From NCBI RefSeq assembly GCF_021365465.1, contig NZ_CP089932.1, positions 1,736,001 through 1,800,000 of the forward strand: DNA of 64,000 nt, given 5' to 3'. The notes under the pieces were generated by a model. That model had not been told where the DNA came from, searched no databases, and was given only the letters and a program-made list of their open reading frames with translations. Numbering within the stretch: the stretch's first letter is position 1; the number at the start of each line of letters is the position of its first letter. Both the position numbers and the translations under genes were made by a program. Shown piece after piece: positions 1 to 64,000 of this stretch. This DNA is from Erwinia tracheiphila. Its GTDB lineage: Bacteria; Pseudomonadota; Gammaproteobacteria; Enterobacterales; Enterobacteriaceae.

Positions 1-318
1 GCACAGCTGTAAACATCATGAACTGATGCATTTTGAGCGGCTGATTACCGCCACGTAAATCGACTGGATGCTGAAAAACACCTGAATGTGCTGCGATGTT
101 TTTCTTTCAGCACGCGAAGTACGTTTGCGGCCGGATGACCCCCTTGTTTTCGTGCTCCTGAATGGTGCAGAATATCCCCCTGCAAAATACACAGATAACC
201 GATGCGATTTCATTGCGTCGGTTATTTTTTGCCGACGATTCAGGTCTTCCGTCGCGGGCCAGACGCCGGATGTAAAATTACGTTAATACACACTTTGTGT
301 CTGATTGAGGAATGAAAG
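1..318. other. Left-edge region without a recognisable gene
   Basis: The first four codons in frame 1 end with TAA at 10-12 and could be the last residues (AQL) of a gene cut by the window edge. In E. coli the LysR-type gene yeeY lies upstream of plaP, so it could be that, but nothing here proves it. Apart from the hairpin terminator at 195-230 I see no gene. Confidence 0.4.
195..230 (+). terminator. Rho-independent terminator
   Basis: A stem of about 11 pairs with some wobble (AACCGA pairs with TCGGTT at its base) is followed by a run of six T. It would end transcription coming from the gene cut off at the left edge and isolate the plaP leader. Confidence 0.6.
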
Positions 319-516
319 ATGGGTCAGCATTTGATCACGTCGGCCGCTGCCGGTAAACGTCTGCGCGACGACTACGGCGCAACAGCAGGTTTTTCTTTTA
401 CCGCTACTTTTCCGCTTATTACTATTACGAAGAAAAACGCTCGCCTGATGCGAAGTTTCCCTGTGGTTCAATCCGGAAAGGTTGAAACTCATGGGAGGCT
501 CAATAATGTTGCATAA
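319..516 (+). CDS. yoeI: YoeI-like small ORF overlapping the plaP start
   Basis: A 65-codon ORF begins MGQ and ends NNVA. Its TAA lies inside codons 3-4 of plaP, an 11-base overlap. As I recall it, E. coli YoeI (about 20 residues) also starts MGQ, ends in VA and overlaps the plaP start in the same way, so position and both ends agree although the middle is longer and different. A GAGG-type ribosome site lies upstream of the ATG. The overlap would allow translational coupling to plaP. The ORF could instead be a non-coding leader; residues 20-40 are mildly hydrophobic. Confidence 0.5.
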
Positions 517-1873
517 TCCTCAGACCTCTGCCGCCCAGCCGCGTGCGCAGCTCAAAAAGTCACTGACTTTGTTACCGGTGGTGATGATGGGACTGGCCTA
601 TATGCAGCCGATGACCCTGTTCGACACGTTCGGTATCGTCTCCGGCCTGACCGACGGTCACGTGGCCACCGCTTATGCTTTCGCCTTGATTGCTATCCTT
701 TTTACCGCATTAAGCTATGGCAAGCTGGTTCGCCGCTTCCCCTCTGCGGGTTCTGCTTATACCTACGCGCAGAAAGCGATCAGCCCGCATGTGGGCTTTA
801 TGGTGGGCTGGTCATCCCTGCTGGACTATTTGTTCATGCCGATGATCAATATCCTGCTGGCTAAAATTTATTTTGAAGCGCTGCTTCCCGGTATTCCCGC
901 ATGGATTTTCGTGGTGTTGCTGGTGGGCTTTATGACGCTCTCTAATCTGAAGGGCATTAAAACCGTTGCCAACTTCAACAGCGTTATCGTGGTGTTGCAG
1001 GTCGTGGTGATGGTGGTCATTATGTCGATGGTCATTTACGGCGTTGCGCACGGTGAAGGTGCCGGAACCCTGGCTAGCAGCCGGCCATTTTGGTCTGAAA
1101 GCGCCCATGTCGTGCCAATGATTACGGGCGCAACCATTTTGTGCTTCTCGTTTCTCGGTTTTGACGGTATCAGTTCGCTTTCAGAAGAAACCAAAGATGC
1201 CGGGCGCGTTATTCCAAAGGCTATCTTTTTGACCGCACTCATTGGCGGCGTTATTTTTATTGTCGTTTCCTATTTCCTGCAGCTCTATTTCCCGGATATT
1301 TCTCGCTTTAAAAACCCCGATGCGTCACAGCCGGAAATTATGCTCTATGTAGCGGGTAAGGCATTCCAGTTTGGTATCCTGATCTTCTCCTGCGTCACGG
1401 TGCTGGCGTCGGGGATGGCGGCTCATGCGGGCGTTTCTCGCCTCATGTACGTCATGGGGCGTGATGGCGTTTTTCCAGAGCGTTTCTTTGGCTACATCCA
1501 TCCAAAATGGCGAACGCCAGCGCTGAATGTGGTGCTGGTGGGGGGGATTGCCCTTAGCGCGATTACCTTTGATCTGGTGACGGCAACAGCGCTGATCAAC
1601 TTTGGGGCGCTGGTGGCGTTTACCTTTGTGAATCTCTCGGTTATTTCTCAGTTCTGGATCCGCGAAGGACGTAACAAAACGCTCAAGGATAACGTCAATT
1701 TCCTGTTACTGCCGCTGTGTGGTGCGCTGACGGTGGGAGCACTTTGGGTAAGTCTGGAAGCAAGCTCCATGACCCTCGGTCTGATTTGGGCTGGCATTGG
1801 CTTGATTTATCTTGCCGTTGTTACCCGAAGCTTCCGTCATCCCGTGCCGCAATGTACTGAAGAGCCAATGTAG
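506..1873 (+). CDS. plaP: Low-affinity putrescine importer PlaP (APC superfamily)
   Basis: Inner-membrane, proton-driven importer of putrescine in the amino acid-polyamine-organocation family. The 455-residue product matches what I know of E. coli PlaP (YeeF) over its whole length, including the early stretch [20 protein letters not shown] and the signature [18 protein letters not shown]. About twelve hydrophobic segments are visible. I chose ATG 506 because GGAGG lies just upstream and the first residues then align with the family; an ATG 24 bases earlier would give a longer unsupported start. It overlaps the YoeI-like ORF and is followed by a strong terminator, so it is probably transcribed alone. 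Confidence 0.95.
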
Positions 1874-1884
1874 CAAAGCTGCTT

Positions 1885-1914
1885 AAAGGCCCCGTAAATT
1901 ACGGGGCCTTTTTT
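1885..1914 (+). terminator. Terminator of plaP
   Basis: GGCCCCGTAA and its complementary arm TTACGGGGCC form a GC-rich stem with a short loop, followed by six T. It starts 12 bases after the plaP stop codon. Confidence 0.9.
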
Positions 1915-1928
1915 ATCCCTGCATGAAC

Positions 1929-2498
1929 ACCACCTCCTGTGGAGGTGGTCAGCAATAAGCTGGCTCTGCCAGTCATGCTACTCATGGGAAAATCCGAATC
2001 TGTTATCCCCATAACTGCCAGGGATTTAACCATGAGCAGATACCAGAAAGCATCTCATGTGCTCTGGTGTTGTCAATATCATATCGTATGCACACCCAGG
2101 TACCGGTTTCGCATCCTTAGTAACAATGTTGGTAAAGAGGTCTGTAAGCAGATAAGGATCTCAGGTGAGCAGCCCGGGATAGAAGTAGTGGAGCTGAATG
2201 ACCAGACAGACCATGTCCATTTGCGGGTAAAAGTGCCTCCACGGCTTTCGATTTCCCATGTAACAGGCGACTTAAAGGGTAAAACAGCCCTTCGATTGTT
2301 CAGTAAATTTCCCTGCCTGCGTAAGAACAAGCAGTGGGGGAATGATTTTTGGGCAAGAGGTTATTGTGTCGATACCGTAGGTATAAACGAAGAAATGATA
2401 ATAAAGTACGTGAAGTATCAGGAAAAACATGAAGTTGAAGAGAGCCAGCTTCCACTGAAAGAAGTGTGAAGGGAAGGCTCTCTGAGTCTGGACTTAGT
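1929..2498 (+). mobile_element. IS200/IS605-family element, copy 1
   Basis: A perfect 9-pair hairpin (ACCACCTCC, loop TGT, GGAGGTGGT, 1929-1949) precedes a single tnpA gene, the layout of IS200-type elements, which lack inverted repeats and move as single strands from subterminal hairpins. The right end is uncertain because IS256 copy 1 begins at 2499. The same 9-pair stem occurs in inverted orientation at 8121-8141 beside the second IS200-type gene. Confidence 0.75.
2032..2469 (+). CDS. tnpA: IS200/IS605-family transposase TnpA
   Basis: Y1 HUH-type single-strand transposase of 145 residues, the usual IS200 size. The metal-binding HUH motif is seen as DHVHL, and the nucleophile tyrosine is probably in MIIKYVKYQ near the C-terminus. 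The start at ATG 2032 gives MSRYQKASHV, the conserved family start; the upstream in-frame extension is not family-like. The gene looks intact. It is only about half identical to the second IS200-type gene at 7589-8035, so the two are different elements. Confidence 0.9.
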   Translation: MSRYQKASHVLWCCQYHIVCTPRYRFRILSNNVGKEVCKQIRISGEQPGIEVVELNDQTDHVHLRVKVPPRLSISHVTGDLKGKTALRLFSKFPCLRKNKQWGNDFWARGYCVDTVGINEEMIIKYVKYQEKHEVEESQLPLKEV

Positions 2499-3116
2499 GA
2501 GACTGTAATTAAAATTGTGTAATTGCCTGTTTTTGATATGTTCACTCCAACAATGGAGACAGGCAAATTATGGACGAGAAGAAACTTAAGGCCCTTGCTG
2601 CTGAACTGGCCAAAGGCCTCAAAACTGAGGCCGACCTTAATCAGTTTTCCCGCATGCTCACGAAGCTGACCGTTGAAACGGCACTCAATGCAGAACTGAC
2701 TGACCACCTCGGGCATGAGAAAAATGCCCCTAAAACCGGCACCAATACCCGCAACGGCTACTCTTCGAAAACGCTGCTGTGCGACGACGGTGAAATCGGG
2801 CTAAACACGCCGCGCGACCGGGAAAATACCTTTGAACCTCAGCTGATTAAGAAGAATCAGACGCGTATCACGCAGATGGACAGCCAGATTTTATCCTTGT
2901 ATGCCAAATGCGTATTCCGACCCAAACCGACCATTGATTCCGATTTAATCCGATCGCACTTTCCGATTTAATTCGACCACGAATTCCGATTTGTTCCGGC
3001 CAGATTTGGCCATCCGTCGGAATCCGTGATCCTGTCGTCGGAATCCCGCGCTTTTCACTTTTAAAACAATGGACAACACTTTCTCCTGATAACCCATCTT
3101 CCGGAGACGTGTCGCC

Positions 3117-4646
3117 ATGGCAAGACTGAGAACGCGGATGAGTAAAATTAAAGAACTGCTGCGCCTTAAATTTGACTGTCACCTGCCCAACAGGAGCATC
3201 TCAGCCTGTCTGAATATCGGGTGCAGCACCGTATCTGATGTGGTCACCCGCTTCAGGGGAAGCCAGCTGGCGTGGCCCCTGCCGGAGGAGATGACGGAAT
3301 CACAGCTCGAAACGTTGCTCTATACCGGACGCGCCCGCGACAGCCATAAACGGATGCCGGACTTCCCGCTGTGCCATCAGGAACTGAAGCGTAAGGGGAT
3401 GACCAAAATCCTGCTCTGGCAGGAATATCAACAGGACGCTGGCGAAAATGCCTACGGCTACAGCCAGTTCTGCAACCTCTACAACGACTGGCTGAAGCTA
3501 CAGAAGCATAGCATGCGTCAGCATCATGTCGCCGGTGAGAAACTGTTCCTCGACTTCTGCGGGCCGACGATCCCTGTTATCAACCCGGATACGGGTGAGG
3601 TCCGGCAGGCTCACATCTTCGTGGCCACATTCGGTGCCTCAAACTACACCTATGTTGAGGCCTGTGAAAACCAGCGGCAGGAAAGCTGGCTGATGGCCCA
3701 CGTCAGGGCGTTCGAGTTCTTCGGCGGTGTTCCCCAGCTTCTTGTGCCGGATAATCTGAAAGCAGCGGTCAGCCGCGCAGACCGCTACGAGCCGGTGCTG
3801 AACGAGAACTATCGCAAGCTGGCCCGGCACTATAACACGGCGATGATCCCGGCCCGGCCCCGCAAACCGAAAGACAAACCCAAAGTCGAAAATGCCGTTC
3901 TGGTCGTGGAGCGCTGGATCCTGATGCGGTTGCGGCATGAAGTGTTCCATACGCTGGCCGCGCTGAATCTGGCCATCAGTGAGCTACTGCAGGAACTGAA
4001 TGAGCGGCCGTTCCGTCGGTTGCCGGGTTGCAGGAAAAGCCTGTATGAACAACTGGATAAACCCGCCCTGAAGGCTCTCCCGCCATACTGGTATGAATAC
4101 GTTGATATCCGCCGGGCAAAGGTCGGCCCGGACTATCACGTGCTGTACAGCAAACATGCGTACTCTGTGCCCCATGCGCTGGTCGGCAGTCATATCGATA
4201 TCGAAGCCGGTGCCAGGCTCATCTGCCTCTATCACCGTGGAACACTGGTAGCCCGGCATCCACGGGCACAGCAACAGGGTGGCTTCACCACGCAAGCAGA
4301 GCATATGCCGGAATCCCATCGCCGACAGCGATGGAGCCCGGAAAGGCTGGTGTCGTGGGGCGAGAGCATCGGCAGCACCACCCGTGCCGTGGTGGCATGG
4401 CACCTGCACCATCGCGCACATCCGGAACAGGCTTACCGGACCTGCCTGGGTCTGCTCAATCTCAGCCGTGAATATGGCGATACCCGGCTGGAAAACGCCT
4501 GCCAGCAGGCGCTGTTACTGGAGCGCCCATGGCGTCAGGTGATCCTGAACCTGCTGACAAACCACCGGGACCGGCTGAAAGACGAAGTGCCGGATGAGTC
4601 CCCTGTAGAGCACAGCAACGTACGCGGTGCCGGGTACTACCACTGA
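3117..4646 (+). CDS. istA: IS21-family transposase IstA
   Basis: The 509-residue transposase has an N-terminal helix-turn-helix (about residues 10-50), a DDE integrase core (about 130-290) with acidic residues seen in FLDFCG, VPDNLKAAV and KVENAV, and a C-terminal beta-barrel region. The length is normal for IstA and no interruption is seen. The helper gene istB follows 10 bases downstream, the standard IS21 operon. Confidence 0.92.
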   Translation: MARLRTRMSKIKELLRLKFDCHLPNRSISACLNIGCSTVSDVVTRFRGSQLAWPLPEEMTESQLETLLYTGRARDSHKRMPDFPLCHQELKRKGMTKILLWQEYQQDAGENAYGYSQFCNLYNDWLKLQKHSMRQHHVAGEKLFLDFCGPTIPVINPDTGEVRQAHIFVATFGASNYTYVEACENQRQESWLMAHVRAFEFFGGVPQLLVPDNLKAAVSRADRYEPVLNENYRKLARHYNTAMIPARPRKPKDKPKVENAVLVVERWILMRLRHEVFHTLAALNLAISELLQELNERPFRRLPGCRKSLYEQLDKPALKALPPYWYEYVDIRRAKVGPDYHVLYSKHAYSVPHALVGSHIDIEAGARLICLYHRGTLVARHPRAQQQGGFTTQAEHMPESHRRQRWSPERLVSWGESIGSTTRAVVAWHLHHRAHPEQAYRTCLGLLNLSREYGDTRLENACQQALLLERPWRQVILNLLTNHRDRLKDEVPDESPVEHSNVRGAGYYH

Positions 4647-4656
4647 GGAGAAAATA

Positions 4657-5400
4657 ATGCACAACAACCTGCTGGAACAGATACGCGCCCTGCGGCTGGG
4701 GCACATGAGCAACGCGCTGGAGTTGCAATGGTCGCAGCCGATGACCTACACCTCGCTGAGCTTCGAGGAACGGCTGGGCCTCCTGCTGGAGCACGAACTG
4801 CTGCAGCAGGAGGTCTCGAAGGTCAACCGTCTGCGAAGACAGTCGAAACTGAGACTGGATGCGCAGCCTTCACAGCTTGACTACCGGCCGGAACGGGGCC
4901 TGAACCGGCAGTTGCTGGTACAGCTGCTGACAGGCACCTATGTTCACCGTCATGAAAATGTGCTGATCACCGGCCCCACGGGATGCGGAAAAACGTACGT
5001 TGCCTGTGCCCTGGGTGAGCAGGCCTGCCAGCAGCATATCCAGGTGGTGTACTACCGGCTGACACGACTGCTTGATGACCTGAATATCGGGCATGCCGAC
5101 GGGAGTTACCAGAAGCAACTGCTGCATCTGTCGAAAAAGGACCTGCTCATCCTTGATGACTGGGGCCTTTAAAAGCTGAACACCCGCCAGGCCTCAGATC
5201 TGCTGGAAGTGATGGAGGACAGATACCAGCGGGGAAGCACCATCATCATCAGTCAGCTACCGGTGAGTGAATGGTACAAGCTGGTAGGCAACCCGACGGT
5301 AGCCGATGCCCTGATGGACCGGCTACTGCACAACGGACATCGCGTTGAGCTCAGGGGCGAATCAATGCGTAACCTGGCGCAAACCGATCAGACGGGTTAA
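4657..5400 (+). pseudogene. istB: IS21 helper ATPase IstB with a premature stop
   Basis: AAA+ ATPase that selects targets and activates IstA. It starts at ATG 4657 after TGAGGAG. The Walker A motif GPTGCGKT and the Walker B-like LLILDDWGL are present. The codon right after WGL is TAA (5170-5172) where the family has glutamate (GLEKLN), a single G-to-T change. The rest, KLNTRQASDLLEVMEDRY and onward, continues in the same frame to 5400. Without suppression the ATPase is truncated and this IS21 copy should not move on its own. Confidence 0.9.
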
Positions 5401-6070
5401 AAACTAAAGGAAGAAATAACCAGCGCGGGAAGCGCGATCGAAATCGTCGGAATCACTGACCGGAATCATCGGAATACGCACCAAAGGCATGACCACGCGG
5501 GAAATCGTCGATACGTTCAAAGAGATGTACGATGCTGATGTGTCACCGGCCCTGATATCAAAAGTCACGGATGCCGTTAAAGAGCAGGTCGCCGAATGGC
5601 AGAATCGCCAGCTGGATGCGCTCTATCCCATTGTTTATCTGGACTGTATTGTTGTTAAGGTTCGTCAGAATGGCAGCGTGATTAACAAAGCGGTGTTCCT
5701 GGCACCGGGCATCAATACCGAAGGCCGGAAAGAGCTTCCGGGGATGCGGCTGGCTGAAAATGAAGGTGCAAAGTTCTGGCTGAACGTGCTGACGGAACTT
5801 AAAAATCGCGGCCTTCAGGACATCCTGATTGCCTGCGTGGATGGCCTGAAGGGCTTCCCGGATGCGATAAACAGCGTCTATCTGCAGACTCACATCCAGC
5901 TGTGCATCATCCACATGGTGCGTAACCGCCTGAAATACGTGGCGTGGAAGGACTACAAAGCGGTCACGGGCGGGCTGAAAACCGTTTATCAGGCACCAAC
6001 AGAAGCGGCCGCACGGATGGCGCTGGCTGCGTTCGCCGAAGAATGGGATGACAAATATCCACAAATCAGC

Positions 6071-7271
6071 TGTACTAGCTCAGACCTGATCTGACAGTTA
6101 CCGGTTATTTATACAGGTGTCTGTCAGATTACATCTGGTTCAGATTTTTTTCTGCCCAGACTCGTTTACCATCAAGTAACGTGGCCATTGGCGTACGCCC
6201 GCAGCACATTTTTCCCTGATGAGTTCGCTCATTATTGTAATGCCACAACCAGTTGTCCAGATCCGTTTGCAGGCTCTCCAGGTCTTCGTATAACTTCTTA
6301 CGGAACGTAACCTGATAAAAATCCTGCAAAATAGTTTTATGGAAGCGCTCGCAGATGCCGTTCGTCTGCGGAGACATCGCCTTCGTTTTTGTATGGTCGA
6401 TATCGTTGATGGCCAGATACAGCTGGTAATCATGCTGCTCCACCTTACCACAGTACTCCGTTCCCCTGTCGGTCAGGATCCTCAGCATCGGCAGTCCCTG
6501 AGCCTCGTAGAACGGCAGTACGCGATCATTGAGCAGGTCTGCGGCGGTGATCGGCGTTTTACTCGTATACAGTTTGCAGTGTGCCACTTTCGAGTACGTA
6601 TCCACGAACGTCTGCTGGTAGATACGACCCACACCTTTCAGATTGCCCACGTAGAAGGTGTCCTGCGACCCGAGATAACCCGGGTGAGCAGTTTCGATTT
6701 CTCCGCTGGCCTCGTCATCGTGGGCCTTCTTCTCCAGCGCTGCGATTTGAGCGTCGGTAAGCACGATGCCTTCTCTGGCGACCTTTTCCTCAAGTGCCTT
6801 CAGGCGTTTACGGAAGTTCTCCAGGTCGTGCCGTTGCCAGATGGAGCGCACGCCGCTACCGGAGATAAACACGCCTTTTTTACGCAGCTCATTACTGGTC
6901 CGGTGTTGCCCGTGGGCCGGGAACTCAACGGCATATTCAACAACAGCGCGTTCAGTGGCTTCGTCGGCGCGGTTCTTCAGGTTGGGGACGCGGCGGTTCT
7001 GGTTAATCAGCGCATCGATGCCGCCTTCAGCAGCCAGTTCCTGATAACGGTAAAACGTGTCGCGTGACACGCCCATGATCTTGCAGGCTTTTGATACGTT
7101 ACCGAGTTCTTCGGCGAGATTGAGCAGGCCGGCTTTGTGTTTGATGATGGGATTGTTAGTATGAATCATGAGAGTTACCTCGCGTTTTGTTTAAGGATTA
7201 GACACCCATATCAAAACCGGTAACTCTCAACCTTTCAAGGTCCAGTGTCAGATCAAGTCGCGACTAATACA
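6071..7271 (-). mobile_element. IS481-family element copy 1, 1201 bp
   Basis: Imperfect terminal inverted repeats are seen (TGTACTAGCTCAGACC on the left, TGTATTAGTCGCGACT on the right read inward), both leading into TGATCTGACA. The element is flanked by a 7-base duplication, AATCAGC, at 6064-6070 and 7272-7278, and sits inside the IS256 transposase gene. A second copy of exactly the same length is at 21263-22463 in the opposite orientation. Confidence 0.95.
6129..7169 (-). CDS. IS481-family transposase
   Basis: The 346-residue transposase has an N-terminal helix-turn-helix (KACKIMGVSRDTFYRYQ) and an rve-type DDE core with aspartates in VDTYSKVAH and TDRGTEYCG and the third acidic residue in GICERFHKT. 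It is a single uninterrupted frame, as usual for IS481. It differs from copy 2 at a modest number of positions (for example AAEGG against EEGG), so the copies are not the newest in the window. Confidence 0.93.
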   Translation of the reverse strand: MIHTNNPIIKHKAGLLNLAEELGNVSKACKIMGVSRDTFYRYQELAAEGGIDALINQNRRVPNLKNRADEATERAVVEYAVEFPAHGQHRTSNELRKKGVFISGSGVRSIWQRHDLENFRKRLKALEEKVAREGIVLTDAQIAALEKKAHDDEASGEIETAHPGYLGSQDTFYVGNLKGVGRIYQQTFVDTYSKVAHCKLYTSKTPITAADLLNDRVLPFYEAQGLPMLRILTDRGTEYCGKVEQHDYQLYLAINDIDHTKTKAMSPQTNGICERFHKTILQDFYQVTFRKKLYEDLESLQTDLDNWLWHYNNERTHQGKMCCGRTPMATLLDGKRVWAEKNLNQM

Positions 7272-7588
7272 AATCAGCAAAAGCTGGCGTGCGCACGGGG
7301 AAAACCTCAATACGTTCTTCGGCTATCCGTCTGACATCCGAAAAGCTATCTACACCACGAATGCCATTGAGTCGCTGAACAGCGTGATCCGTGCCGCCAT
7401 TAAGAAACGCAAGGTATTCCCGACGGATGACTCAGTGCGAAAGGTTATTTACCTGGCAATCCAGTCGGCATCGAAAAAATGGAGTATGCCGATCCAGAAC
7501 TGTCGGCTGGCGATGAGCCGCTTTATTATTGAGTTCGGTGACCGCCTGAGCGTTCACCTTTGACGTGGCGGCAGTTACACAGAATTAT

Positions 7589-8035
7589 TTACAGGGTCAG
7601 TCCGAGCTGTATTTGCCTTTCTTCTTCCTCTTTGGCAACCTTGCCCTGGTACCGTACATACCTTCGAATTACTTCTTCTTTTGCACCCACCGAATCCACA
7701 AAATACCCTCTTTGCCAAAAGTGGTTACACCAAAGCTTGTGCTTCCTGAGATAAGGAAACTTCTCGAACAGCCTGATGGCCGTTCGCCCTTTCACAAATC
7801 CCATCAACTCAGAAACACTCAAGCCCGGCTGCGTCCTCACCACCAGATGTATATGATCTATCTGCACATTTAGCTCAACTACTGTGCATTTTTTCATATT
7901 GCTGTAAATGTAGATGCTGCGGTAAACCTCTTTACCGAGATGACCTTTGAGGGTTTTGTATCTGTACTTCGGTGTCCATACGAGATGATACTGACAGCGA
8001 TAGGATACGTGGGAAGCGGATTCATATCTGCTCAT
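7589..8035 (-). pseudogene. tnpA: IS200/IS605-family transposase, 3' end fused to IS256
   Basis: Y1 HUH transposase beginning MSRYESASHV at ATG 8035. The HUH motif DHIHL and tyrosines in VIRRYVRYQ are present, so the catalytic core is complete. The last codons and the TAA stop are supplied by the IS256 terminal repeat (GACCCTGTAA), so the C-terminus is not the native one. The truncation is small and the enzyme could still work, but the element lacks one end. Confidence 0.8.
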
Positions 8036-8141
8036 GCTATTTACTCCTTGATTTGCTGGTAACAAACCGGGACAGTATTTAACATGGGCATTCTACGGGC
8101 AAAGCCCCACATGAACGATCACCACCTCCACAGGAGGTGGT
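7599..8141 (-). mobile_element. IS200/IS605-family element copy 2, truncated by IS256
   Basis: The tnpA gene lies on the minus strand and the 9-pair hairpin ACCACCTCC, loop ACA, GGAGGTGGT lies at 8121-8141. The element's tnpA 3' end runs into the right end of IS256 copy 1 at 7598, so the far end has been replaced. Confidence 0.75.
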
Positions 8142-8421
8142 TTAGTGTTGATAATAAAAAAAGAACGGCTGGCTGCTCTTTTTTGTTTTCACCGCCGGGT
8201 GACCGGCCGTTCTGCCTTTGGCTGTGGAACTTACAGCCAAAGGCAGAGAGGGGGAGCGTCCTTATAAGGGTGCCTGGTACTGCCCAATTCAATCCACGCG
8301 TTGTCAACCTGTCTGCTGTGGCTTTGCCAGAGGGAGCGCATAGTAAAAATACTGCGGCCTCAGACCAGAGAATAGGGGTTTCAGGACAAGCCAGAGATGC
8401 CGTTCAACGTGATTGTTATTC
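8142..8421. repeat. Intergenic region with a perfect 15-bp palindromic hairpin
   Basis: TCTGCCTTTGGCTGT at 8211-8225 pairs perfectly with ACAGCCAAAGGCAGA at 8233-8247 across a 7-base loop. No T-run follows, so it is not a standard terminator. It lies between the IS200 remnant and the 3' end of sbcB and may be an IS end or a bidirectional terminator. I see no gene here. Confidence 0.6.
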
Positions 8422-9849
8422 TTATGAAACCAGCTCCCTGGCATAGTCAAATAACGCCTTTAACTGAACTATTCTGCTTTTATCCCCTTCATACTGCACA
8501 AACAGGCTTTCAAGCCGTTCAACATAATCCCGTACCCGTTCAGGGCTGAGCATGTCACGGCGATGCTGCAGCCAGCGAAGTTGTTCTGCCTCATCCAGCG
8601 TGCCGGGGAAATTACGTGCGCGATAGCGAAAAAGCAGCTTTGCAATCCGTGGATCGTTGAAGGTGAGATCCAGCGCGGGCAAATGCTCCGGCGTAGTCTG
8701 CTGAATAATATTCATTGCGGTGCGGTCTGCGTCGCTGAAAAAACCGTCATAAAGCTGCGCGTCCACATTATTTGAAGGGGTGAATGGCTCTGTACCGACA
8801 AATACAGCCACTACCTTTTCACGAATCTCCGGGTGCTTCCGTAATAAAGCAAGGTTGTCCAGACAGCGCTGACGGGAAATCCCAAGCCGTTTGGCATCGT
8901 CCGGGCGCAGGGTATTAGCAGGCGCGACCACCGGGCATTTGTTGATGTGGAGCAGCTTAACAGGTACCGGAGACGAGTCTGCCAGCTGCTCGCGTCGCGT
9001 ATACAGACGCGTCCGCAACGCGTCGGAGTCCAGCTCCAGCAGTGGGGTCATATCACCGGCTAAATCACAGACAATCAGGGCATTTTTATTCACCGGATGC
9101 CAGGCCAGTGGAGCGATCCAGCTGGTGTTGCCGCGAAATACGCCGAACATACCTGAGATATGAACCAGCGGCTTCATCTGTGGAATATCCACCAGATGCA
9201 TGATTTTTTGCTTGTTGCGATGGCTAAAAAGAAAGTCGTAAAGGCGGGGCTGTTTCTCTTTCACCAATTTTGCCATGGCGATGGTGGCCCAGACGTCAGA
9301 CATGGCATCGTGCGCGTTCTGATGTGCAACACCATTAGCGTTAGTGAGATGCTCCAGACGGAAACTGGGAAAACCATCATCATTTTCTGGCCATTCAATG
9401 CCATCAGGGCGAAGAGCATAACAGGCGCGCATAACGTCCAGCAGGTCCCAACGGCTGTTGCCATGTTGCCAACTCCAGCCATAAGGGTCGTGGAAATTGC
9501 GGTACATCAGATTCCGCGTGACTTCATCATCGAAGCGAACATTGTTATAGCCGACAATGCAGGTTCCCGGTTTACTAAAGAGCTGGTGGATACGTCGAGC
9601 GAAGGCGGCTTCGGTTATTCCTTTTGCCCGTGCGGCCTGAGGCGTAATACCTGTGATCATTACCGCTTCAGGCTGCGGGAGATAGTCATCCCCAGGCTGA
9701 CAGTAAAATACTTCCGGCTCACCGATAATGTTGAAGTCCATATCCGTACGAACAGCCGCGAACTGGGCAGGGCGGTCCAGAGACGGGCTTTGGCCGAAAG
9801 TCTCATAATCGTGGAAGAGGAAGCTTGGCTGTATTTGCTGGTCTTTCAC
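8422..9849 (-). CDS. sbcB: Exodeoxyribonuclease I
   Basis: Processive 3'-5' single-strand DNA exonuclease used in recombination and mismatch repair. The DEDD-type exonuclease domain starts at once: FLFHDYETFG carries the metal-binding D14 and E16, GYNNVRFDDEV follows, and HNAHDAMSDVWATIAMAKL carries the last acidic residues. SH3-like and C-terminal domains complete 475 residues, the same length as the E. coli enzyme. It is convergent with plaP, as in E. coli (where yeeD and yeeE lie between), but here the space is filled with insertion sequences. The gene looks intact. Confidence 0.97.
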   Translation of the reverse strand: MKDQQIQPSFLFHDYETFGQSPSLDRPAQFAAVRTDMDFNIIGEPEVFYCQPGDDYLPQPEAVMITGITPQAARAKGITEAAFARRIHQLFSKPGTCIVGYNNVRFDDEVTRNLMYRNFHDPYGWSWQHGNSRWDLLDVMRACYALRPDGIEWPENDDGFPSFRLEHLTNANGVAHQNAHDAMSDVWATIAMAKLVKEKQPRLYDFLFSHRNKQKIMHLVDIPQMKPLVHISGMFGVFRGNTSWIAPLAWHPVNKNALIVCDLAGDMTPLLELDSDALRTRLYTRREQLADSSPVPVKLLHINKCPVVAPANTLRPDDAKRLGISRQRCLDNLALLRKHPEIREKVVAVFVGTEPFTPSNNVDAQLYDGFFSDADRTAMNIIQQTTPEHLPALDLTFNDPRIAKLLFRYRARNFPGTLDEAEQLRWLQHRRDMLSPERVRDYVERLESLFVQYEGDKSRIVQLKALFDYARELVS

Positions 9850-10011
9850 TGTATTTAATTGCCCACGATAGTTGATTTATGTTTTTGTTTTATATTGTTT
9901 TTTTATTGTTTTATCTGTTTTTAGATATTATTGTATAAGCATGATTGTCGATATATTCGTTAGTACATGGCACGTTGAGTACATAAAATCAGGGGAGTAC
10001 AAAATATTATT

Positions 10012-10164
10012 ATGGCTATCAGCGACACCAGGCTACGTTCTATCTATGGTAAACCATATTCTGGCGCACTGGAAATAACAGATTCAGACGGGCCGGGAGC
10101 AAGGATTACGCCACGAGGTGTGATTAACTTTCAGTTCCGGTACAGATGGGTGAACCGCCGATGA
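10012..10164 (+). pseudogene. Phage integrase N-terminal fragment
   Basis: Fifty codons start MAISDTRLRSIYGKPY and include ITDSDGPGARITPRG and FQFRYRW. This is the arm-binding N-terminal domain (DUF4102 type) of P4-like tyrosine recombinases. The match stops at RYRW, about position 10150, where methyltransferase sequence on the other strand begins. The catalytic domain is missing. It marks a deleted prophage or genomic island. Confidence 0.7.
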
Positions 10165-10379
10165 GAATATATGGTGCCTGAATCTCTTCATTATTCAGTC
10201 TGGCTGCCAGTGTGTTCATGTCGCCATAATCAGGTGTTAAAGGCCAGTGTGTGGCCAGGACGCAGCATGGGAACGGCTCAATTTTACTGAACCATACCCC
10301 TTTGAAGCCCGGGGCACCCAGGCGACACCTGCCGCTTCAATACCGGAACATACAGAGCCGAAGGTAACATTATTGCTGG
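10125..10379 (-). pseudogene. Phage-type DNA cytosine-5 methyltransferase fragment
   Basis: Read on the minus strand, FGSVCSGIEAAGVAW (SAM-binding motif I) is followed, after a one-base frameshift near 10310, by GFKGVWFSKIEPFPCCVLA, GDMNTLAARL and APYILIGGSP. The family continues with the catalytic PCQ loop, but here the sequence changes after GGSP, at the junction with the integrase stub. The N-terminal side abuts ISL3 copy A. Frameshifted and lacking its catalytic loop, it cannot be active. Confidence 0.7.
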
Positions 10380-10387
10380 TCTTTTAT

Positions 10388-11704
10388 GGGACTTCCCCGA
10401 TCATGGTGGGAGACTCAGAACGCCGTGTTCAGCTTCCCGTAGTGGAACATTACGCCCAGCTTGAACCGTTCTTTATTCCTGAAGCCCCGTGACTTGATCC
10501 TCAGCAACCGTATTTTACTGTTCAGAGACTCCGCATTGCCGTTCGATACCCGGTTTTTCATCGCATTCAGAATGCCGTAAAGCCGCTTTGCCACCATGCG
10601 GGCAATGCTGACCATGAGTGTGGTATGCCGGTGTCTTTAGCCATCGCCATCCATTCCTGCCACAACTTACGGCTATGGTCGTCATAGCGGCGGTGCCACA
10701 GATCGCGGGCAAGCTCTTTCATTACCCAGCACTGGTTCGTTTGCGGTAACACCAGCCGGGCAACTTCTAACCTCTCAGCGCGGCGCCCAAAGCGATTTTG
10801 TTTGCTGTAAAACCATAAGTAGCGTGAGCGGTGGGCGTCTTTCCTGTCTGACGACGGGATCTGTTTCATCTCAGCCTGACGGGTTTTATCAACGATGGCG
10901 CACAACATTTTTGCCACATGGAAGTGATCGAAGGCGATTTTATCCACGGCATTGGGGAGATGGATGCGTGCAGCACTGATATAGGCCGTGTTCATGTCCA
11001 TAGACAGCGTTTTTATCTCTTCAAGCTGGTGATCTCTCAGGCTACGCAGATAACTGGCAAGACTTTCTACACCGCGATCGTCGGTCAGTTGCAAAGCGCG
11101 TCCCTGCCTGTCAGAGATAACGGTGACGTACTGGTGTCCTTTTTTGAACCCGACTTCATCCACGCAGAGATGACGGGCCGATAAGGGTTGTTTTATCCGG
11201 GCCAGGCCTCGTTTTACTGCGCGCATCATGATGCCGTCCACGGCATTCCAACTGAGTTTGAGCTGCTTTCTGACAGCATCCACGGTGCTAATTTTCAGCC
11301 ATGAAAGAACAAAGGCTTCGAACAACAGGGTGTAGCGGCTGCCTGGCCCCGCCCACGGAACCGGCAGTGTCTGGCAACCGTGCTCGGGGCAGTCAATGCG
11401 GGGTACATCAGCTTCAACCAGCGTGGTGAATTGACAGGTATCGAGGTGACGCCATTTGCGACGCCGGTGGTCATGTATGGGGCAGGATTTACCGCATGTT
11501 GGACAGGTCAGTTGAGTGTGCCCGACAATGCCGACAATCACAGTCACTGAACCAGATTTTTCATCAAGAGAAAGGGATTTTACCTGCCACGGTGCGGACA
11601 GGTTAAGGATATGGGCATAGAGGGACTTTTCGTCCATGGCAGACTCCTCAGAAAATCAAGACTGCCATCATAATGCCCTTAGCCACCACAACAGGGGAAG
11701 ACCC
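10388..11704 (-). mobile_element. ISL3-family element copy A, 1317 bp
   Basis: The terminal repeats read GGGACTTCCCC on the left and GGGTCTTCCCC on the right read inward. The 8-base target duplication TCTTTTAT is present on both sides (10380-10387 and 11705-11712), so the insertion is precise. It sits just before the methyltransferase fragment. Confidence 0.93.
10415..11637 (-). pseudogene. ISL3-family transposase with a C-terminal frameshift
   Basis: The main frame (10567-11637) has the cysteine-rich N-terminal zinc finger (CPTCGKSCPIHDH), a helix-turn-helix and the DDE core start VDEVGFKKGHQYVTVISD. Near 10605-10620 the frame shifts: the main frame ends in unrelated residues while the second frame gives VSIARMVAKRLYGILNAM, NAESLNSKIRLL and ends at 10415, as in the related copy B. 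Joined, the protein would be about 400 residues. Either programmed slippage or a disabling mutation is possible; the latter seems likelier. Confidence 0.85.
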
Positions 11705-11712
11705 TCTTTTAT

Positions 11713-12083
11713 ACAGTAATCCTTTAAGGTGTATCCACCAGCTGGCGGAATGGGCCCGGGTTTACTTCATGACCTTATCCATGGGGTGAATGGCTGCTGG
11801 CAGTGTGCAAGCTGTCAGCAGTCGCCCATTTTCAGAAGTGCAGAAACTAAAAAGCCACCTCGAAACGGGTGGCTGTTTTTTTGCCCCTAAAAAGCAAAAA
11901 TCCCCGCCGACTGGCGAGACTTTAATGTTAAGCGGTGTGTCGTAGTAACCACTCTTAGCAGGTTACAACACTTTTTGCGGACCGCAGCGGAATTATTTAT
12001 ATTTATCCCGGTTTTTTACAGCTCTGGTACTGCCACTTGTGGTAATCATCATGTCCAGTTAACAACGAACAGAGAAAGGACTC
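11713..12083. other. Intergenic region, upstream of a degraded effector-like gene
   Basis: Apart from the terminator at 11853-11882 I see no gene. The part next to ISL3 is probably the upstream region of the methyltransferase remnant. Confidence 0.4.
11853..11882 (+). terminator. Rho-independent terminator
   Basis: AGCCACC (11853-11859) pairs with GGTGGCT (11868-11874) and is followed by G and seven T. It has no clear upstream gene on the plus strand, so it probably belonged to a gene now deleted or replaced. Confidence 0.7.
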
Positions 12084-13299
12084 ATGTCACGTAGCATTGC
12101 ACCCGGATACTGTACGTTGAAAGACAGGGATCGCTGGAGAGTCAGGCACGGGAACTCTTCAGGGATACCCGCTCCCCTGCCACCAGTCTGTTTATGAAAC
12201 TCAATGCGGATACACCTATTCAGCTGACAATGCACATGCTTAACAGTCTCAGGCAGTTGAAGAACAAAACCAGTGCTGCTTTTACCGACGTTAATGGCGA
12301 CGATGCCAGCTTTATGCAGAAACATTACGGACTGATTGCTGCGCTGATCGACGCCGGAGGCAAGATTTTCAGCACCGCTGGCGATGCAGGTGAAAAGTAC
12401 TTCAGGGCTATTGAGCAGACACTGAAGAAATTGAGGCCAGCTACCAGAATCAGTTTCGCACTCAGGGAACGCTGATCGGCCAGCAGTTTTACGTTGAGCG
12501 CAATCAGCTGTTGAATCAGTTAAAAGAGTGGGTCAATAAACCGCTGTTAAAATCGCTGGCCCGCTATACCGTGAAATTCCGCCAGTATGAAAGCATGAAG
12601 CGGGCGTTAAACCTCTCCAGCCGCTCGATGGTGCATGAGTGGTCAACTGTGGGGCTGGGTGGCATTCCCGGTTATTCTTACTATGTCGGTAATGCGGACA
12701 GAGCAGCGCGTTTCCTTAAGGCCGGAGGGTATATTGGCACTGGATTTTCGTTTGCCGGAACGGCGAATGATGTGGTGAATGCCTGTACGACAGGGCGGAA
12801 AGAGGAATGCGGGAAAATAGCTGTGCGGAAATATTCAAAATTTGCGCCTGGTACCGCTGGAGGCATTGCAGGGGGGCATATGGAGGTGCTTTTATGGTCG
12901 GCGCTTGTACCGCTATTCTTAAATTATGCTGAAAAGGACTCAGGCATTAAAATTAATTCGATTAATATTGATAATTATTTATCTGAGTATCATCAGTGGC
13001 CGGTGAATAATAAAAGGAATTATACCACCAGATTATGGTCTCCTCAACTGCCAGGAGCCATGAGCATTTTTGAAAAAATGGAATAAATGTAAAAAACGGA
13101 CAAAACACTCAGTCTCAAAGTCCGGGGGCTGGCAACTGAATATGCAGAAATAAAAGAAAAATATGTACCCAAAATAGTCCCACCGGGGTTTATTGAAAAA
13201 CGTTACTATGAATTAAATCCTGATGTCGCGGTGGCGGGGGTGGATGCAGTCAGGCACTACCTTGATTTCGGCCGGCATGAAGATCGGAAATGGAAATAG
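12084..13299 (+). pseudogene. Degraded glycine-rich putative effector/toxin gene
   Basis: ATG 12084 has a good ribosome site (AAAGGA), but the first frame ends at about 12197. The protein-like sequence continues in a second frame (QGSLESQARELFRDTRSPA into MKLNADTPIQLTMHML), shifts again near 12430 at a run of A (LKK to IEASYQNQFRTQG), and runs to 13086. After two stops (13084-13092) the same frame carries a short C-terminal module, FIEKRYYELNPDVAVAG then RHYLDFGRHEDRKW, to 13299. The centre has a hydrophobic glycine-rich stretch (GGYIGTGFSFAGT, APGTAGGIAGG) like membrane-active toxins. The family is not firmly recognised. A secreted effector is inference. Confidence 0.5.
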
Positions 13300-13322
13300 C
13301 CATAATCCAAAAAGGTTGTCTT

Positions 13323-13424
13323 ATGGCTGACAGATTCAGCGCTAAAGCACTGGTGGCCTTAGTGTGCTTAACCTGTCCGATTCCGGCGCAATTCAGCAGA
13401 GGCCAGCACCTTTTTGCCTGTTAA
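13323..13424 (+). pseudogene. Possible 5' remnant of a small secreted or lipoprotein gene
   Basis: ATG 13323 follows an AAAAGG-type ribosome site and encodes MADRFSAKALVALVCLTC, a positively charged then hydrophobic start ending in Cys like a signal sequence. The frame then runs into the 3' end of the convergent acyltransferase gene and stops at 13424. Its place directly after the putative effector gene would suit an immunity or partner protein, but this is speculative. Confidence 0.25.
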
Positions 13425-14215
13425 AATTACTGGTTTCTCAACGAACTTAAACAGCAGGGCGGCCAGCACATAGACTGGTGGAATTGTGATGGCGCAGACG
13501 GTGGCAAAACGAACCAGGTCGCTGCTGGCAGGCAGATTGCTGTGAGTGAGCAGCAACGCGATAGTCGGTGTGACAATCAGCAGATGCAAAAGATACACCG
13601 AGAAAGAGACGTCACCCAGCCAGGTGCTGAGACGGTTATTCAGCATTTTTCGATGTATTGCCACAAGCCGTGCCGCCGCGCTCCGTTCAGTGTGTTGCCA
13701 GAGGATAGCAGGCATACCCACGATCATCAGTGTTTCCATGGCAATCTGCAGAGGGATAGGTTGAGGGTCAATAATCACCCTGACCACCGGGCCAGGCAGG
13801 GCAAAGACAACATACAGCACTGACTTGCGCCGCACGTCTTCGGCTAGCAGCATCCCTGCAATAAACATATTCAACTTAATCAGGATCATTGAGGGCATTT
13901 CAAAAGCCATATAATAATACGCCAGCACAAAACGCGCTGCACAGCACAGCAGGATAATGCCCGTCAGAGCGGTAGCGTAGCCGAAACGCATCACCGCCAG
14001 CATGATAAAGGGGAACAGCAGATAAAACTGCATTTCAAGGCCAGTACTCCAGTCGGGCAATACGGTGTTAAAGCTATAGGCAGGGAGCATACCGAAAAGG
14101 AAACTGAAGTGTGTCAGAATATTTGCCAAAGACTGGTCACTGTAACGTGAACTCTGCGTTGCGGTTGCGGAATAAAAATGGGCAATGGTCTCGCGCATTT
14201 CACCAAACCATGGGC

Positions 14216-15630
14216 TAATGCCGATCATTTAAGGATCGGTTGACCGATCCGGTTTATGCGGTAAAAAGGGTTCTATGTTCATCATGGAACCCTTTTTAAA
14301 TGGAACTTTCCCAGGCCCTCGGCATCATCAATGCCGCCACTCCTGAGCGCGCCCGTAGTCTCGCCGACCTTATTCCTCCCGAGCTTATTCAGCAGGCGCT
14401 CACCCTGACCGATACCGTTACTTTGCGTAAACGTAAACTTTCCCTCGAATCCATGATTTGGCTTGTCGTTGGGATGTCCATTTTTTGCGATCGTCCGATG
14501 ACCGAAATCGTCAATCTGATGGATATTACTGACCGGACCGGAGCTCCTTTTACCGCACGCAGCGCTGTCATTCAGCGCCGTAAGACTCTGGGTGAAAATG
14601 CAGTGCGGGAGCTTTTTGATATCACACAGCAGCACTGGAATCAGCAGGCTGCACATCCAAAATGGCACGGTCTGAATCTGTTTGCTGTCGACGGCGTGGT
14701 CTGGCGTACCGCCGATACGCCGGAAAACAGAGCCGTCTTCAGTAAACACAGCAGCCAGTACGGCGAAGGCGGCTATCCTCAGGTGCGAATGGTTTGTCTG
14801 ATGGAGCTGAGCAGCCATCTGATCGCCGCCAGTGCATTCGACAGTGAAAAAGTCAGTGAAATGCGGCTGGCTGAGCACCTGACGGAGAAAACCCCGAATA
14901 ACAGTATCACCCTGTTCGATAAGGGATTTTATTCGATGGGTCTGCTTCATCACTGGCAGACAGCAGGAGAACACCGTCACTGGTTGTTGCCGTTGAAAAA
15001 ACACGTACAGTATCAGGTGGTTCGCCGTTTGGGGCGTGGAGATGAACTGATATGCCTGAAAACCAGTCCACGAGCCAGGAAGCAATGGCCAGGGGTCCCG
15101 GAAGAAATGGTGGCAAGACTGCTGACCCGCAGGGTAGACGGTAAAGAGAGGCAGGTGCTGACGTCACTGACAGACCCGAATCGCTATCCGGGTAAAGATA
15201 TCAGCGAGCTATATCGCCACCGCTGGGAAATAGAACTGGGCTACCGGGAAGCAAAGCAGGGTATGCTGGACAGCCGGTGGACATTACGCAGTCGCCTGCC
15301 GGAGCTGGTGAGACAGGAGCTATGGGGGGTACTGCTGGCTTATAACCTGGTGCGATATCAGATGGTGCAGATGGCGTTCCATCTGAAAGGAGATTACCTG
15401 CCTTACCAGCTGAGCTTCAGTGGAGCGATAAGCGAAATAATCCGGATGCTGATAACCCTGCCCTGGGCTTCGCCGGGAAAAATGCCGGGAGAACTGAGAA
15501 CCCTGTATGAACAGGCGAAATGGCTTGTGTTACCGGGTAGAAGAGAGCGAAGTTACCCGAGAGAGTTGAGGGTAAAGAGCAGGAAATATCCGGATAAAAA
15601 GGTTGCTGGTCACCTTAAGTGACCAGCATT
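14216..15630 (+). mobile_element. IS4-family element, 1415 bp
   Basis: The ends read TAATGCCGATCATTTAAGG on the left and AATGCTGGTCACTTAAGG on the right read inward, close to the IS4 terminal repeat. The 11-base duplication AAACCATGGGC at 14205-14215 and 15631-15641 matches the known IS4 target size. The element lies in the acyltransferase gene. Confidence 0.93.
14300..15622 (+). CDS. IS4-family transposase
   Basis: The 440-residue DDE transposase has the N-terminal IS4 domain (about residues 1-110), aspartates in FAVDGVVWR and [10 protein letters not shown], and the hallmark Y(2)R(3)E(6)K signature in [18 protein letters not shown]. Full length for IS4 (442 residues in E. coli) and uninterrupted, so it is probably active. 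Confidence 0.95.
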
Positions 15631-16189
15631 AAACCATGGGCCAGCGATCAGTGCCACGATGAGCAATAGATAATAAAGCGGTGCAATACGAAAAAAACGT
15701 CGTGTCCAGAATTTGCGGATAGTGTTAACACTTTGCCACGGCTCTTTATGCTGGCGTTCAACATAATTCTTTGCCATGAGATAGCCCGAAAGCAAAATAA
15801 ACAAATCGACACCGATACCCGGTGATGAAACCAGCACGATGTGACAGTGCGTCAGCAGGCTGATATGGCCTACCAATACCCAGAGCGACGCAACACCTCA
15901 CAGCCCTTCCAGTTCAGGCGACCAGCCCCTTGCAGATGACATATTCAATCCCTCATCGTTCGTTTTTTGTCGTGAAGTGTAAATATGAAGTAACAATTGG
16001 AAATACCATTAATAACTAAAGTAGAAATTATCAGAATTTCCCTGGATGCTGATGGCAGGTGGACGAAAAAAATGACTGCAGGAAATAAAAAATTTCAGTC
16101 TGATATGCTAAAAATAAATATTTTATTTAAATTTAATGCTGATATTTGTTCAGGATTAACGTAAATGTCACACCTGCCACATGAAGCAC

Positions 16190-16720
16190 TTTCCTGAACT
16201 CCCACTCCGCCGTAACATACTGAGCCAGTATACACTCCGCTACCCGTCGCCGTTGCACGCTCTGAAGGCGTCCTTGTTGGACACCTCCCCGGGCTGGCAA
16301 TGCGCCGTATCGCCGACTTACACGCCGGTGAAGCCAAAACCGATGCCCGCGATGCGGTCATCATCGCCGAAGCAGCCCGTACCCTGCCTCACGCGCTACG
16401 CACGCTAAAGCTGACCGACGAGCAAATCGCAGAACCCTCCATGCTCTGTGGCTTCGATGATGATCTTGCCGCGCAGACAACGCAGGCCAGCAACCGTATC
16501 CGCGGCCTGTTGACCCAGATAAACTCCTCAAATGTGCGCTGTTCCTGTCGGCCTTCGCGGTGTTCAGCGATCCGATCTCCAGGGCTTAGTACACACGCAC
16601 AATGAGCCAGAGGAAACGACATAGCCAGGCGGTTATAGCCCTGTCAAGGGGGCGCTGTGGTGTTCTATGCGCCATGATGCGCGATATACCCCTACGACGT
16701 CATAAACATGCCTGACAACT
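16190..16720 (+). pseudogene. IS110-family transposase remnant
   Basis: MRRIADLHAGEAKTDARDAV and IRGLLTQI are the DEDD-domain part of IS110-type recombinases. Further on, AVIALSRRRCGVLCAMMRD (about 16628-16685) is the C-terminal end. The middle, including the transposase_20 domain with the catalytic serine, is gone and frames differ. It is unrelated in sequence to the intact IS110 at 58565-59575. Confidence 0.75.
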
Positions 16721-16740
16721 TAATAGGGGCACGTTCCATG

Positions 16741-16881
16741 CTATTCTGGTGCCACCGGGTTGAGTGCATCATCACGCATCCGCATAATGGTCTGCCAGGA
16801 AGTGCCGAATTCCCGCGCCACAGAGCTGATACCGGCACCCGCTTTCAGGCGTTTAAGTGCGATCTGCCGTTTTTCTGACAT
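16741..16881 (-). pseudogene. Serine recombinase C-terminal helix-turn-helix fragment
   Basis: A 46-residue frame begins MSEKRQIALKRLKAGAGISS and continues VAREFGTSWQTIMRMRD. This resembles the DNA-binding domain at the C-terminus of Hin/resolvase-type serine recombinases. The catalytic domain is absent and an in-frame stop lies a short way upstream. It is probably a mobile-element leftover; a stand-alone helix-turn-helix protein is the alternative. Confidence 0.5.
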
Positions 16882-17118
16882 CCTGTTATTTTCAGAAGAC
16901 AACTGCACGAAATGTCAGAGGCGGAGTGCGCGGGTTACCGCAATGATAACCCGGGACTGACTGAATGGTTTCTTTTCTTCCGGTTGTCAGGCGACATGTT
17001 CTGACCAGATGACGCTCACAAAAATCAGCAAAACTGACTCCTGGCTGGCATTCCGTTTCTCTTTTGTTTACTCATGCGGGAAGTTAATGAATGAACTCCA
17101 CCTGAAGAAGGTAATCTT

Positions 17119-18307
17119 ATGCAAAACAGGAAAATGCGGGCCACTTGGGTATCCGGCGTTATCAATCTGGATTGGCCTTCCGCCTCCTCACTCACTATCC
17201 GGGATGATGTTGAGCGTATTAAATGGCAGAAAGAAGAACTGACCGGTATTCTTGACGATATCGTGGCCATGAACATGAACGCCGTGATATTTCAGGTGGT
17301 TCCCTGTGCCGATGTGCTCTATGCATCAGACTTACTGCCCTGGTCGAAATACCTGACCGGGACGCTGGGCAAAAATCCCGGCTTCGACCGCCTTGCCTGG
17401 GCGGTTGAACAGGCTCATACCAGAAACATTGAGCTTCACGCCCGGGTTAATCCGTACCGCCTCTCAATGAATACCCGCGATGCCACCGTCGATGAACTGA
17501 ATAACTCATTTCCGGATTCTGCTTCCGGCGTTTACAGAACACATCCTGAATGGACCCGCGTCGACTATAATCGCTTCGCGCTTGCTCCGGTATTCCAAAG
17601 GTTCAGGCCTGGCTCGCCGGTATCGTTGAGGAAATTGTCACCCGGTACGATGTCGACGGTATTCAGTTCGATGATTACTTCTATTACGAATCCGCGGACT
17701 CCTCGCTGGACGACGACGCCACCTGGCAGAAGTCCGTCAGGGCTTCAACAGTAAAGGTGACTGGCGAAGAAACAATACGTATTCCTTGGTGGATGCCTGT
17801 CACTGGCGGATTAAGGCCATCAAACCCGGCGTCCGCCCTGCACGCGTATGGCGGAACAGGGTCGATGACCCGCTGGGGTCAGACATGCAGGCCGGGGGCC
17901 CAAACTATGATTCGGTGTATGCGGACACGCAGAAGTGGGTACCTGACGGCATCATTGATTATATCGTGCCCCAGGTTTACTGGCCCTTTGCCCGCAAAGT
18001 CGCCCGGTATAATGTGATAACCCGGTGGTGGGCCGACACCATCAGAGGCACTGTTAGTGCACTGTATATCTGCATGGTGCTTTACAAGGTCGGTATCCCG
18101 TCAGCCGCTGAACCTGACTGGACGGTCGAAGGCGGGGTGCCCGAAATCACCCGGCAGTTTGACCGGAATGATTCCCTGAATGACGTGGACGGATGCATGC
18201 TGTTCCGCCACATGTTTCTGAGAGAGCCGCAGACGCAGCAGGCTGTTGAGTATCTGAAAGCGCGCCGGGCGGCAGCCGGATGTCAGGCACAGGAAGAGGA
18301 GAAATAA
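17119..18307 (+). pseudogene. GHL10-family (DigH-like) glycosyl hydrolase, frameshifted
   Basis: A glycosyl hydrolase-like TIM barrel starts right at the N-terminus (MRATWVSGVINLDWPS) with no signal peptide, after the ribosome site AAGAAGG. The first frame holds to about 17588 (HARVNPYRL, HPEWTRVDYN), a second gives GIPKVQAWLAGIVEEIVTRY and DVDGIQFDDYFYYESADSS, and a third from about 17735 gives GDWRRNNTYSLVDACHW, IDYIVPQVYWPFARKV and the end at 18307. At least two frameshifts, plus a likely small deletion near 17835, break it. E. coli DigH of this family cleaves peptidoglycan strands already stripped of peptides. The amidase gene follows after 2 bases. Confidence 0.8.
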
Positions 18308-18309
18308 AA

Positions 18310-19086
18310 ATGTACCCCATCGATTATAACAGCTACCGCTCTGTAAAGGGTTTTAACCGGCGCGTGCGCTTTCTTGTCATGCATTACACCGCCGTTGATT
18401 TTGCCGCATCGGTGCGTGCACTTGCCGGTGACGGCACCGTGAGTGCGCATTACCTGGTCCCGGACCCGGACGACAAAATGTACATTGCAGCCGGTTTTAA
18501 CGATATGCGTGTTTTTAACCTGGTTGATGAAAACGAACGGGCCTGGCATGCCGGGGCCAGCTCCTGGGCAGGGTGGAGTAATCTTAACGACACCGCCATC
18601 GGAATTGAGGTGGTTAATCTGGCCAGTGATAATGACGGCGTGTTTGTCTTTCCTCCCTATAACCCGGTTCAGATTGACGCAATCAAAGAGCTGGCAATAA
18701 ATATCCTCCAGCGGTATCCGGACATCAGCCCTGTGAATGTCGTGGGGCATTCCGATATTGCGCCGTGCAGGAAAAGTGACCCCGGGGCCGCGTTCCCCTG
18801 GAAAACGCTTTATGAGGCCGGAGTCGGGGCATGGTATGACGATAACACCCGGTCAGCTTATCTGGCGGAGTTTGCCGCCGGGGGACTTCCGTCTGATGAG
18901 GATATCATTGCCAGGCTGAAAACCTGGGGCTATGACGTTTCCGGCACAACAACCGCTTCGGTGTTTCAGCTGCTTGTCCGGGCCTTCCAGCTACATTTTC
19001 GTCAGGAAAACTACGACGGCGTCATTGATGCAGATACGGCGGCCATTCTTTATGCCCTGACGGATAAATACAGCACCTTCAACTAA
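18310..19086 (+). CDS. N-acetylmuramoyl-L-alanine amidase, AmpDh3-like
   Basis: Zinc amidase that removes stem peptides from peptidoglycan. The 258 residues hold an amidase_2 domain (about 15-165) and a C-terminal peptidoglycan-binding-like helical region (about 185-255). By comparison with AmiD, zinc ligands are H25 (VMHYTA), H147 (VVGHSDIAP) and D157, with E100 (IGIE) and K155 as catalytic partners; all are present. The closest relative I recall is Pseudomonas aeruginosa AmpDh3, delivered by a type VI secretion system. There is no Sec signal or lipobox. Start ATG 18310 follows AGGAGAAAT. It shares a transcript with the broken hydrolase upstream. Confidence 0.9.
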   Translation: MYPIDYNSYRSVKGFNRRVRFLVMHYTAVDFAASVRALAGDGTVSAHYLVPDPDDKMYIAAGFNDMRVFNLVDENERAWHAGASSWAGWSNLNDTAIGIEVVNLASDNDGVFVFPPYNPVQIDAIKELAINILQRYPDISPVNVVGHSDIAPCRKSDPGAAFPWKTLYEAGVGAWYDDNTRSAYLAEFAAGGLPSDEDIIARLKTWGYDVSGTTTASVFQLLVRAFQLHFRQENYDGVIDADTAAILYALTDKYSTFN

Positions 19087-19171
19087 ACTAAAACTGACTC
19101 TGACCCTCGTTCGCCTGGTTTCAGTGAGGGTTTGCAGTTGTCATATTTCATAAATGGTATAAGGAGTTTTA

Positions 19172-19594
19172 ATGTCTATTCCTGAAAAGTTTTATATCCG
19201 CGAGTCTTCCGGGCAGATGAAGTATCTCAATTATCTGTTCAATTTCGATGCTTTGACTCCCTCATACTCCGGCATTCATACGTTTACCCTTGTTCCTTCT
19301 GAGGAAGGCTATTTTATTTGTGGTTTTGAAGGTCTTATGTGTGCCCGTTATGACAGCACCCAGGAAAGAATAGTGAACCTGAATCTTGCAGACAAAAGTA
19401 AGATTGCCGATGAAGATTCTGCGTTGTGGCTGATTGATGAAAATTCTGATGGCACAGTGATTATCAGGAACAAAAAAAATCCTGACCTGGTCTGGATGTC
19501 ATTCAGGGGAGAATTGCCTTTCAGCAGGGCTGTAGTAGCTCCTGCGGATTCAGGCGATGTAAACCAGTTGTTACGCATTGAGGCTGCTGACTAA
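19172..19594 (+). CDS. Unknown 140-residue protein after the amidase
   Basis: A clean ORF with ribosome site AAGGAG, 85 bases after the amidase. No family is recognised. The sequence is rich in beta-type residues and aromatics, with spaced patterns such as YFICGFEGLMCARYD, SALWLIDENSDGTVIIR and PDLVWMSF that could be repeats of a beta-trefoil or beta-sandwich fold. No signal peptide or membrane segment. As third gene of the cell-wall hydrolase cassette it may be an accessory or protective protein; a periplasmic immunity protein would need a signal, which is missing. Confidence 0.6.
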   Translation: MSIPEKFYIRESSGQMKYLNYLFNFDALTPSYSGIHTFTLVPSEEGYFICGFEGLMCARYDSTQERIVNLNLADKSKIADEDSALWLIDENSDGTVIIRNKKNPDLVWMSFRGELPFSRAVVAPADSGDVNQLLRIEAAD

Positions 19595-19655
19595 CACAGC
19601 AGCACACATCTCTGCTATACATGCATGACGCAACAGCCCGGAGGTAAGGTCGGAT

Positions 19656-19913
19656 GTGCAGGTGGCTTCTGACAGCAGAATATCAGAAGTCATCTTAACC
19701 CCTCTCGACTATGCTCAATACTCGTGTGTACCAAAGCGAGGTCTGGGCATTGTGTCGGAAACATCGCAAATTATTGAGCGGGGAGTGTCCACCCTTCCCG
19801 ACGAAACATGGGAGCAAACCCGCCGAAGGACGGAGATTATCAGCCCTCTGGCTGCGCTTGAAGTCGTTGGATACAGGGCCGCCGACGTGGCAGTGTTAGC
19901 GCCAATGATATAA
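19656..19913 (+). pseudogene. Possible Mu/Tn552-type transposase N-terminal remnant
   Basis: The frame encodes SEVILTPLDYAQYSCVPKRG and later RRTEIISPLAALEVVGYRAA, which resembles the N-terminal region before the helix-turn-helix of large Mu/TniA-type DDE transposases. The match ends at DVAVLAPMI, where the left end of an IS21 remnant begins. The rest of the gene was not found on the other side. Family assignment is from memory and moderate. Confidence 0.4.
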
Positions 19914-20000
19914 GACTGTAATTCGCCATTTGAATTGTCCGCTCCCCCCAACATGTTGTTTCCTTGAGGTTCAGGTTATCACACCAGAAAGGACATCGAC

Positions 20001-20793
20001 ATGCCGGGCAGAGAGGACCTTTTACATGATAAAGCAAATGAGCAAGCAGGGTGCGTACATTGTCGATATTGCGACTCAGGCTGGTTGCTCTGAGCGTACT
20101 GTCAGGCGATATCTTAAATACCCTGAACCACCGGCCAGAAAAACACGCCACAAATTGAAGCCGTTCATGGACGATATTGACACGCGCCTGGCTGAGAATG
20201 TCTGAAATGGCGATGTTATCCCCGCAGAAATCAAAGCAATGGGGTACATCGGCGTGCGCTCCATGTTGCGCTATTACATCCAGCCCAAACGCAAAATGCG
20301 ACCATCAAAAAACGGAGCGCTTCGAAACCCAGCCCGGTTACCAGTTGCAGTACGATCGGTGCGAAATCGAAGCGGAGGTCGCGGGACAGCGATGCAAAGT
20401 TAACCGCGCGGTAAATACGCTGCGGTTCTCCCGTCGCTTCCGTGTCTTCGCCGTGCTAAAACCGGATGCTGAATACACCTGCAGCCGTTGCCGGATAAGG
20501 ATCTCGATACCAGCTACTTCTACATCCGCCATGTGTCCTGGGACCGCTATATCGAGGTTGGCGGCAATCGTTACAGTGTTCCCGAAACCTTGTGTGGGCA
20601 GCCGGTCTCGATACGAATATCACTGGATGACGAGTTGCGGATCTACAGTAATGAGCAGCAGGTAGCATTACACCGGCCCTGTTCAGCATCATCTGGATGG
20701 CAGACGGTGCCTGGGCACCATGCTCCGCTCTGGCAGCAGGTCAGCATGGTGGAACATCGTCCACTGAGTGCTTATGAGGAGCCGCTGTGTTGA
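20001..20793 (+). pseudogene. istA: IS21-family IstA remnant
   Basis: The start ATG 20001 is out of frame by one base with the body MIKQMSKQGAYIVDIATQAG and CSERTVRRYLKYPEPPARK. Further frame changes occur near 20200 (GYIGVRSMLRYYIQPKRKM) and 20310 (QPGYQLQYDRCEIEAEVAGQ). After about 20480 the central DDE part is missing and the C-terminal YIEVGGNRYSVPETLCGQPV to the end PLSAYEEPLC follows. Many lesions, so an old remnant. Confidence 0.8.
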
Positions 20794-21104
20794 TCCTGGA
20801 CGAAATCGGCTACCTTCCGATGACCAGGGAGGAAGCCAGTCTGTTCTTCCGCCTGCTGAACCGGCGGTATGAAAAAGCGGGCATCATCCTGACGTTAAAC
20901 AAAAGCTTCGCAGACTGAGGAGAGATGTCCGGAGATAACGTGCTGGCAACGGCGATCTTGGATCGGTTGCTGCATCACTCAACCACGCTGAACATCAAAG
21001 GAGAAAGTTAGCGGCTGAAGGAAAAACGCAAAGCCGGGGTGCTGGCCAAAAGCGCGATGCCAGTCAGTGATGATGAAATGGCGGAAAGCGGACAGCAGAA
21101 GTGA
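20787..21104 (+). pseudogene. istB: IS21-family IstB remnant
   Basis: Only the C-terminal half is left: VLILDEIGYLPMTREEASLF (Walker B region) then SGDNVLATAILDRLLHHSTT. Two in-frame stops (after KSFAD and after KGES) break it, and the Walker A half has been lost in the deletion that fused it to istA. Confidence 0.8.
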
Positions 21105-21184
21105 TCAAATAGCGGACATTAAAAATGGCGAAAAACGACCATAAATCCTGGCGTTGACACCGTGGACGTGGCTGAATGCGGGTA

Positions 21185-21262
21185 GACCCTGTAAATAATT
21201 CTGTGTATCTGCCACCGTATTAAAGGTGATCGCTCAGGCGGTCACCAAACTCGATAATAAAG
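21185..21262 (-). mobile_element. IS256-family right-end remnant
   Basis: It begins GACCCTGTAAATAATTCTG like the intact IS256 end and then reads, on the minus strand, FIIEFGDRLSDHL and a stop, the C-terminus of the transposase. Sequence differs from the intact copy at several sites, so it comes from an older or related IS256. It is cut off by IS481 copy 2. Confidence 0.85.
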
Positions 21263-22463
21263 TGTATTAGTCGCGACTTGATCTGACAATGGGCCTTGAA
21301 AGGTTGAGAGTTACCGGTTTTGATATGGGTGTCGAATCCTTATACAAAACGCGAGGTAACTCTCATGCTTCATACTAACAATCCCATCATCAAACACAAA
21401 GCCGGTTTACTCAATCTGGACGAAGAGCTCGGTAACGTATCAAAAGCCTGTAAGATCATGGGCGTGTCGCGAGACACGTTTTACCGTTATCAGGAACTGG
21501 CTGAAGAAGGCGGTATTGATGCGCTGGTTAATCAAAGTCGTAGGGTACCCAACCTGAAGAACCGCGCCGATGAGGCCACGGAACGTGCGGTTGTTGAGTA
21601 CGCCGTTGAGTTCCCGGCTCATGGTCAGCATCGGACTAGCAATGAACTTCGTAAAAAAGGCGTGTTTATCTCCGGCAGCGGCGTGCGCTCCATCTGGCAA
21701 CGACACGACCTGGAGAACTTCCGTAAACGCCTGAAGGCGCTTGAGGAGAAAGTCGCTAAAGAAGGCATTGTGCTTACCGATGCCCAAATCGCAGCGCTGG
21801 AGAAAAAGGCGCATGATGATGAGGCCAGCGGCGAAATCGAGACGGCACATCCGGGTTATCTGGGCTCGCAGGACACCTTCTACGTTGGCAATCTGAAAGG
21901 TGTTGGCCGTATCTACCAGCAGACGTTTGTGGATACGTACTCAAAAGTGGCACACTGCAAGCTGTATACAAGTAAAACGCCGATCACCGCCGCCGACCTG
22001 CTCAATGATCGCGTATTGCCGTTCTACGAGGCTCAGGGACTGCCGATGCTGAGAATACTGACCGACAGGGGTACGGAGTACTGTGGTAAAGTGGAGCAGC
22101 ATGATTATCAGCTTTATCTGGCCATCAACGATATCGACCATACGAAAACGAAGGCGATGTCTCCACAGACGAACGGTATCTGCGAGCGCTTCCATAAAAC
22201 CATTTTGCAGGATTTTTATCAGGTTACGTTCCGCAAGAAGTTATATGGAGACCTGGAAAGCCTGCAGGCAGATCTGGACAACTGGTTGTGGCATTACAAT
22301 AATGAGCGAACTCATCAGGGTAAAATGTGCTGCGGGCGTACGCCAATGGCAACTTTACTTGATGGTAAACGGGTCTGGGCAGAAAAAAATCTGAACCAGA
22401 TTTAATCTGACAGACACCTGTATAAATAACCGGTAACTGTCAGATCAGGTCTGAGCTAGTACA
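21263..22463 (+). mobile_element. IS481-family element copy 2, 1201 bp, no target duplication
   Basis: It has the same ends and exactly the same length as copy 1. The 7 bases on the left (AATAAAG, in an IS256 remnant) and right (GATAACT, in an ISL3 remnant) differ. A simple insertion would have duplicated its target, so the flanks were brought together by a later deletion or recombination. Confidence 0.92.
21365..22405 (+). CDS. IS481-family transposase
   Basis: Full-length 346-residue homologue of the copy at 6129-7169, starting at MLHTNNPIIKHK. I chose ATG 21365 to match that copy; an upstream in-frame extension exists. The helix-turn-helix and all DDE landmarks (VDTYSKVAH, TDRGTEYCG, GICERFHKT) are intact. 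Either copy could supply transposase for both. Confidence 0.93.
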   Translation: MLHTNNPIIKHKAGLLNLDEELGNVSKACKIMGVSRDTFYRYQELAEEGGIDALVNQSRRVPNLKNRADEATERAVVEYAVEFPAHGQHRTSNELRKKGVFISGSGVRSIWQRHDLENFRKRLKALEEKVAKEGIVLTDAQIAALEKKAHDDEASGEIETAHPGYLGSQDTFYVGNLKGVGRIYQQTFVDTYSKVAHCKLYTSKTPITAADLLNDRVLPFYEAQGLPMLRILTDRGTEYCGKVEQHDYQLYLAINDIDHTKTKAMSPQTNGICERFHKTILQDFYQVTFRKKLYGDLESLQADLDNWLWHYNNERTHQGKMCCGRTPMATLLDGKRVWAEKNLNQI

Positions 22464-22495
22464 GATAACTGTATGTTTTATCCACAGAGATCATC

Positions 22496-23735
22496 ATGGA
22501 CGAGAAGTCACTCTATGCTCACATTCTGAATCTGCCTGCTCCGTGGCAGGTCCAATCCCTTTCTCTTGATGAAAGCGCTGGTGCTGTCACCGTTGTTGTC
22601 GGGATCGCTAAAAATACTCAATTACTCTGCCCGACATGTGGACAGCAATGCCCTGTTCACGATCATCGCCACCGCAAATGGTGTCATCTTGATACCTGCC
22701 AGTTCATGACTGTCGTTGAGGCGAATGTCCCTCGGGTCATGTGCCCAAACCATGGATGCCAGACGTTACCTGTTCCGTGGGCCGGACCGTGTAGCCGGTA
22801 CACGTTATTGTTCGGATCATTCGTCCTTTCCTGGCTGAAAATTAGCACGGTTGATGCGGTAAGAAAGCAGCTTCAGCTTCAGCTTAACTGGAATGCCGTT
22901 GACGGCATTATGACCCGGGCAGTTAAATGTGGTCTTGCCCGAATAAAAAAGCTGCTATCAGCCCGGCATATGAATGTGGATGAAGTTGCATTCAAAAAAG
23001 GGCACAGGTACATCACCGTGATATCCGATCGTGAGGGACGAGCGCTGGCGTTAACGGATGATCGGGGAACAGAAAGTCCTGCCAGCTATCTTCGCACCCT
23101 CACCGACAGCCAACTGGAAGCTGTCAAAACATTCTCAATGGATATGAATGCCGGATATATCAGAGTAGAGCGGCTCCCTCTTCCGGGAGCAGCAGGAAAA
23201 ATCGCCTTTTACCGCTTTCATGTGGCAAAAAATTGGCTAACTCGTTGATAATAGACGGAAAAATTAACACCCCCAGCTTCCGGTGGACAGTCGCCGCCAG
23301 GCAAAAGGAACCCGCTTCCTGTGGCAATACAGCGAAAAATGGATGACAGAACCCCGACAGGAAAAACTGGCATGACTGAGAGAGCAGATGCAACTGACCA
23401 GCCAGTGTCGGGCCCTGAAAGAACTGGCGAAAGATATCTGGAACCGTCCATGGAGTGATAAACGCCGTGCAGACTGGCAGCAGTGGATAGCGCTGGCAAG
23501 AACTTGCGATATGCCGGCAATGAGAAACATGGCAGGAACCATCGCGAAAAGGCTGTACGGAATACTTAACGCAATGCGGTACAGCGTCTCAAACGGTAAT
23601 GCCGAAGCACTCAACAGTAAAATAAGGCTGTTGAGGATAAAGGCCAGAGGTTATCGAAACCGGGAGCGATTTAAGCTGGGAGTGATGTTCCACTACGGGA
23701 AGCTGGATATGGACCCTGTAAATAATTCTGTGTAA
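22496..23735 (+). pseudogene. ISL3-family transposase, frameshifted
   Basis: The first frame (22496-23248) encodes the zinc-finger CPTCGQQCPVHDHRH, helix-turn-helix and VDEVAFKKGHRYITVISD, and ends after FYRFHVAKNWLTR. Between 23230 and 23390 the sequence is disturbed. The frame from 23388 gives SQCRALKELAKDIWNRPW and NAEALNSKIRLL to FHYGKLDM, where IS256 copy 2 interrupts it. It differs from copy A throughout, so it is a separate, older member. Confidence 0.85.
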
Positions 23736-25026
23736 CTGCCACCACGTCAAAGGTGAACGCTCAGGCGGTCACCGAACTCAATAATAAAGCGGCTCATCGC
23801 CAGCCGACAGTTCTGGATCGGCATACTCCATTTTTTCGATGCCGACTGGATTGCCAGGTAAATAACCTTTCGCACTGAGTCATCCGTCGGGAATACCTTG
23901 CGTTTCTTAATGGCGGCACGGATCACGCTGTTCAGCGACTCAATGGCATTCGTGGTGTAGATAGCTTTTCGGATGTCAGACGGATAGCCGAAGAACGTAT
24001 TGAGGTTTTCCCCGTGCGCACGCCAGCTTTTGCTGATTTGTGGATATTTGTCATCCCATTCTTCGGCGAACGCAGCCAGCGCCATCCGTGCGGCCGCTTC
24101 TGTTGGTGCCTGATAAACGGTTTTCAGCCCGCCCGTGACCGCTTTGTAGTCCTTCCACGCCACGTATTTCAGGCGGTTACGCACCATGTGGATGATGCAC
24201 AGCTGGATGTGAGTCTGCGGATAGACGCTGTTTATCGCATCCGGGAAGCCCTTCAGGCCATCCACGCAGGCAATCAGGATGTCCTGAAGGCCGCGATTTT
24301 TAAGTTCCGTCAGCACGTTCAGCCAGAACTTTGCACCTTCATTTTCAGCCAGCCGCATCCCCGGAAGCTCTTTCCGGCCTTCGGTATTGATGCCCGGTGC
24401 CAGGAACACCGCTTTGTTAATCACGCTGCCATTCTGACGAACCTTAACAACAATACAGTCCAGATAAACAATGGGATAGAGCGCATCCAGCTGGCGATTC
24501 TGCCATTCGGCGACCTGCTCTTTAACGGCATCCGTGACTTTTGATATCAGGGCCGGTGACACATCAGCATCGTACATCTCTTTGAACGTATCGACGATTT
24601 CCCGCGTGGTCATGCCTTTGGCATACAAGGATAAAATCTGGCTGTCCATCTGCGTGATACGCGTCTGATTCTTCTTAATCAGCTGAGGTTCAAAGGTATT
24701 TTCCCGGTCGCGCGGCGTGTTTAGCCCGATTTCACCGTCGTCGCACAGCAGCGTTTTCGAAGAGTAGCCGTTGCGGGTATTGGTGCCGGTTTTAGGGGCA
24801 TTTTTCTCATGCCCGAGGTGGTCAGTCAGTTCTGCATTGAGTGCCGTTTCAACGGTCAGCTTCGTGAGCATGCGGGAAAACTGATTAAGGCCGGCCTCAG
24901 TTTTGAGGCCTTTGGCCAGTTCAGCAGCAAGGGCCTTAAGTTTCTTCTCGTCCATAATTTGCCTGTCTCCATTGTTGGAGTGAACATATCAAAAACAGGC
25001 AATTACACAATTTTAATTACAGTCTC
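23712..25026 (-). mobile_element. IS256-family element copy 2, intact, 1315 bp
   Basis: The inverted repeats GACCCTGTAAAT and GAGACTGTAATT (read inward) close the element. The target duplication TGGATATG at 23704-23711 and 25027-25034 is perfect. This is the reference for reconstructing copy 1. Confidence 0.96.
23747..24955 (-). CDS. IS256-family (mutator-type) transposase
   Basis: Complete 402-residue DDE transposase. Landmarks are YLDCIVVKV (first aspartate), CVDGLKGFPDAI (second), the C/H-rich LCIIHMVRNRLKYV and NAIESLNS (acidic residue of the C-terminal part). ATG 24955 follows GGAGACAGGCAAAT. No defects are seen and the perfect target duplication suggests recent activity. Confidence 0.96.
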   Translation of the reverse strand: MDEKKLKALAAELAKGLKTEAGLNQFSRMLTKLTVETALNAELTDHLGHEKNAPKTGTNTRNGYSSKTLLCDDGEIGLNTPRDRENTFEPQLIKKNQTRITQMDSQILSLYAKGMTTREIVDTFKEMYDADVSPALISKVTDAVKEQVAEWQNRQLDALYPIVYLDCIVVKVRQNGSVINKAVFLAPGINTEGRKELPGMRLAENEGAKFWLNVLTELKNRGLQDILIACVDGLKGFPDAINSVYPQTHIQLCIIHMVRNRLKYVAWKDYKAVTGGLKTVYQAPTEAAARMALAAFAEEWDDKYPQISKSWRAHGENLNTFFGYPSDIRKAIYTTNAIESLNSVIRAAIKKRKVFPTDDSVRKVIYLAIQSASKKWSMPIQNCRLAMSRFIIEFGDRLSVHL

Positions 25027-25124
25027 TGGATATGGCGTTCTGAGTCTTCCCACCATTAAGGGGAAGACTCTTATCATTTCTGTATGCACTGCGAGGCGGG
25101 AACAGCCCGGCTCCCGGAAACGCT

Positions 25125-25715
25125 TCATTTGGCATCTATACCTTGATTACTCCGCCAGTGATCGAAGTAAATGTGGTCTGCCTGAAAATCGGCGGTTTCG
25201 GTATCACCAGTTAAACGCCATGCCAGTTGGAAAGCGAATTCAAAGCTTTTTCCTAAGCCCTTACCACTGATCAGGTTGCCATCCTCCACGACGTTCTCGT
25301 TGCTCCAGATACCATCTGTTACCGCCTTATACAGCTCGCCTGAGCAGGTATAACGCCGTCCCTTAAGCAGGTGATTATTACCAAGAACCCGTGCTGCGGC
25401 AGAACAGATTGGTGCTATCAATTTGCCGGCTTCGTCATGCCGTGTAATAAACCTTTTGACCTCTGGATTCGCCGCAAGATTTACCGTGCCTTCCGGCCCT
25501 CCCGGAATCACCACCGCATCAAATATGTTGTACTGAACGTCACTTAATAGCGTATCGGCACATACCCTGATGGCATGATAGCTGGCAACTTCATGTCGAT
25601 CATGGCAGGCAACAGTGGTCACTTTCACCTTCAGCCGATTCAAAATATCAATGATAATAAAGGCTTCAGCTTCTTCAAATCCCGGAGCCAGCAGTATGGC
25701 TGCATGTTTAGTCAT
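25125..25715 (-). CDS. DJ-1/PfpI family protein
   Basis: The 196-residue DJ-1-like protein begins MTKHAAILLAPGFEEAEA. The conserved Glu is in GFEEAE and the nucleophile-elbow cysteine in PICSAAARVL, the positions used by glyoxalase/deglycase-like members such as YajL. The exact subgroup is unclear. Ribosome site AGGAGG lies directly before two consecutive ATGs; the second (25715) has the better spacing. The 3' end lies only about 55 bases from the end of ISL3 copy B. It is divergent from mltB. Confidence 0.85.
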   Translation of the reverse strand: MTKHAAILLAPGFEEAEAFIIIDILNRLKVKVTTVACHDRHEVASYHAIRVCADTLLSDVQYNIFDAVVIPGGPEGTVNLAANPEVKRFITRHDEAGKLIAPICSAAARVLGNNHLLKGRRYTCSGELYKAVTDGIWSNENVVEDGNLISGKGLGKSFEFAFQLAWRLTGDTETADFQADHIYFDHWRSNQGIDAK

Positions 25716-25924
25716 CATCCCTCCTGATAACAAAATCCATGATTACTATTATTGAAATATCGTTTTATTTAAATTAAGTCAATTTAAATGTGGTGATTTG
25801 CGCGGCTATGCTGTGTGAAGTGGGAAACGAATTGTTCTGTTATACCTTTACATAACATCTGCTTTTCTTGCTGTTGGGCTATGCCTTAACGTAAGCACTA
25901 ATTTTATTATGCTGTAGGTACCTG

Positions 25925-27004
25925 ATGCGTTATTTAGTTTCGCTTTTATTACCCTTGATTTTACTCCCGGCCTGCAGTAGCGGTAAACTGCTTCAGCATG
26001 AAGCACATCATGGTAATCCGTTCAGAGGGGGCAATAACTTTCTGAACGCCGACTCGCATACTGTTGCGCCACTGGACGGTGATTTTTCCGATAACCCTGC
26101 TGTTGACGCCTTTATTGATAAAATGGTGCGGGAGCATAATTTTAATCGTCAGCAGCTGCATGATGTGCTGGCACAGGCAAAACGGCTGGACTGGGTGCTG
26201 AGATTAATGGAGCGTCAGGCTCCGTCTTATCAGCCGCCTTCCGGGCCTAATGGGGCGTGGATACGCTATCGCAATAAATTCATTGTGCCGGACAACGTTC
26301 AAAATGGTGTGCAGTTCTGGAATCAATATCAGGACGCGCTTAATCGTGCCTGGCTGAAGTATGGTGTTCCACCTGAGATTATTGTCGGTATTATCGGTGT
26401 GGAAACCCGCTGGGGCCGTGTGATGGGTAAGACCCGTATTATTGATGCGCTGACGACACTTTCCTTTGCTTATCCGCGCAGGGCCGACTATTTCAGCGGT
26501 GAGCTGGAAACTTTCCTGCTGATGTCCAGGAAAGAGAATGATGATCCCCTGGCGCTTCGTGGTTCATTTGCTGGCGCAATGGGATATGGGCAGTTTATGC
26601 CTTCTTCCTATAAACAATATGCGGTGGATTTTAACAACGACGGACACATCAATCTGTGGGATCCGGAAGATGCTATTGGCAGTATTGCACATTATTTCAG
26701 TGCACATGGCTGGCAAAAAGAGGGGACAGTTGCTGTGCCAGCTAACGGTCAGGTGTCGCCGCTGGAAAATGGTTTCAAAACGCGTTATACGCCTGAGCAG
26801 CTTTCCGCTGCCGGCCTGTCGCCACAGGTACCACTGAATGACCAGCAGCAGGTCAGTCTGCTACGTTTTGATATGGGACAGTATTATCAATACTGGTATG
26901 GCTTGCCGAATTTTTATGTCATTACTCGTTATAATAACAATAACCATTATGCAATGGCGGTGTGGCAGTTGGGTGAAGCAGTACGGGATGCTGGCCGTTT
27001 CTGA
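25925..27004 (+). CDS. mltB: Membrane-bound lytic murein transglycosylase B
   Basis: Outer-membrane lipoprotein that cuts peptidoglycan glycan strands, forming 1,6-anhydroMurNAc. A signal peptide ends in the lipobox LLPAC with C17 as lipidated residue. The SLT family 3 domain has catalytic E160 in GIIGVETRWGR and the motif GAMGYGQFMPSSY. At 359 residues it has the E. coli length. It is followed by pncC and recA as in E. coli, although with a long gap. Confidence 0.97.
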   Translation: MRYLVSLLLPLILLPACSSGKLLQHEAHHGNPFRGGNNFLNADSHTVAPLDGDFSDNPAVDAFIDKMVREHNFNRQQLHDVLAQAKRLDWVLRLMERQAPSYQPPSGPNGAWIRYRNKFIVPDNVQNGVQFWNQYQDALNRAWLKYGVPPEIIVGIIGVETRWGRVMGKTRIIDALTTLSFAYPRRADYFSGELETFLLMSRKENDDPLALRGSFAGAMGYGQFMPSSYKQYAVDFNNDGHINLWDPEDAIGSIAHYFSAHGWQKEGTVAVPANGQVSPLENGFKTRYTPEQLSAAGLSPQVPLNDQQQVSLLRFDMGQYYQYWYGLPNFYVITRYNNNNHYAMAVWQLGEAVRDAGRF

Positions 27005-27668
27005 ATCCTTTGATTACCTTTAAGCAGGGTTTATTGACAGGTAACCTTGCCATATTATCTGCTCATGGCTGCTTTATCTGGGCCTGCTTTTTGCAGCCTT
27101 TTGCGCTTTATTTTTTGCTATTTAAGCTTAATCTGCCTGGTGGCAAATTATTCTTTTCACTGATGTAATCAACTTCCCAGTGAATGAAATTATCACAATT
27201 GTGGTGAGATCTCATTGAATGTTGCCCGTAACGTTACTTTTTTACGTTAAAATATCCGCTTAGTTCGCCAATCAATCAACGGCCGATAGGCAAACAGAAA
27301 GAAAAATTATGTCGTAGCGCAGATATCAGCCGCGATAAATATTATGGACTGCTGTGCTTAAGCTTATGCGTTTTTTACTTAATCTGGCTGCTTATGGTTT
27401 TGTAACAAGCGATAGCATTATTATGCTATCGCTTGTTCTGGCTCACCAGCATTGGTCTCTGGCAGGGGGATAAACTGGTCTGATTTTTTTATTACCTGCA
27501 TAAATTAAATCCAGTGTGGCTGTGTGCTGATGTTTCTCTTCGCTATGTTAAATGCCTGCTGATAGCTAATTATTATCTTTCCTGAAGCCGTCTCGCAAAG
27601 CGGGTAATCCTTTCCTTGTCTGGGTTAAAAAATGCTAATCTTTCTGTTTCTTACGGTAAGGGAAGGAA
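27005..27668. other. Long mltB-pncC spacer with a 14-bp palindrome
   Basis: No ORF of convincing length is present. In E. coli the srl operon lies between mltB and pncC; no trace of it is seen. A perfect hairpin, AACAAGCGATAGCA (27404-27417), loop TTATTA, complementary arm 27424-27437, lies in the middle. A promoter for pncC is expected near the right end but I cannot fix it. Confidence 0.55.
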
Positions 27669-28169
27669 ATGGCAATGACGGACGATGATTTGAATAAATT
27701 AAGCAGTGAGATTGGCCAGCGGTTGCAGTCTCTGAAAGCCACAATGACCACAGCCGAATCCTGTACTGGTGGCTGGATTGCCAAAGTTATAACCGATATA
27801 CCCGGTAGTTCGTGCTGGTTTGAGCGCGGGTTTGTCACTTACAGCAATCAGTCCAAGCAGGAAATGGTTGGTGTTACCCCTGATTCGTTGACGCAATATG
27901 GTGCTGTCAGTGAGCAGGTTGTGCGGGAAATGGCAGAGGGAGCACGCGCCGCTGCGGGGGCTGACTTTTCCATTTCTGTCAGTGGGATCGCCGGACCTGA
28001 TGGCGGTTCGGAAGAGAAACCTGTGGGTACGGTCTGGTTCGGCTTTGCAGCAGCAAATCAAGAAACGCTTACGCAGCGTCAGGTTTTTTCTGGCGATCGC
28101 GAGGCTGTCCGACGTCAGGCAACGGCCTGGGGCCTGTTAACGCTGTACAGGCATTTTCTCAAAAAATAA
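27669..28169 (+). CDS. pncC: Nicotinamide-nucleotide amidase PncC
   Basis: CinA C-terminal-type enzyme of 166 residues that deamidates NMN to nicotinate mononucleotide in pyridine nucleotide recycling. Family motifs are TTAESCTGGW, FVTYSNQSKQEMVGV, SVSGIAGPDGGSEEKPVGTV and GDREAVRRQAT. It starts at ATG 27669 after AAGGAA; a second ATG two codons later is possible. It lies just upstream of recA, the usual enterobacterial order, and gains interest because nadB is broken in this genome. Confidence 0.95.
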   Translation: MAMTDDDLNKLSSEIGQRLQSLKATMTTAESCTGGWIAKVITDIPGSSCWFERGFVTYSNQSKQEMVGVTPDSLTQYGAVSEQVVREMAEGARAAAGADFSISVSGIAGPDGGSEEKPVGTVWFGFAAANQETLTQRQVFSGDREAVRRQATAWGLLTLYRHFLKK

Positions 28170-28171
28170 AC

Positions 28172-28199
28172 TTGATACTGTATGACCGTACAGTATAAT
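28172..28199 (+). promoter_or_regulatory. recA promoter with LexA (SOS) box
   Basis: Minus-35 TTGATA (28172-28177) and minus-10 TATAAT (28194-28199) are separated by 16 bases. The LexA box CTGTATGACCGTACAG (28178-28193) fills the spacer exactly, as in other enterobacterial recA promoters. DNA damage would relieve LexA repression. Confidence 0.95.
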
Positions 28200-28255
28200 C
28201 ATCGTCATTCGAATACGGTAAAGATCCACGTATGTGTGTTTCCCCCGCGTGATGA

Positions 28256-29332
<1,077 letters not shown>

Positions 29333-29368
29333 GCGCTAAACTCAGAGCGGTGGTTATAGAGACTAAAG

Positions 29369-29398
29369 AAAGGAACAGCCTGTTGCCGTTCCTTTTTT
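29369..29398 (+). terminator. recA terminator
   Basis: AAGGAAC pairs with GTTCCTT around an 11-base loop, followed by further T residues. In E. coli a similar terminator reduces recX expression relative to recA by limited read-through. Confidence 0.85.
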
Positions 29399-29467
29399 GT
29401 TTCTTATATTTTTTTCCTGTTACTCTGGATTTTCACCATTTTATTGAGCTAAAAGTTGTGGGGGCCG

Positions 29468-29974
29468 ATGCCAGATACAAAAGAACGTAGTGTGATCTCC
29501 CGCCTGTCAGAGCGTGCCGTACGCATTCTTGCTGTACGCGATCATAGTGAGGTTGAATTGCGCCGCAAGCTTTCTTTACCTGCTACCCTTCTAACTGCAA
29601 GCCGAGTACCCGAATTTGACGCTCCTTCCCAGGAGCAAATCGACCAGATTGTAGCCTGGTGCTATGAGCATTGTTACCTTGATGATGCCCATTTCGCGGA
29701 ACGTTACGTTGCCAGCTACAGTCGCAAAGGCTATGGTCGCCAGCGCATACGCAGGGGGCTAAGTGAAAAGGGTATTAGCCAGGAGACAAGCAATGAGGTT
29801 CTGGCAACGGCAGAGATTGACTGGTGCAGGAAGGCTTATGAAGTTGCTGAAAGAAAATTTGGCCTGCCGCTACCATCGCTCTGGAAAGAGAGGGTAAAAG
29901 TACAGCGTTATCTGATGATGAAAGGGTATCTTACTGAAGATATCCATGGCATTTATTCAAATTTTGAAAATTGA
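29468..29974 (+). CDS. recX: Regulatory protein RecX
   Basis: RecX binds RecA filaments and restrains them. From ATG 29468 it has 168 residues: RLSERAVRILAVRDHSEVEL, YLDDAHFAERYVASYSRKGY and the final VKVQRYLMMKGYLTEDI are the three-helix repeats of the family. TTG 29456 in the same frame is an alternative start. It is transcribed behind recA through its terminator. Confidence 0.95.
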   Translation: MPDTKERSVISRLSERAVRILAVRDHSEVELRRKLSLPATLLTASRVPEFDAPSQEQIDQIVAWCYEHCYLDDAHFAERYVASYSRKGYGRQRIRRGLSEKGISQETSNEVLATAEIDWCRKAYEVAERKFGLPLPSLWKERVKVQRYLMMKGYLTEDIHGIYSNFEN

Positions 29975-30112
29975 GCGACGATGGGATTTTACTTCCCATC
30001 GAAGAAAATTTATCTTATTCACCACTTTTTGTTCGTGCGCTATCGGCGAGAGGTTTATCCTGCCGGTATCTTAAACCCACGAAATATTCCTTAGCGTAAT
30101 TCCAGGATATTT

Positions 30113-32740
30113 ATGAGCAAGAGCACTGCGGAGATTCGCCAGGCGTTTCTCGACTTTTTCCACAGCAAGGGACATCAGGTTGTAGCCAGTAGCTCCCTCG
30201 TTCCGAATAATGATCCTACTCTGCTGTTCACCAATGCTGGCATGAATCAGTTTAAGGATGTTTTTCTTGGCCAGGATGTGCGCAATTACTCCCGTGCTAC
30301 AACTTCACAACGCTGTGTGCGCGCGGGTGGCAAACATAACGACCTGGAAAACGTGGGCTACACCGCTCGTCATCACACCTTTTTTGAAATGCTGGGTAAT
30401 TTCAGTTTTGGTGATTACTTTAAGCGCGAAGCGATTGAATATGCATGGGAACTGCTGACCAGCGAACAATGGTTCAATCTGCCGAAAGAGAAACTGTGGG
30501 TGACCGTTTACGAAACCGATGATGAGGCTTTTGGCATCTGGGCGGAAAATATTGGTGTTCCACGTGAGCGTATCATCCGTATCGGTGATAACAAAGGCGG
30601 CGCCTATGCTTCCGATAATTTCTGGCAGATGGGTGATACCGGACCTTGTGGACCCTGCACGGAGATATTTTACGATCATGGCGATCATATTTGGGGAGGA
30701 CCTCCGGGCAGTCCTGAAGAAGATGGCGATCGTTATATTGAAATTTGGAATCTCGTTTTTATGCAGTTTAACAGGCAGTCTGATGGCACCATGCTGCCCT
30801 TGCCTAAGCCTTCAGTAGACACAGGGATGGGACTGGAGCGTATTACTGCCGTGTTGCAGCACGTAAACTCTAATTATGAAATTGACCTGTTCGAAACCCT
30901 GATTAAATCTGTCGCAGCAGTAACCGGCACCAACGATTTGACTAATCAATCTTTGCGCGTCGTGGCCGATCACATTCGTTCCTGCGCTTTTCTGATCGCT
31001 GATGGTGTTATCCCATCGAATGAAAACCGTGGCTATGTGCTACGTCGTATCATTCGTCGTGCAATTCGCCACGGTAATATGCTTGGTGCAAAAGCAACAT
31101 TTTTCTGGAAACTTGTTGCCCCGTTGATAGAGGTGATGGGTAATGCTGGGGATGAGGTAAAAAGGCAGCAATCTCAGGTTGAGCAGGTGCTGAAGACTGA
31201 AGAGGAGCAGTTCGCGAAAACGCTTGAACGTGGTCTGGCGCTTCTGGATGAGGAACTGGCGAAGTTGCAGGACGATACACTCGATGGCGAGACAGTTTTC
31301 CGTCTGTATGACACCTTCGGCTTTCCGGCCGATCTGACTGCGGATGTTTGTCGTGAGCGCAATCTGAAAATTGACGAAGCGGGTTTTGAGAATGCCATGA
31401 ATCAGCAGCGTCAGCGTGCACGTAGCGCCAGTGGTTTTGGCAGTGATTACAACAGTGTTATTCAAACTGATGCTGCTTCCGTATTCAAAGGCTATGACCA
31501 GACAGAAATCACGTCAGTAGTGACAGCCATATTTGTTGATGGTCAGCCGGTAGAACAAATTGATAGCGATCGGGAATGTGTGATCGTTCTGGATGAAACA
31601 CCATTTTATGGTGAATCAGGTGGTCAGGTAGGTGATACGGGTGAGCTGAGAGGAAGCCACGCATTATTTACCGTTAATGATACACAAAAATACGGCCAAG
31701 CCATTGGACATATGGGCAAGCTGAAGTCAGGCTCAATAAGGTCTGGAAACCGCCTGACAGCACATATTGACGATGCACGGCGTGGTCGCATCAGGCTGAA
31801 TCACTCTGCAACGCATTTAATGCACGCAGCATTGCGCCAGGTTCTAGGCAATCATGTTGTGCAGAAAGGTTCGTTAGTTAATGACAAATATCTGCGTTTT
31901 GATTTTTCACATTTTGAAGCGATGAAGCCGCAGGAGATTCGCGAGGTCGAAAATATCGTCAATGCGCAGATCCGCCGTAATCTTGTCGTTGACACCAATA
32001 TTATGGAGCTGGGTGCAGCACAAGCGCTCGGTGCTATGGCGCTTTTCGGTGAAAAGTATGATGAACGGGTGCGTGTGCTGACCATGGGTGATTTTTCTAC
32101 CGAACTTTGCGGTGGAACACACGTTGGTCGTACCGGCGACATTGGCTTATTCAGAATCTCTTCCGAGTCAGGTACTGCTGCAGGTGTTCGACGTATCGAA
32201 GCTGTTACTGGCGAAGGCGCTCTTCAGCAGGTGTATGCACAAAGTGAGCAGTTGCAGGATATTGCTGAATTAATGAAGGCAAATCAGGCTAATTTGCACG
32301 AAAAAGTGCGATCAATGCTTGATAACGTTCGCGGACTGGAAAAGGAGTTGCAGCAGCTTAAAGAGCAGCAGGCAGCCCAGGAAAGTGCTTTACTCAGCAG
32401 TAAGGCTGTTGATGTGAAAGGTGTAAAACTACTGGTAAGCGAACTAAAAGATGTTGAACCTAAGATGTTGCGTACTATAGTTGACGATCTGAAAAATCAG
32501 TTGAAGTCGGCGATTATTGTGTTAGCGACCGTCGATGAAGGTAAAGTGTCGTTGATCGCTGGCGTCACGAAAGATGTCACCGAACACGTGAAAGCGGGAG
32601 AGTTGGTTGGACAGTTAGCACAGCAAATTGGCGGTAAGGGTGGAGGACGTCCGGATATGGCCCAAGCGGGCGGTAGTGATGTTCAGGCACTATCTGGTGC
32701 ACTTGCTGGTGTTGAAAGCTGGGTTGTTGCAAAACTGTAA
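30113..32740 (+). CDS. alaS: Alanyl-tRNA synthetase
   Basis: The 875 residues match the bacterial length. The class II catalytic core occupies about residues 1-440 (motif 2 near [20 protein letters not shown]). The editing domain has zinc ligands in [11 protein letters not shown] and the CGGTHV motif. The C-terminal coiled coil and C-Ala domain end with [15 protein letters not shown]. Charges tRNA-Ala and hydrolyses mischarged Ser/Gly. Followed by csrA, the standard order. Confidence 0.98.
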
Positions 32741-32989
32741 TACTACAAGAGAGCATCTGAAGGGACGTCATGGAGAGTGTCTGTGGCGTACCCGGACCAG
32801 GTGTAATCCCAATAATACATAAAGTCAGGTTACTGGTGCGTATTTCGGCTAAACTAAGTATCGGCAGAATGTATTGGTATGATGATGCACTTGTAGTGTT
32901 TTTGTCATAGTCTACATTTAACGTTGTATGATGGATAATGCCGGGAGAGATAGCTAACCCGACTCTTTTAATCTTTCAAGGAGCAAAGA

Positions 32990-33175
32990 ATGCTTATTCT
33001 AACTCGTCGAGTTGGTGAAACCCTCATGATTGGCGATGAGGTGACTGTAACGGTGCTGGGAGTGAAAGGAAACCAGATTCGCATTGGTGTCAACGCTCCT
33101 AAAGAAGTATCGGTTCATCGCGAAGAGATTTATCAGCGTATTCAGGCCGAAAAAACTCAGCAAACGAGTTACTAA
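32990..33175 (+). CDS. csrA: Carbon storage regulator CsrA
   Basis: The 61-residue RNA-binding dimer recognises GGA in mRNA leaders. It starts [18 protein letters not shown] and has [10 protein letters not shown] near the end, both RNA-contacting regions. Its own ribosome site AAGGAGC contains a GGA, consistent with known autoregulation. Typical targets include glycogen, motility and biofilm genes and, in E. coli, the rseD-rpoE leader, which is also in this window. Confidence 0.98.
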
Positions 33176-33182
33176 CGGATCA

Positions 33183-33209
33183 GGTGCCTCGCTTTTAAAG
33201 CGAGGCACC
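33183..33209. terminator. Hairpin after csrA
   Basis: GGTGCCTCGCTTT and AAAGCGAGGCACC form a perfect 13-pair stem almost without a loop. A T-rich stretch comes about 15 bases later instead of directly, so termination is likely but not textbook. The rest of the csrA-tRNA spacer shows nothing. Confidence 0.6.
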
Positions 33210-33481
33210 GCTGGCTTTCCCGATTTTTTCTTCCTTCTTTTTATACTGTCACCTTCTTTTACGACCAGAACGCATATGGCTTGTTGGATCCGAATGCGAG
33301 AACTCTTGTTGAAAAATCACTCCTTTTGCCGCTAAAACATTCTTATTGCGTGTGAAATGTGCAATCAATCAGATGAAGGGAAAAATTGTTTGACTTATAA
33401 GTCCGGGAAAGTAATATGTGCGCCACGCAGTGCCGATGAGCAGAAACAACGTTCTGAAGCACAATTCAACAGAGTGCGTAT

Positions 33482-33574
33482 GGTGAGGTGGCCGAGAGGC
33501 TGAAGGCGCTCCCCTGCTAAGGGAGTATGCGGTCAAAAGCTGCATCCGGGGTTCGAATCCCCGCCTCACCGCCA
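33482..33574 (+). tRNA. serV: tRNA-Ser (GCU)
   Basis: The 93-base serine tRNA with the long variable arm has its anticodon GCT at 33516-33518, the T-loop GTTCGAATC and an encoded CCA end. It occupies the same place after csrA as E. coli serV. Confidence 0.98.
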
Positions 33575-33577
33575 TTT

Positions 33578-33654
33578 GCACCCGTAGCTCAGCTGGATAG
33601 AGTACTCGGCTACGAACCGAGCGGTCGGAGGTTCGAATCCTCCCGGGTGCACCA
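33578..33654 (+). tRNA. argV: tRNA-Arg (ACG)
   Basis: A 77-base cloverleaf with anticodon ACG at 33612-33614, T-loop GTTCGAATC and encoded CCA. It lies three bases after tRNA-Ser. ACG is expected to be deaminated to ICG by TadA. Confidence 0.97.
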
Positions 33655-33759
33655 TTATTAATGCGGTTGTTATCTGAATAATCAGGTCATAACTAGTTAA
33701 TAACCGTATGTATACACATGCGCTATAGTTTGGTCGTTCTTACATAATGATTTATTCAT

Positions 33760-33836
33760 GCATCCGTAGCTCAGCTGGATAGAGTACTCGGCTACGAACC
33801 GAGCGGTCGGAGGTTCGAATCCTCCCGGATGCACCA
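33760..33836 (+). tRNA. argY: tRNA-Arg (ACG), second copy
   Basis: Nearly identical to the previous tRNA; the acceptor stem differs by the pair change GCATCCG/CGGATGC against GCACCCG/CGGGTGC. Anticodon ACG at 33794-33796. E. coli has four such copies here, this genome only two. Confidence 0.97.
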
Positions 33837-34089
33837 TATTAATCAATTCATTTCCTGCATACCTCATGCATTTTCTTATCCTTCATTTATTTCCTTAGCT
33901 TTTATTGAGTCCTCACTAATGTTTTCAATAAAATAATTTGTCCTTAAGAATTGCAAGGTTAACCTATTAAATCCTTTAATGTAAAATAATCTTCTGTCAA
34001 TTCAATGATTTTTGACTCAATCCAGAAACAGTCGAAAAAGTAGTGTAGGCTACATTATCCGCTTTAACTCCGCAGGTGAGGGAAAAGGT

Positions 34090-34656
34090 ATGTATGATAG
34101 CTACGACGCACTGATATTTGATATGGATGGGACTATTCTCGATACCGAGTCCACGCATCGCAAATCATGGCGAGCGGTTCTTACGCCTTATGGTGTAAAT
34201 TTTGATCACAATATGCTGACAGGTATGAATGGTTCACCTACATGGCGAATTGCTGAAGCGATACTTGCTGCTAACCGCCTTAACCTTGATCCCCGTGCGT
34301 TAGCGGCGGAGAAAACGGCAAAATTAAAAGAAATACTTTTTGATGAAGTGCGACCATTACCATTGGTAGAAGTCGTTAAATCCTATAAAGGTCGCCGTCC
34401 AATGGCTGTGGGAACTGGCAGTGAGCACGCGATGGCAGAAGGATTGTTGCGACATCTTGGCCTGCTGGAATGCTTCGATGTCATCGTAGGCGCTGATGAT
34501 GTCAGTCAGCACAAGCCCTCTCCAGAAACTTTTCTGCGCTGCGCTAAACTAATGGGAGTGAACCCGTCCCGGTGCGTGGTATTTGAAGACGCTGATTTTG
34601 GTATACGCGCTGCGCAAGCGGCAGGTATGGATGTTGTTGATGTTCGCCTGTTGTGA
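34090..34656 (+). CDS. yqaB: HAD-family sugar-phosphate phosphatase YqaB
   Basis: The 188-residue HAD hydrolase (fructose-1-phosphate and 6-phosphogluconate phosphatase in E. coli) has motif I DMDGTILD, motif II AVGTGS, motif III lysine in SQHKPSPETF and motif IV VVFEDADFGI. Start ATG 34090 follows GAGGGAAAAGGT; an in-frame ATG 78 bases upstream lacks family similarity. Its TGA overlaps the GTG start of yqaA. Confidence 0.95.
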   Translation: MYDSYDALIFDMDGTILDTESTHRKSWRAVLTPYGVNFDHNMLTGMNGSPTWRIAEAILAANRLNLDPRALAAEKTAKLKEILFDEVRPLPLVEVVKSYKGRRPMAVGTGSEHAMAEGLLRHLGLLECFDVIVGADDVSQHKPSPETFLRCAKLMGVNPSRCVVFEDADFGIRAAQAAGMDVVDVRLL

Positions 34657-35081
34657 ATGACTGGTTTTCCCGTGGGACAATATTTGCCAGTAGTTTTTTA
34701 AGTGCCACGTTGTTACCGGGCAGTTCGGAGGTGCTACTGGTTGCTCTCCTTATAGCAGGTAACGTTTCTGTACCTGGCATCATTTTTTGCGCAGCACTTG
34801 CGAACACCCTCGGTGGACTGACAAATATTATCATTGGTCGCATTTTGCCGCAGGGTCGCTGGCAGGGTACAGCGCAAGCATGGTTGTCCCGTTGGGGAGC
34901 GGCCGTATTGTTGATGAGCTGGCTACCCGTTATTGGTGATGTACTGTGTGTATTAGCTGGTTGGCTGCGTTTATCCTGGCTGGCAATGGTGTTTTTCCTC
35001 GCCGCAGGGAAAACGCTACGCTACGTTGTGGTCGCTTTTGTAACACTTCATGGCATGGCATGGAATAGTGGCATTAATTAG
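34653..35081 (+). CDS. yqaA: Inner-membrane protein YqaA (SNARE-associated/DedA-like)
   Basis: The 142-residue membrane protein of the VTT/SNARE-associated group starts with GTG 34653, overlapping the yqaB stop by four bases (GTGA), so the two are translationally coupled. It has about four hydrophobic segments and the family's FLSATLLPGSSEVLLVALL and ANTLGGLTNIIIGR. Function is unknown. The yqaB-yqaA-gshA order is conserved. Confidence 0.93.
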   Translation: MNDWFSRGTIFASSFLSATLLPGSSEVLLVALLIAGNVSVPGIIFCAALANTLGGLTNIIIGRILPQGRWQGTAQAWLSRWGAAVLLMSWLPVIGDVLCVLAGWLRLSWLAMVFFLAAGKTLRYVVVAFVTLHGMAWNSGIN

Positions 35082-35149
35082 CGAAGAATTTGTGCTGCGA
35101 TTAACATTATGCTTAACAATAATAAATTTTCCCCGAGCGGGAGGTCGAT

Positions 35150-36709
35150 TTGTTTCCGGACGTATCACAGGCGCTTTCATGGCTGGAAGCGCACCCTGAC
35201 GCAATGAAAGGTATTGGTCGCGGTATTGAACGCGAAACGTTGCGTGTCAGGCCCAATGGTCATGTAGCAACGACCGGGCATCCTGAATCGTTAGGCTCTG
35301 CATTGACTCACAAGTGGATTACCACAGATTTTGCTGAAACGCTACTTGAGTTTATCACCCCCGTTAATGACAACATTGAGCAGCTTCTGTCTTTTCTTCG
35401 AGACATTCACCGACATGCATCGCGTGAACTGGGTGAAGAGAGAATGTGGCCGATGAGCATGCCCTGCTTGATTGACGATGTTGAGCAGATTGAGCTGGCA
35501 CAATACGGCAGTTCTAATATCGGTAAGATGAAAACACTGTACCGTGAAGGGCTGAAAAATCGTTATGGTGCACTGATGCAGTTGATTTCTGGTGTGCATT
35601 ATAATTTTTCGCTGCCGTTAACATTTTGGCAGGTATGGGCTGGCGTTGATGATGCAACAAGCGGCCAGGAGGTTATTTCTGACGGCTATCTTCGTCTGAT
35701 CCGTAATTATTATCGATTTGGCTGGGTCATACCTTACCTGTTTGGCGCCTCCCCGGCGATTTGCTCCTCGTTTTTGCAAGGAAAGGAGACAACATTGCCC
35801 TTTGAACGAAGTGAGAAAGGGATGTTATGGTTGCCTTATGCCACCTCTTTGCGGCTGAGTGATTTAGGCTATACTAATAAGTCGCAAAGCGGTCTGGGCA
35901 TTACGTTTAACAACCTGACGGACTATGTTCGGGCGCTGAAAGCTGCGATCAAAACGCCGTCTGCGAATTATGCAGAACTGGGGATTAAAGATGATAAAGG
36001 GCACTGGCTGCAGCTCAACACTAACGTATTACAGATCGAAAATGAGTTCTATGCGCCGATTCGACCCAAACGTGTGATGCGCTCAGGTGAAAATCCGTCA
36101 GATGCGCTGCTGCGGGGGGGCATTGAATATATTGAAGTGCGCTCTCTTGATATCAACCCGTTCTCGCCAATTGGTGTTGATGAAGATCAGGTTCGTTTTC
36201 TTGATTTGTTTCTTATCTGGTGTGTACTGGCTGATGCGCCAGAAATGAGTAGTGAAGAGCTGGCTTGTACGCGTAAGAACTGGAACAGGGTCATTCTGGA
36301 AGGACGCAACCCGGAGTTAATGTTAGGGCTGGGGTGCGAGGAAACGTTGTATCCACTTAAGGACGTGGGAAAAACGTTGTTTAAGGATTTGCGTCGCGTG
36401 GCTGAAGTGCTGGATAAGCAGCATAGTGATAGCGAGTACCAGCAGGTATGTGAGCATTTGGTTGCATCCTTTGATCATCCCGAACTGACTTTTTCAGCGC
36501 GTTTCCTTGCTACGTTACAGGAAAATGGTATTGTGGCGACCGGCGTGGCTTTATCGGAAAAGTATCAACGCCAGCTGAGAGAAGAAACGCTGGAGATATT
36601 AACCGCGTCAGAAATGGAGCAGGAATCGGTTCGTTCAAAGCGTGAGCAGCAACGAATTGAAGAAAATGATACGCTCAGTTTCGAAGATTTTCTGCGAAGC
36701 AGAAGCTGA
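35150..36709 (+). CDS. gshA: Glutamate-cysteine ligase
   Basis: First step of glutathione synthesis: ATP-dependent joining of glutamate and cysteine. The 519 residues are the length of the E. coli enzyme, with [32 protein letters not shown] and [20 protein letters not shown]. The start codon is TTG at 35150 after CGGGAGG, the same rare start as in E. coli, where it limits expression. Confidence 0.97.
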
Positions 36710-36859
36710 AAAAGAAAAGGCCACATTACTGTGGCCGAATTAGCATCTCTGTTAACAGGGATGACGATAACAAAATGCGCGTCTTTCAAATATTCAGACC
36801 CTGCATGACAGATAAAGTTTCATTAATCGCAAAATAAATTCAATTCTTGAGGTAACAAT

Positions 36860-37375
36860 ATGCCATTGTTGGATAGCTTTACCGTCGATCACACCATCAT
36901 GGCGGCACCTGCGGTTCGCGTAGCTAAGATCATGATAACACCTCATGGTGACACTATCACTGTTTTTGATCTGCGCTTTTGCAGGCCAAATAAAGAAGTC
37001 ATGCCTGAGCGTGGTATTCACACGTTGGAACACCTTTTTGCCGGATTTATGCGCAATCATCTCAACGGTGGGGGGGTGGAGATTATCGATATTTCGCCAA
37101 TGGGATGTCGTACCGGTTTCTACATGAGCCTTATTGGCACACCGGACGAGCAACGTGTGGCAAAATCATGGAAGGAAGCGATGCAGGATGTTCTTAAAGT
37201 TTCCGATCAGTGCAAAATTCCTGAGCTGAACGAATACCAGTGTGGAACCTTCGAAATGCATTCTCTGGATGAAGCGCAGGAGATAGCACGCCATATCATC
37301 GACAATGAAATTCGCGTTAACCACAACGACGAACTGGCGCTACCGAAAGAAAAATTACAGGAATTACACATTTAG
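36860..37375 (+). CDS. luxS: S-ribosylhomocysteine lyase (AI-2 synthase)
   Basis: Makes homocysteine and DPD, the precursor of autoinducer-2. The 171 residues include the metal site [27 protein letters not shown] with the catalytic cysteine, and [10 protein letters not shown] with the third metal ligand. Ribosome site TTGAGG precedes ATG 36860. A short hairpin at 36731-36748 (GGCCACA/TGTGGCC) after gshA may separate the two transcripts. Confidence 0.98.
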
Positions 37376-37393
37376 ATTTCTGCTGCTGTGTCA

Positions 37394-37414
37394 CCGTCCC
37401 GGCTTACGGGACGG
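37394..37414. terminator. Bidirectional hairpin between luxS and yfjD
   Basis: CCGTCCCG and CGGGACGG pair across five bases between the convergent genes luxS and yfjD. No long T-run is present on either side, so efficiency is uncertain. Confidence 0.55.
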
Positions 37415-37433
37415 CAACGCTTATCCGAAACCG

Positions 37434-38720
37434 TTACGATCCTACCGATTCCTTCAGCGATTTTTGCGGGGTGATGCGAACCTGTTTGATCATATTTTCC
37501 TGAACGTCCAGAATATCTATGGAGTAATGGCTGATATGGATAGTGGTATCAGGTAACGGAATATCCTCAATGGCTTCGAGGATCATGCCATTGACCGTTC
37601 TGGCTTCATCCTCTGGAAGCTTCCAGTTGAATGCTTTATTTAGCTCGCGCACATTAGCACTGCCCTCAATCAGCACTGAGCCATCATTTTGTGGCACAAC
37701 TTCTTCGGCAAGGTTTGATGACATTGAGGTAGTGAAATCTCCAACGATCTCCTCAAGGATATCTTCAATTGTTACCAAACCTTTGATGTCACCGTATTCA
37801 TCCACCACCAGACCGGCCTTCTTCTTGTTACGTTGGAATTTTACCAGCTGAACATTTAGCGGCGTGCCTTCCGGAACGTAGTAAATTTCGTCAGCCGAGC
37901 GCAGCATAACTTCTTTGGTAAACTCTTTTTTCTCCGTCATCAGACGGTAGGCTTCGCGCACCCGTAACATGCTAATAGTATCATCCAGAGAATCACGATA
38001 AAGCACTATACGGCCATGTGGCGTATGGGTCAGCTGGCGAACGATGGACTTCCAGTCATCGTTGATATTGATGCCAACAATATCATTGCGCGGCACCATA
38101 ATGTCATCAACATTAACTTTTTCCAGGTCTAAAACTGACAGCAGCATGTCCTGATTGCGGCGAGACATCAGCGAACGGGATTCATAAACGATGGTGCGCA
38201 GCTCTTCTTTGCTCAACGCTGAATTAGCTGCGCCTTCCGTCCTCATCCCGACCAGACGCATCAGAATGCGGGTTATAGTGTTTAACAGCCAGACCAGCGG
38301 CATCATAATCAGCTGCAGTGGCCCCAGCAGAATACTGCTGGGAAACGCGACTTTTTCTGGATAGAGCGCTGCAATGGTTTTGGGTAAGACCTCGGCAAAA
38401 ACCAGCACGCAAAAAGTCAGAATGCCAGTGGCAATAGCAACGCCTTCATCGCCGTGAATTCGCATGCCAACAATCGTTGCCAGTGCAGAAGCCAGAATAT
38501 TGACCAGGTTATTTCCAATCAGCACCAGACTCAGCAGACGATCAGGGCGACGTAACATCTTTTCTACCCGACGTGCGGCACGATCGCCGTTTTTAGCCTG
38601 ATGGCGCAATTTGTAACGATTCAGAGTCATCATGCCAGTTTCAGAACCCGCGAACCAGGCTGAGACCAGCACCATGCAGATCAAAATAATAATCAGAGTG
38701 GTGGTTGAAACTTTTTCCAA
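37434..38720 (-). CDS. yfjD: CNNM/CBS transporter-like protein YfjD (CorB/HlyC family)
   Basis: A 428-residue inner-membrane protein linked to Mg/Co homeostasis. An N-terminal CNNM (DUF21) membrane domain (about 1-190, with FAGSETGMMTLNRYKLRHQA), two CBS domains (about 200-330, with MVPRNDIVG and GLVVDEYGDIKGLVTIEDIL) and a C-terminal CorC/HlyC domain (about 340-425, with RTVNGMILEAI) are visible. ypjD lies just upstream on the same strand, as in E. coli. Confidence 0.95.
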   Translation of the reverse strand: MEKVSTTTLIIILICMVLVSAWFAGSETGMMTLNRYKLRHQAKNGDRAARRVEKMLRRPDRLLSLVLIGNNLVNILASALATIVGMRIHGDEGVAIATGILTFCVLVFAEVLPKTIAALYPEKVAFPSSILLGPLQLIMMPLVWLLNTITRILMRLVGMRTEGAANSALSKEELRTIVYESRSLMSRRNQDMLLSVLDLEKVNVDDIMVPRNDIVGININDDWKSIVRQLTHTPHGRIVLYRDSLDDTISMLRVREAYRLMTEKKEFTKEVMLRSADEIYYVPEGTPLNVQLVKFQRNKKKAGLVVDEYGDIKGLVTIEDILEEIVGDFTTSMSSNLAEEVVPQNDGSVLIEGSANVRELNKAFNWKLPEDEARTVNGMILEAIEDIPLPDTTIHISHYSIDILDVQENMIKQVRITPQKSLKESVGS

Positions 38721-38745
38721 CGAATCAATTCCTTATGGTTGATGT

Positions 38746-39537
38746 TCAGGAAGTCAGAAAATGTTGCAACATCCTGCTGCCAAAATAGGCCATGGTAAGC
38801 AGGAATGCTCCACCAAAATTAAACCAGGCGACACGACGACCACGCCAGCCTTCATGATAATGACCCCAAAGCAGAACGATATAGATAAACCATGCCAGAA
38901 TGGACAGTACCGCTTTATCAACATTTTCAGGACTAAACAGGTTATGCATATAGAACAAACCCGTGCACAACACCAGTGTTAAGAGGACTACACCAACCTG
39001 GGTAATATGAAACATTTTGCGCTCAATCGTCATCAACGGCGGGATGTCATTACTGAGCGTTAGTTTTTTATTTTTTAGTAACCAGTCTATCCATGCTAGT
39101 TGCAGGGCATAAAGTGCAGCGATAATTAATGTGACGTAGGCGAACAAGGCAAGCCCGATATGCATCATCATGCCTGGCGTAGTTTCAAGATGAGTGATGA
39201 ACGCATTTGGTACAAAGGTGGCGAAGGCCAGGTTAATTAGCGCAAAGCCATAGACGATTGGCAGCAGCATCCAGCCCCGATTACGGGAAGCCACAATGGT
39301 CATAATGGCACAAATCAGCAGGCTCACTAGGGAGCCAATATTTAGCAGGCTGAGATTGAGGCCGCCCGGCATGGCGAAAATGCGCTGATATAACGCTGTA
39401 GCATGGAAGATAAGCGCAGCAGTGGCGGAAACTACGGCAAGCTTTCGCCATGTACTTTGCTTTCGCAACAGGCCCGGAACGATTAAAGCAAGGCAAAAGG
39501 AGTAGGCGAGCAGCGCCAGAATAGCAAATACGGACAT
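38746..39537 (-). CDS. ypjD: Cytochrome c assembly-like membrane protein YpjD
   Basis: A 263-residue inner-membrane protein with about eight membrane helices and the CcsA/CcmC-like core (ATPGMMMHIGLALFAYVTLI and GHYHEGWRGRR). I chose ATG 39537 because it gives MSVFAILALLAYSFCLALIV, the family start; an in-frame extension of 34 codons is charged and not conserved. It is divergent from ffh and cotranscribed with yfjD (25 bases apart). Exact role unknown. Confidence 0.93.
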   Translation of the reverse strand: MSVFAILALLAYSFCLALIVPGLLRKQSTWRKLAVVSATAALIFHATALYQRIFAMPGGLNLSLLNIGSLVSLLICAIMTIVASRNRGWMLLPIVYGFALINLAFATFVPNAFITHLETTPGMMMHIGLALFAYVTLIIAALYALQLAWIDWLLKNKKLTLSNDIPPLMTIERKMFHITQVGVVLLTLVLCTGLFYMHNLFSPENVDKAVLSILAWFIYIVLLWGHYHEGWRGRRVAWFNFGGAFLLTMAYFGSRMLQHFLTS

Positions 39538-39696
39538 AGAAAGTTTTCTGGTACCGGTGAGCAAAAATACAGTATAACGCCAGCGGCGGTCGGCTCCAAA
39601 CGATCTCAATGCATTAGGCTGAGATCGCCATGCCTTCATGATATAATCCGCGCCATTGTGTCGCCTGGCGACCTCTCATTACGTGAGCGAGAGACG

Positions 39697-41058
39697 ATGT
39701 TTGATAATTTAACTGACAGATTGTCGCAAACCCTGCGCAATATTAGCGGCCGTGGACGGCTGACAGAAGACAACATAAAAGACACACTGCGTGAAGTTCG
39801 CATGGCATTACTGGAGGCCGATGTTGCGCTACCGGTAGTTCGTGAATTTATAAATCGCGTTAAAGAGCGTGCGTTAGGCCAGGACGTTAACAAGAGTCTG
39901 ACGCCGGGGCAGGAATTTATAAAAATTGTGCAAAATGAGCTAGTTGCCGCAATGGGTGCGGAAAACAACACGCTTAATCTGGCCGCACAGCCTCCCGCCG
40001 TCATCCTGATGGCCGGTTTGCAGGGAGCAGGTAAAACGACCAGCGTGGGTAAGCTGGGTAAATTTCTGCGTGAAAAGCATAAGAAAAAAGTGCTGGTTGT
40101 TTCCGCCGACGTTTACCGTCCTGCTGCAATTAAACAGTTAGAAAAACTGGCCGAACAGGTTGGTGTGGATTTTTGTCCGTCTGACTTAAGTCAACAACCT
40201 GTTTATATCGTTAAAAATGCCCTACAGCAGGCGAAGTTAAAGTTTTACGATGTGTTACTGGTGGACACCGCCGGTCGTCTTCACGTTGATGAAGCGATGA
40301 TGGACGAAATTAAACAGGTCCATGCAGTAATTAATCCGGTTGAGACACTGTTTGTTGTGGATGCAATGACTGGCCAGGATGCGGCGAACACAGCCAAAGC
40401 ATTTAATGAAGCGCTGCCGCTGACTGGCGTGATCCTGACCAAGGTTGATGGCGATGCTCGTGGCGGGGCCGCTCTCTCAATCCGTCATATCACCGACAGA
40501 CCGATAAAATTCATGGGCGTTGGTGAAAAAACAGACGCCCTTGAACCCTTTTATCCTGACCGTATTGCTTCGCGCATTCTCGGCATGGGCGATGTGTTGT
40601 CGCTGATTGAAGATATCGAAAGTAAAGTCGACCGTGTGCAGGCGGAAAAACTGGCCAGTAAGCTGAAAAAAGGCGATGGCTTTGATCTGAACGATTTTCT
40701 TCAGCAGCTGAAACAGATGCGCAATATGGGGGGCATGGCCAGCCTGATGGGTAAACTGCCCGGAATGGGGCAGTTACCGGATAACGTTAAATCGCAAATG
40801 GACGACAAAGTGTTGGTTCGTATGGAAGCGATGATCAACTCGATGACCCGCAAAGAGCGTGAAAAACCAGAAATCATCAAAGGTTCCCGCAAGCGTCGTG
40901 TTGCCACTGGTTCCGGCATGCAGGTGCAGGACGTCAATCGCTTGTTAAAGCAGTTCGACGATATGCAACGTATGATGAAGAAAATGAAAAAAGGTGGGAT
41001 GGCCAAAATGATGCGTGGCATGAAAGGTATGATGCCGCCCGGATTTCCCGGCCGCTAA
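39697..41058 (+). CDS. ffh: Signal recognition particle GTPase Ffh
   Basis: Protein part of SRP, targets membrane proteins to FtsY and SecYEG. The 453 residues, as in E. coli, comprise an N domain (1-85), G domain with GLQGAGKTTSVGK, DVYRPAAI, DTAGR and TKVDGDARGG, and an M domain (about 300-453) ending in a methionine- and lysine-rich tail (MKGMMPPGFPGR) that binds 4.5S RNA. Start ATG 39697 matches the family; the frame is open 13 codons further upstream. Confidence 0.97.
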   Translation: MFDNLTDRLSQTLRNISGRGRLTEDNIKDTLREVRMALLEADVALPVVREFINRVKERALGQDVNKSLTPGQEFIKIVQNELVAAMGAENNTLNLAAQPPAVILMAGLQGAGKTTSVGKLGKFLREKHKKKVLVVSADVYRPAAIKQLEKLAEQVGVDFCPSDLSQQPVYIVKNALQQAKLKFYDVLLVDTAGRLHVDEAMMDEIKQVHAVINPVETLFVVDAMTGQDAANTAKAFNEALPLTGVILTKVDGDARGGAALSIRHITDRPIKFMGVGEKTDALEPFYPDRIASRILGMGDVLSLIEDIESKVDRVQAEKLASKLKKGDGFDLNDFLQQLKQMRNMGGMASLMGKLPGMGQLPDNVKSQMDDKVLVRMEAMINSMTRKEREKPEIIKGSRKRRVATGSGMQVQDVNRLLKQFDDMQRMMKKMKKGGMAKMMRGMKGMMPPGFPGR

Positions 41059-41137
41059 CGTTCCCTGGAAACATTACGGGCGAATTAGATTGCTTTTTTC
41101 GCCTGAATGAGTAAAATTTTCGGGCTTTTTATATTGC

Positions 41138-41175
41138 AACCTGGCCCCGTTCCCTCAATGGGGCCAGGTTGTTTT
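41138..41175 (+). terminator. Terminator between ffh and rpsP
   Basis: AACCTGGCCCC and GGGGCCAGGTT form a perfect 11-pair stem with an 11-base loop, then GTTTT. It ends ffh transcription 20 bases before the rpsP start codon. Since no obvious promoter fits after it, read-through control of the rpsP operon (an attenuator-like role) is possible. Confidence 0.8.
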
Positions 41176-41194
41176 ATTAACTAAAGAGGATGTT

Positions 41195-41443
41195 ATGGTA
41201 ACAATTCGTTTGGCACGTCACGGCGCAAAAAAGCGCCCGTTCTATCAGGTAGTCGTTACTGACAGCCGTAATGCTCGTAACGGTCGCTTCATTGAGCGCG
41301 TTGGCTTCTTCAATCCGATCGCATCTGGTCAGGCTGAAGCGCTGCGTCTGGATATGGACCGCATTGAGCACTGGGTTGGCCAGGGTGCAACTCTCTCTGA
41401 TCGCGTTGGTGCGCTGATCAAAGAAGCTAAGAAAGCAGCTTAA
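41195..41443 (+). CDS. rpsP: 30S ribosomal protein S16
   Basis: The 82-residue protein starts [20 protein letters not shown], the family signature. AAAGAGG is the ribosome site. First gene of rpsP-rimM-trmD-rplS. Confidence 0.98.
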
Positions 41444-41461
41444 TCTGTCACGGTGGTCAAC

Positions 41462-42010
41462 ATGAGCAAACAACTCGCCGCGTCGTCTCCTGCTAACCCA
41501 TTAATTATGGGAAAGATGGGGTCGGCCTACGGGATCCGTGGTTGGCTCAAAGTGTTTTCCTCCACCGAAGATGCCGAAAGCATTTTTGACTATCAACCGT
41601 GGTTTATTCAACGGGCGAGTCAATGGGAGCTTATCGAGCTGGAAGGCTGGAAGCGCCACAATCAGGATATGATCATCAAAGTCAAAGGCATTGACGATCG
41701 TGATGCTGCAACTCTGCTGACTAATTGCGAAATTGTCGTGGATTCTGAGCAGCTGCCTGCGCTGGATAATGGCGACTATTACTGGAAAGATCTAATCGGT
41801 TGCCAGGTCGTCACCACCCAGGGCTATGAACTTGGTAGAATCACAGATCTGATGGAAACAGGTTCAAACGACGTTCTCGTCGTCAAGGCAAACCTGAAGG
41901 ATGCATTCGGTGCGAAGGAGCGGCTGATTCCGTTCCTTGATGGAGAGGTTATCAAGAATGTCGATCTCACTACCGGCACTATTGAAGTGGATTGGGATCC
42001 TGGTTTTTGA
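41462..42010 (+). CDS. rimM: Ribosome maturation factor RimM
   Basis: Assists 16S rRNA processing and 30S assembly through S19. The 182 residues comprise an N-terminal domain with [20 protein letters not shown] and a PRC-barrel domain with [15 protein letters not shown] and [11 protein letters not shown] 41462 gives the family start MSKQL; an ATG three codons earlier is also in frame. It sits 18 bases after rpsP. Confidence 0.97.
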
Positions 42011-42045
42011 GCTCCGGACAACGCGGTAAAACAGCAGCGCAATCA

Positions 42046-43211
<1,166 letters not shown>

Positions 43212-43268
43212 GCAACATCTGAAAGTTAATAGTAAAAATATCCACCTTTGTAAGAAGTGGATTAAAAA

Positions 43269-43294
43269 CAAGCCCCTGAATAGGGGCTTTTTTC
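43269..43294 (+). terminator. Terminator of the rpsP operon
   Basis: AAGCCCCTGAATAGGGGCTT folds into a tight stem followed by TTTTTT. Confidence 0.92.
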
Positions 43295-43711
43295 GTTTTA
43301 ACTCTCCCAAAATAACATTCTGTCAAGCCAGACAAGAATATACCGCAAGCACTGGGTGCTGATATTGTCGCAGCTTCGCCCGTATCATATTGCGCATAAC
43401 AAGGTATGGTTAGATTTATATATGGTTAGATTTATACATGGTGGTGGGTAAAAAGCCCAGCCAGGTGGCCGGGCTTGGTCCGTCAGTATTTCGCCATTGT
43501 GGGCTGCAATTTGTCCCTGCTGTACTCATCAGACATCTGTATTCTCCTCACTCAAGCAGAGGTGGGGTCAGGCTTTCAGCCAGAGAGAAAGTGCTTCGAC
43601 TCGATTCCAGTTGGGAGACAGTGCGGTGTGCGTTACCCGGCAAATCCACACCTCGTTATTATACATAGCTTCTTCGCCAGACTGATAAGTATCACCCAGC
43701 GTCCAGACACG
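43295..43711. other. Spacer between rplS and the M66 protease gene
   Basis: No supported gene. It contains a perfect tandem repeat (43405-43436) and a hairpin AGCCC/GGGCT near 43453-43475 that might terminate the protease gene from the right. Short ORFs here show no protein-like features. Confidence 0.5.
43405..43436. repeat. Perfect 16-bp tandem duplication
   Basis: TATGGTTAGATTTATA occurs twice in a row with no mismatch. The unit is AT-rich and lies in the spacer downstream of the protease gene. Confidence 0.9.
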
Positions 43712-46700
43712 TCAATCTGCAGCGGCAGGTGTCGTGAGGGTCAGCGTGTTACTCTGGACTGACAGCCGGCCCAGGGCGTCACGAGCGATAACAAAATAGC
43801 GGTAGCACGTATCAGATGAAACCCCGACGTCATGATAAGTGAGTTGTGAGGCTGGGATTCTCGCCAGCGCACTAATGATATTATTGTTAACTCCCCTATA
43901 AATACTGTATTCGTGTAGCGGACTGCTCCCTGAGGATGCTTCCCATGCGAGGCTAATGCTGTCACTGGTTACTGACGTACTATGTAAATTGCCTGGTGCG
44001 GTTGGTGGATGGTTAGGGTTTTCAGGGAGGGTTGTTCTCGCTGCAATGCTTGCGTTTCTTCCTGATTCCTGATTGTTGTCGCCAACTGCGCTCACGGCAT
44101 AGAGGTGCTGGGTATTTGCCGAAAGTCCGGCATCGGTATAGCGGGGTTCGATGCTGGTTGTCAGTAAATTCCCGTCACGATAGATACGGTAGTTTATGAC
44201 GGGCGTGTTCAGCCTGTTCCAGACCAGAGAAATACTGTTTGCAGTAGCATTCGTTACCTGAAGTCCCTCCGGTGAGGCAGGGACAACCGGACTTTCATCG
44301 TCAGCAGTTTCACCATTAATTGTATAGGTGAGTGGTGTGTGAATCGGCTCAATAGTTTTGCTGGAGATGGTCTGACCGTTATATATCAATCTGACCGTTC
44401 GTATTTGATCGGACTGTGCAATGTTAATGTGGAATTTATTCATGGCGTTATGAGCAAGCCGGGTATTGCCAAGTTTAAAACGCTGAATATGGGCGCCTGT
44501 TTCTACCCACAATTGGCAGTCAGACTCTTTCAGCGTGTTGCTGTCATCGGAATAAAGGAAACCATAGGCACCGTGCAGGGCAGGGTAAATATAGCCTGGC
44601 AGTTCGCCTTGTGGGTCGTAATAGCCAACCAGCGTGGTGACAGGGACACCAAAGGATTTGGGTTGGCGGTTAGCGGTAATATCTTTTATGAGTGCTATTT
44701 CGCGCCAGCCATGACCCTCTGAAATATAGTGTTTATTTTCCCCAATCTGTATTTGCATATTCAGTCCGTTAACATGCACTGTTGTAGGAAGCATCGCAGT
44801 ATTTTCAATGGTAATGACACGTCCCTTGTTAAGCTGTGACGAAACAGGAAAGTAAATATCCCCCGCCCAGTCATTTTCTGTCATTACTATGCTGACAACG
44901 TGGAAGTTAGCAATATAACTTGCTAACTCTGTCTGGCTCAGAGAATGATTAGATGCAACTGTGCGGTCCATATTCATGTCGATAACTATGCACTCATTCC
45001 AGACTGAAGCATTTGACAGATAACTTCTGTCAAAACCCCGGGGTACAGAAACAGACTCATCGTTGATGTGCAACTGACTGCTCCAGGTAGCATTGTTTTT
45101 CACCCTAATAATATGCTGATTGTTCGCCCGTGAGGCTTGCGGAACATCAATGGTACTGGACCAGTTGCCATCGTGCATTTCTACCTGAATCATTTCCTCC
45201 TGCCTGAACAATTCAGACAGTGCATTTGCACTCAAATCGCTGTTCGCGGCTGTCACCGCATTGATGGTATTTTGCTTAAGGGCATAGGGTTCCATACGCT
45301 GGGTACTGCTATTCCATTTTTTAAAACCCGTGGTTGAATTTGGGGAAAATACGACTTTTTTTTCCAAAAATCTCTGAATAATTTCAGCGACATGAGGAGT
45401 ATAGAGAGTAAAGCGGTTAAGTAAGCTCATCGGCTCGCCACCAGCCATGGCATCAAACCCGAACGATCTTCCATGAAAAGGTGCCTGGCAGTGTTCTTCC
45501 AGACACGATGCCTGGTGATTAATTACCGGCCGGAAATTGGGTATAAACCGGTTCAAATCTTTGTCCCAGCCCCAGGTTGAGTTAAGGGAACCAGCGGCAT
45601 GGTGAACAGAGCCATTAAACCCGCCCACATAATGTCCCAAACCGTAATTATGACCAACTTCATGACTGAATTCATTGCCCAGAGACTGGTCAAGTGTCAC
45701 CATACCTGCACCACCGGAACCGCCATGCACCTGAACACCATTGCTGTAGTTGCCGCGGCTATTGTGAGCGGTAAGTTGAGCAGCGGTATAAGGTGTCCAT
45801 TCACCGATGCCCGTTGAGCTGTTGATCCCATAGTTCGCATGATTAATGCCAAGAGAAATAAGCTCTTTGCCAATCTTTTCCCGCATTGTTCCTTGATGCC
45901 ATCCCCCAACGCTGGGATCTGAATCGGTCAGCAAGGTTCCATTGGGCAGCATGACTTCCTTCAAATGAAGCGACTGATAATTACTGACTATCAGCCTGGA
46001 TATCGGGACTGTCTGGAAATATTCCCGATGCGCTTGTGGATCCTTTGCAAAAGCATAAGCATCACGCGGAGGGGTTAACATACCAATGTCGATAGTGTGA
46101 ATAAGCAACTCAGAAGGGGCGCCAACTTTTATGTCGTTTAGTTTTCCGCTTCGGTTATTACTGTCAAATTGCATCCTGATACCGGGTTTGATCCATCGGG
46201 CAGGGATCGTTGCGCTCCAGGTATTTTCAGCATAGATAATATTCTGATTAAGTAATTCACCATCCCAAACCCACTGTCCAGAAATGAATTTAAATTGGCC
46301 TGATTCGCCATTTGAGATGGTGGCGCGCCGGCCGCTGAAAATGATATTTGAAGTCAAAGTTGCATGAGAAATGACATGCACGACTCTTCCTTCCTTAGCA
46401 AGGTTATCCGGTAAATAAATATCCCGTGTCCAGCTACCATCGAAGGTGCTAATTGCTATAAGCGTATATCGCTGCAACAGCTCACGCAAATATGAAGCAG
46501 AAGGGTTATTTAATTCATTAATTTCACTGTTAGTAGTAATAGTGTGAGTGCTGCCGGGTAAGGGAAGGAAATCAAAATTATCCGGTATACCATCAATATG
46601 GTAGGCCGTATTGGGCAAGTCCTCAGGTTTTTGCAAAGGGAGAATACCGATGATTTTCCCTTCTGTATCAGTGACCCTCAGGGTTATTGCATCTAGGTTG

Positions 46701-46924
46701 TCTTGCGGTTTCACCAGGACCAACGTTTCCCGGAAGGCTACCAGATGGGGCTGTGGATCGCCAGGTACAGGTCTTGCGGGAATGATCTGGCTTTGTGCAA
46801 ATTTAATATTGGCTGACAGAGAGCCTTGCAAATTATTGGTATTATCACTGTTATTGAAAACCAGTTTCTCACTGTTGGTTTTATGTGGTTTGCTGGCTGC
46901 ATTTTCGTTCGGTATCATGACCAA
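43712..46924 (-). CDS. M66 family zinc metallopeptidase (StcE/TagA-like) with FnIII domains
   Basis: A 1070-residue putative secreted protease. The zincin motif HEVGHNYGLGHY has ligands H421, H425 and H431 and general base E422; the Met-turn is FDAMAGG (M493). This is the signature of StcE, the mucin-cleaving protease of E. coli O157. The region before it (about 40-340) resembles StcE's N-terminal beta domains, with a repeated WSSTIDVP/WTRDIYLP-type motif also after the catalytic domain (about 590-760). Two fibronectin type III domains end the protein (about 890-975 and 980-1067). No hydrophobic signal peptide is at the N-terminus (MVMIPNENAASKPHK). Not part of the conserved backbone, so probably acquired. 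Confidence 0.88.
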   Translation of the reverse strand: MVMIPNENAASKPHKTNSEKLVFNNSDNTNNLQGSLSANIKFAQSQIIPARPVPGDPQPHLVAFRETLVLVKPQDNLDAITLRVTDTEGKIIGILPLQKPEDLPNTAYHIDGIPDNFDFLPLPGSTHTITTNSEINELNNPSASYLRELLQRYTLIAISTFDGSWTRDIYLPDNLAKEGRVVHVISHATLTSNIIFSGRRATISNGESGQFKFISGQWVWDGELLNQNIIYAENTWSATIPARWIKPGIRMQFDSNNRSGKLNDIKVGAPSELLIHTIDIGMLTPPRDAYAFAKDPQAHREYFQTVPISRLIVSNYQSLHLKEVMLPNGTLLTDSDPSVGGWHQGTMREKIGKELISLGINHANYGINSSTGIGEWTPYTAAQLTAHNSRGNYSNGVQVHGGSGGAGMVTLDQSLGNEFSHEVGHNYGLGHYVGGFNGSVHHAAGSLNSTWGWDKDLNRFIPNFRPVINHQASCLEEHCQAPFHGRSFGFDAMAGGEPMSLLNRFTLYTPHVAEIIQRFLEKKVVFSPNSTTGFKKWNSSTQRMEPYALKQNTINAVTAANSDLSANALSELFRQEEMIQVEMHDGNWSSTIDVPQASRANNQHIIRVKNNATWSSQLHINDESVSVPRGFDRSYLSNASVWNECIVIDMNMDRTVASNHSLSQTELASYIANFHVVSIVMTENDWAGDIYFPVSSQLNKGRVITIENTAMLPTTVHVNGLNMQIQIGENKHYISEGHGWREIALIKDITANRQPKSFGVPVTTLVGYYDPQGELPGYIYPALHGAYGFLYSDDSNTLKESDCQLWVETGAHIQRFKLGNTRLAHNAMNKFHINIAQSDQIRTVRLIYNGQTISSKTIEPIHTPLTYTINGETADDESPVVPASPEGLQVTNATANSISLVWNRLNTPVINYRIYRDGNLLTTSIEPRYTDAGLSANTQHLYAVSAVGDNNQESGRNASIAARTTLPENPNHPPTAPGNLHSTSVTSDSISLAWEASSGSSPLHEYSIYRGVNNNIISALARIPASQLTYHDVGVSSDTCYRYFVIARDALGRLSVQSNTLTLTTPAAAD

Positions 46925-48239
46925 TCCTTAATATAAAAACAGGCTGCATTTCCGTCTTATATACGGACGCAAACTGGGAGGTTGTAGGATTAATTAATCC
47001 ATTAGGAGAGTGCGAATGTATTCTCCAACCCTGTTCACAGATGAGCAATTACAATAATTTCGATGAGGTTTCAAAAAAAAGCATTTCAATGAAAATGAAA
47101 GATTATTTTTTCTGAAAAAGATTGATGTTTTTCTGGTGGTGTAAAAGTGTGATGAAAAATAAGCTATCTGGCCGATAGTGGCAATGCTCTGCTTCACTCT
47201 GCTAAACAATCACAGCAGGACAGGCACCAGAAAATTAGCTAATAGCGTTGGATAAAAATGCCCGAAAGCAGGAATGGTTGAGTTTAATGGTGAGGATTGA
47301 TAATAAACGGAGTCGACAGTGCCGCAGGCTGGAATATCACATCTTTTTTTAGCGCCACATTTCTCGGCAATGTGGCTATCACCATGTTGGGTTTGCAGGA
47401 ATGGCTACGATTTTGCTTCCAGGGCATTGCTAAACCTGAATAACCTTGGGCGATGGTCTGGCTGACAATTGTCTGCCACAGTTTGTTACTCCGTAGCTCA
47501 TTGGACAGAAGCTTTTTAAGGAAGTGAATAATGCAGGCTGATTCTTTCCGGTAATTTACAGTCTCCATCAGACAGCCCCGGTTGGTTGTTCTGCATGGTA
47601 TGCGCGACTTCAAACAATGGCATTGTTGGTAAGAGAGACTGCGTTGCCAGCACCTCTCTGAAAGTACATCGCCCGGTACACGCAGTAACTGTTGAAAATC
47701 CCATTGTTCAGTTATAAAGCCGTCAGTCTTCGCGTAAAAGTGAATTGTGTGGTGCTCAGTGTCTGGCAACCGTGCACGGTGAGAAAGAATTGTCTGTCTA
47801 CAGCTCATCTGGTTAAAAGTAACTCAGCAATCCTGTAATCATCATTGACGGCAGGCCATCGACAATCAGTGTAGTAGAGTAAATCGTTAATTCGAAGATT
47901 GCGCTGCTATAAAAGAAGGACGTCTCTTTTCGGTGTTAACCATAATGAGTTCCTGCTGGTTACCTGCACTCTACGGAAAAAGTCCGCTCATTAACCATTG
48001 TGTTTAAACAGAAAGCTGTATTCTTAGACACATTAATCCGTAAATATATATATACAAATTACTTCTTTCATTTCAGTGGGTTTATTTATAACTAATTGTT
48101 TTTAATCAAATAAATATAATTTATTATTTATCGGTAATAAAAGTGTACAGTTAAGACTTTACATCTGTGTTTTTTTGATACAGTATCTGTCAACTTACTA
48201 GAGTTGACCTGCGTATATCGATATAAAAGAGAGATGACC
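46925..48239. other. 1.3-kb AT-rich spacer upstream of aroF
   Basis: It should hold promoters of the protease gene (left) and aroF (right). A minus-strand open frame at 47284-47808 (174 codons) shows no recognisable domain, irregular composition and no good ribosome site, so I do not call it. The right 300 bases are very AT-rich. A TyrR-type site is expected before aroF, but TGTACA...TTTACA at 48144-48163 has the wrong spacing. Confidence 0.5.
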
Positions 48240-49319
48240 ATGCAAAGAGACGCGCTCAACAATGTGCATATCGCAGAAGAACAGATTCTGATCACCCCAG
48301 AAGAACTCAAAAAAACGTTCCCACTCAGTGCAACTCAGGCCAGTCAAATTGCTGCCTCACGGCAGATTATCGCCAATATCATCAGTGGTAAGGATCATCG
48401 CTTTCTGGTGGTGTGCGGCCCCTGTTCGATTCATGATACTGAAGCCGCGCTTGACTATGCACGCCGTCTGAAAACTCTTTCAGAACAGTTACAAGATCAG
48501 CTCTATATCGTTATGCGCGTCTATTTTGAAAAGCCCCGTACCACTGTTGGCTGGAAAGGACTCATTAACGATCCCTACATGGATAATTCATTTGATATGC
48601 AGGCGGGCCTGCACATAGCGCGTCGGCTGCTGCTCGACCTCGTCGAAATGGGCCTGCCGCTGGCTACTGAGGCCCTCGACCCTAACAGCCCACAATATCT
48701 TGGTGATCTTTTTAGCTGGTCCGCGATTGGTGCACGCACCACGGAGTCGCAGACTCACCGTGAAATGGCTTCTGGTTTATCGATGCCGGTAGGCTTTAAA
48801 AATGGCACTGACGGCAGTCTTGGTACCGCAATCAATGCCATGAGAGCCGCTGCAATGCCACACCGTTTTGTGGGGATAAATCAGGGTGGCCAGGTGTGTC
48901 TGCTGCAAACGCAGGGTAACCCTGATGGACATGTTATTCTGCGCGGAGGAAAACAGCCCAACTATGGCCCAGCGGATGTAGTGCAATGTGAAAAAGAAAT
49001 GGCCAAGGCGGGACTCCGTCCTGCCTTGATGATAGATTGCAGCCATGGCAATTCTAACAAAGACTTCCGCCGCCAGTCCGGCGTAGCTGAATCGGCTGTG
49101 GCACAGATCAAAGATGGTAACCGCTCAATCATTGGTCTTATGCTGGAAAGCCATCTCCACGAGGGCAATCAGACTTCTGAACAGCCACGTAGTGAAATGC
49201 GTTATGGCGTTTCCGTTACTGATTCCTGCATTAATTGGGAAACGACAGAAAATCTATTGCGTGAAATTAACCAGAATCTGGATGGAGTGCTGGTGGCGCG
49301 TCTGCCACAAGAGGATTAA
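48240..49319 (+). CDS. aroF: 3-deoxy-7-phosphoheptulonate synthase (AroF type)
   Basis: First step of the shikimate pathway, the isoenzyme normally inhibited by tyrosine. The 359 residues have [29 protein letters not shown], the metal ligand in [11 protein letters not shown] and [16 protein letters not shown] 48240 gives the family start [11 protein letters not shown]; an in-frame start 36 bases upstream is less likely. Two bases separate its stop codon from tyrA, and the aroF-tyrA operon is typical. Confidence 0.96.
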
Positions 49320-49321
49320 TT

Positions 49322-50443
49322 ATGGTGGCTGAACTGACCGCGCTTCGCGATCAAATTGATGAAGTTGATAAGGCGTTGCTCGATCTGTTGTCCCGGCGGC
49401 TACAACTGGTAGCCGGTGTGGGCGAAGTAAAAAGTCGGTATGGACTGCCGGTTTATGTACCTGAACGTGAAGCCTCAATGCTTGCTTCCCGCCGCAAAGA
49501 GGCGGAGCTATTAGGCGTACCGCCCGATCTGATTGAAGATGTGCTCCGCCGTATCATGCGCGAGTCCTATTCCAGTGAAAATGACAAGGGCTTTAAAACG
49601 CTTTGTCCTGAGCTGCGTCCGGTGGTCATTGTGGGTGGGAAAGGACAGATGGGGCGTCTGTTTGAAAAGATGCTGAAGCTGTCGGGATATCAGGTGAAGA
49701 TCCTTGATAAAGAGGAATGGGTGCAGCGAGATGCGCTGCTGAAGGATGCCGGCATGGTGATTATCAGCGTACCAATACATTCGACGGAAGAGGTGATTGC
49801 CGCACTGCCGACACTACCCGATGACTGTATTCTGGTCGATCTGGCGTCGGTTAAAAATAGCCCCATGCAGGCGATGCTGGCAGCACATGCTGGCCCGGTG
49901 CTCGGTCTGCACCCGATGTTTGGCCCTGACAGCGGTAGTCTGGCAAAACAGGTCGTGGTCTGGTGCGATGGGCGACAGCCCGAGGCCAGCCAGTGGTTTC
50001 TTGAACAAATTCAGGTATGGGGCGCACGGTTACACCGAATCAGCGCAGTTGAGCACGATCAAAACATGGCTTTTATTCAGGCCCTGCGCCATTTTGCGAC
50101 TTTCGCTTATGGCTTGCATCTGGCTGAAGAAAATGTGCAGCTTGAACAGCTTCTGGCTCTTTCATCACCGATTTATCGTCTGGAACTGGCGATGGTCGGC
50201 AGGTTATTCGCACAAGATCCGCAGCTGTACGCAGATATTATTATGTCTTCAGAAAATAATCTGGCGCTGATCAAGCGTTACTATCAACGTTTTGGTGAAG
50301 CTATAAAATTACTGGAAACAGGTGACAAGCAGGCGTTTATAAACAGCTTCCGTAAGGTTGAAGATTGGTTCGGCGATCATGCTCGTCGTTTTTTACTGGA
50401 GAGCCGAGCGCTGCTGCGTCAGGCTAATGACAGCAGGCAATAA
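49322..50443 (+). CDS. tyrA: Chorismate mutase / prephenate dehydrogenase
   Basis: The bifunctional enzyme makes 4-hydroxyphenylpyruvate for tyrosine. The 373 residues, as in E. coli, carry an AroQ chorismate mutase (1-90, [20 protein letters not shown]), an NAD-binding Rossmann part ([18 protein letters not shown]) and a helical dehydrogenase domain ([20 protein letters not shown]). Ribosome site GAGGATTA overlaps the aroF end, so translation is coupled. Confidence 0.97.
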
Positions 50444-50571
50444 AAGTCCTTGAATAAAAGCCTGATGTGGCGGGGATGCTTTCTTGAAAGCTGCCCATGA
50501 TTCAGCCCCCGATTGCGGGGCCTGTGAAACGGCAAGCCACAGGTTACGTAACTTATTACGGAGTAGTGCGG

Positions 50572-51894
50572 CTATTCTGCGCTGGTTGTTCCGCTTGGCT
50601 TGCGGCGTTTACCGATATTTTTAGTATCGCGGTGCCGTTTTTTCACCCGTGGTTTCGCTGCCTCGCTGTCCTTTTCTTTCTTCTCTTTGCGTTTAGCCAG
50701 CACTTTCCTGGACGGCTTTCCATTCTGTTTTTCACTGGGGGCGCGGGTGGTTGGGCGCAGTTCCTCAATGATTCGCGCCTTTAGCGGCTCATTAACATAA
50801 CGGCTGATTTTCCCCAACAGCATATGATCGTGAGCTTCAACCAACGAGATAGCGATGCCCTTTTTACCCGCCCGACCCGTACGACCAATACGATGAAGAT
50901 AGGTGTCCGCCGTGCGTGGAAGGTCAAAATTAAACACGTGACTGACATCGTCAATATCAATACCGCGAGCGGCTACATCGGTAGCAACCAGAACATTGAC
51001 GCGCCCATCGTCAACCCGTTTGATTGCCTCATTGCGTCTGTATTGTTCAAGTTCTCCTTCCAGATAGCTGGTATTAATTCCTGCCTCGCGCAGCCAGCCG
51101 CACAGCTCGTGAACCCGTTCGCGTTTGCGTACAAAAATGACCGAGCGGCTGACTTCAGGTTGTTTTAGCAGATGAACCAGCAAAGCGGTCTTGTGGGTGA
51201 TGTCATCAGCACGGTAATACCACTGTTGGATTTTTTTTCGTTCGCGACGCGCTGGATCTGCTTCAACCTCAACAGGATCGTTTAGCAGACGCTCGGAGAA
51301 ATCTTTAATGGCCCCTCCTTCCAGGGTGGCAGAAAAAAGCAGCGTTTGCTTACGCCACCGCGTTTCGGCGGCAATTGTTTCAATATCCTGGGCAAAGCCC
51401 ATATCCAGCATACGGTCTGCTTCGTCGAGGATCAGTGTTTCGATTGCCCGACAGTCGAAATTTTCTTCTTTAATATATTGCAGCAGGCGTCCGGTGGTGG
51501 CGACCACCACATCCTGATTCTTGCTAAAGACTTCGGCATGATTCATGTAAGCGACACCGCCCGTGATGGTCGCAATATCGAGATGCGTATGTCTGGCAAG
51601 CTCCCTCGCTTGATCTGCGACCTGCATCGCCAGTTCGCGGGTAGGCGTCAGCACCAAAATGCGCGGTGGGCCAGATTTTTTTCTCGGAAAATCAAGCAGG
51701 TGCTGCAGTACGGGAAGTAAATAGGCGGCCGTTTTGCCTGTACCTGTTGGTGCCGAACCGAGAATGTCACGGCCCTCCAGTGCAGGCGGAATTGCAGCAG
51801 CCTGAATGGCCGTAGGGCGTGAAAACCCCTTCTCCTGCAGGGCATTCAGCAGGTTTTCATCAAGTTCTAGTTCGGAAAAAGTGGTTACAGTCAT
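50572..51894 (-). CDS. srmB: DEAD-box RNA helicase SrmB
   Basis: Assists early 50S ribosome assembly. The 440 residues show the Q motif (FSRPTAIQAAAIP), APTGTGKT, PTRELAMQV, DEADRMLDMGF, SATLEGG and HRIGRTGRAGK. The basic low-complexity tail (RKEKKEKDSEAAKPRVKKRHRD) is characteristic. It is divergent from yfiC. Confidence 0.96.
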   Translation of the reverse strand: MTVTTFSELELDENLLNALQEKGFSRPTAIQAAAIPPALEGRDILGSAPTGTGKTAAYLLPVLQHLLDFPRKKSGPPRILVLTPTRELAMQVADQARELARHTHLDIATITGGVAYMNHAEVFSKNQDVVVATTGRLLQYIKEENFDCRAIETLILDEADRMLDMGFAQDIETIAAETRWRKQTLLFSATLEGGAIKDFSERLLNDPVEVEADPARRERKKIQQWYYRADDITHKTALLVHLLKQPEVSRSVIFVRKRERVHELCGWLREAGINTSYLEGELEQYRRNEAIKRVDDGRVNVLVATDVAARGIDIDDVSHVFNFDLPRTADTYLHRIGRTGRAGKKGIAISLVEAHDHMLLGKISRYVNEPLKARIIEELRPTTRAPSEKQNGKPSRKVLAKRKEKKEKDSEAAKPRVKKRHRDTKNIGKRRKPSGTTSAE

Positions 51895-52025
51895 GCTCTA
51901 CCTCAGCTTGGGGCGCTGATTATAGACATAATTAACGGGATCTTCATCTGTTTGTATTACCGAAATGACTTTTCCTTGTTTAGCGATTGCCCTATGCTGG
52001 CGGCGTTTTTTCTCAGGTCAGTTAA

Positions 52026-52763
52026 ATGTCTCAACATAAAATTTCTCTTCGCTCTGATGGTTTTACCTTTAAACAATTTTTTGTGGCCCACGATCGCTGT
52101 GCAATGAAAGTGGGTACCGATGGCGTATTGCTGGGTGCCTGGGCACCTGTTGCTGGGGTGCGGCGAATACTGGATATTGGCACTGGTAGTGGTCTGATTG
52201 CGTTAATGCTCGCACAGCGAACCGCACAAAATGTTCTGATTGATGCCATTGAGCTGGATGCCTCTGCGGCCGTTCAGGCTCAGGAAAATGCTGCCGCTTC
52301 TCCCTGGACCGAACGCATTAATGTCTGTCGGGGAGACATTTTGCAGTGGGCAAAGCATAGTACGCACCGTTACTCGCTTATTGTGAGCAATCCGCCTTAT
52401 TTTGCGGCGGGTGTGGCGTGCTTAACACCTGAACGGGAAGCGGCCCGTTACACCAGTGACCTGACGCACGAAGCCTTGCTGAAATGCGCTGAAGAGCTGA
52501 TCGCGGAAGACGGCTACTTTGCCGTTATTTTGCCAGAACCAGCAGGCAATGCATTGGTCGCACTGTCACAACACAGAGGGTGGCATTTGCATTTACGTAC
52601 GGATATTTCCGACAATGAACAGCGTCCACCAAATCGTGTCATGCTTGCCTTTTCTCCGCAGCCTGGGGAGCTGTTTATCGATCATATGACCATTCGCGGC
52701 CCAGACCAGCGTTATTCTGAAGCGCATTGCAGTCTGACACGTGATTTTTATCTGTTCCGTTGA
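52026..52763 (+). CDS. yfiC: tRNA1(Val) (adenine37-N6)-methyltransferase
   Basis: The 245-residue SAM-dependent methyltransferase (TrmN6) modifies A37 of tRNA-Val. The SAM motif [17 protein letters not shown] and the N6-adenine catalytic motif SNPPYF are present. It runs up to the 3' end of nadB on the other strand: stop at 52761-52763, nadB stop at 52764. Confidence 0.95.
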
Positions 52764-54416
52764 TCACGGCACCAGTATGGTTGGCGTCGCCTGAGGCAAC
52801 GTCTTCGGATAATCCACAATATAATGTAGACCACGGCTTTCTTTCTCTGGCCATTGCGCACCTGATGATAAGTTCGGCAACCTGAACCAGGTTACGAACT
52901 TCCAGCAAATCATCTGATATACAAAAGCGATGGTAATATTCATCGATTTCCTGCCGCACCAGAGTTATCTGAGTCCTCGCCTACTCAAGGTGTTTGGTGG
53001 TGCGAACTATTACTGCGTAATCCCACATTAAACGCCGCAGTGTGTGCCGATGAGCTTGGATCATCGCTGGTTCGCCTGCCTCATTTCCTTCAGGCAGGCG
53101 CAATTCAGTCAGTGGATGGGATATTTTGGCACCTTGCAAATAACGTTGAATATCTTCCGCTGCCAACCATGCATAAGACCAGACATTCCAGTAATGAATT
53201 AGACGCTAAACGGTTTGCACCGTGTAAACCGGTGTAGCTCACCTCATCAATGGCATAAACACCATCAACATCAGTGCGGCAATGCTGGTTAACCATTACG
53301 CCACCACAAGTATAATGGGCCGCGGGCACGACCGGGACGGGGCCTTTTGTTATATCTGCACCTGGAACCTGTAGTTTCTCCATTATTGTGGGGAAATGGC
53401 CACGAATAAAGTCGGCGGGTTTATGACTGATATCCAGAAATATGCACTCGGCATCAAGCCGTTTCATCTCATGATCAATCGCACGCGCAACAATGTCGCG
53501 TGGTGCTAGTTCAGCACGTGGATCAAAATCAGGCATAAACCGGGAGCCATCTGGGCACCTGAGCAGTGCTCCTTCGCCGCGAAGTGCTTCCGTTAACAAG
53601 AAAATTATGTGCATCGGGGTGGAACAGGCTGGTGGGATAGAATTGATTGAATTCGAGATTTGCCATCCGGCATCCCGCGCGCCAGGCCATGGCAACGCCA
53701 TCACCTGAGGCGACATCTGGATTGGTATTATATTGATAAACCTTTGCCGCCCCACCGATTGCCAGTACAACCACAGGTGCACTGCAGGTTTCAACCTTTT
53801 TATTTTTCCTGTTCCAGATATACGCACTCACAGCATGGCGGTGCTGTGACAGGACTGTTTTGTCGGAATCGGTAGTAATCAGGTCGATTGCATTACAGTA
53901 TTCCAGCAGACGGATATTGGGATGACGCAATGCCTGATTAACCAGCATGTTTTCCACTGCGCGACCCGTTTCATCAGCGTAATGCAAAATACGTCGATGG
54001 CTATGGCCACCTTCACGAGTGAGATGAAAAAAACGGGTGTTGCTTTTTGACGGGCGTTGGTCGAAATGCATTCCGTTATCAATCAGCCATTGTACACAGT
54101 GTCTTGCGTTACTGATGATAAAGGAAACGGTGTGGCGATCGCACAGGCCATCGCCTGCAATCAGCGTGTCTGTGACGTGGGATTCAATGTTGTCGCTTTC
54201 ATCAAAGATGGCGGCAATGCCTCCCTGGGCATAGAAGGTCGAGCCATCATTCACCGCACCCTTACTCAATACGGTGATCTGGAGGTGGTCAGCCAGCCGT
54301 AGCGCCAGTGAGAGGCCTGCTGCACCGTTGCCAATAATCAAAACGTCGCAGGCTGAAGAGGAACCAGAGAACACGTTGTTTAGTTTATTAAACAGGTTGT
54401 TTGTTGAGCATATCAC
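52764..54416 (-). pseudogene. nadB: L-aspartate oxidase NadB, multiply disrupted
   Basis: First enzyme of de novo NAD synthesis. The FAD-binding start [20 protein letters not shown] and [11 protein letters not shown] are intact. Lesions: a one-base frameshift near 53600 (frame change to [20 protein letters not shown]); another near 53180 after SNSLLECLV, continuing as [23 protein letters not shown] at 52981-52983; and a last frameshift near 52855 before the end [16 protein letters not shown]. Four independent lesions mean no function. The sequence otherwise remains close to NadB, so decay is not ancient. Confidence 0.93.
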
Positions 54417-54723
54417 TCAATGTTATTAATCAAAATAAATTTCCATTATTTTTAATGCATTATCTGTGTTGAAAAAAGACTGAATTTAAGCAAAATAATC
54501 TATTTTTTATTGATTAATAAGTTCAATATGTAAAACAATTGGACGTGGGCGTGATTTAAAGATGAAAAAACAGGCTTCATGCGGTAACCTGCGGCGTTAC
54601 CAGAATGCGGTATGTCAGAAGAGCGTATATCATTCAGAGCAGTTGTCAGCGGGCCTGCATCTTAAAAAATGATGCGTTTTTTAATCTCATCCAGTACCAA
54701 CAACACAAAGACAACCGTGTAAC

Positions 54724-54751
54724 GGAACTTCACATATGATAATTACTCTAA
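54724..54751 (+). promoter_or_regulatory. Sigma-E promoter of rpoE
   Basis: Minus-35 GGAACTT (54724-54730) and minus-10 TCTAA (54747-54751) are separated by 16 bases, the sigma-E consensus layout. It lies just before the rseD-rpoE coding region, which gives positive autoregulation as in E. coli. Confidence 0.9.
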
Positions 54752-54772
54752 GCGCATGCTTGCTCGACAGAT

Positions 54773-54928
54773 ATGAGTTGTTGCAGGGTATTGGGAGTTG
54801 CGTGGAAATATATTTGGGGAGACATTACCTCGGATGAGCGAGCAGTTAACGGATCAGGTTCTCGTAGAGCGAGTTCAGAAGGGAGATCAGAAGTCATTCA
54901 ATTTACTGGTCGTGCGGTACCAGCATAA
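54773..54928 (+). CDS. rseD: RseD leader peptide overlapping rpoE
   Basis: ATG 54773 opens exactly 51 codons (MSCCRVLGVAWKYIWGDITS and onward), ending with TAA at 54926-54928, inside rpoE in another frame. E. coli has a 51-residue RseD in the same place whose translation is coupled to rpoE and repressed by CsrA. Equal length and equal overlap argue for conservation, although after codon 20 the frame is constrained by rpoE. Confidence 0.7.
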   Translation: MSCCRVLGVAWKYIWGDITSDERAVNGSGSRRASSEGRSEVIQFTGRAVPA

Positions 54929-55409
54929 AGTGGCGAGCTTGGTTTCTCGTTATGTCCCATCAGGAGACGTGCCTGATATAGTACAGGAATCATTTATCAA
55001 GGCGTATCGCGCACTCGAATCGTTCCGTGGCGACAGCGCTTTCTATACGTGGCTCTATCGCATTGCCGTAAATACGGCCAAAAATCACCTTGTTGCTCAG
55101 GGGCGTCGTCCACCTTCAAGCGATGTCGATGCTATTGATGCTGAAAACTTCGAAAGTGCGGGTGGATTAAAAGAAATTTCGAACCCTGAGAACTTAATGT
55201 TGTCGGAAGAGTTGAAACAAATGGTTTTTCGCACCATTGAGACATTGCCTGAGGATCTTCGTATGGCAATCACTCTGCGGGAGCTGGACGGACTGAGCTA
55301 TGAAGAAATAGCCGCTATTATGGATTGTCCGGTAGGCACGGTGCGTTCACGCATATTCCGTGCTCGCGAAGCTATTGATAGCAAAATTCAACCACTTATC
55401 CAGCGCTAA
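54834..55409 (+). CDS. rpoE: RNA polymerase sigma-E factor
   Basis: ECF sigma factor of the envelope stress response, 191 residues. Region 2 (RYQHKVASLVSRYVPSGDVP, DIVQESFIKAYRALESFRGD) and region 4 (LDGLSYEEIAAIMDCPVGTV, RSRIF) are intact. ATG 54834 gives MSEQLTDQVL, the family start. First of rpoE-rseA-rseB-rseC, with its own sigma-E promoter. Confidence 0.98.
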   Translation: MSEQLTDQVLVERVQKGDQKSFNLLVVRYQHKVASLVSRYVPSGDVPDIVQESFIKAYRALESFRGDSAFYTWLYRIAVNTAKNHLVAQGRRPPSSDVDAIDAENFESAGGLKEISNPENLMLSEELKQMVFRTIETLPEDLRMAITLRELDGLSYEEIAAIMDCPVGTVRSRIFRAREAIDSKIQPLIQR

Positions 55410-55439
55410 TTTCAGCGGATACAGGAAGGGTACTGAGGC

Positions 55440-56090
55440 ATGCAGAAAGAACGACTTTCCGCTTTGATGGACGGCGAAACTCTGGACAATGAAGTTTTGT
55501 CGACGCTGTCTGGAGATGTCGCGTTACAGCAGTGTTGGGAAAACTATCATCTTATTCGTGATACTTTGCGTGGCGATATAGGGCAGGTTCTCCATTTTGA
55601 CATCTCAGCGCGCGTAGCCGCAGCTATTGATAACGAGACGTTCAATAAGACCTCGCCGCTCATTCCTGAGCGGCTGCCAACACCTGAGCGTTACGTCAAT
55701 ATGCCATTCTGGCATAAAGTCCGTCCTTGGGCAGCGCAAATTATCCAGATAGGCGTCGCTGCCTGCGTTTCTCTGGCCGTCATTGTTGGCGTGCAGCATT
55801 ACAATCAGCCGCAGAATGTGCAGCAGCAGTCAGACTCACCGGTATTCAATACGCTGCCAATGATGGGGCAGGCTTCACCTGTGAGTCTTGGCGTGCCGCC
55901 AGAGAACGCGAACAACAGCAATGCACCTCAGCAAGTTCAGGAACAGCGTCGCAGGGTTAATGCGATGCTTCAGGATTATGAATTGCAACGTCGCCTGCAT
56001 TCGGATCGGCTTCATTTTGATCAAAATCCAGGGCAACAGGCTGTGGTTCAGGTTCCAGGTAACCAGTCTTTAGGAATTCAGCAGCAGTAA
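55440..56090 (+). CDS. rseA: Anti-sigma-E factor RseA
   Basis: The 216-residue inner-membrane anti-sigma factor holds RpoE until cleaved by DegS and RseP. The cytoplasmic domain (LSALMDGETLDNEVLSTLSG, WENYHLIRDTLRGD) binds sigma-E. One membrane helix (about 100-118, IIQIGVAACVSLAVIVGV) precedes a glutamine-rich periplasmic domain. Its stop overlaps the rseB start. Confidence 0.97.
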   Translation: MQKERLSALMDGETLDNEVLSTLSGDVALQQCWENYHLIRDTLRGDIGQVLHFDISARVAAAIDNETFNKTSPLIPERLPTPERYVNMPFWHKVRPWAAQIIQIGVAACVSLAVIVGVQHYNQPQNVQQQSDSPVFNTLPMMGQASPVSLGVPPENANNSNAPQQVQEQRRRVNAMLQDYELQRRLHSDRLHFDQNPGQQAVVQVPGNQSLGIQQQ

Positions 56091-57043
56091 TGAAGCAGTT
56101 ATGGTGTGCAGTCAGTCTGATGACTGGCAGTTTGATTTACTCCAGCATTGCCCCGGCTGAAACAACCCCCGGGGCGTTGTTGCAGCAGATGGAGCAGGCC
56201 AGCCAGTCTCTTAGCTATGAACTGGCGTATATAAACGTATCCAGGTCAGGCATCGAATCGCTGCGTTATCGACATGCTGTTCTGAATAATAAAGTTTACG
56301 CGCAACTTTTGCCGATGGATGGTCCACGGCGTGAGATTATCCAGCGTGGGAATGAAATCAGCTACTTTGAACCTGGACTGTCACCTTTTACTCTGGCTGG
56401 AGAGCATATTGTTGATGCGCTCCCTTCTCTGGTATACGCAAACTTTCCAAAACTTGCCGCTTTTTATGATTTTGTGCCCGTAGGGCGGACCCGAATTGCC
56501 GATCAACTTTGTGACATCATACGTGTGGTTCCCCGTGATGGCACACGCTATAGCTTTATCGTTTGGCTTGATTCGGATACGCGTCTGCCGCTGCGCATTG
56601 ATTTGCTCGATCGTGATGGTGAGACGTTGGAACAGTACAGGGTAATTAGTTTTGCAGTTGATGATGGTGTACAAAAAATAATGCAGGGACTTGAGAAGGC
56701 AAATCTTCCTCTTGGCATGCCTTTGCCCGCCAGTGAAAAAAAGGATTTCAACTGGATGCCCGGCTGGCTTCCTGATGGTATGAAAGAGGTGATGCAAAGT
56801 CGCAGGCAGATCCCATCAATCAACAAACCGGTTGAATCACGTCTTTATTCGGACGGGCTGTTTAGCTTTTCAATCAATGTTACAGCAGCCGATAAAAACA
56901 GCAGCCCGCAGCTTGTGCGCACCGGACGACGAACGGTTCAGACTGCGATTCGTAATAACACCGAAATTACGGTGATTGGCGAGTTGCCGCCATCAACGGC
57001 TAAACTCATTGCAGATGGCGTTAACCTGAGATCGACACCATGA
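56090..57043 (+). CDS. rseB: Periplasmic sigma-E regulator RseB
   Basis: RseB binds the periplasmic part of RseA and shields it from DegS; it senses lipopolysaccharide. The 317 residues begin with a signal peptide (cleavage after SIAPAE or nearby), followed by the LolA-like MucB/RseB N-domain and a smaller C-domain. The last base of the rseA stop is the first base of the rseB ATG. Confidence 0.96.
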   Translation: MKQLWCAVSLMTGSLIYSSIAPAETTPGALLQQMEQASQSLSYELAYINVSRSGIESLRYRHAVLNNKVYAQLLPMDGPRREIIQRGNEISYFEPGLSPFTLAGEHIVDALPSLVYANFPKLAAFYDFVPVGRTRIADQLCDIIRVVPRDGTRYSFIVWLDSDTRLPLRIDLLDRDGETLEQYRVISFAVDDGVQKIMQGLEKANLPLGMPLPASEKKDFNWMPGWLPDGMKEVMQSRRQIPSINKPVESRLYSDGLFSFSINVTAADKNSSPQLVRTGRRTVQTAIRNNTEITVIGELPPSTAKLIADGVNLRSTP

Positions 57044-57498
57044 TGAGAGAATGGGCGACGGTAGTTTCCTGGCAGAACGGTATCGCAACACTCCATAGCG
57101 AAATGAAAACTTCCTGCAACAGCTGTTCCGCGCGCAAAGGTTGTGGTAGCCAGATGCTGAACAAGCTGGGACCCAAAAATGCTCATGTGATGAAAATCGC
57201 AAGTGCTGACCCACTTAAACCGGGACAGCGTATTGAACTGGGTATTACAGAGAAAAGCCTGCTTGGTTCAGCTGTATTAATATACATGACGCCGTTGGCA
57301 GGATTGTTTTCGATTGCGGGTCTGTTTCAAATGCTGTTTCACAGCGATCTTGCGGCGGCGATGGGGGCTGCGCTAGGTGGTGTGGGTGGATTTATCGTGG
57401 CAAAAGGGATCTCAACGCTGTTGAGCAAATCATCATCCTTCCAGCCAGTAATCCTGAATGTTTCATTACCTCCAGATGTTTTACAAGTTAAATCCTGA
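57040..57498 (+). CDS. rseC: SoxR-reducing system protein RseC
   Basis: A 152-residue inner-membrane protein linked to SoxR reduction with the Rsx complex. An N-terminal cysteine cluster (CNSCSARKGCGSQ, about residues 24-36) may carry an Fe-S cluster, and two membrane helices follow (LIYMTPLAGLFSIAGLFQML and AAMGAALGGVGGFIVAKGI). The start overlaps the rseB stop by four bases. Confidence 0.95.
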   Translation: MMREWATVVSWQNGIATLHSEMKTSCNSCSARKGCGSQMLNKLGPKNAHVMKIASADPLKPGQRIELGITEKSLLGSAVLIYMTPLAGLFSIAGLFQMLFHSDLAAAMGAALGGVGGFIVAKGISTLLSKSSSFQPVILNVSLPPDVLQVKS

Positions 57499-57625
57499 AC
57501 TCCCCCTTAGCTGCTGCATAGCTGGCAGTTAAGCCTCTTTCAATATACTCATTATTCCTTCAGTGACAGCAGTGCGGGTTCTGTCGCATTAAGCCGGGGT
57601 CAGGTAACATGCTGTTTTTTTTATA

Positions 57626-58334
57626 ATGTTGCCGACTATGTCCCTGATCCGAAAATCTTTCCGACGCCTCCATTACCCCACTGATGTTATCGCCCGGTGT
57701 GTCCGCTGGTACCTGGCGTATTCACTCAGCCTGTGCAACCTCGAAGAGATGATGGTTGAGCGGGGCATTATTGTTGATCACTCCACGCTTCACCGCCGGG
57801 TCATCCGCCTGGTGCCGGTGCTGGATAAGGCGTTCCGACTGCCTGAACGCCCGACGGGTCGCCGCTGGTGAATGGACGAAACCTACATCAGAGTCAGAGG
57901 GCAGTGGAAATACCTGTAGCAGACCGTCGATATTACAGGGCAGAGCATTGATTTCCTGCTGACTGCCAGACGGGATGCCGCCGCAGCGCTGTGTTTCTTT
58001 CGTAAGGCCGTTCGCCACCACGGTGAGCCGGAAATGGTAACCATCGATAAAAGTTGGTGCCAGTACGGCAGCGCGGACCACACTCAATGCCGACAAACCC
58101 GCAGAGGAAAGTATCACTATCAGGCAGAACAAATATCTGAACAACCTTGTAGAGCAGGCTCACCGGAACATCAAACGACGGACGCGTGCGATGCCGGGAT
58201 TCAAATCATTCCGGCGGGCACAGACCATACTTGCGGGTATTGAACTGGTAAACATGATCCGTAAAGGACAGCTTCATCATCCAGTTGGTGAAGGATTGTC
58301 GTCTGCAGAACCATTTTATCTGCTGGCTGCCTGA
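57626..58334 (+). pseudogene. IS6-family transposase remnant
   Basis: FRRLHYPTDVIARCVRWYLA, VERGIIVDHSTLHRRVIR and DETYIRVRGQWKYL are the helix-turn-helix and first catalytic region of IS6/IS26-type transposases. TGA (57869-57871) and TAG (near 57918) break it, and after VTIDKS the frame shifts to IRQNKYLNNLVEQAHRNIKR and the end. No flanking inverted repeats were recognised. Confidence 0.85.
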
Positions 58335-59760
58335 AAAACAGGCAGCGCAGATTTCATCATCTTCACTCCGTTAACGCGACAGAGCCTTTCAGCCATCCTT
58401 CAACCTGTTGCTCCCCCTCCCCTAAGGCTATGACCTTCGTTGGCAGCAAAAGCCCTCCGCTTCACCTTTCACGCCAGCATTAACATTCAACGGTTGCCAG
58501 GAGCGATGACTCTGCATGTACAAGGGTAATAGGCGTGATGGTTCAGTGAAAGGAGAAAACATCTATGTTTCAGCTCGGTATCGATGTCAGCAAGAAAACC
58601 CTGGATTTATGTCTGCTGCGGGAAGGTGTCAAAGGCAAGGTAAAAACCCGCAAGCTTAAAAACGATTTCAATGCAGCCGATGCCGTGATCGGCTGGCTCA
58701 GTAAACAGCACTGTGAACCTGCCAATGTCCATATCATCATGGAGGCCACCGGGGTTTATCATGAATCGCTTGCATACGGCCTCTACAAGGCCGGAGCTAA
58801 AGTTTCGCTCGCCAACCCACATCGCAGCAGAGAATTTGCGCGTGGCATGGACATTCTGACAAAAAACGACCAGGTTGATGCTTATATGCTCGCCTGCTAC
58901 GGTGCACTTAAGGTGCCGGAACCGTGGGTCCCCCCGCCTGAGAATGTCCGCCATCTCAGCGCACTTCTCCGCCGACGTGATGCACCTGTCACCGACAGCA
59001 CCCGCGAAAAAAACAGGCTGGAAAAATGTCGGGCAACGGACACACCTCTTGCTGTCACTGAATCCATCGAAAATGTGCTTCGTAACCTGAGCGCAGAGCC
59101 TGAGCATCTGGACGCTCTGATCCTGACCCACCTCGACCAGCATCCTGAATTAAAAAAGGATTTTGACCTGCTGACATCAATAAAATCCGTGGGTTATCAG
59201 TTAGGTCTGAATATGCTGGTTATCCTGCGGGGTCATCATTTCGATACAGCAGAGCAGGTTGCTGCATTTCTGGGCGTGGTCCGTGTTGAAAAATACTCCG
59301 GCACATCGGTCAGAGGGAAACCGAAATTATCCAAAATCGGCCCGCCGGAAATCCGCGCGAAACTGTATCTGGCTTCGTTGTGTGGCCTGAGATTTAACCC
59401 GGTGATGAAAGCGATGTATGAGCGGTTATGCCTGCGTGGCAAGGCAAAAATGTGTGCCATTGGCGCACTGATGCGGAAACTCGTCCACTGGTGCTATGGC
59501 GTTCTGAAAACACAAAAGCCGTTCGATGCTGAATACCTGTCTTCAGATGCGCGTAGCGCATGTAAGGCGGCATAACGTTGTTTTATATGACTCTGTAGTT
59601 AACCCGCCGAAGCCCGGCGCAGGCCGGTGGAGGACTGTCAGAGAGTGGTATCCCCCTCCCGCCCTGAACAGCCATGCGGGCTTATAGCGATGATTATGCT
59701 GATATAAGCCCTTTTAACCCTGTTAGCGCGGCGTAGCCGCGATGTATCGGGAACTTAGTG
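58335..59760 (+). mobile_element. IS110-family element, probably complete (ends approximate)
   Basis: An intact IS110-type recombinase lies between about 230 bases of upstream and about 185 bases of downstream non-coding DNA with strong hairpins. IS110 elements lack clear terminal repeats and target duplications, so the ends are estimates. In this family the non-coding end encodes a structured bridge (seek) RNA that pairs with donor and target DNA. Confidence 0.6.
58565..59575 (+). CDS. IS110-family recombinase
   Basis: The 336-residue enzyme combines an N-terminal RuvC-like DEDD domain (GIDVSKKTLDLCLL, the Glu in IIMEATGVYHESLA, the Asp pair near TKNDQVDAYMLACYGA) with a C-terminal transposase_20 domain (ITSI-type LLTSIKSVGYQLGLNML, FLGVVRVEKYSGTSVRGKPK) containing the catalytic serine region. 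Ribosome site AAAGGAG is 9 bases before ATG 58565. No lesions are seen. Confidence 0.93.
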   Translation: MFQLGIDVSKKTLDLCLLREGVKGKVKTRKLKNDFNAADAVIGWLSKQHCEPANVHIIMEATGVYHESLAYGLYKAGAKVSLANPHRSREFARGMDILTKNDQVDAYMLACYGALKVPEPWVPPPENVRHLSALLRRRDAPVTDSTREKNRLEKCRATDTPLAVTESIENVLRNLSAEPEHLDALILTHLDQHPELKKDFDLLTSIKSVGYQLGLNMLVILRGHHFDTAEQVAAFLGVVRVEKYSGTSVRGKPKLSKIGPPEIRAKLYLASLCGLRFNPVMKAMYERLCLRGKAKMCAIGALMRKLVHWCYGVLKTQKPFDAEYLSSDARSACKAA

Positions 59761-59977
59761 CTGACAGCGCTTAGGGGGCTGTATCCCTAAAATTAAAGCG
59801 ATTTTTTCTTGACGAAACACAGTAGCTGACACGTTCTGATGTATGTGAATTCTTTCGTGACGCGGGCTAACAGTGTAAGATGCGTGCTCATTGACGGCAG
59901 GTGGATGGAAAGCTGAAGTTAATTGCTGTGTCCCTCGCCAGAATCAAACCGTACTTCTAAGCGAAAAATTCATATAA
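59576..59977 (+). ncRNA. Structured spacer after IS110; candidate bridge RNA region
   Basis: Right after the recombinase come several hairpins: GGGCTTATA/TATAAGCCC (59678-59686 with 59703-59711) and CGCGGC/GCCGCG (59727-59732 with 59736-59741), plus GC-rich pairing near 59610-59635. In the IS1111 branch of IS110 the guide RNA is encoded downstream of the recombinase, which this could be. From about 59770 on the sequence is the lepA upstream region. RNA identity is inference. Confidence 0.35.
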
Positions 59978-61777
59978 ATGAAGCACATAAGAAACTTTTC
60001 CATCATTGCTCATATCGACCATGGCAAATCGACTCTTTCTGATCGTTTGATCCAGATTTGTGGTGGACTGACCGAACGTGAAATGGCTGCGCAGGTTCTG
60101 GATTCAATGGATTTAGAACGTGAACGCGGGATTACTATCAAGGCACAGAGTGTAACGCTCGATTATCATGCGCCAGACGGTGAAACTTACCAGCTCAATT
60201 TTATTGATACTCCAGGGCATGTGGATTTCTCCTACGAGGTTTCCCGTTCGCTGGCAGCGTGTGAAGGTGCCTTGCTGGTGGTCGACGCGGGGCAGGGGGT
60301 TGAAGCACAAACACTGGCAAACTGCTATACCGCGATGGAAATGGATCTGGAAGTTGTGCCGGTGCTTAACAAAATTGATCTTCCGGCAGCCGATCCCGAC
60401 CGTGTATCTCAGGAGATCGAAGACATTGTCGGTATTGATGCTACTGACGCCGTGCGCTGTTCGGCGAAGACTGGCACAGGCGTACCCGATGTGCTTGAAA
60501 GACTGGTTCGCGAAATTCCTGCACCGGCAGGCGATCCCGAAGGACCACTGCAGGCGCTGATTATCGATTCATGGTTTGATAACTATCTTGGTGTGGTATC
60601 TCTGGTGCGCATCAAGAATGGTAGCCTGCGTAAAGGTGACAAGGTCAAAGTGATGAGCACTGGGCAAACCTATAACGCTGACCGTCTGGGTATCTTTACG
60701 CCCAAGCGCGTTGACCGTGATATGCTTAACTGCGGTGAAGTGGGCTGGTTAGTGTGCGCCATTAAAGATATTTTGGGCGCACCAGTAGGGGATACGCTGA
60801 CTCTGGCTCGTCATCCTGCGGAAAAAGCCTTGCCGGGCTTTAAAAAAGTAAAACCTCAGGTTTATGCCGGGTTATTCCCCATCAGTTCTGATGATTATGA
60901 AGCTTTTCGTGATGCGTTAGGCAAACTCAGCCTTAACGATGCGTCGCTGTTTTATGAGCCTGAGAGCTCTACTGCATTAGGGTTTGGTTTCCGCTGTGGC
61001 TTTCTTGGCCTGCTGCACATGGAGATTATTCAGGAAAGGCTTGAGCGCGAATACGATCTCGATCTCATCACCACTGCGCCAACCGTGGTTTACGAAGTAC
61101 TGACCACTTCGCGTGAAACACTTTACGTCGACAGTCCTGCAAAATTGCCCCCCCTGAATAACATTGAAGAATTACGCGAGCCTGTCGCGGAGTGTCATAT
61201 GTTATTACCTCAGGAGTATTTGGGGAATGTGATTACGCTCTGTATCGAAAAACGGGGTGTGCAAACCAATATGGTTTATCACGGCAATCAGGTTGCCCTG
61301 ACTTATGAAATACCTATGGCAGAAGTGGTTCTCGACTTTTTTGACAGGTTGAAATCCACTTCACGCGGATATGCCTCTCTTGATTACAATTTTAAGCGTT
61401 TCCAGACTTCTGATATGGTGCGCGTGGATGTGTTGATCAACGGTGAGCGCGTGGACGCTCTGGCATTAATTACCCACCGTGATAATTCACAGTATCGTGG
61501 CAGAGATCTCGTGGAGAAGATGAAGGACTTAATTCCGCGTCAGCAATTTGATATTGCGATACAGGCGGCGATTGGTAATCACATTATTGCTCGCTCTACC
61601 GTCAAACAGCTGCGTAAAAACGTTTTGGCTAAATGTTATGGCGGCGATGTCAGCCGTAAGAAAAAGCTGTTGCAGAAACAGAAAGACGGTAAGAAGCGCA
61701 TGAAACAAGTGGGTAACGTTGAGCTGCCGCAGGAGGCGTTCCTTGCTATTCTTCATGTTGGTAAAGACAGTAAATAG
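59978..61777 (+). CDS. lepA: Elongation factor 4 (LepA)
   Basis: A ribosome-associated GTPase of 599 residues, as in E. coli. G motifs are [17 protein letters not shown] and [10 protein letters not shown]; later EF-G-like domains III and V ([20 protein letters not shown]) and the LepA-specific C-terminal domain ([20 protein letters not shown]) are complete. It starts at ATG 59978. lepB follows after 26 bases. Confidence 0.98.
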
Positions 61778-61803
61778 AGCCTGAGGGCTGCGAGGGAACT
61801 GGA

Positions 61804-62766
61804 ATGGCTAATATGTTCGCCCTGATTCTGGCGATAGCAACATTAATAACGGGCATTATATGGTGTCTGGATAAAATCAAGTGGGCACCAGCCCGCCGCG
61901 CTAAGGCTGGCAATGTTGCCGGAAGTGCTGATAGTGACGAAGATAATGTCAACGTAAAGCAGCCTGGATGGGTTGAAACTACCGCTTCTGTTTTCCCGGT
62001 GCTGCTGGTGGTTTTTGTTGTTCGATCGTTTATTTACGAGCCTTTCCAGATTCCATCCGGCTCAATGATGCCGACATTACTGATCGGGGACTTTATTCTT
62101 GTTGAAAAATTCGCCTATGGCATAAAAGATCCCATCACCCAAACCACGTTGGTTCAGACCGGTCATCCTAAACGTGGTGATATTGCTGTGTTTAAATATC
62201 CAAAAGATCCCAGCGTCGATTATATTAAACGCGTTGTTGGTCTGCCCGGAGACCGCGTAACGTACAATCCGCAGAGTAAAACGGTGACCATTAATCCAGG
62301 CTGTGGGGCGGCAGCGAACTGCAACAATGCTTTGCCTGTCACTTACTCTGACGTACAACCCAGTGACTTTATCCAGACATTCAGCGGATTTGATGGCAAT
62401 GAAGTTGGAAACGGCTTCTACAATGTGCCACAGGGAGAATCCATACAGGGCGGGCTGCGTCTTGCCATCCGTGATGAGACCCTGGATAACATGACTCATC
62501 GAATTTTGCTGGTAACGCATGTACAAAACCAGGCCAGCGCTTACTATCAGCAGCCGGGGCAACCTGTATCAAGCTGGGTGGTTCCTGCTGGCATGTATTT
62601 TATGATGGGTGATAATCGCGACAACAGTGCAGACAGCCGCTACTGGGGTTTTGTTCCTGAAAAAAATCTGGTTGGCCGTGCAACAGCCATCTGGATGAGT
62701 TTTGAGAAGCAGGAAGGACAATGGCCAACGGGTATTCGCCTGAACCGTATTGGCAGTATCCACTGA
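61804..62766 (+). CDS. lepB: Signal peptidase I
   Basis: Inner-membrane Ser/Lys protease that removes signal peptides. The 320 residues have two N-terminal membrane helices (about 1-22 and 60-78), the nucleophile S87 in IPSGSMMPTL, the general base K142 in DYIKRVVGLPGD and the C-terminal box GDNRDNSADSRYWGFV. Cotranscribed with lepA. Confidence 0.98.
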   Translation: MANMFALILAIATLITGIIWCLDKIKWAPARRAKAGNVAGSADSDEDNVNVKQPGWVETTASVFPVLLVVFVVRSFIYEPFQIPSGSMMPTLLIGDFILVEKFAYGIKDPITQTTLVQTGHPKRGDIAVFKYPKDPSVDYIKRVVGLPGDRVTYNPQSKTVTINPGCGAAANCNNALPVTYSDVQPSDFIQTFSGFDGNEVGNGFYNVPQGESIQGGLRLAIRDETLDNMTHRILLVTHVQNQASAYYQQPGQPVSSWVVPAGMYFMMGDNRDNSADSRYWGFVPEKNLVGRATAIWMSFEKQEGQWPTGIRLNRIGSIH

Positions 62767-62791
62767 TAGCCTTACGAGGCTGCGGTAAATA

Positions 62792-62812
62792 ATAGTGGCC
62801 CTTGTGGGGCCA
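62792..62812. promoter_or_regulatory. Hairpin in the lepB-rnc spacer
   Basis: AGTGGCCC and GGGCCACT form a stem after lepB. In E. coli the rnc leader folds into a stem cut by RNase III itself, giving autoregulation; this hairpin could serve in that or as a terminator. No T-run follows. Confidence 0.4.
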
Positions 62813-62892
62813 CTGCACATTAAACAGTTTTGTGTTGGTCACTCCAGCACTGTTCCGTATGCAGAACAATTTACGCATTCAGACACTGGTAA

Positions 62893-64000
<1,108 letters not shown>

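What the first reader, a model, noticed from the sequence alone, without database searches (positions are those of the whole stretch)
17119..19594. Possible peptidoglycan-demolition cassette: DigH-like hydrolase, AmpDh3-like amidase and unknown protein
The amidase strips peptides from glycan strands, and the GHL10 relative DigH cleaves exactly such denuded strands, so the two enzymes would act in sequence. Both start directly with their domains and lack Sec signals, as expected for type VI effectors; P. aeruginosa AmpDh3 is reported to be type VI delivered. The third gene is unrecognised. The pairing as a mobile antibacterial or self-remodelling module may be undescribed. Here the glycosidase is broken, so the system is decaying.
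Basis: partly seen in the sequence, partly recalled or inferred. Interest (0 to 1): 0.75.

Follow-up and report, generated by a model that had tools for sequence, protein, structure and literature searches.

The report
Mobile signal-less wall-demolition gene module
A decaying copy of a small mobile gene set, found intact in other bacteria, that encodes two cell-wall-cutting enzymes and a lectin-like protein without export signals; it probably works when the producing cell is opened rather than by being injected into rivals.

Summary
17119-18277 is a GHL10 glycosidase broken by two frameshifts, 18310-19086 an intact full-length AmpDh3-type amidase, 19172-19594 an intact 140-aa protein. Close intact relatives also show no Sec or lipoprotein signal. 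The pairing recurs in Pantoea plasmids, Intestinirhabdus and Erwinia, with a remnant in Pseudomonas avellanae. The enzymes are fused in both orders, and a metagenomic protein fuses GHL10, amidase and a third-gene-like domain. The third gene is thus an accessory module, weakly lectin-like, rather than an immunity protein.

Type VI delivery is not supported: VgrG lies near 1 of 12 loci, the third gene has no signal, Pantoea stewartii DC283 has an intact cassette but lacks T6SS-1, and the AmpDh3 precedent is disputed. One Pantoea ananatis plasmid has a phage-type holin at the head of the cassette, where relatives of that holin precede a lysozyme and large genes; five P. syringae-group plasmids keep com, levansucrase, GHL10, GH25. 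I favour cytoplasmic wall-demolition enzymes that reach murein when a holin or lysis opens the producer (0.38). Murein scavenging and T6SS remain rivals. New variant of a known kind.

The parts
17119..17592 (+). GHL10 glycosidase, first piece (residues 1-158 of the intact relative)
   Evidence: Pfam PF02638 E 9.6e-22
17586..17735 (+). GHL10 glycosidase, second piece in another frame (residues 157-206)
17735..18277 (+). GHL10 glycosidase, third piece in a third frame (residues 207-391)
   Evidence: Pfam PF02638 E 1.3e-22 for the open frame 17786-18307
18310..19086 (+). AmpDh3-type N-acetylmuramoyl-L-alanine amidase, 258 aa, open, no signal peptide seen
   Evidence: Amidase_2 E 1.2e-25; PDB 4bxd AmpDh3 E 5.4e-103, residues 2-255; the P. 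agglomerans homologue matches phrog_9611 'endolysin' E 5.6e-67
19172..19594 (+). 140-aa accessory protein, weakly lectin-like, open, no signal peptide seen
   Evidence: profile A1 against PDB: lectin chains 6ifa/6ifb E about 1e-3 and 2vsa E 1.2e-3; homologous domain behind GHL10 and amidase in P0008
16884..19893 (.). segment shared with P. stewartii plasmid pDSJ07 (90.4% over 3,025 columns), the extent of the mobile unit common to both
   Evidence: blastn
19662..19901 (+). remnant of the ORF that follows the third gene in P. stewartii (77.5% over 80 aa), largely inside the shared segment

Best explanation
The window holds a decaying copy of a mobile murein-demolition module: an AmpDh3-type amidase that removes stem peptides, a GHL10 glycosidase that cuts glycan strands, and a small lectin-like accessory that may hold the enzymes on the wall. 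The proteins carry no export signal, so they are stored in the cytoplasm and meet murein only when the producing cell is opened, by a holin, a phage-type lysis function or other lysis. There they act as the endolysin part of a non-phage lysis and release cassette (like a type 10 secretion system), and/or are released as wall-degrading exoenzymes. Shown: families, absence of recognisable signals, recurrent pairing, fusions, plasmid carriage, one holin-headed operon, decay of this copy. Inferred: enzyme activities and their order (from family members), release by lysis, wall binding by the third protein.
For: No signals in 15 close intact relatives tabulated. A holin (PF16931 E 1.6e-8, phrog_198 E 1.6e-13) heads the P. 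ananatis operon, followed on the same strand by the third-gene homologue, a weakly CBM-like protein, GHL10 and amidase. Of 49 plasmids with a relative of that holin I looked at six: in five a lysozyme-type gene follows it (not L147), and in five large RHS, Tc-like or other long genes follow (not L150). The amidase matches a phage endolysin family over its length. In P. syringae-group plasmids the order com, levansucrase, GHL10, GH25 is kept in 5 of 5 looked at, and all three enzymes of DC3000 lack recognisable signals; that levansucrase is described as extracellular, with a phage-associated promoter element (PMC3899960, abstract and passages). The GHL10 enzyme Cwp19 drives stationary-phase autolysis that frees signal-less toxins in C. 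difficile, in one medium of two (PMC6016235, abstract and passages). AmpDh3 is mainly cytoplasmic and co-regulated with the alpBCDE self-lysis genes (PMC9998450, passages; PMC7969949, passages).
Against: A holin is adjacent in one cassette only: tblastn with it finds no other copy in the window or the loci then held (the two-helix hydropathy scan of that call missed even this holin and says nothing), and this genome has no Phage_holin_8 match. No spanin-like ORF was seen beside the P. ananatis holin (simple scan). The AlpA-controlled ampDh3 operon did not contribute to lysis; its authors suggest its products are released by lysis. In the P. syringae-group loci L050, L052, L053 and L065 no GH25 gene was seen after GHL10 (by eye). 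AmpDh3-like amidases often stand without GHL10. Signal-less GHL10 stands without amidase in Ochrobactrum. The third gene's lectin likeness is weak and its structure model useless (mean pLDDT 39).
Confidence: 0.38

Rival explanations
1. The enzymes are antibacterial effectors of a type VI secretion system, injected into the periplasm of neighbours.
For: No Sec signals. VipA is present in 13 of 17 host genomes searched, this one included. In G013 VgrG lies 6 kb from the amidase on the same contig. An Hcp plus DUF2778 pair stands 1 kb upstream of com in one of five P. syringae-group plasmids. In I. alba the pair follows a weakly M23-like gene (below the Pfam cut-off) and tandem related ORFs with hydrophobic starts, an effector-immunity-like look (by eye); a 131-aa ORF with a hydrophobic start follows the amidase of G006. 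Amidase-lysozyme T6SS effectors exist (TseP, PMC11893102, abstract and passages), and AmpDh3 is counted as a T6SS effector family in a Serratia survey (PMC12165300, one passage).
Against: VgrG within 10 kb at 1 of 12 loci. No VipA or VipB in the P. stewartii draft with an intact cassette (Hcp fragment only); DC283 lacks T6SS-1 (PMC5603701, passages). No signal-bearing small gene is annotated directly behind the P. stewartii cassette, and the third gene is fused to the enzymes in P0008. No VipA in three Ochrobactrum genomes with signal-less GHL10. AmpDh3 as a T6SS effector is disputed (reference seen).
Confidence: 0.2
2. The module serves murein scavenging or remodelling: complementary wall enzymes gathered as a set, released incidentally or by another route, to digest wall debris.
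For: Neighbours are often other murein or glycan enzymes: an LD-carboxypeptidase with a hydrophobic start follows in P. agglomerans, P. avellanae and I. alba; the lipoprotein versions in Enterobacter cancerogenus sit with GH3 and GH18; a DUF1460 gene lies near the amidase of an Enterobacter plasmid. ABC transporter genes lie about 5-6 kb on either side of the P. agglomerans pair, and the G006 amidase follows genes that look like a peptide ABC transporter (by eye).
Against: Does not explain why signal-less versions are kept while lipoprotein versions exist in the same genome, nor the holin.
Confidence: 0.24
3. In this genome the locus is a dead transposon passenger without any present function.
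For: Glycosidase with two frameshifts and 18 of 144 invariant columns changed; transposase-like ORFs on both sides (by eye); an intact GHL10-amidase fusion elsewhere in the genome.
Against: The amidase is open and looks constrained (dN/dS 0.20-0.24 against five close relatives; pairs among those five 0.14-0.22). This speaks to the window copy only, not to the module.
Confidence: 0.15

Closest known systems
AmpDh3 (PA0807) of Pseudomonas aeruginosa
   Same: Full-length homology (PDB 4bxd, E 5e-103), no signal seen, reported mainly cytoplasmic
   Different: No GHL10 partner was seen in the passages read; here the amidase is paired or fused with GHL10 and carried on plasmids
Cwp19 of Clostridioides difficile (GHL10)
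   Same: Only solved GHL10 relative found (5oq2, E 1.2e-97 for the fusion); lytic transglycosylase tied to autolysis and release of signal-less proteins (PMC6016235)
   Different: Cwp19 is a cell-surface protein; here a signal-less form paired with an amidase
DigH (YddW) of E. coli
   Different: DigH itself was not compared here; lipoprotein DigH-like rows lie apart in the tree, and this genome has one elsewhere
Type 10 secretion systems (Serratia ChiWXYZ, Yersinia entomophaga HolA-PepB-Rz-Rz1)
   Same: Holin plus murein hydrolase in a lytic release system (PMC10847048, passages); holin-headed operon in P. ananatis
   Different: Holin seen in one cassette only, no spanin seen; two enzymes and a lectin-like protein in place of one endolysin
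TseP, amidase-lysozyme T6SS effector of Aeromonas dhakensis
   Same: One polypeptide with amidase and glycosidase domains, like the fusions here (PMC11893102)
   Different: No T6SS link shown here; AmpDh3 is not mentioned in that paper's main text

Membership tests
AmpDh3-type amidase | Amidase_2 domain with full-length colinearity to AmpDh3 | tested here: met
   residues 2-255 aligned to 4bxd, E 5.4e-103
AmpDh3-type amidase | No signal peptide, unlike lipoprotein relatives | tested here: met
   hydropathy and lipobox scan with lipoprotein controls
AmpDh3-type amidase | Zn-dependent cleavage of MurNAc-L-Ala; zinc ligands | not tested
   activity needs an assay; ligands were not mapped
GHL10 glycosidases | PF02638 domain over the curated cut-off | tested here: met
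   77.9 and 80.8 bits against 27.9, in two open frames
DigH orthologues | Lipoprotein export and grouping with lipoprotein GHL10 proteins | tested here: not met
   no signal; intact relatives lie outside the lipoprotein rows (E. coli DigH not included)
T6SS effector-immunity pair | No Sec signal on the effector | tested here: met
T6SS effector-immunity pair | Adjacent periplasmic immunity protein | tested here: not met
   window and P. stewartii: the third gene has no signal and its like is fused to the enzymes in P0008; I. alba and G006 neighbours with hydrophobic starts are unresolved
T6SS effector-immunity pair | Linkage to vgrG | tested here: not met
   VgrG within 10 kb at 1 of 12 loci
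T6SS effector-immunity pair | T6SS-dependent secretion and killing | not testable with these tools
   needs an experiment
T10SS-like lysis and release cassette | Holin next to the murein hydrolase | tested here: inconclusive
   met in the P. ananatis plasmid; not found at the window or the other cassettes
T10SS-like lysis and release cassette | Signal-less murein hydrolase | tested here: met
T10SS-like lysis and release cassette | Spanins | tested here: inconclusive
   a simple scan around the P. ananatis holin found none; not looked for elsewhere
T10SS-like lysis and release cassette | Lytic release of cargo | not testable with these tools
   needs an experiment

The most novel reading that the evidence does not exclude
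A non-phage, plasmid-borne lysis and release system in which the endolysin is a modular two-enzyme murein-demolition complex (GHL10 glycosidase plus AmpDh3-type amidase with a lectin-like targeting subunit, also found as one polypeptide), used by plant- and insect-associated bacteria to free signal-less exoproteins such as levansucrase by opening some of their own cells.
Probability: 0.25. Interest if true: 0.75.

Novelty: new variant of a known kind. Interest (0 to 1): 0.5.

Why it matters
If right, it gives a testable answer to how signal-less extracellular enzymes such as P. syringae levansucrase leave the cell, gives a cytoplasmic AmpDh3-type amidase a partner and a context other than type VI secretion, and adds a modular kind of endolysin to lytic protein release outside phages. 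Even without the release step, fusion in two orders is strong evidence that GHL10 and N-acetylmuramoyl-L-alanine amidases work as a pair.

Tried and rejected
T6SS linkage was tested by VipA, VipB, VgrG and Hcp searches and by reading neighbours and found weak. The third gene as an immunity protein: rejected for the window and P. stewartii (no signal; like domain fused in P0008). Its fold: AlphaFold model at mean pLDDT 39, so no fold search was run. SOS control: no LexA-like site with at most one mismatch was reported upstream of the window, L106, L107, L048, L143 or L041 copies; one-mismatch sites were in the L005 and L111 stretches (the script's printed title says two mismatches, its cut was one). 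Hydropathy scan for holins: useless, it missed the known holin. IMG/VR: no relative of the glycosidase, two of the amidase. P0008's last domain in plasmids and the 118-aa protein in phages: no match. E. coli genomes: no near match to the P. agglomerans cassette. The E. cancerogenus pair was left out of the signal-less set because both enzymes look like lipoproteins.

Full report
What is there. The window is G000:C1:1736001-1800000 of a 4.96 Mb genome in two contigs. Its genus contains Erwinia sp. E602: G006's second contig has the same length as the contig listed for that strain's protein. That the species is the IS-rich Erwinia tracheiphila is my guess and was not tested. The three genes are at the stated places. 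The GHL10 gene is broken: three pieces in three frames against the intact relative, with 18 of 144 otherwise invariant columns changed, against 0 or 1 in five relatives left out in turn. dN/dS of its pieces against three relatives is 0.16-0.43, against 0.13-0.16 between those relatives. The amidase and the third gene are open. Window 16884-19893 is 90.4% identical to P. stewartii plasmid pDSJ07.

Relatives. The same genome carries an intact 649-aa fusion of the two enzymes and, separately, an adjacent pair of lipoproteins, amidase and GHL10. Of the 58 loci from named genomes, all searched for partners by tblastn, adjacent signal-less genes are in Intestinirhabdus alba (L048) and P. stewartii (L049), and a remnant pair in P. 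avellanae (L095); L076 and L083 hold lipoprotein pairs; neighbours were read in 13 of the 58. Plasmids add P. stewartii DC283 (L106), P. agglomerans (L107), P. avellanae (L110, remnant) and P. ananatis. One P. ananatis plasmid holds two copies: in one the glycosidase is in several pieces, in the other it is intact and fused to a relative of the 118-aa protein that follows the amidase in P. agglomerans. Fusions: GHL10-amidase in this genome (cluster P0007, 9 sequences); GHL10-amidase-third domain in P0008; amidase-GHL10 in G024 and P0009. The amidase-GHL10 rows form a clade of their own (100/100), apart from the clade (97/99) that holds the own fusion, P0008 and the plasmid copies, so fusion probably happened more than once. 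On that tree the label 'no signal' needs 4 changes, so lack of a signal has no single origin there.

Misses. The pairing is not universal. Among 60 genomes (this one included) GHL10 of this lineage, taken by identity of 63% or more, was seen in 3 (G000, G006, G024) and the amidase, 63% or more, in 8 (G000, G004, G006, G013, G018, G024, G032, G036); in G006 the two lie on different contigs. In 394 genomes drawn from the order only G000 has GHL10 of this lineage; the next match, 59%, is a lipoprotein gene in G018. P. syringae-group plasmids have GHL10 with GH25 and no annotated amidase in the 5 looked at. 166 Salmonella plasmid records match the amidase, the 18 shown at 76-77%; the one I looked at has no GHL10 annotated within 5 kb. 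Ralstonia and Xanthomonas relatives carry twin-arginine-like leaders (by eye; motif scan on one).

The third gene. Eight proteins matched its profile in the large protein set (short proteins that share words with it only); those with a name are Pantoea. P0008's last 136 residues match the family (HMM 21 bits, BLASTP up to 39 bits; E-values of 1e-8 and 2e-9 are for a single target). The profile's only PDB matches up to E 10 are two lectin chains and one mosquitocidal toxin chain, all near E 1e-3; that such domains are beta-trefoil or ricin-B-like is recalled. A wall-binding or enzyme-holding role is inferred.

Delivery. VgrG within 10 kb: 1 of 12 loci (window, own fusion, G004, G006 twice, G013, G018, G024, G032, G036, I. 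alba, pDSJ07). VipA: 13 of 17 genomes; the four without are the P. stewartii draft and three Ochrobactrum. VipB: 2 of 6, same outcome for those four. Hcp: 6 of 6 genomes searched, in the P. stewartii draft only a 53-residue stretch. The paper on DC283 agrees. Phage_holin_8: 3 of 10 genomes, none beside a cassette. The holin of the P. ananatis operon is the only one found next to the module. Of 49 plasmids with its relatives I looked at six.

Reading. Two murein enzymes without signals, fused in both orders and once with a binding-type module, beside a holin once and beside another signal-less wall hydrolase and an extracellular enzyme in P. syringae plasmids, look most like the wall-opening part of a lysis and release cassette. 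The AlpA work cuts both ways: the ampDh3 operon is switched on with the lysis genes but did not contribute to lysis, so release as cargo is as likely as an endolysin role. Murein scavenging fits the LD-carboxypeptidase, GH3 and DUF1460 neighbours and the transporter genes near two copies. On checking I had first written that no uptake genes lie near and that GH25 always follows in P. syringae; both were too strong, so I lowered the favoured reading from 0.40 to 0.38 and the novel case from 0.27 to 0.25, and raised scavenging from 0.20 to 0.24.

Literature. A search for GHL10 with peptidoglycan and amidase gave three papers, none with this pairing in its title; I read passages of one. So the pairing as a module was not found in print by this one search of open-licence papers; most subscription journals are not in that library.

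Noticed in passing
window 12194-13086: Two open frames without any Pfam or NCBIfam match, probably one broken gene by eye, lying among transposase-like ORFs.
   Followed up: partly
L005 797-1255: A Tlde1-domain gene (PF10908 E 5e-14, a type VI effector family by recall) about 7.5 kb from the intact GHL10-amidase fusion, with a transposase-like ORF in between.
   Followed up: partly
L005 6851-8653: A signal-less FAD/berberine-type oxidase directly downstream of the GHL10-amidase fusion; a possible signal-less cargo gene.
   Followed up: partly
L042 6731-13009: A cluster of wall-enzyme genes by eye: lipoprotein GHL10, lipoprotein amidase, GH3-like, signal-less AmpDh3-type amidase and a DUF1460-like lipoprotein.
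   Followed up: partly
L161 5001-5789: AmpDh3-type amidase (76.6%) on a Salmonella Infantis plasmid beside the yersiniabactin genes; 166 Salmonella plasmid records match the amidase query.
   Followed up: no
L054, L059, L066 about 5950-7190: Signal-less GHL10 between the same kinds of neighbours in Ochrobactrum, with no VipA in the genomes; its route to any wall is unexplained.
   Followed up: partly
L143 900-5838: Big_1-type proteins downstream of the P. ananatis holin-headed cassette, with an annotated lipoxygenase next to them; candidates for signal-less cargo.
   Followed up: no
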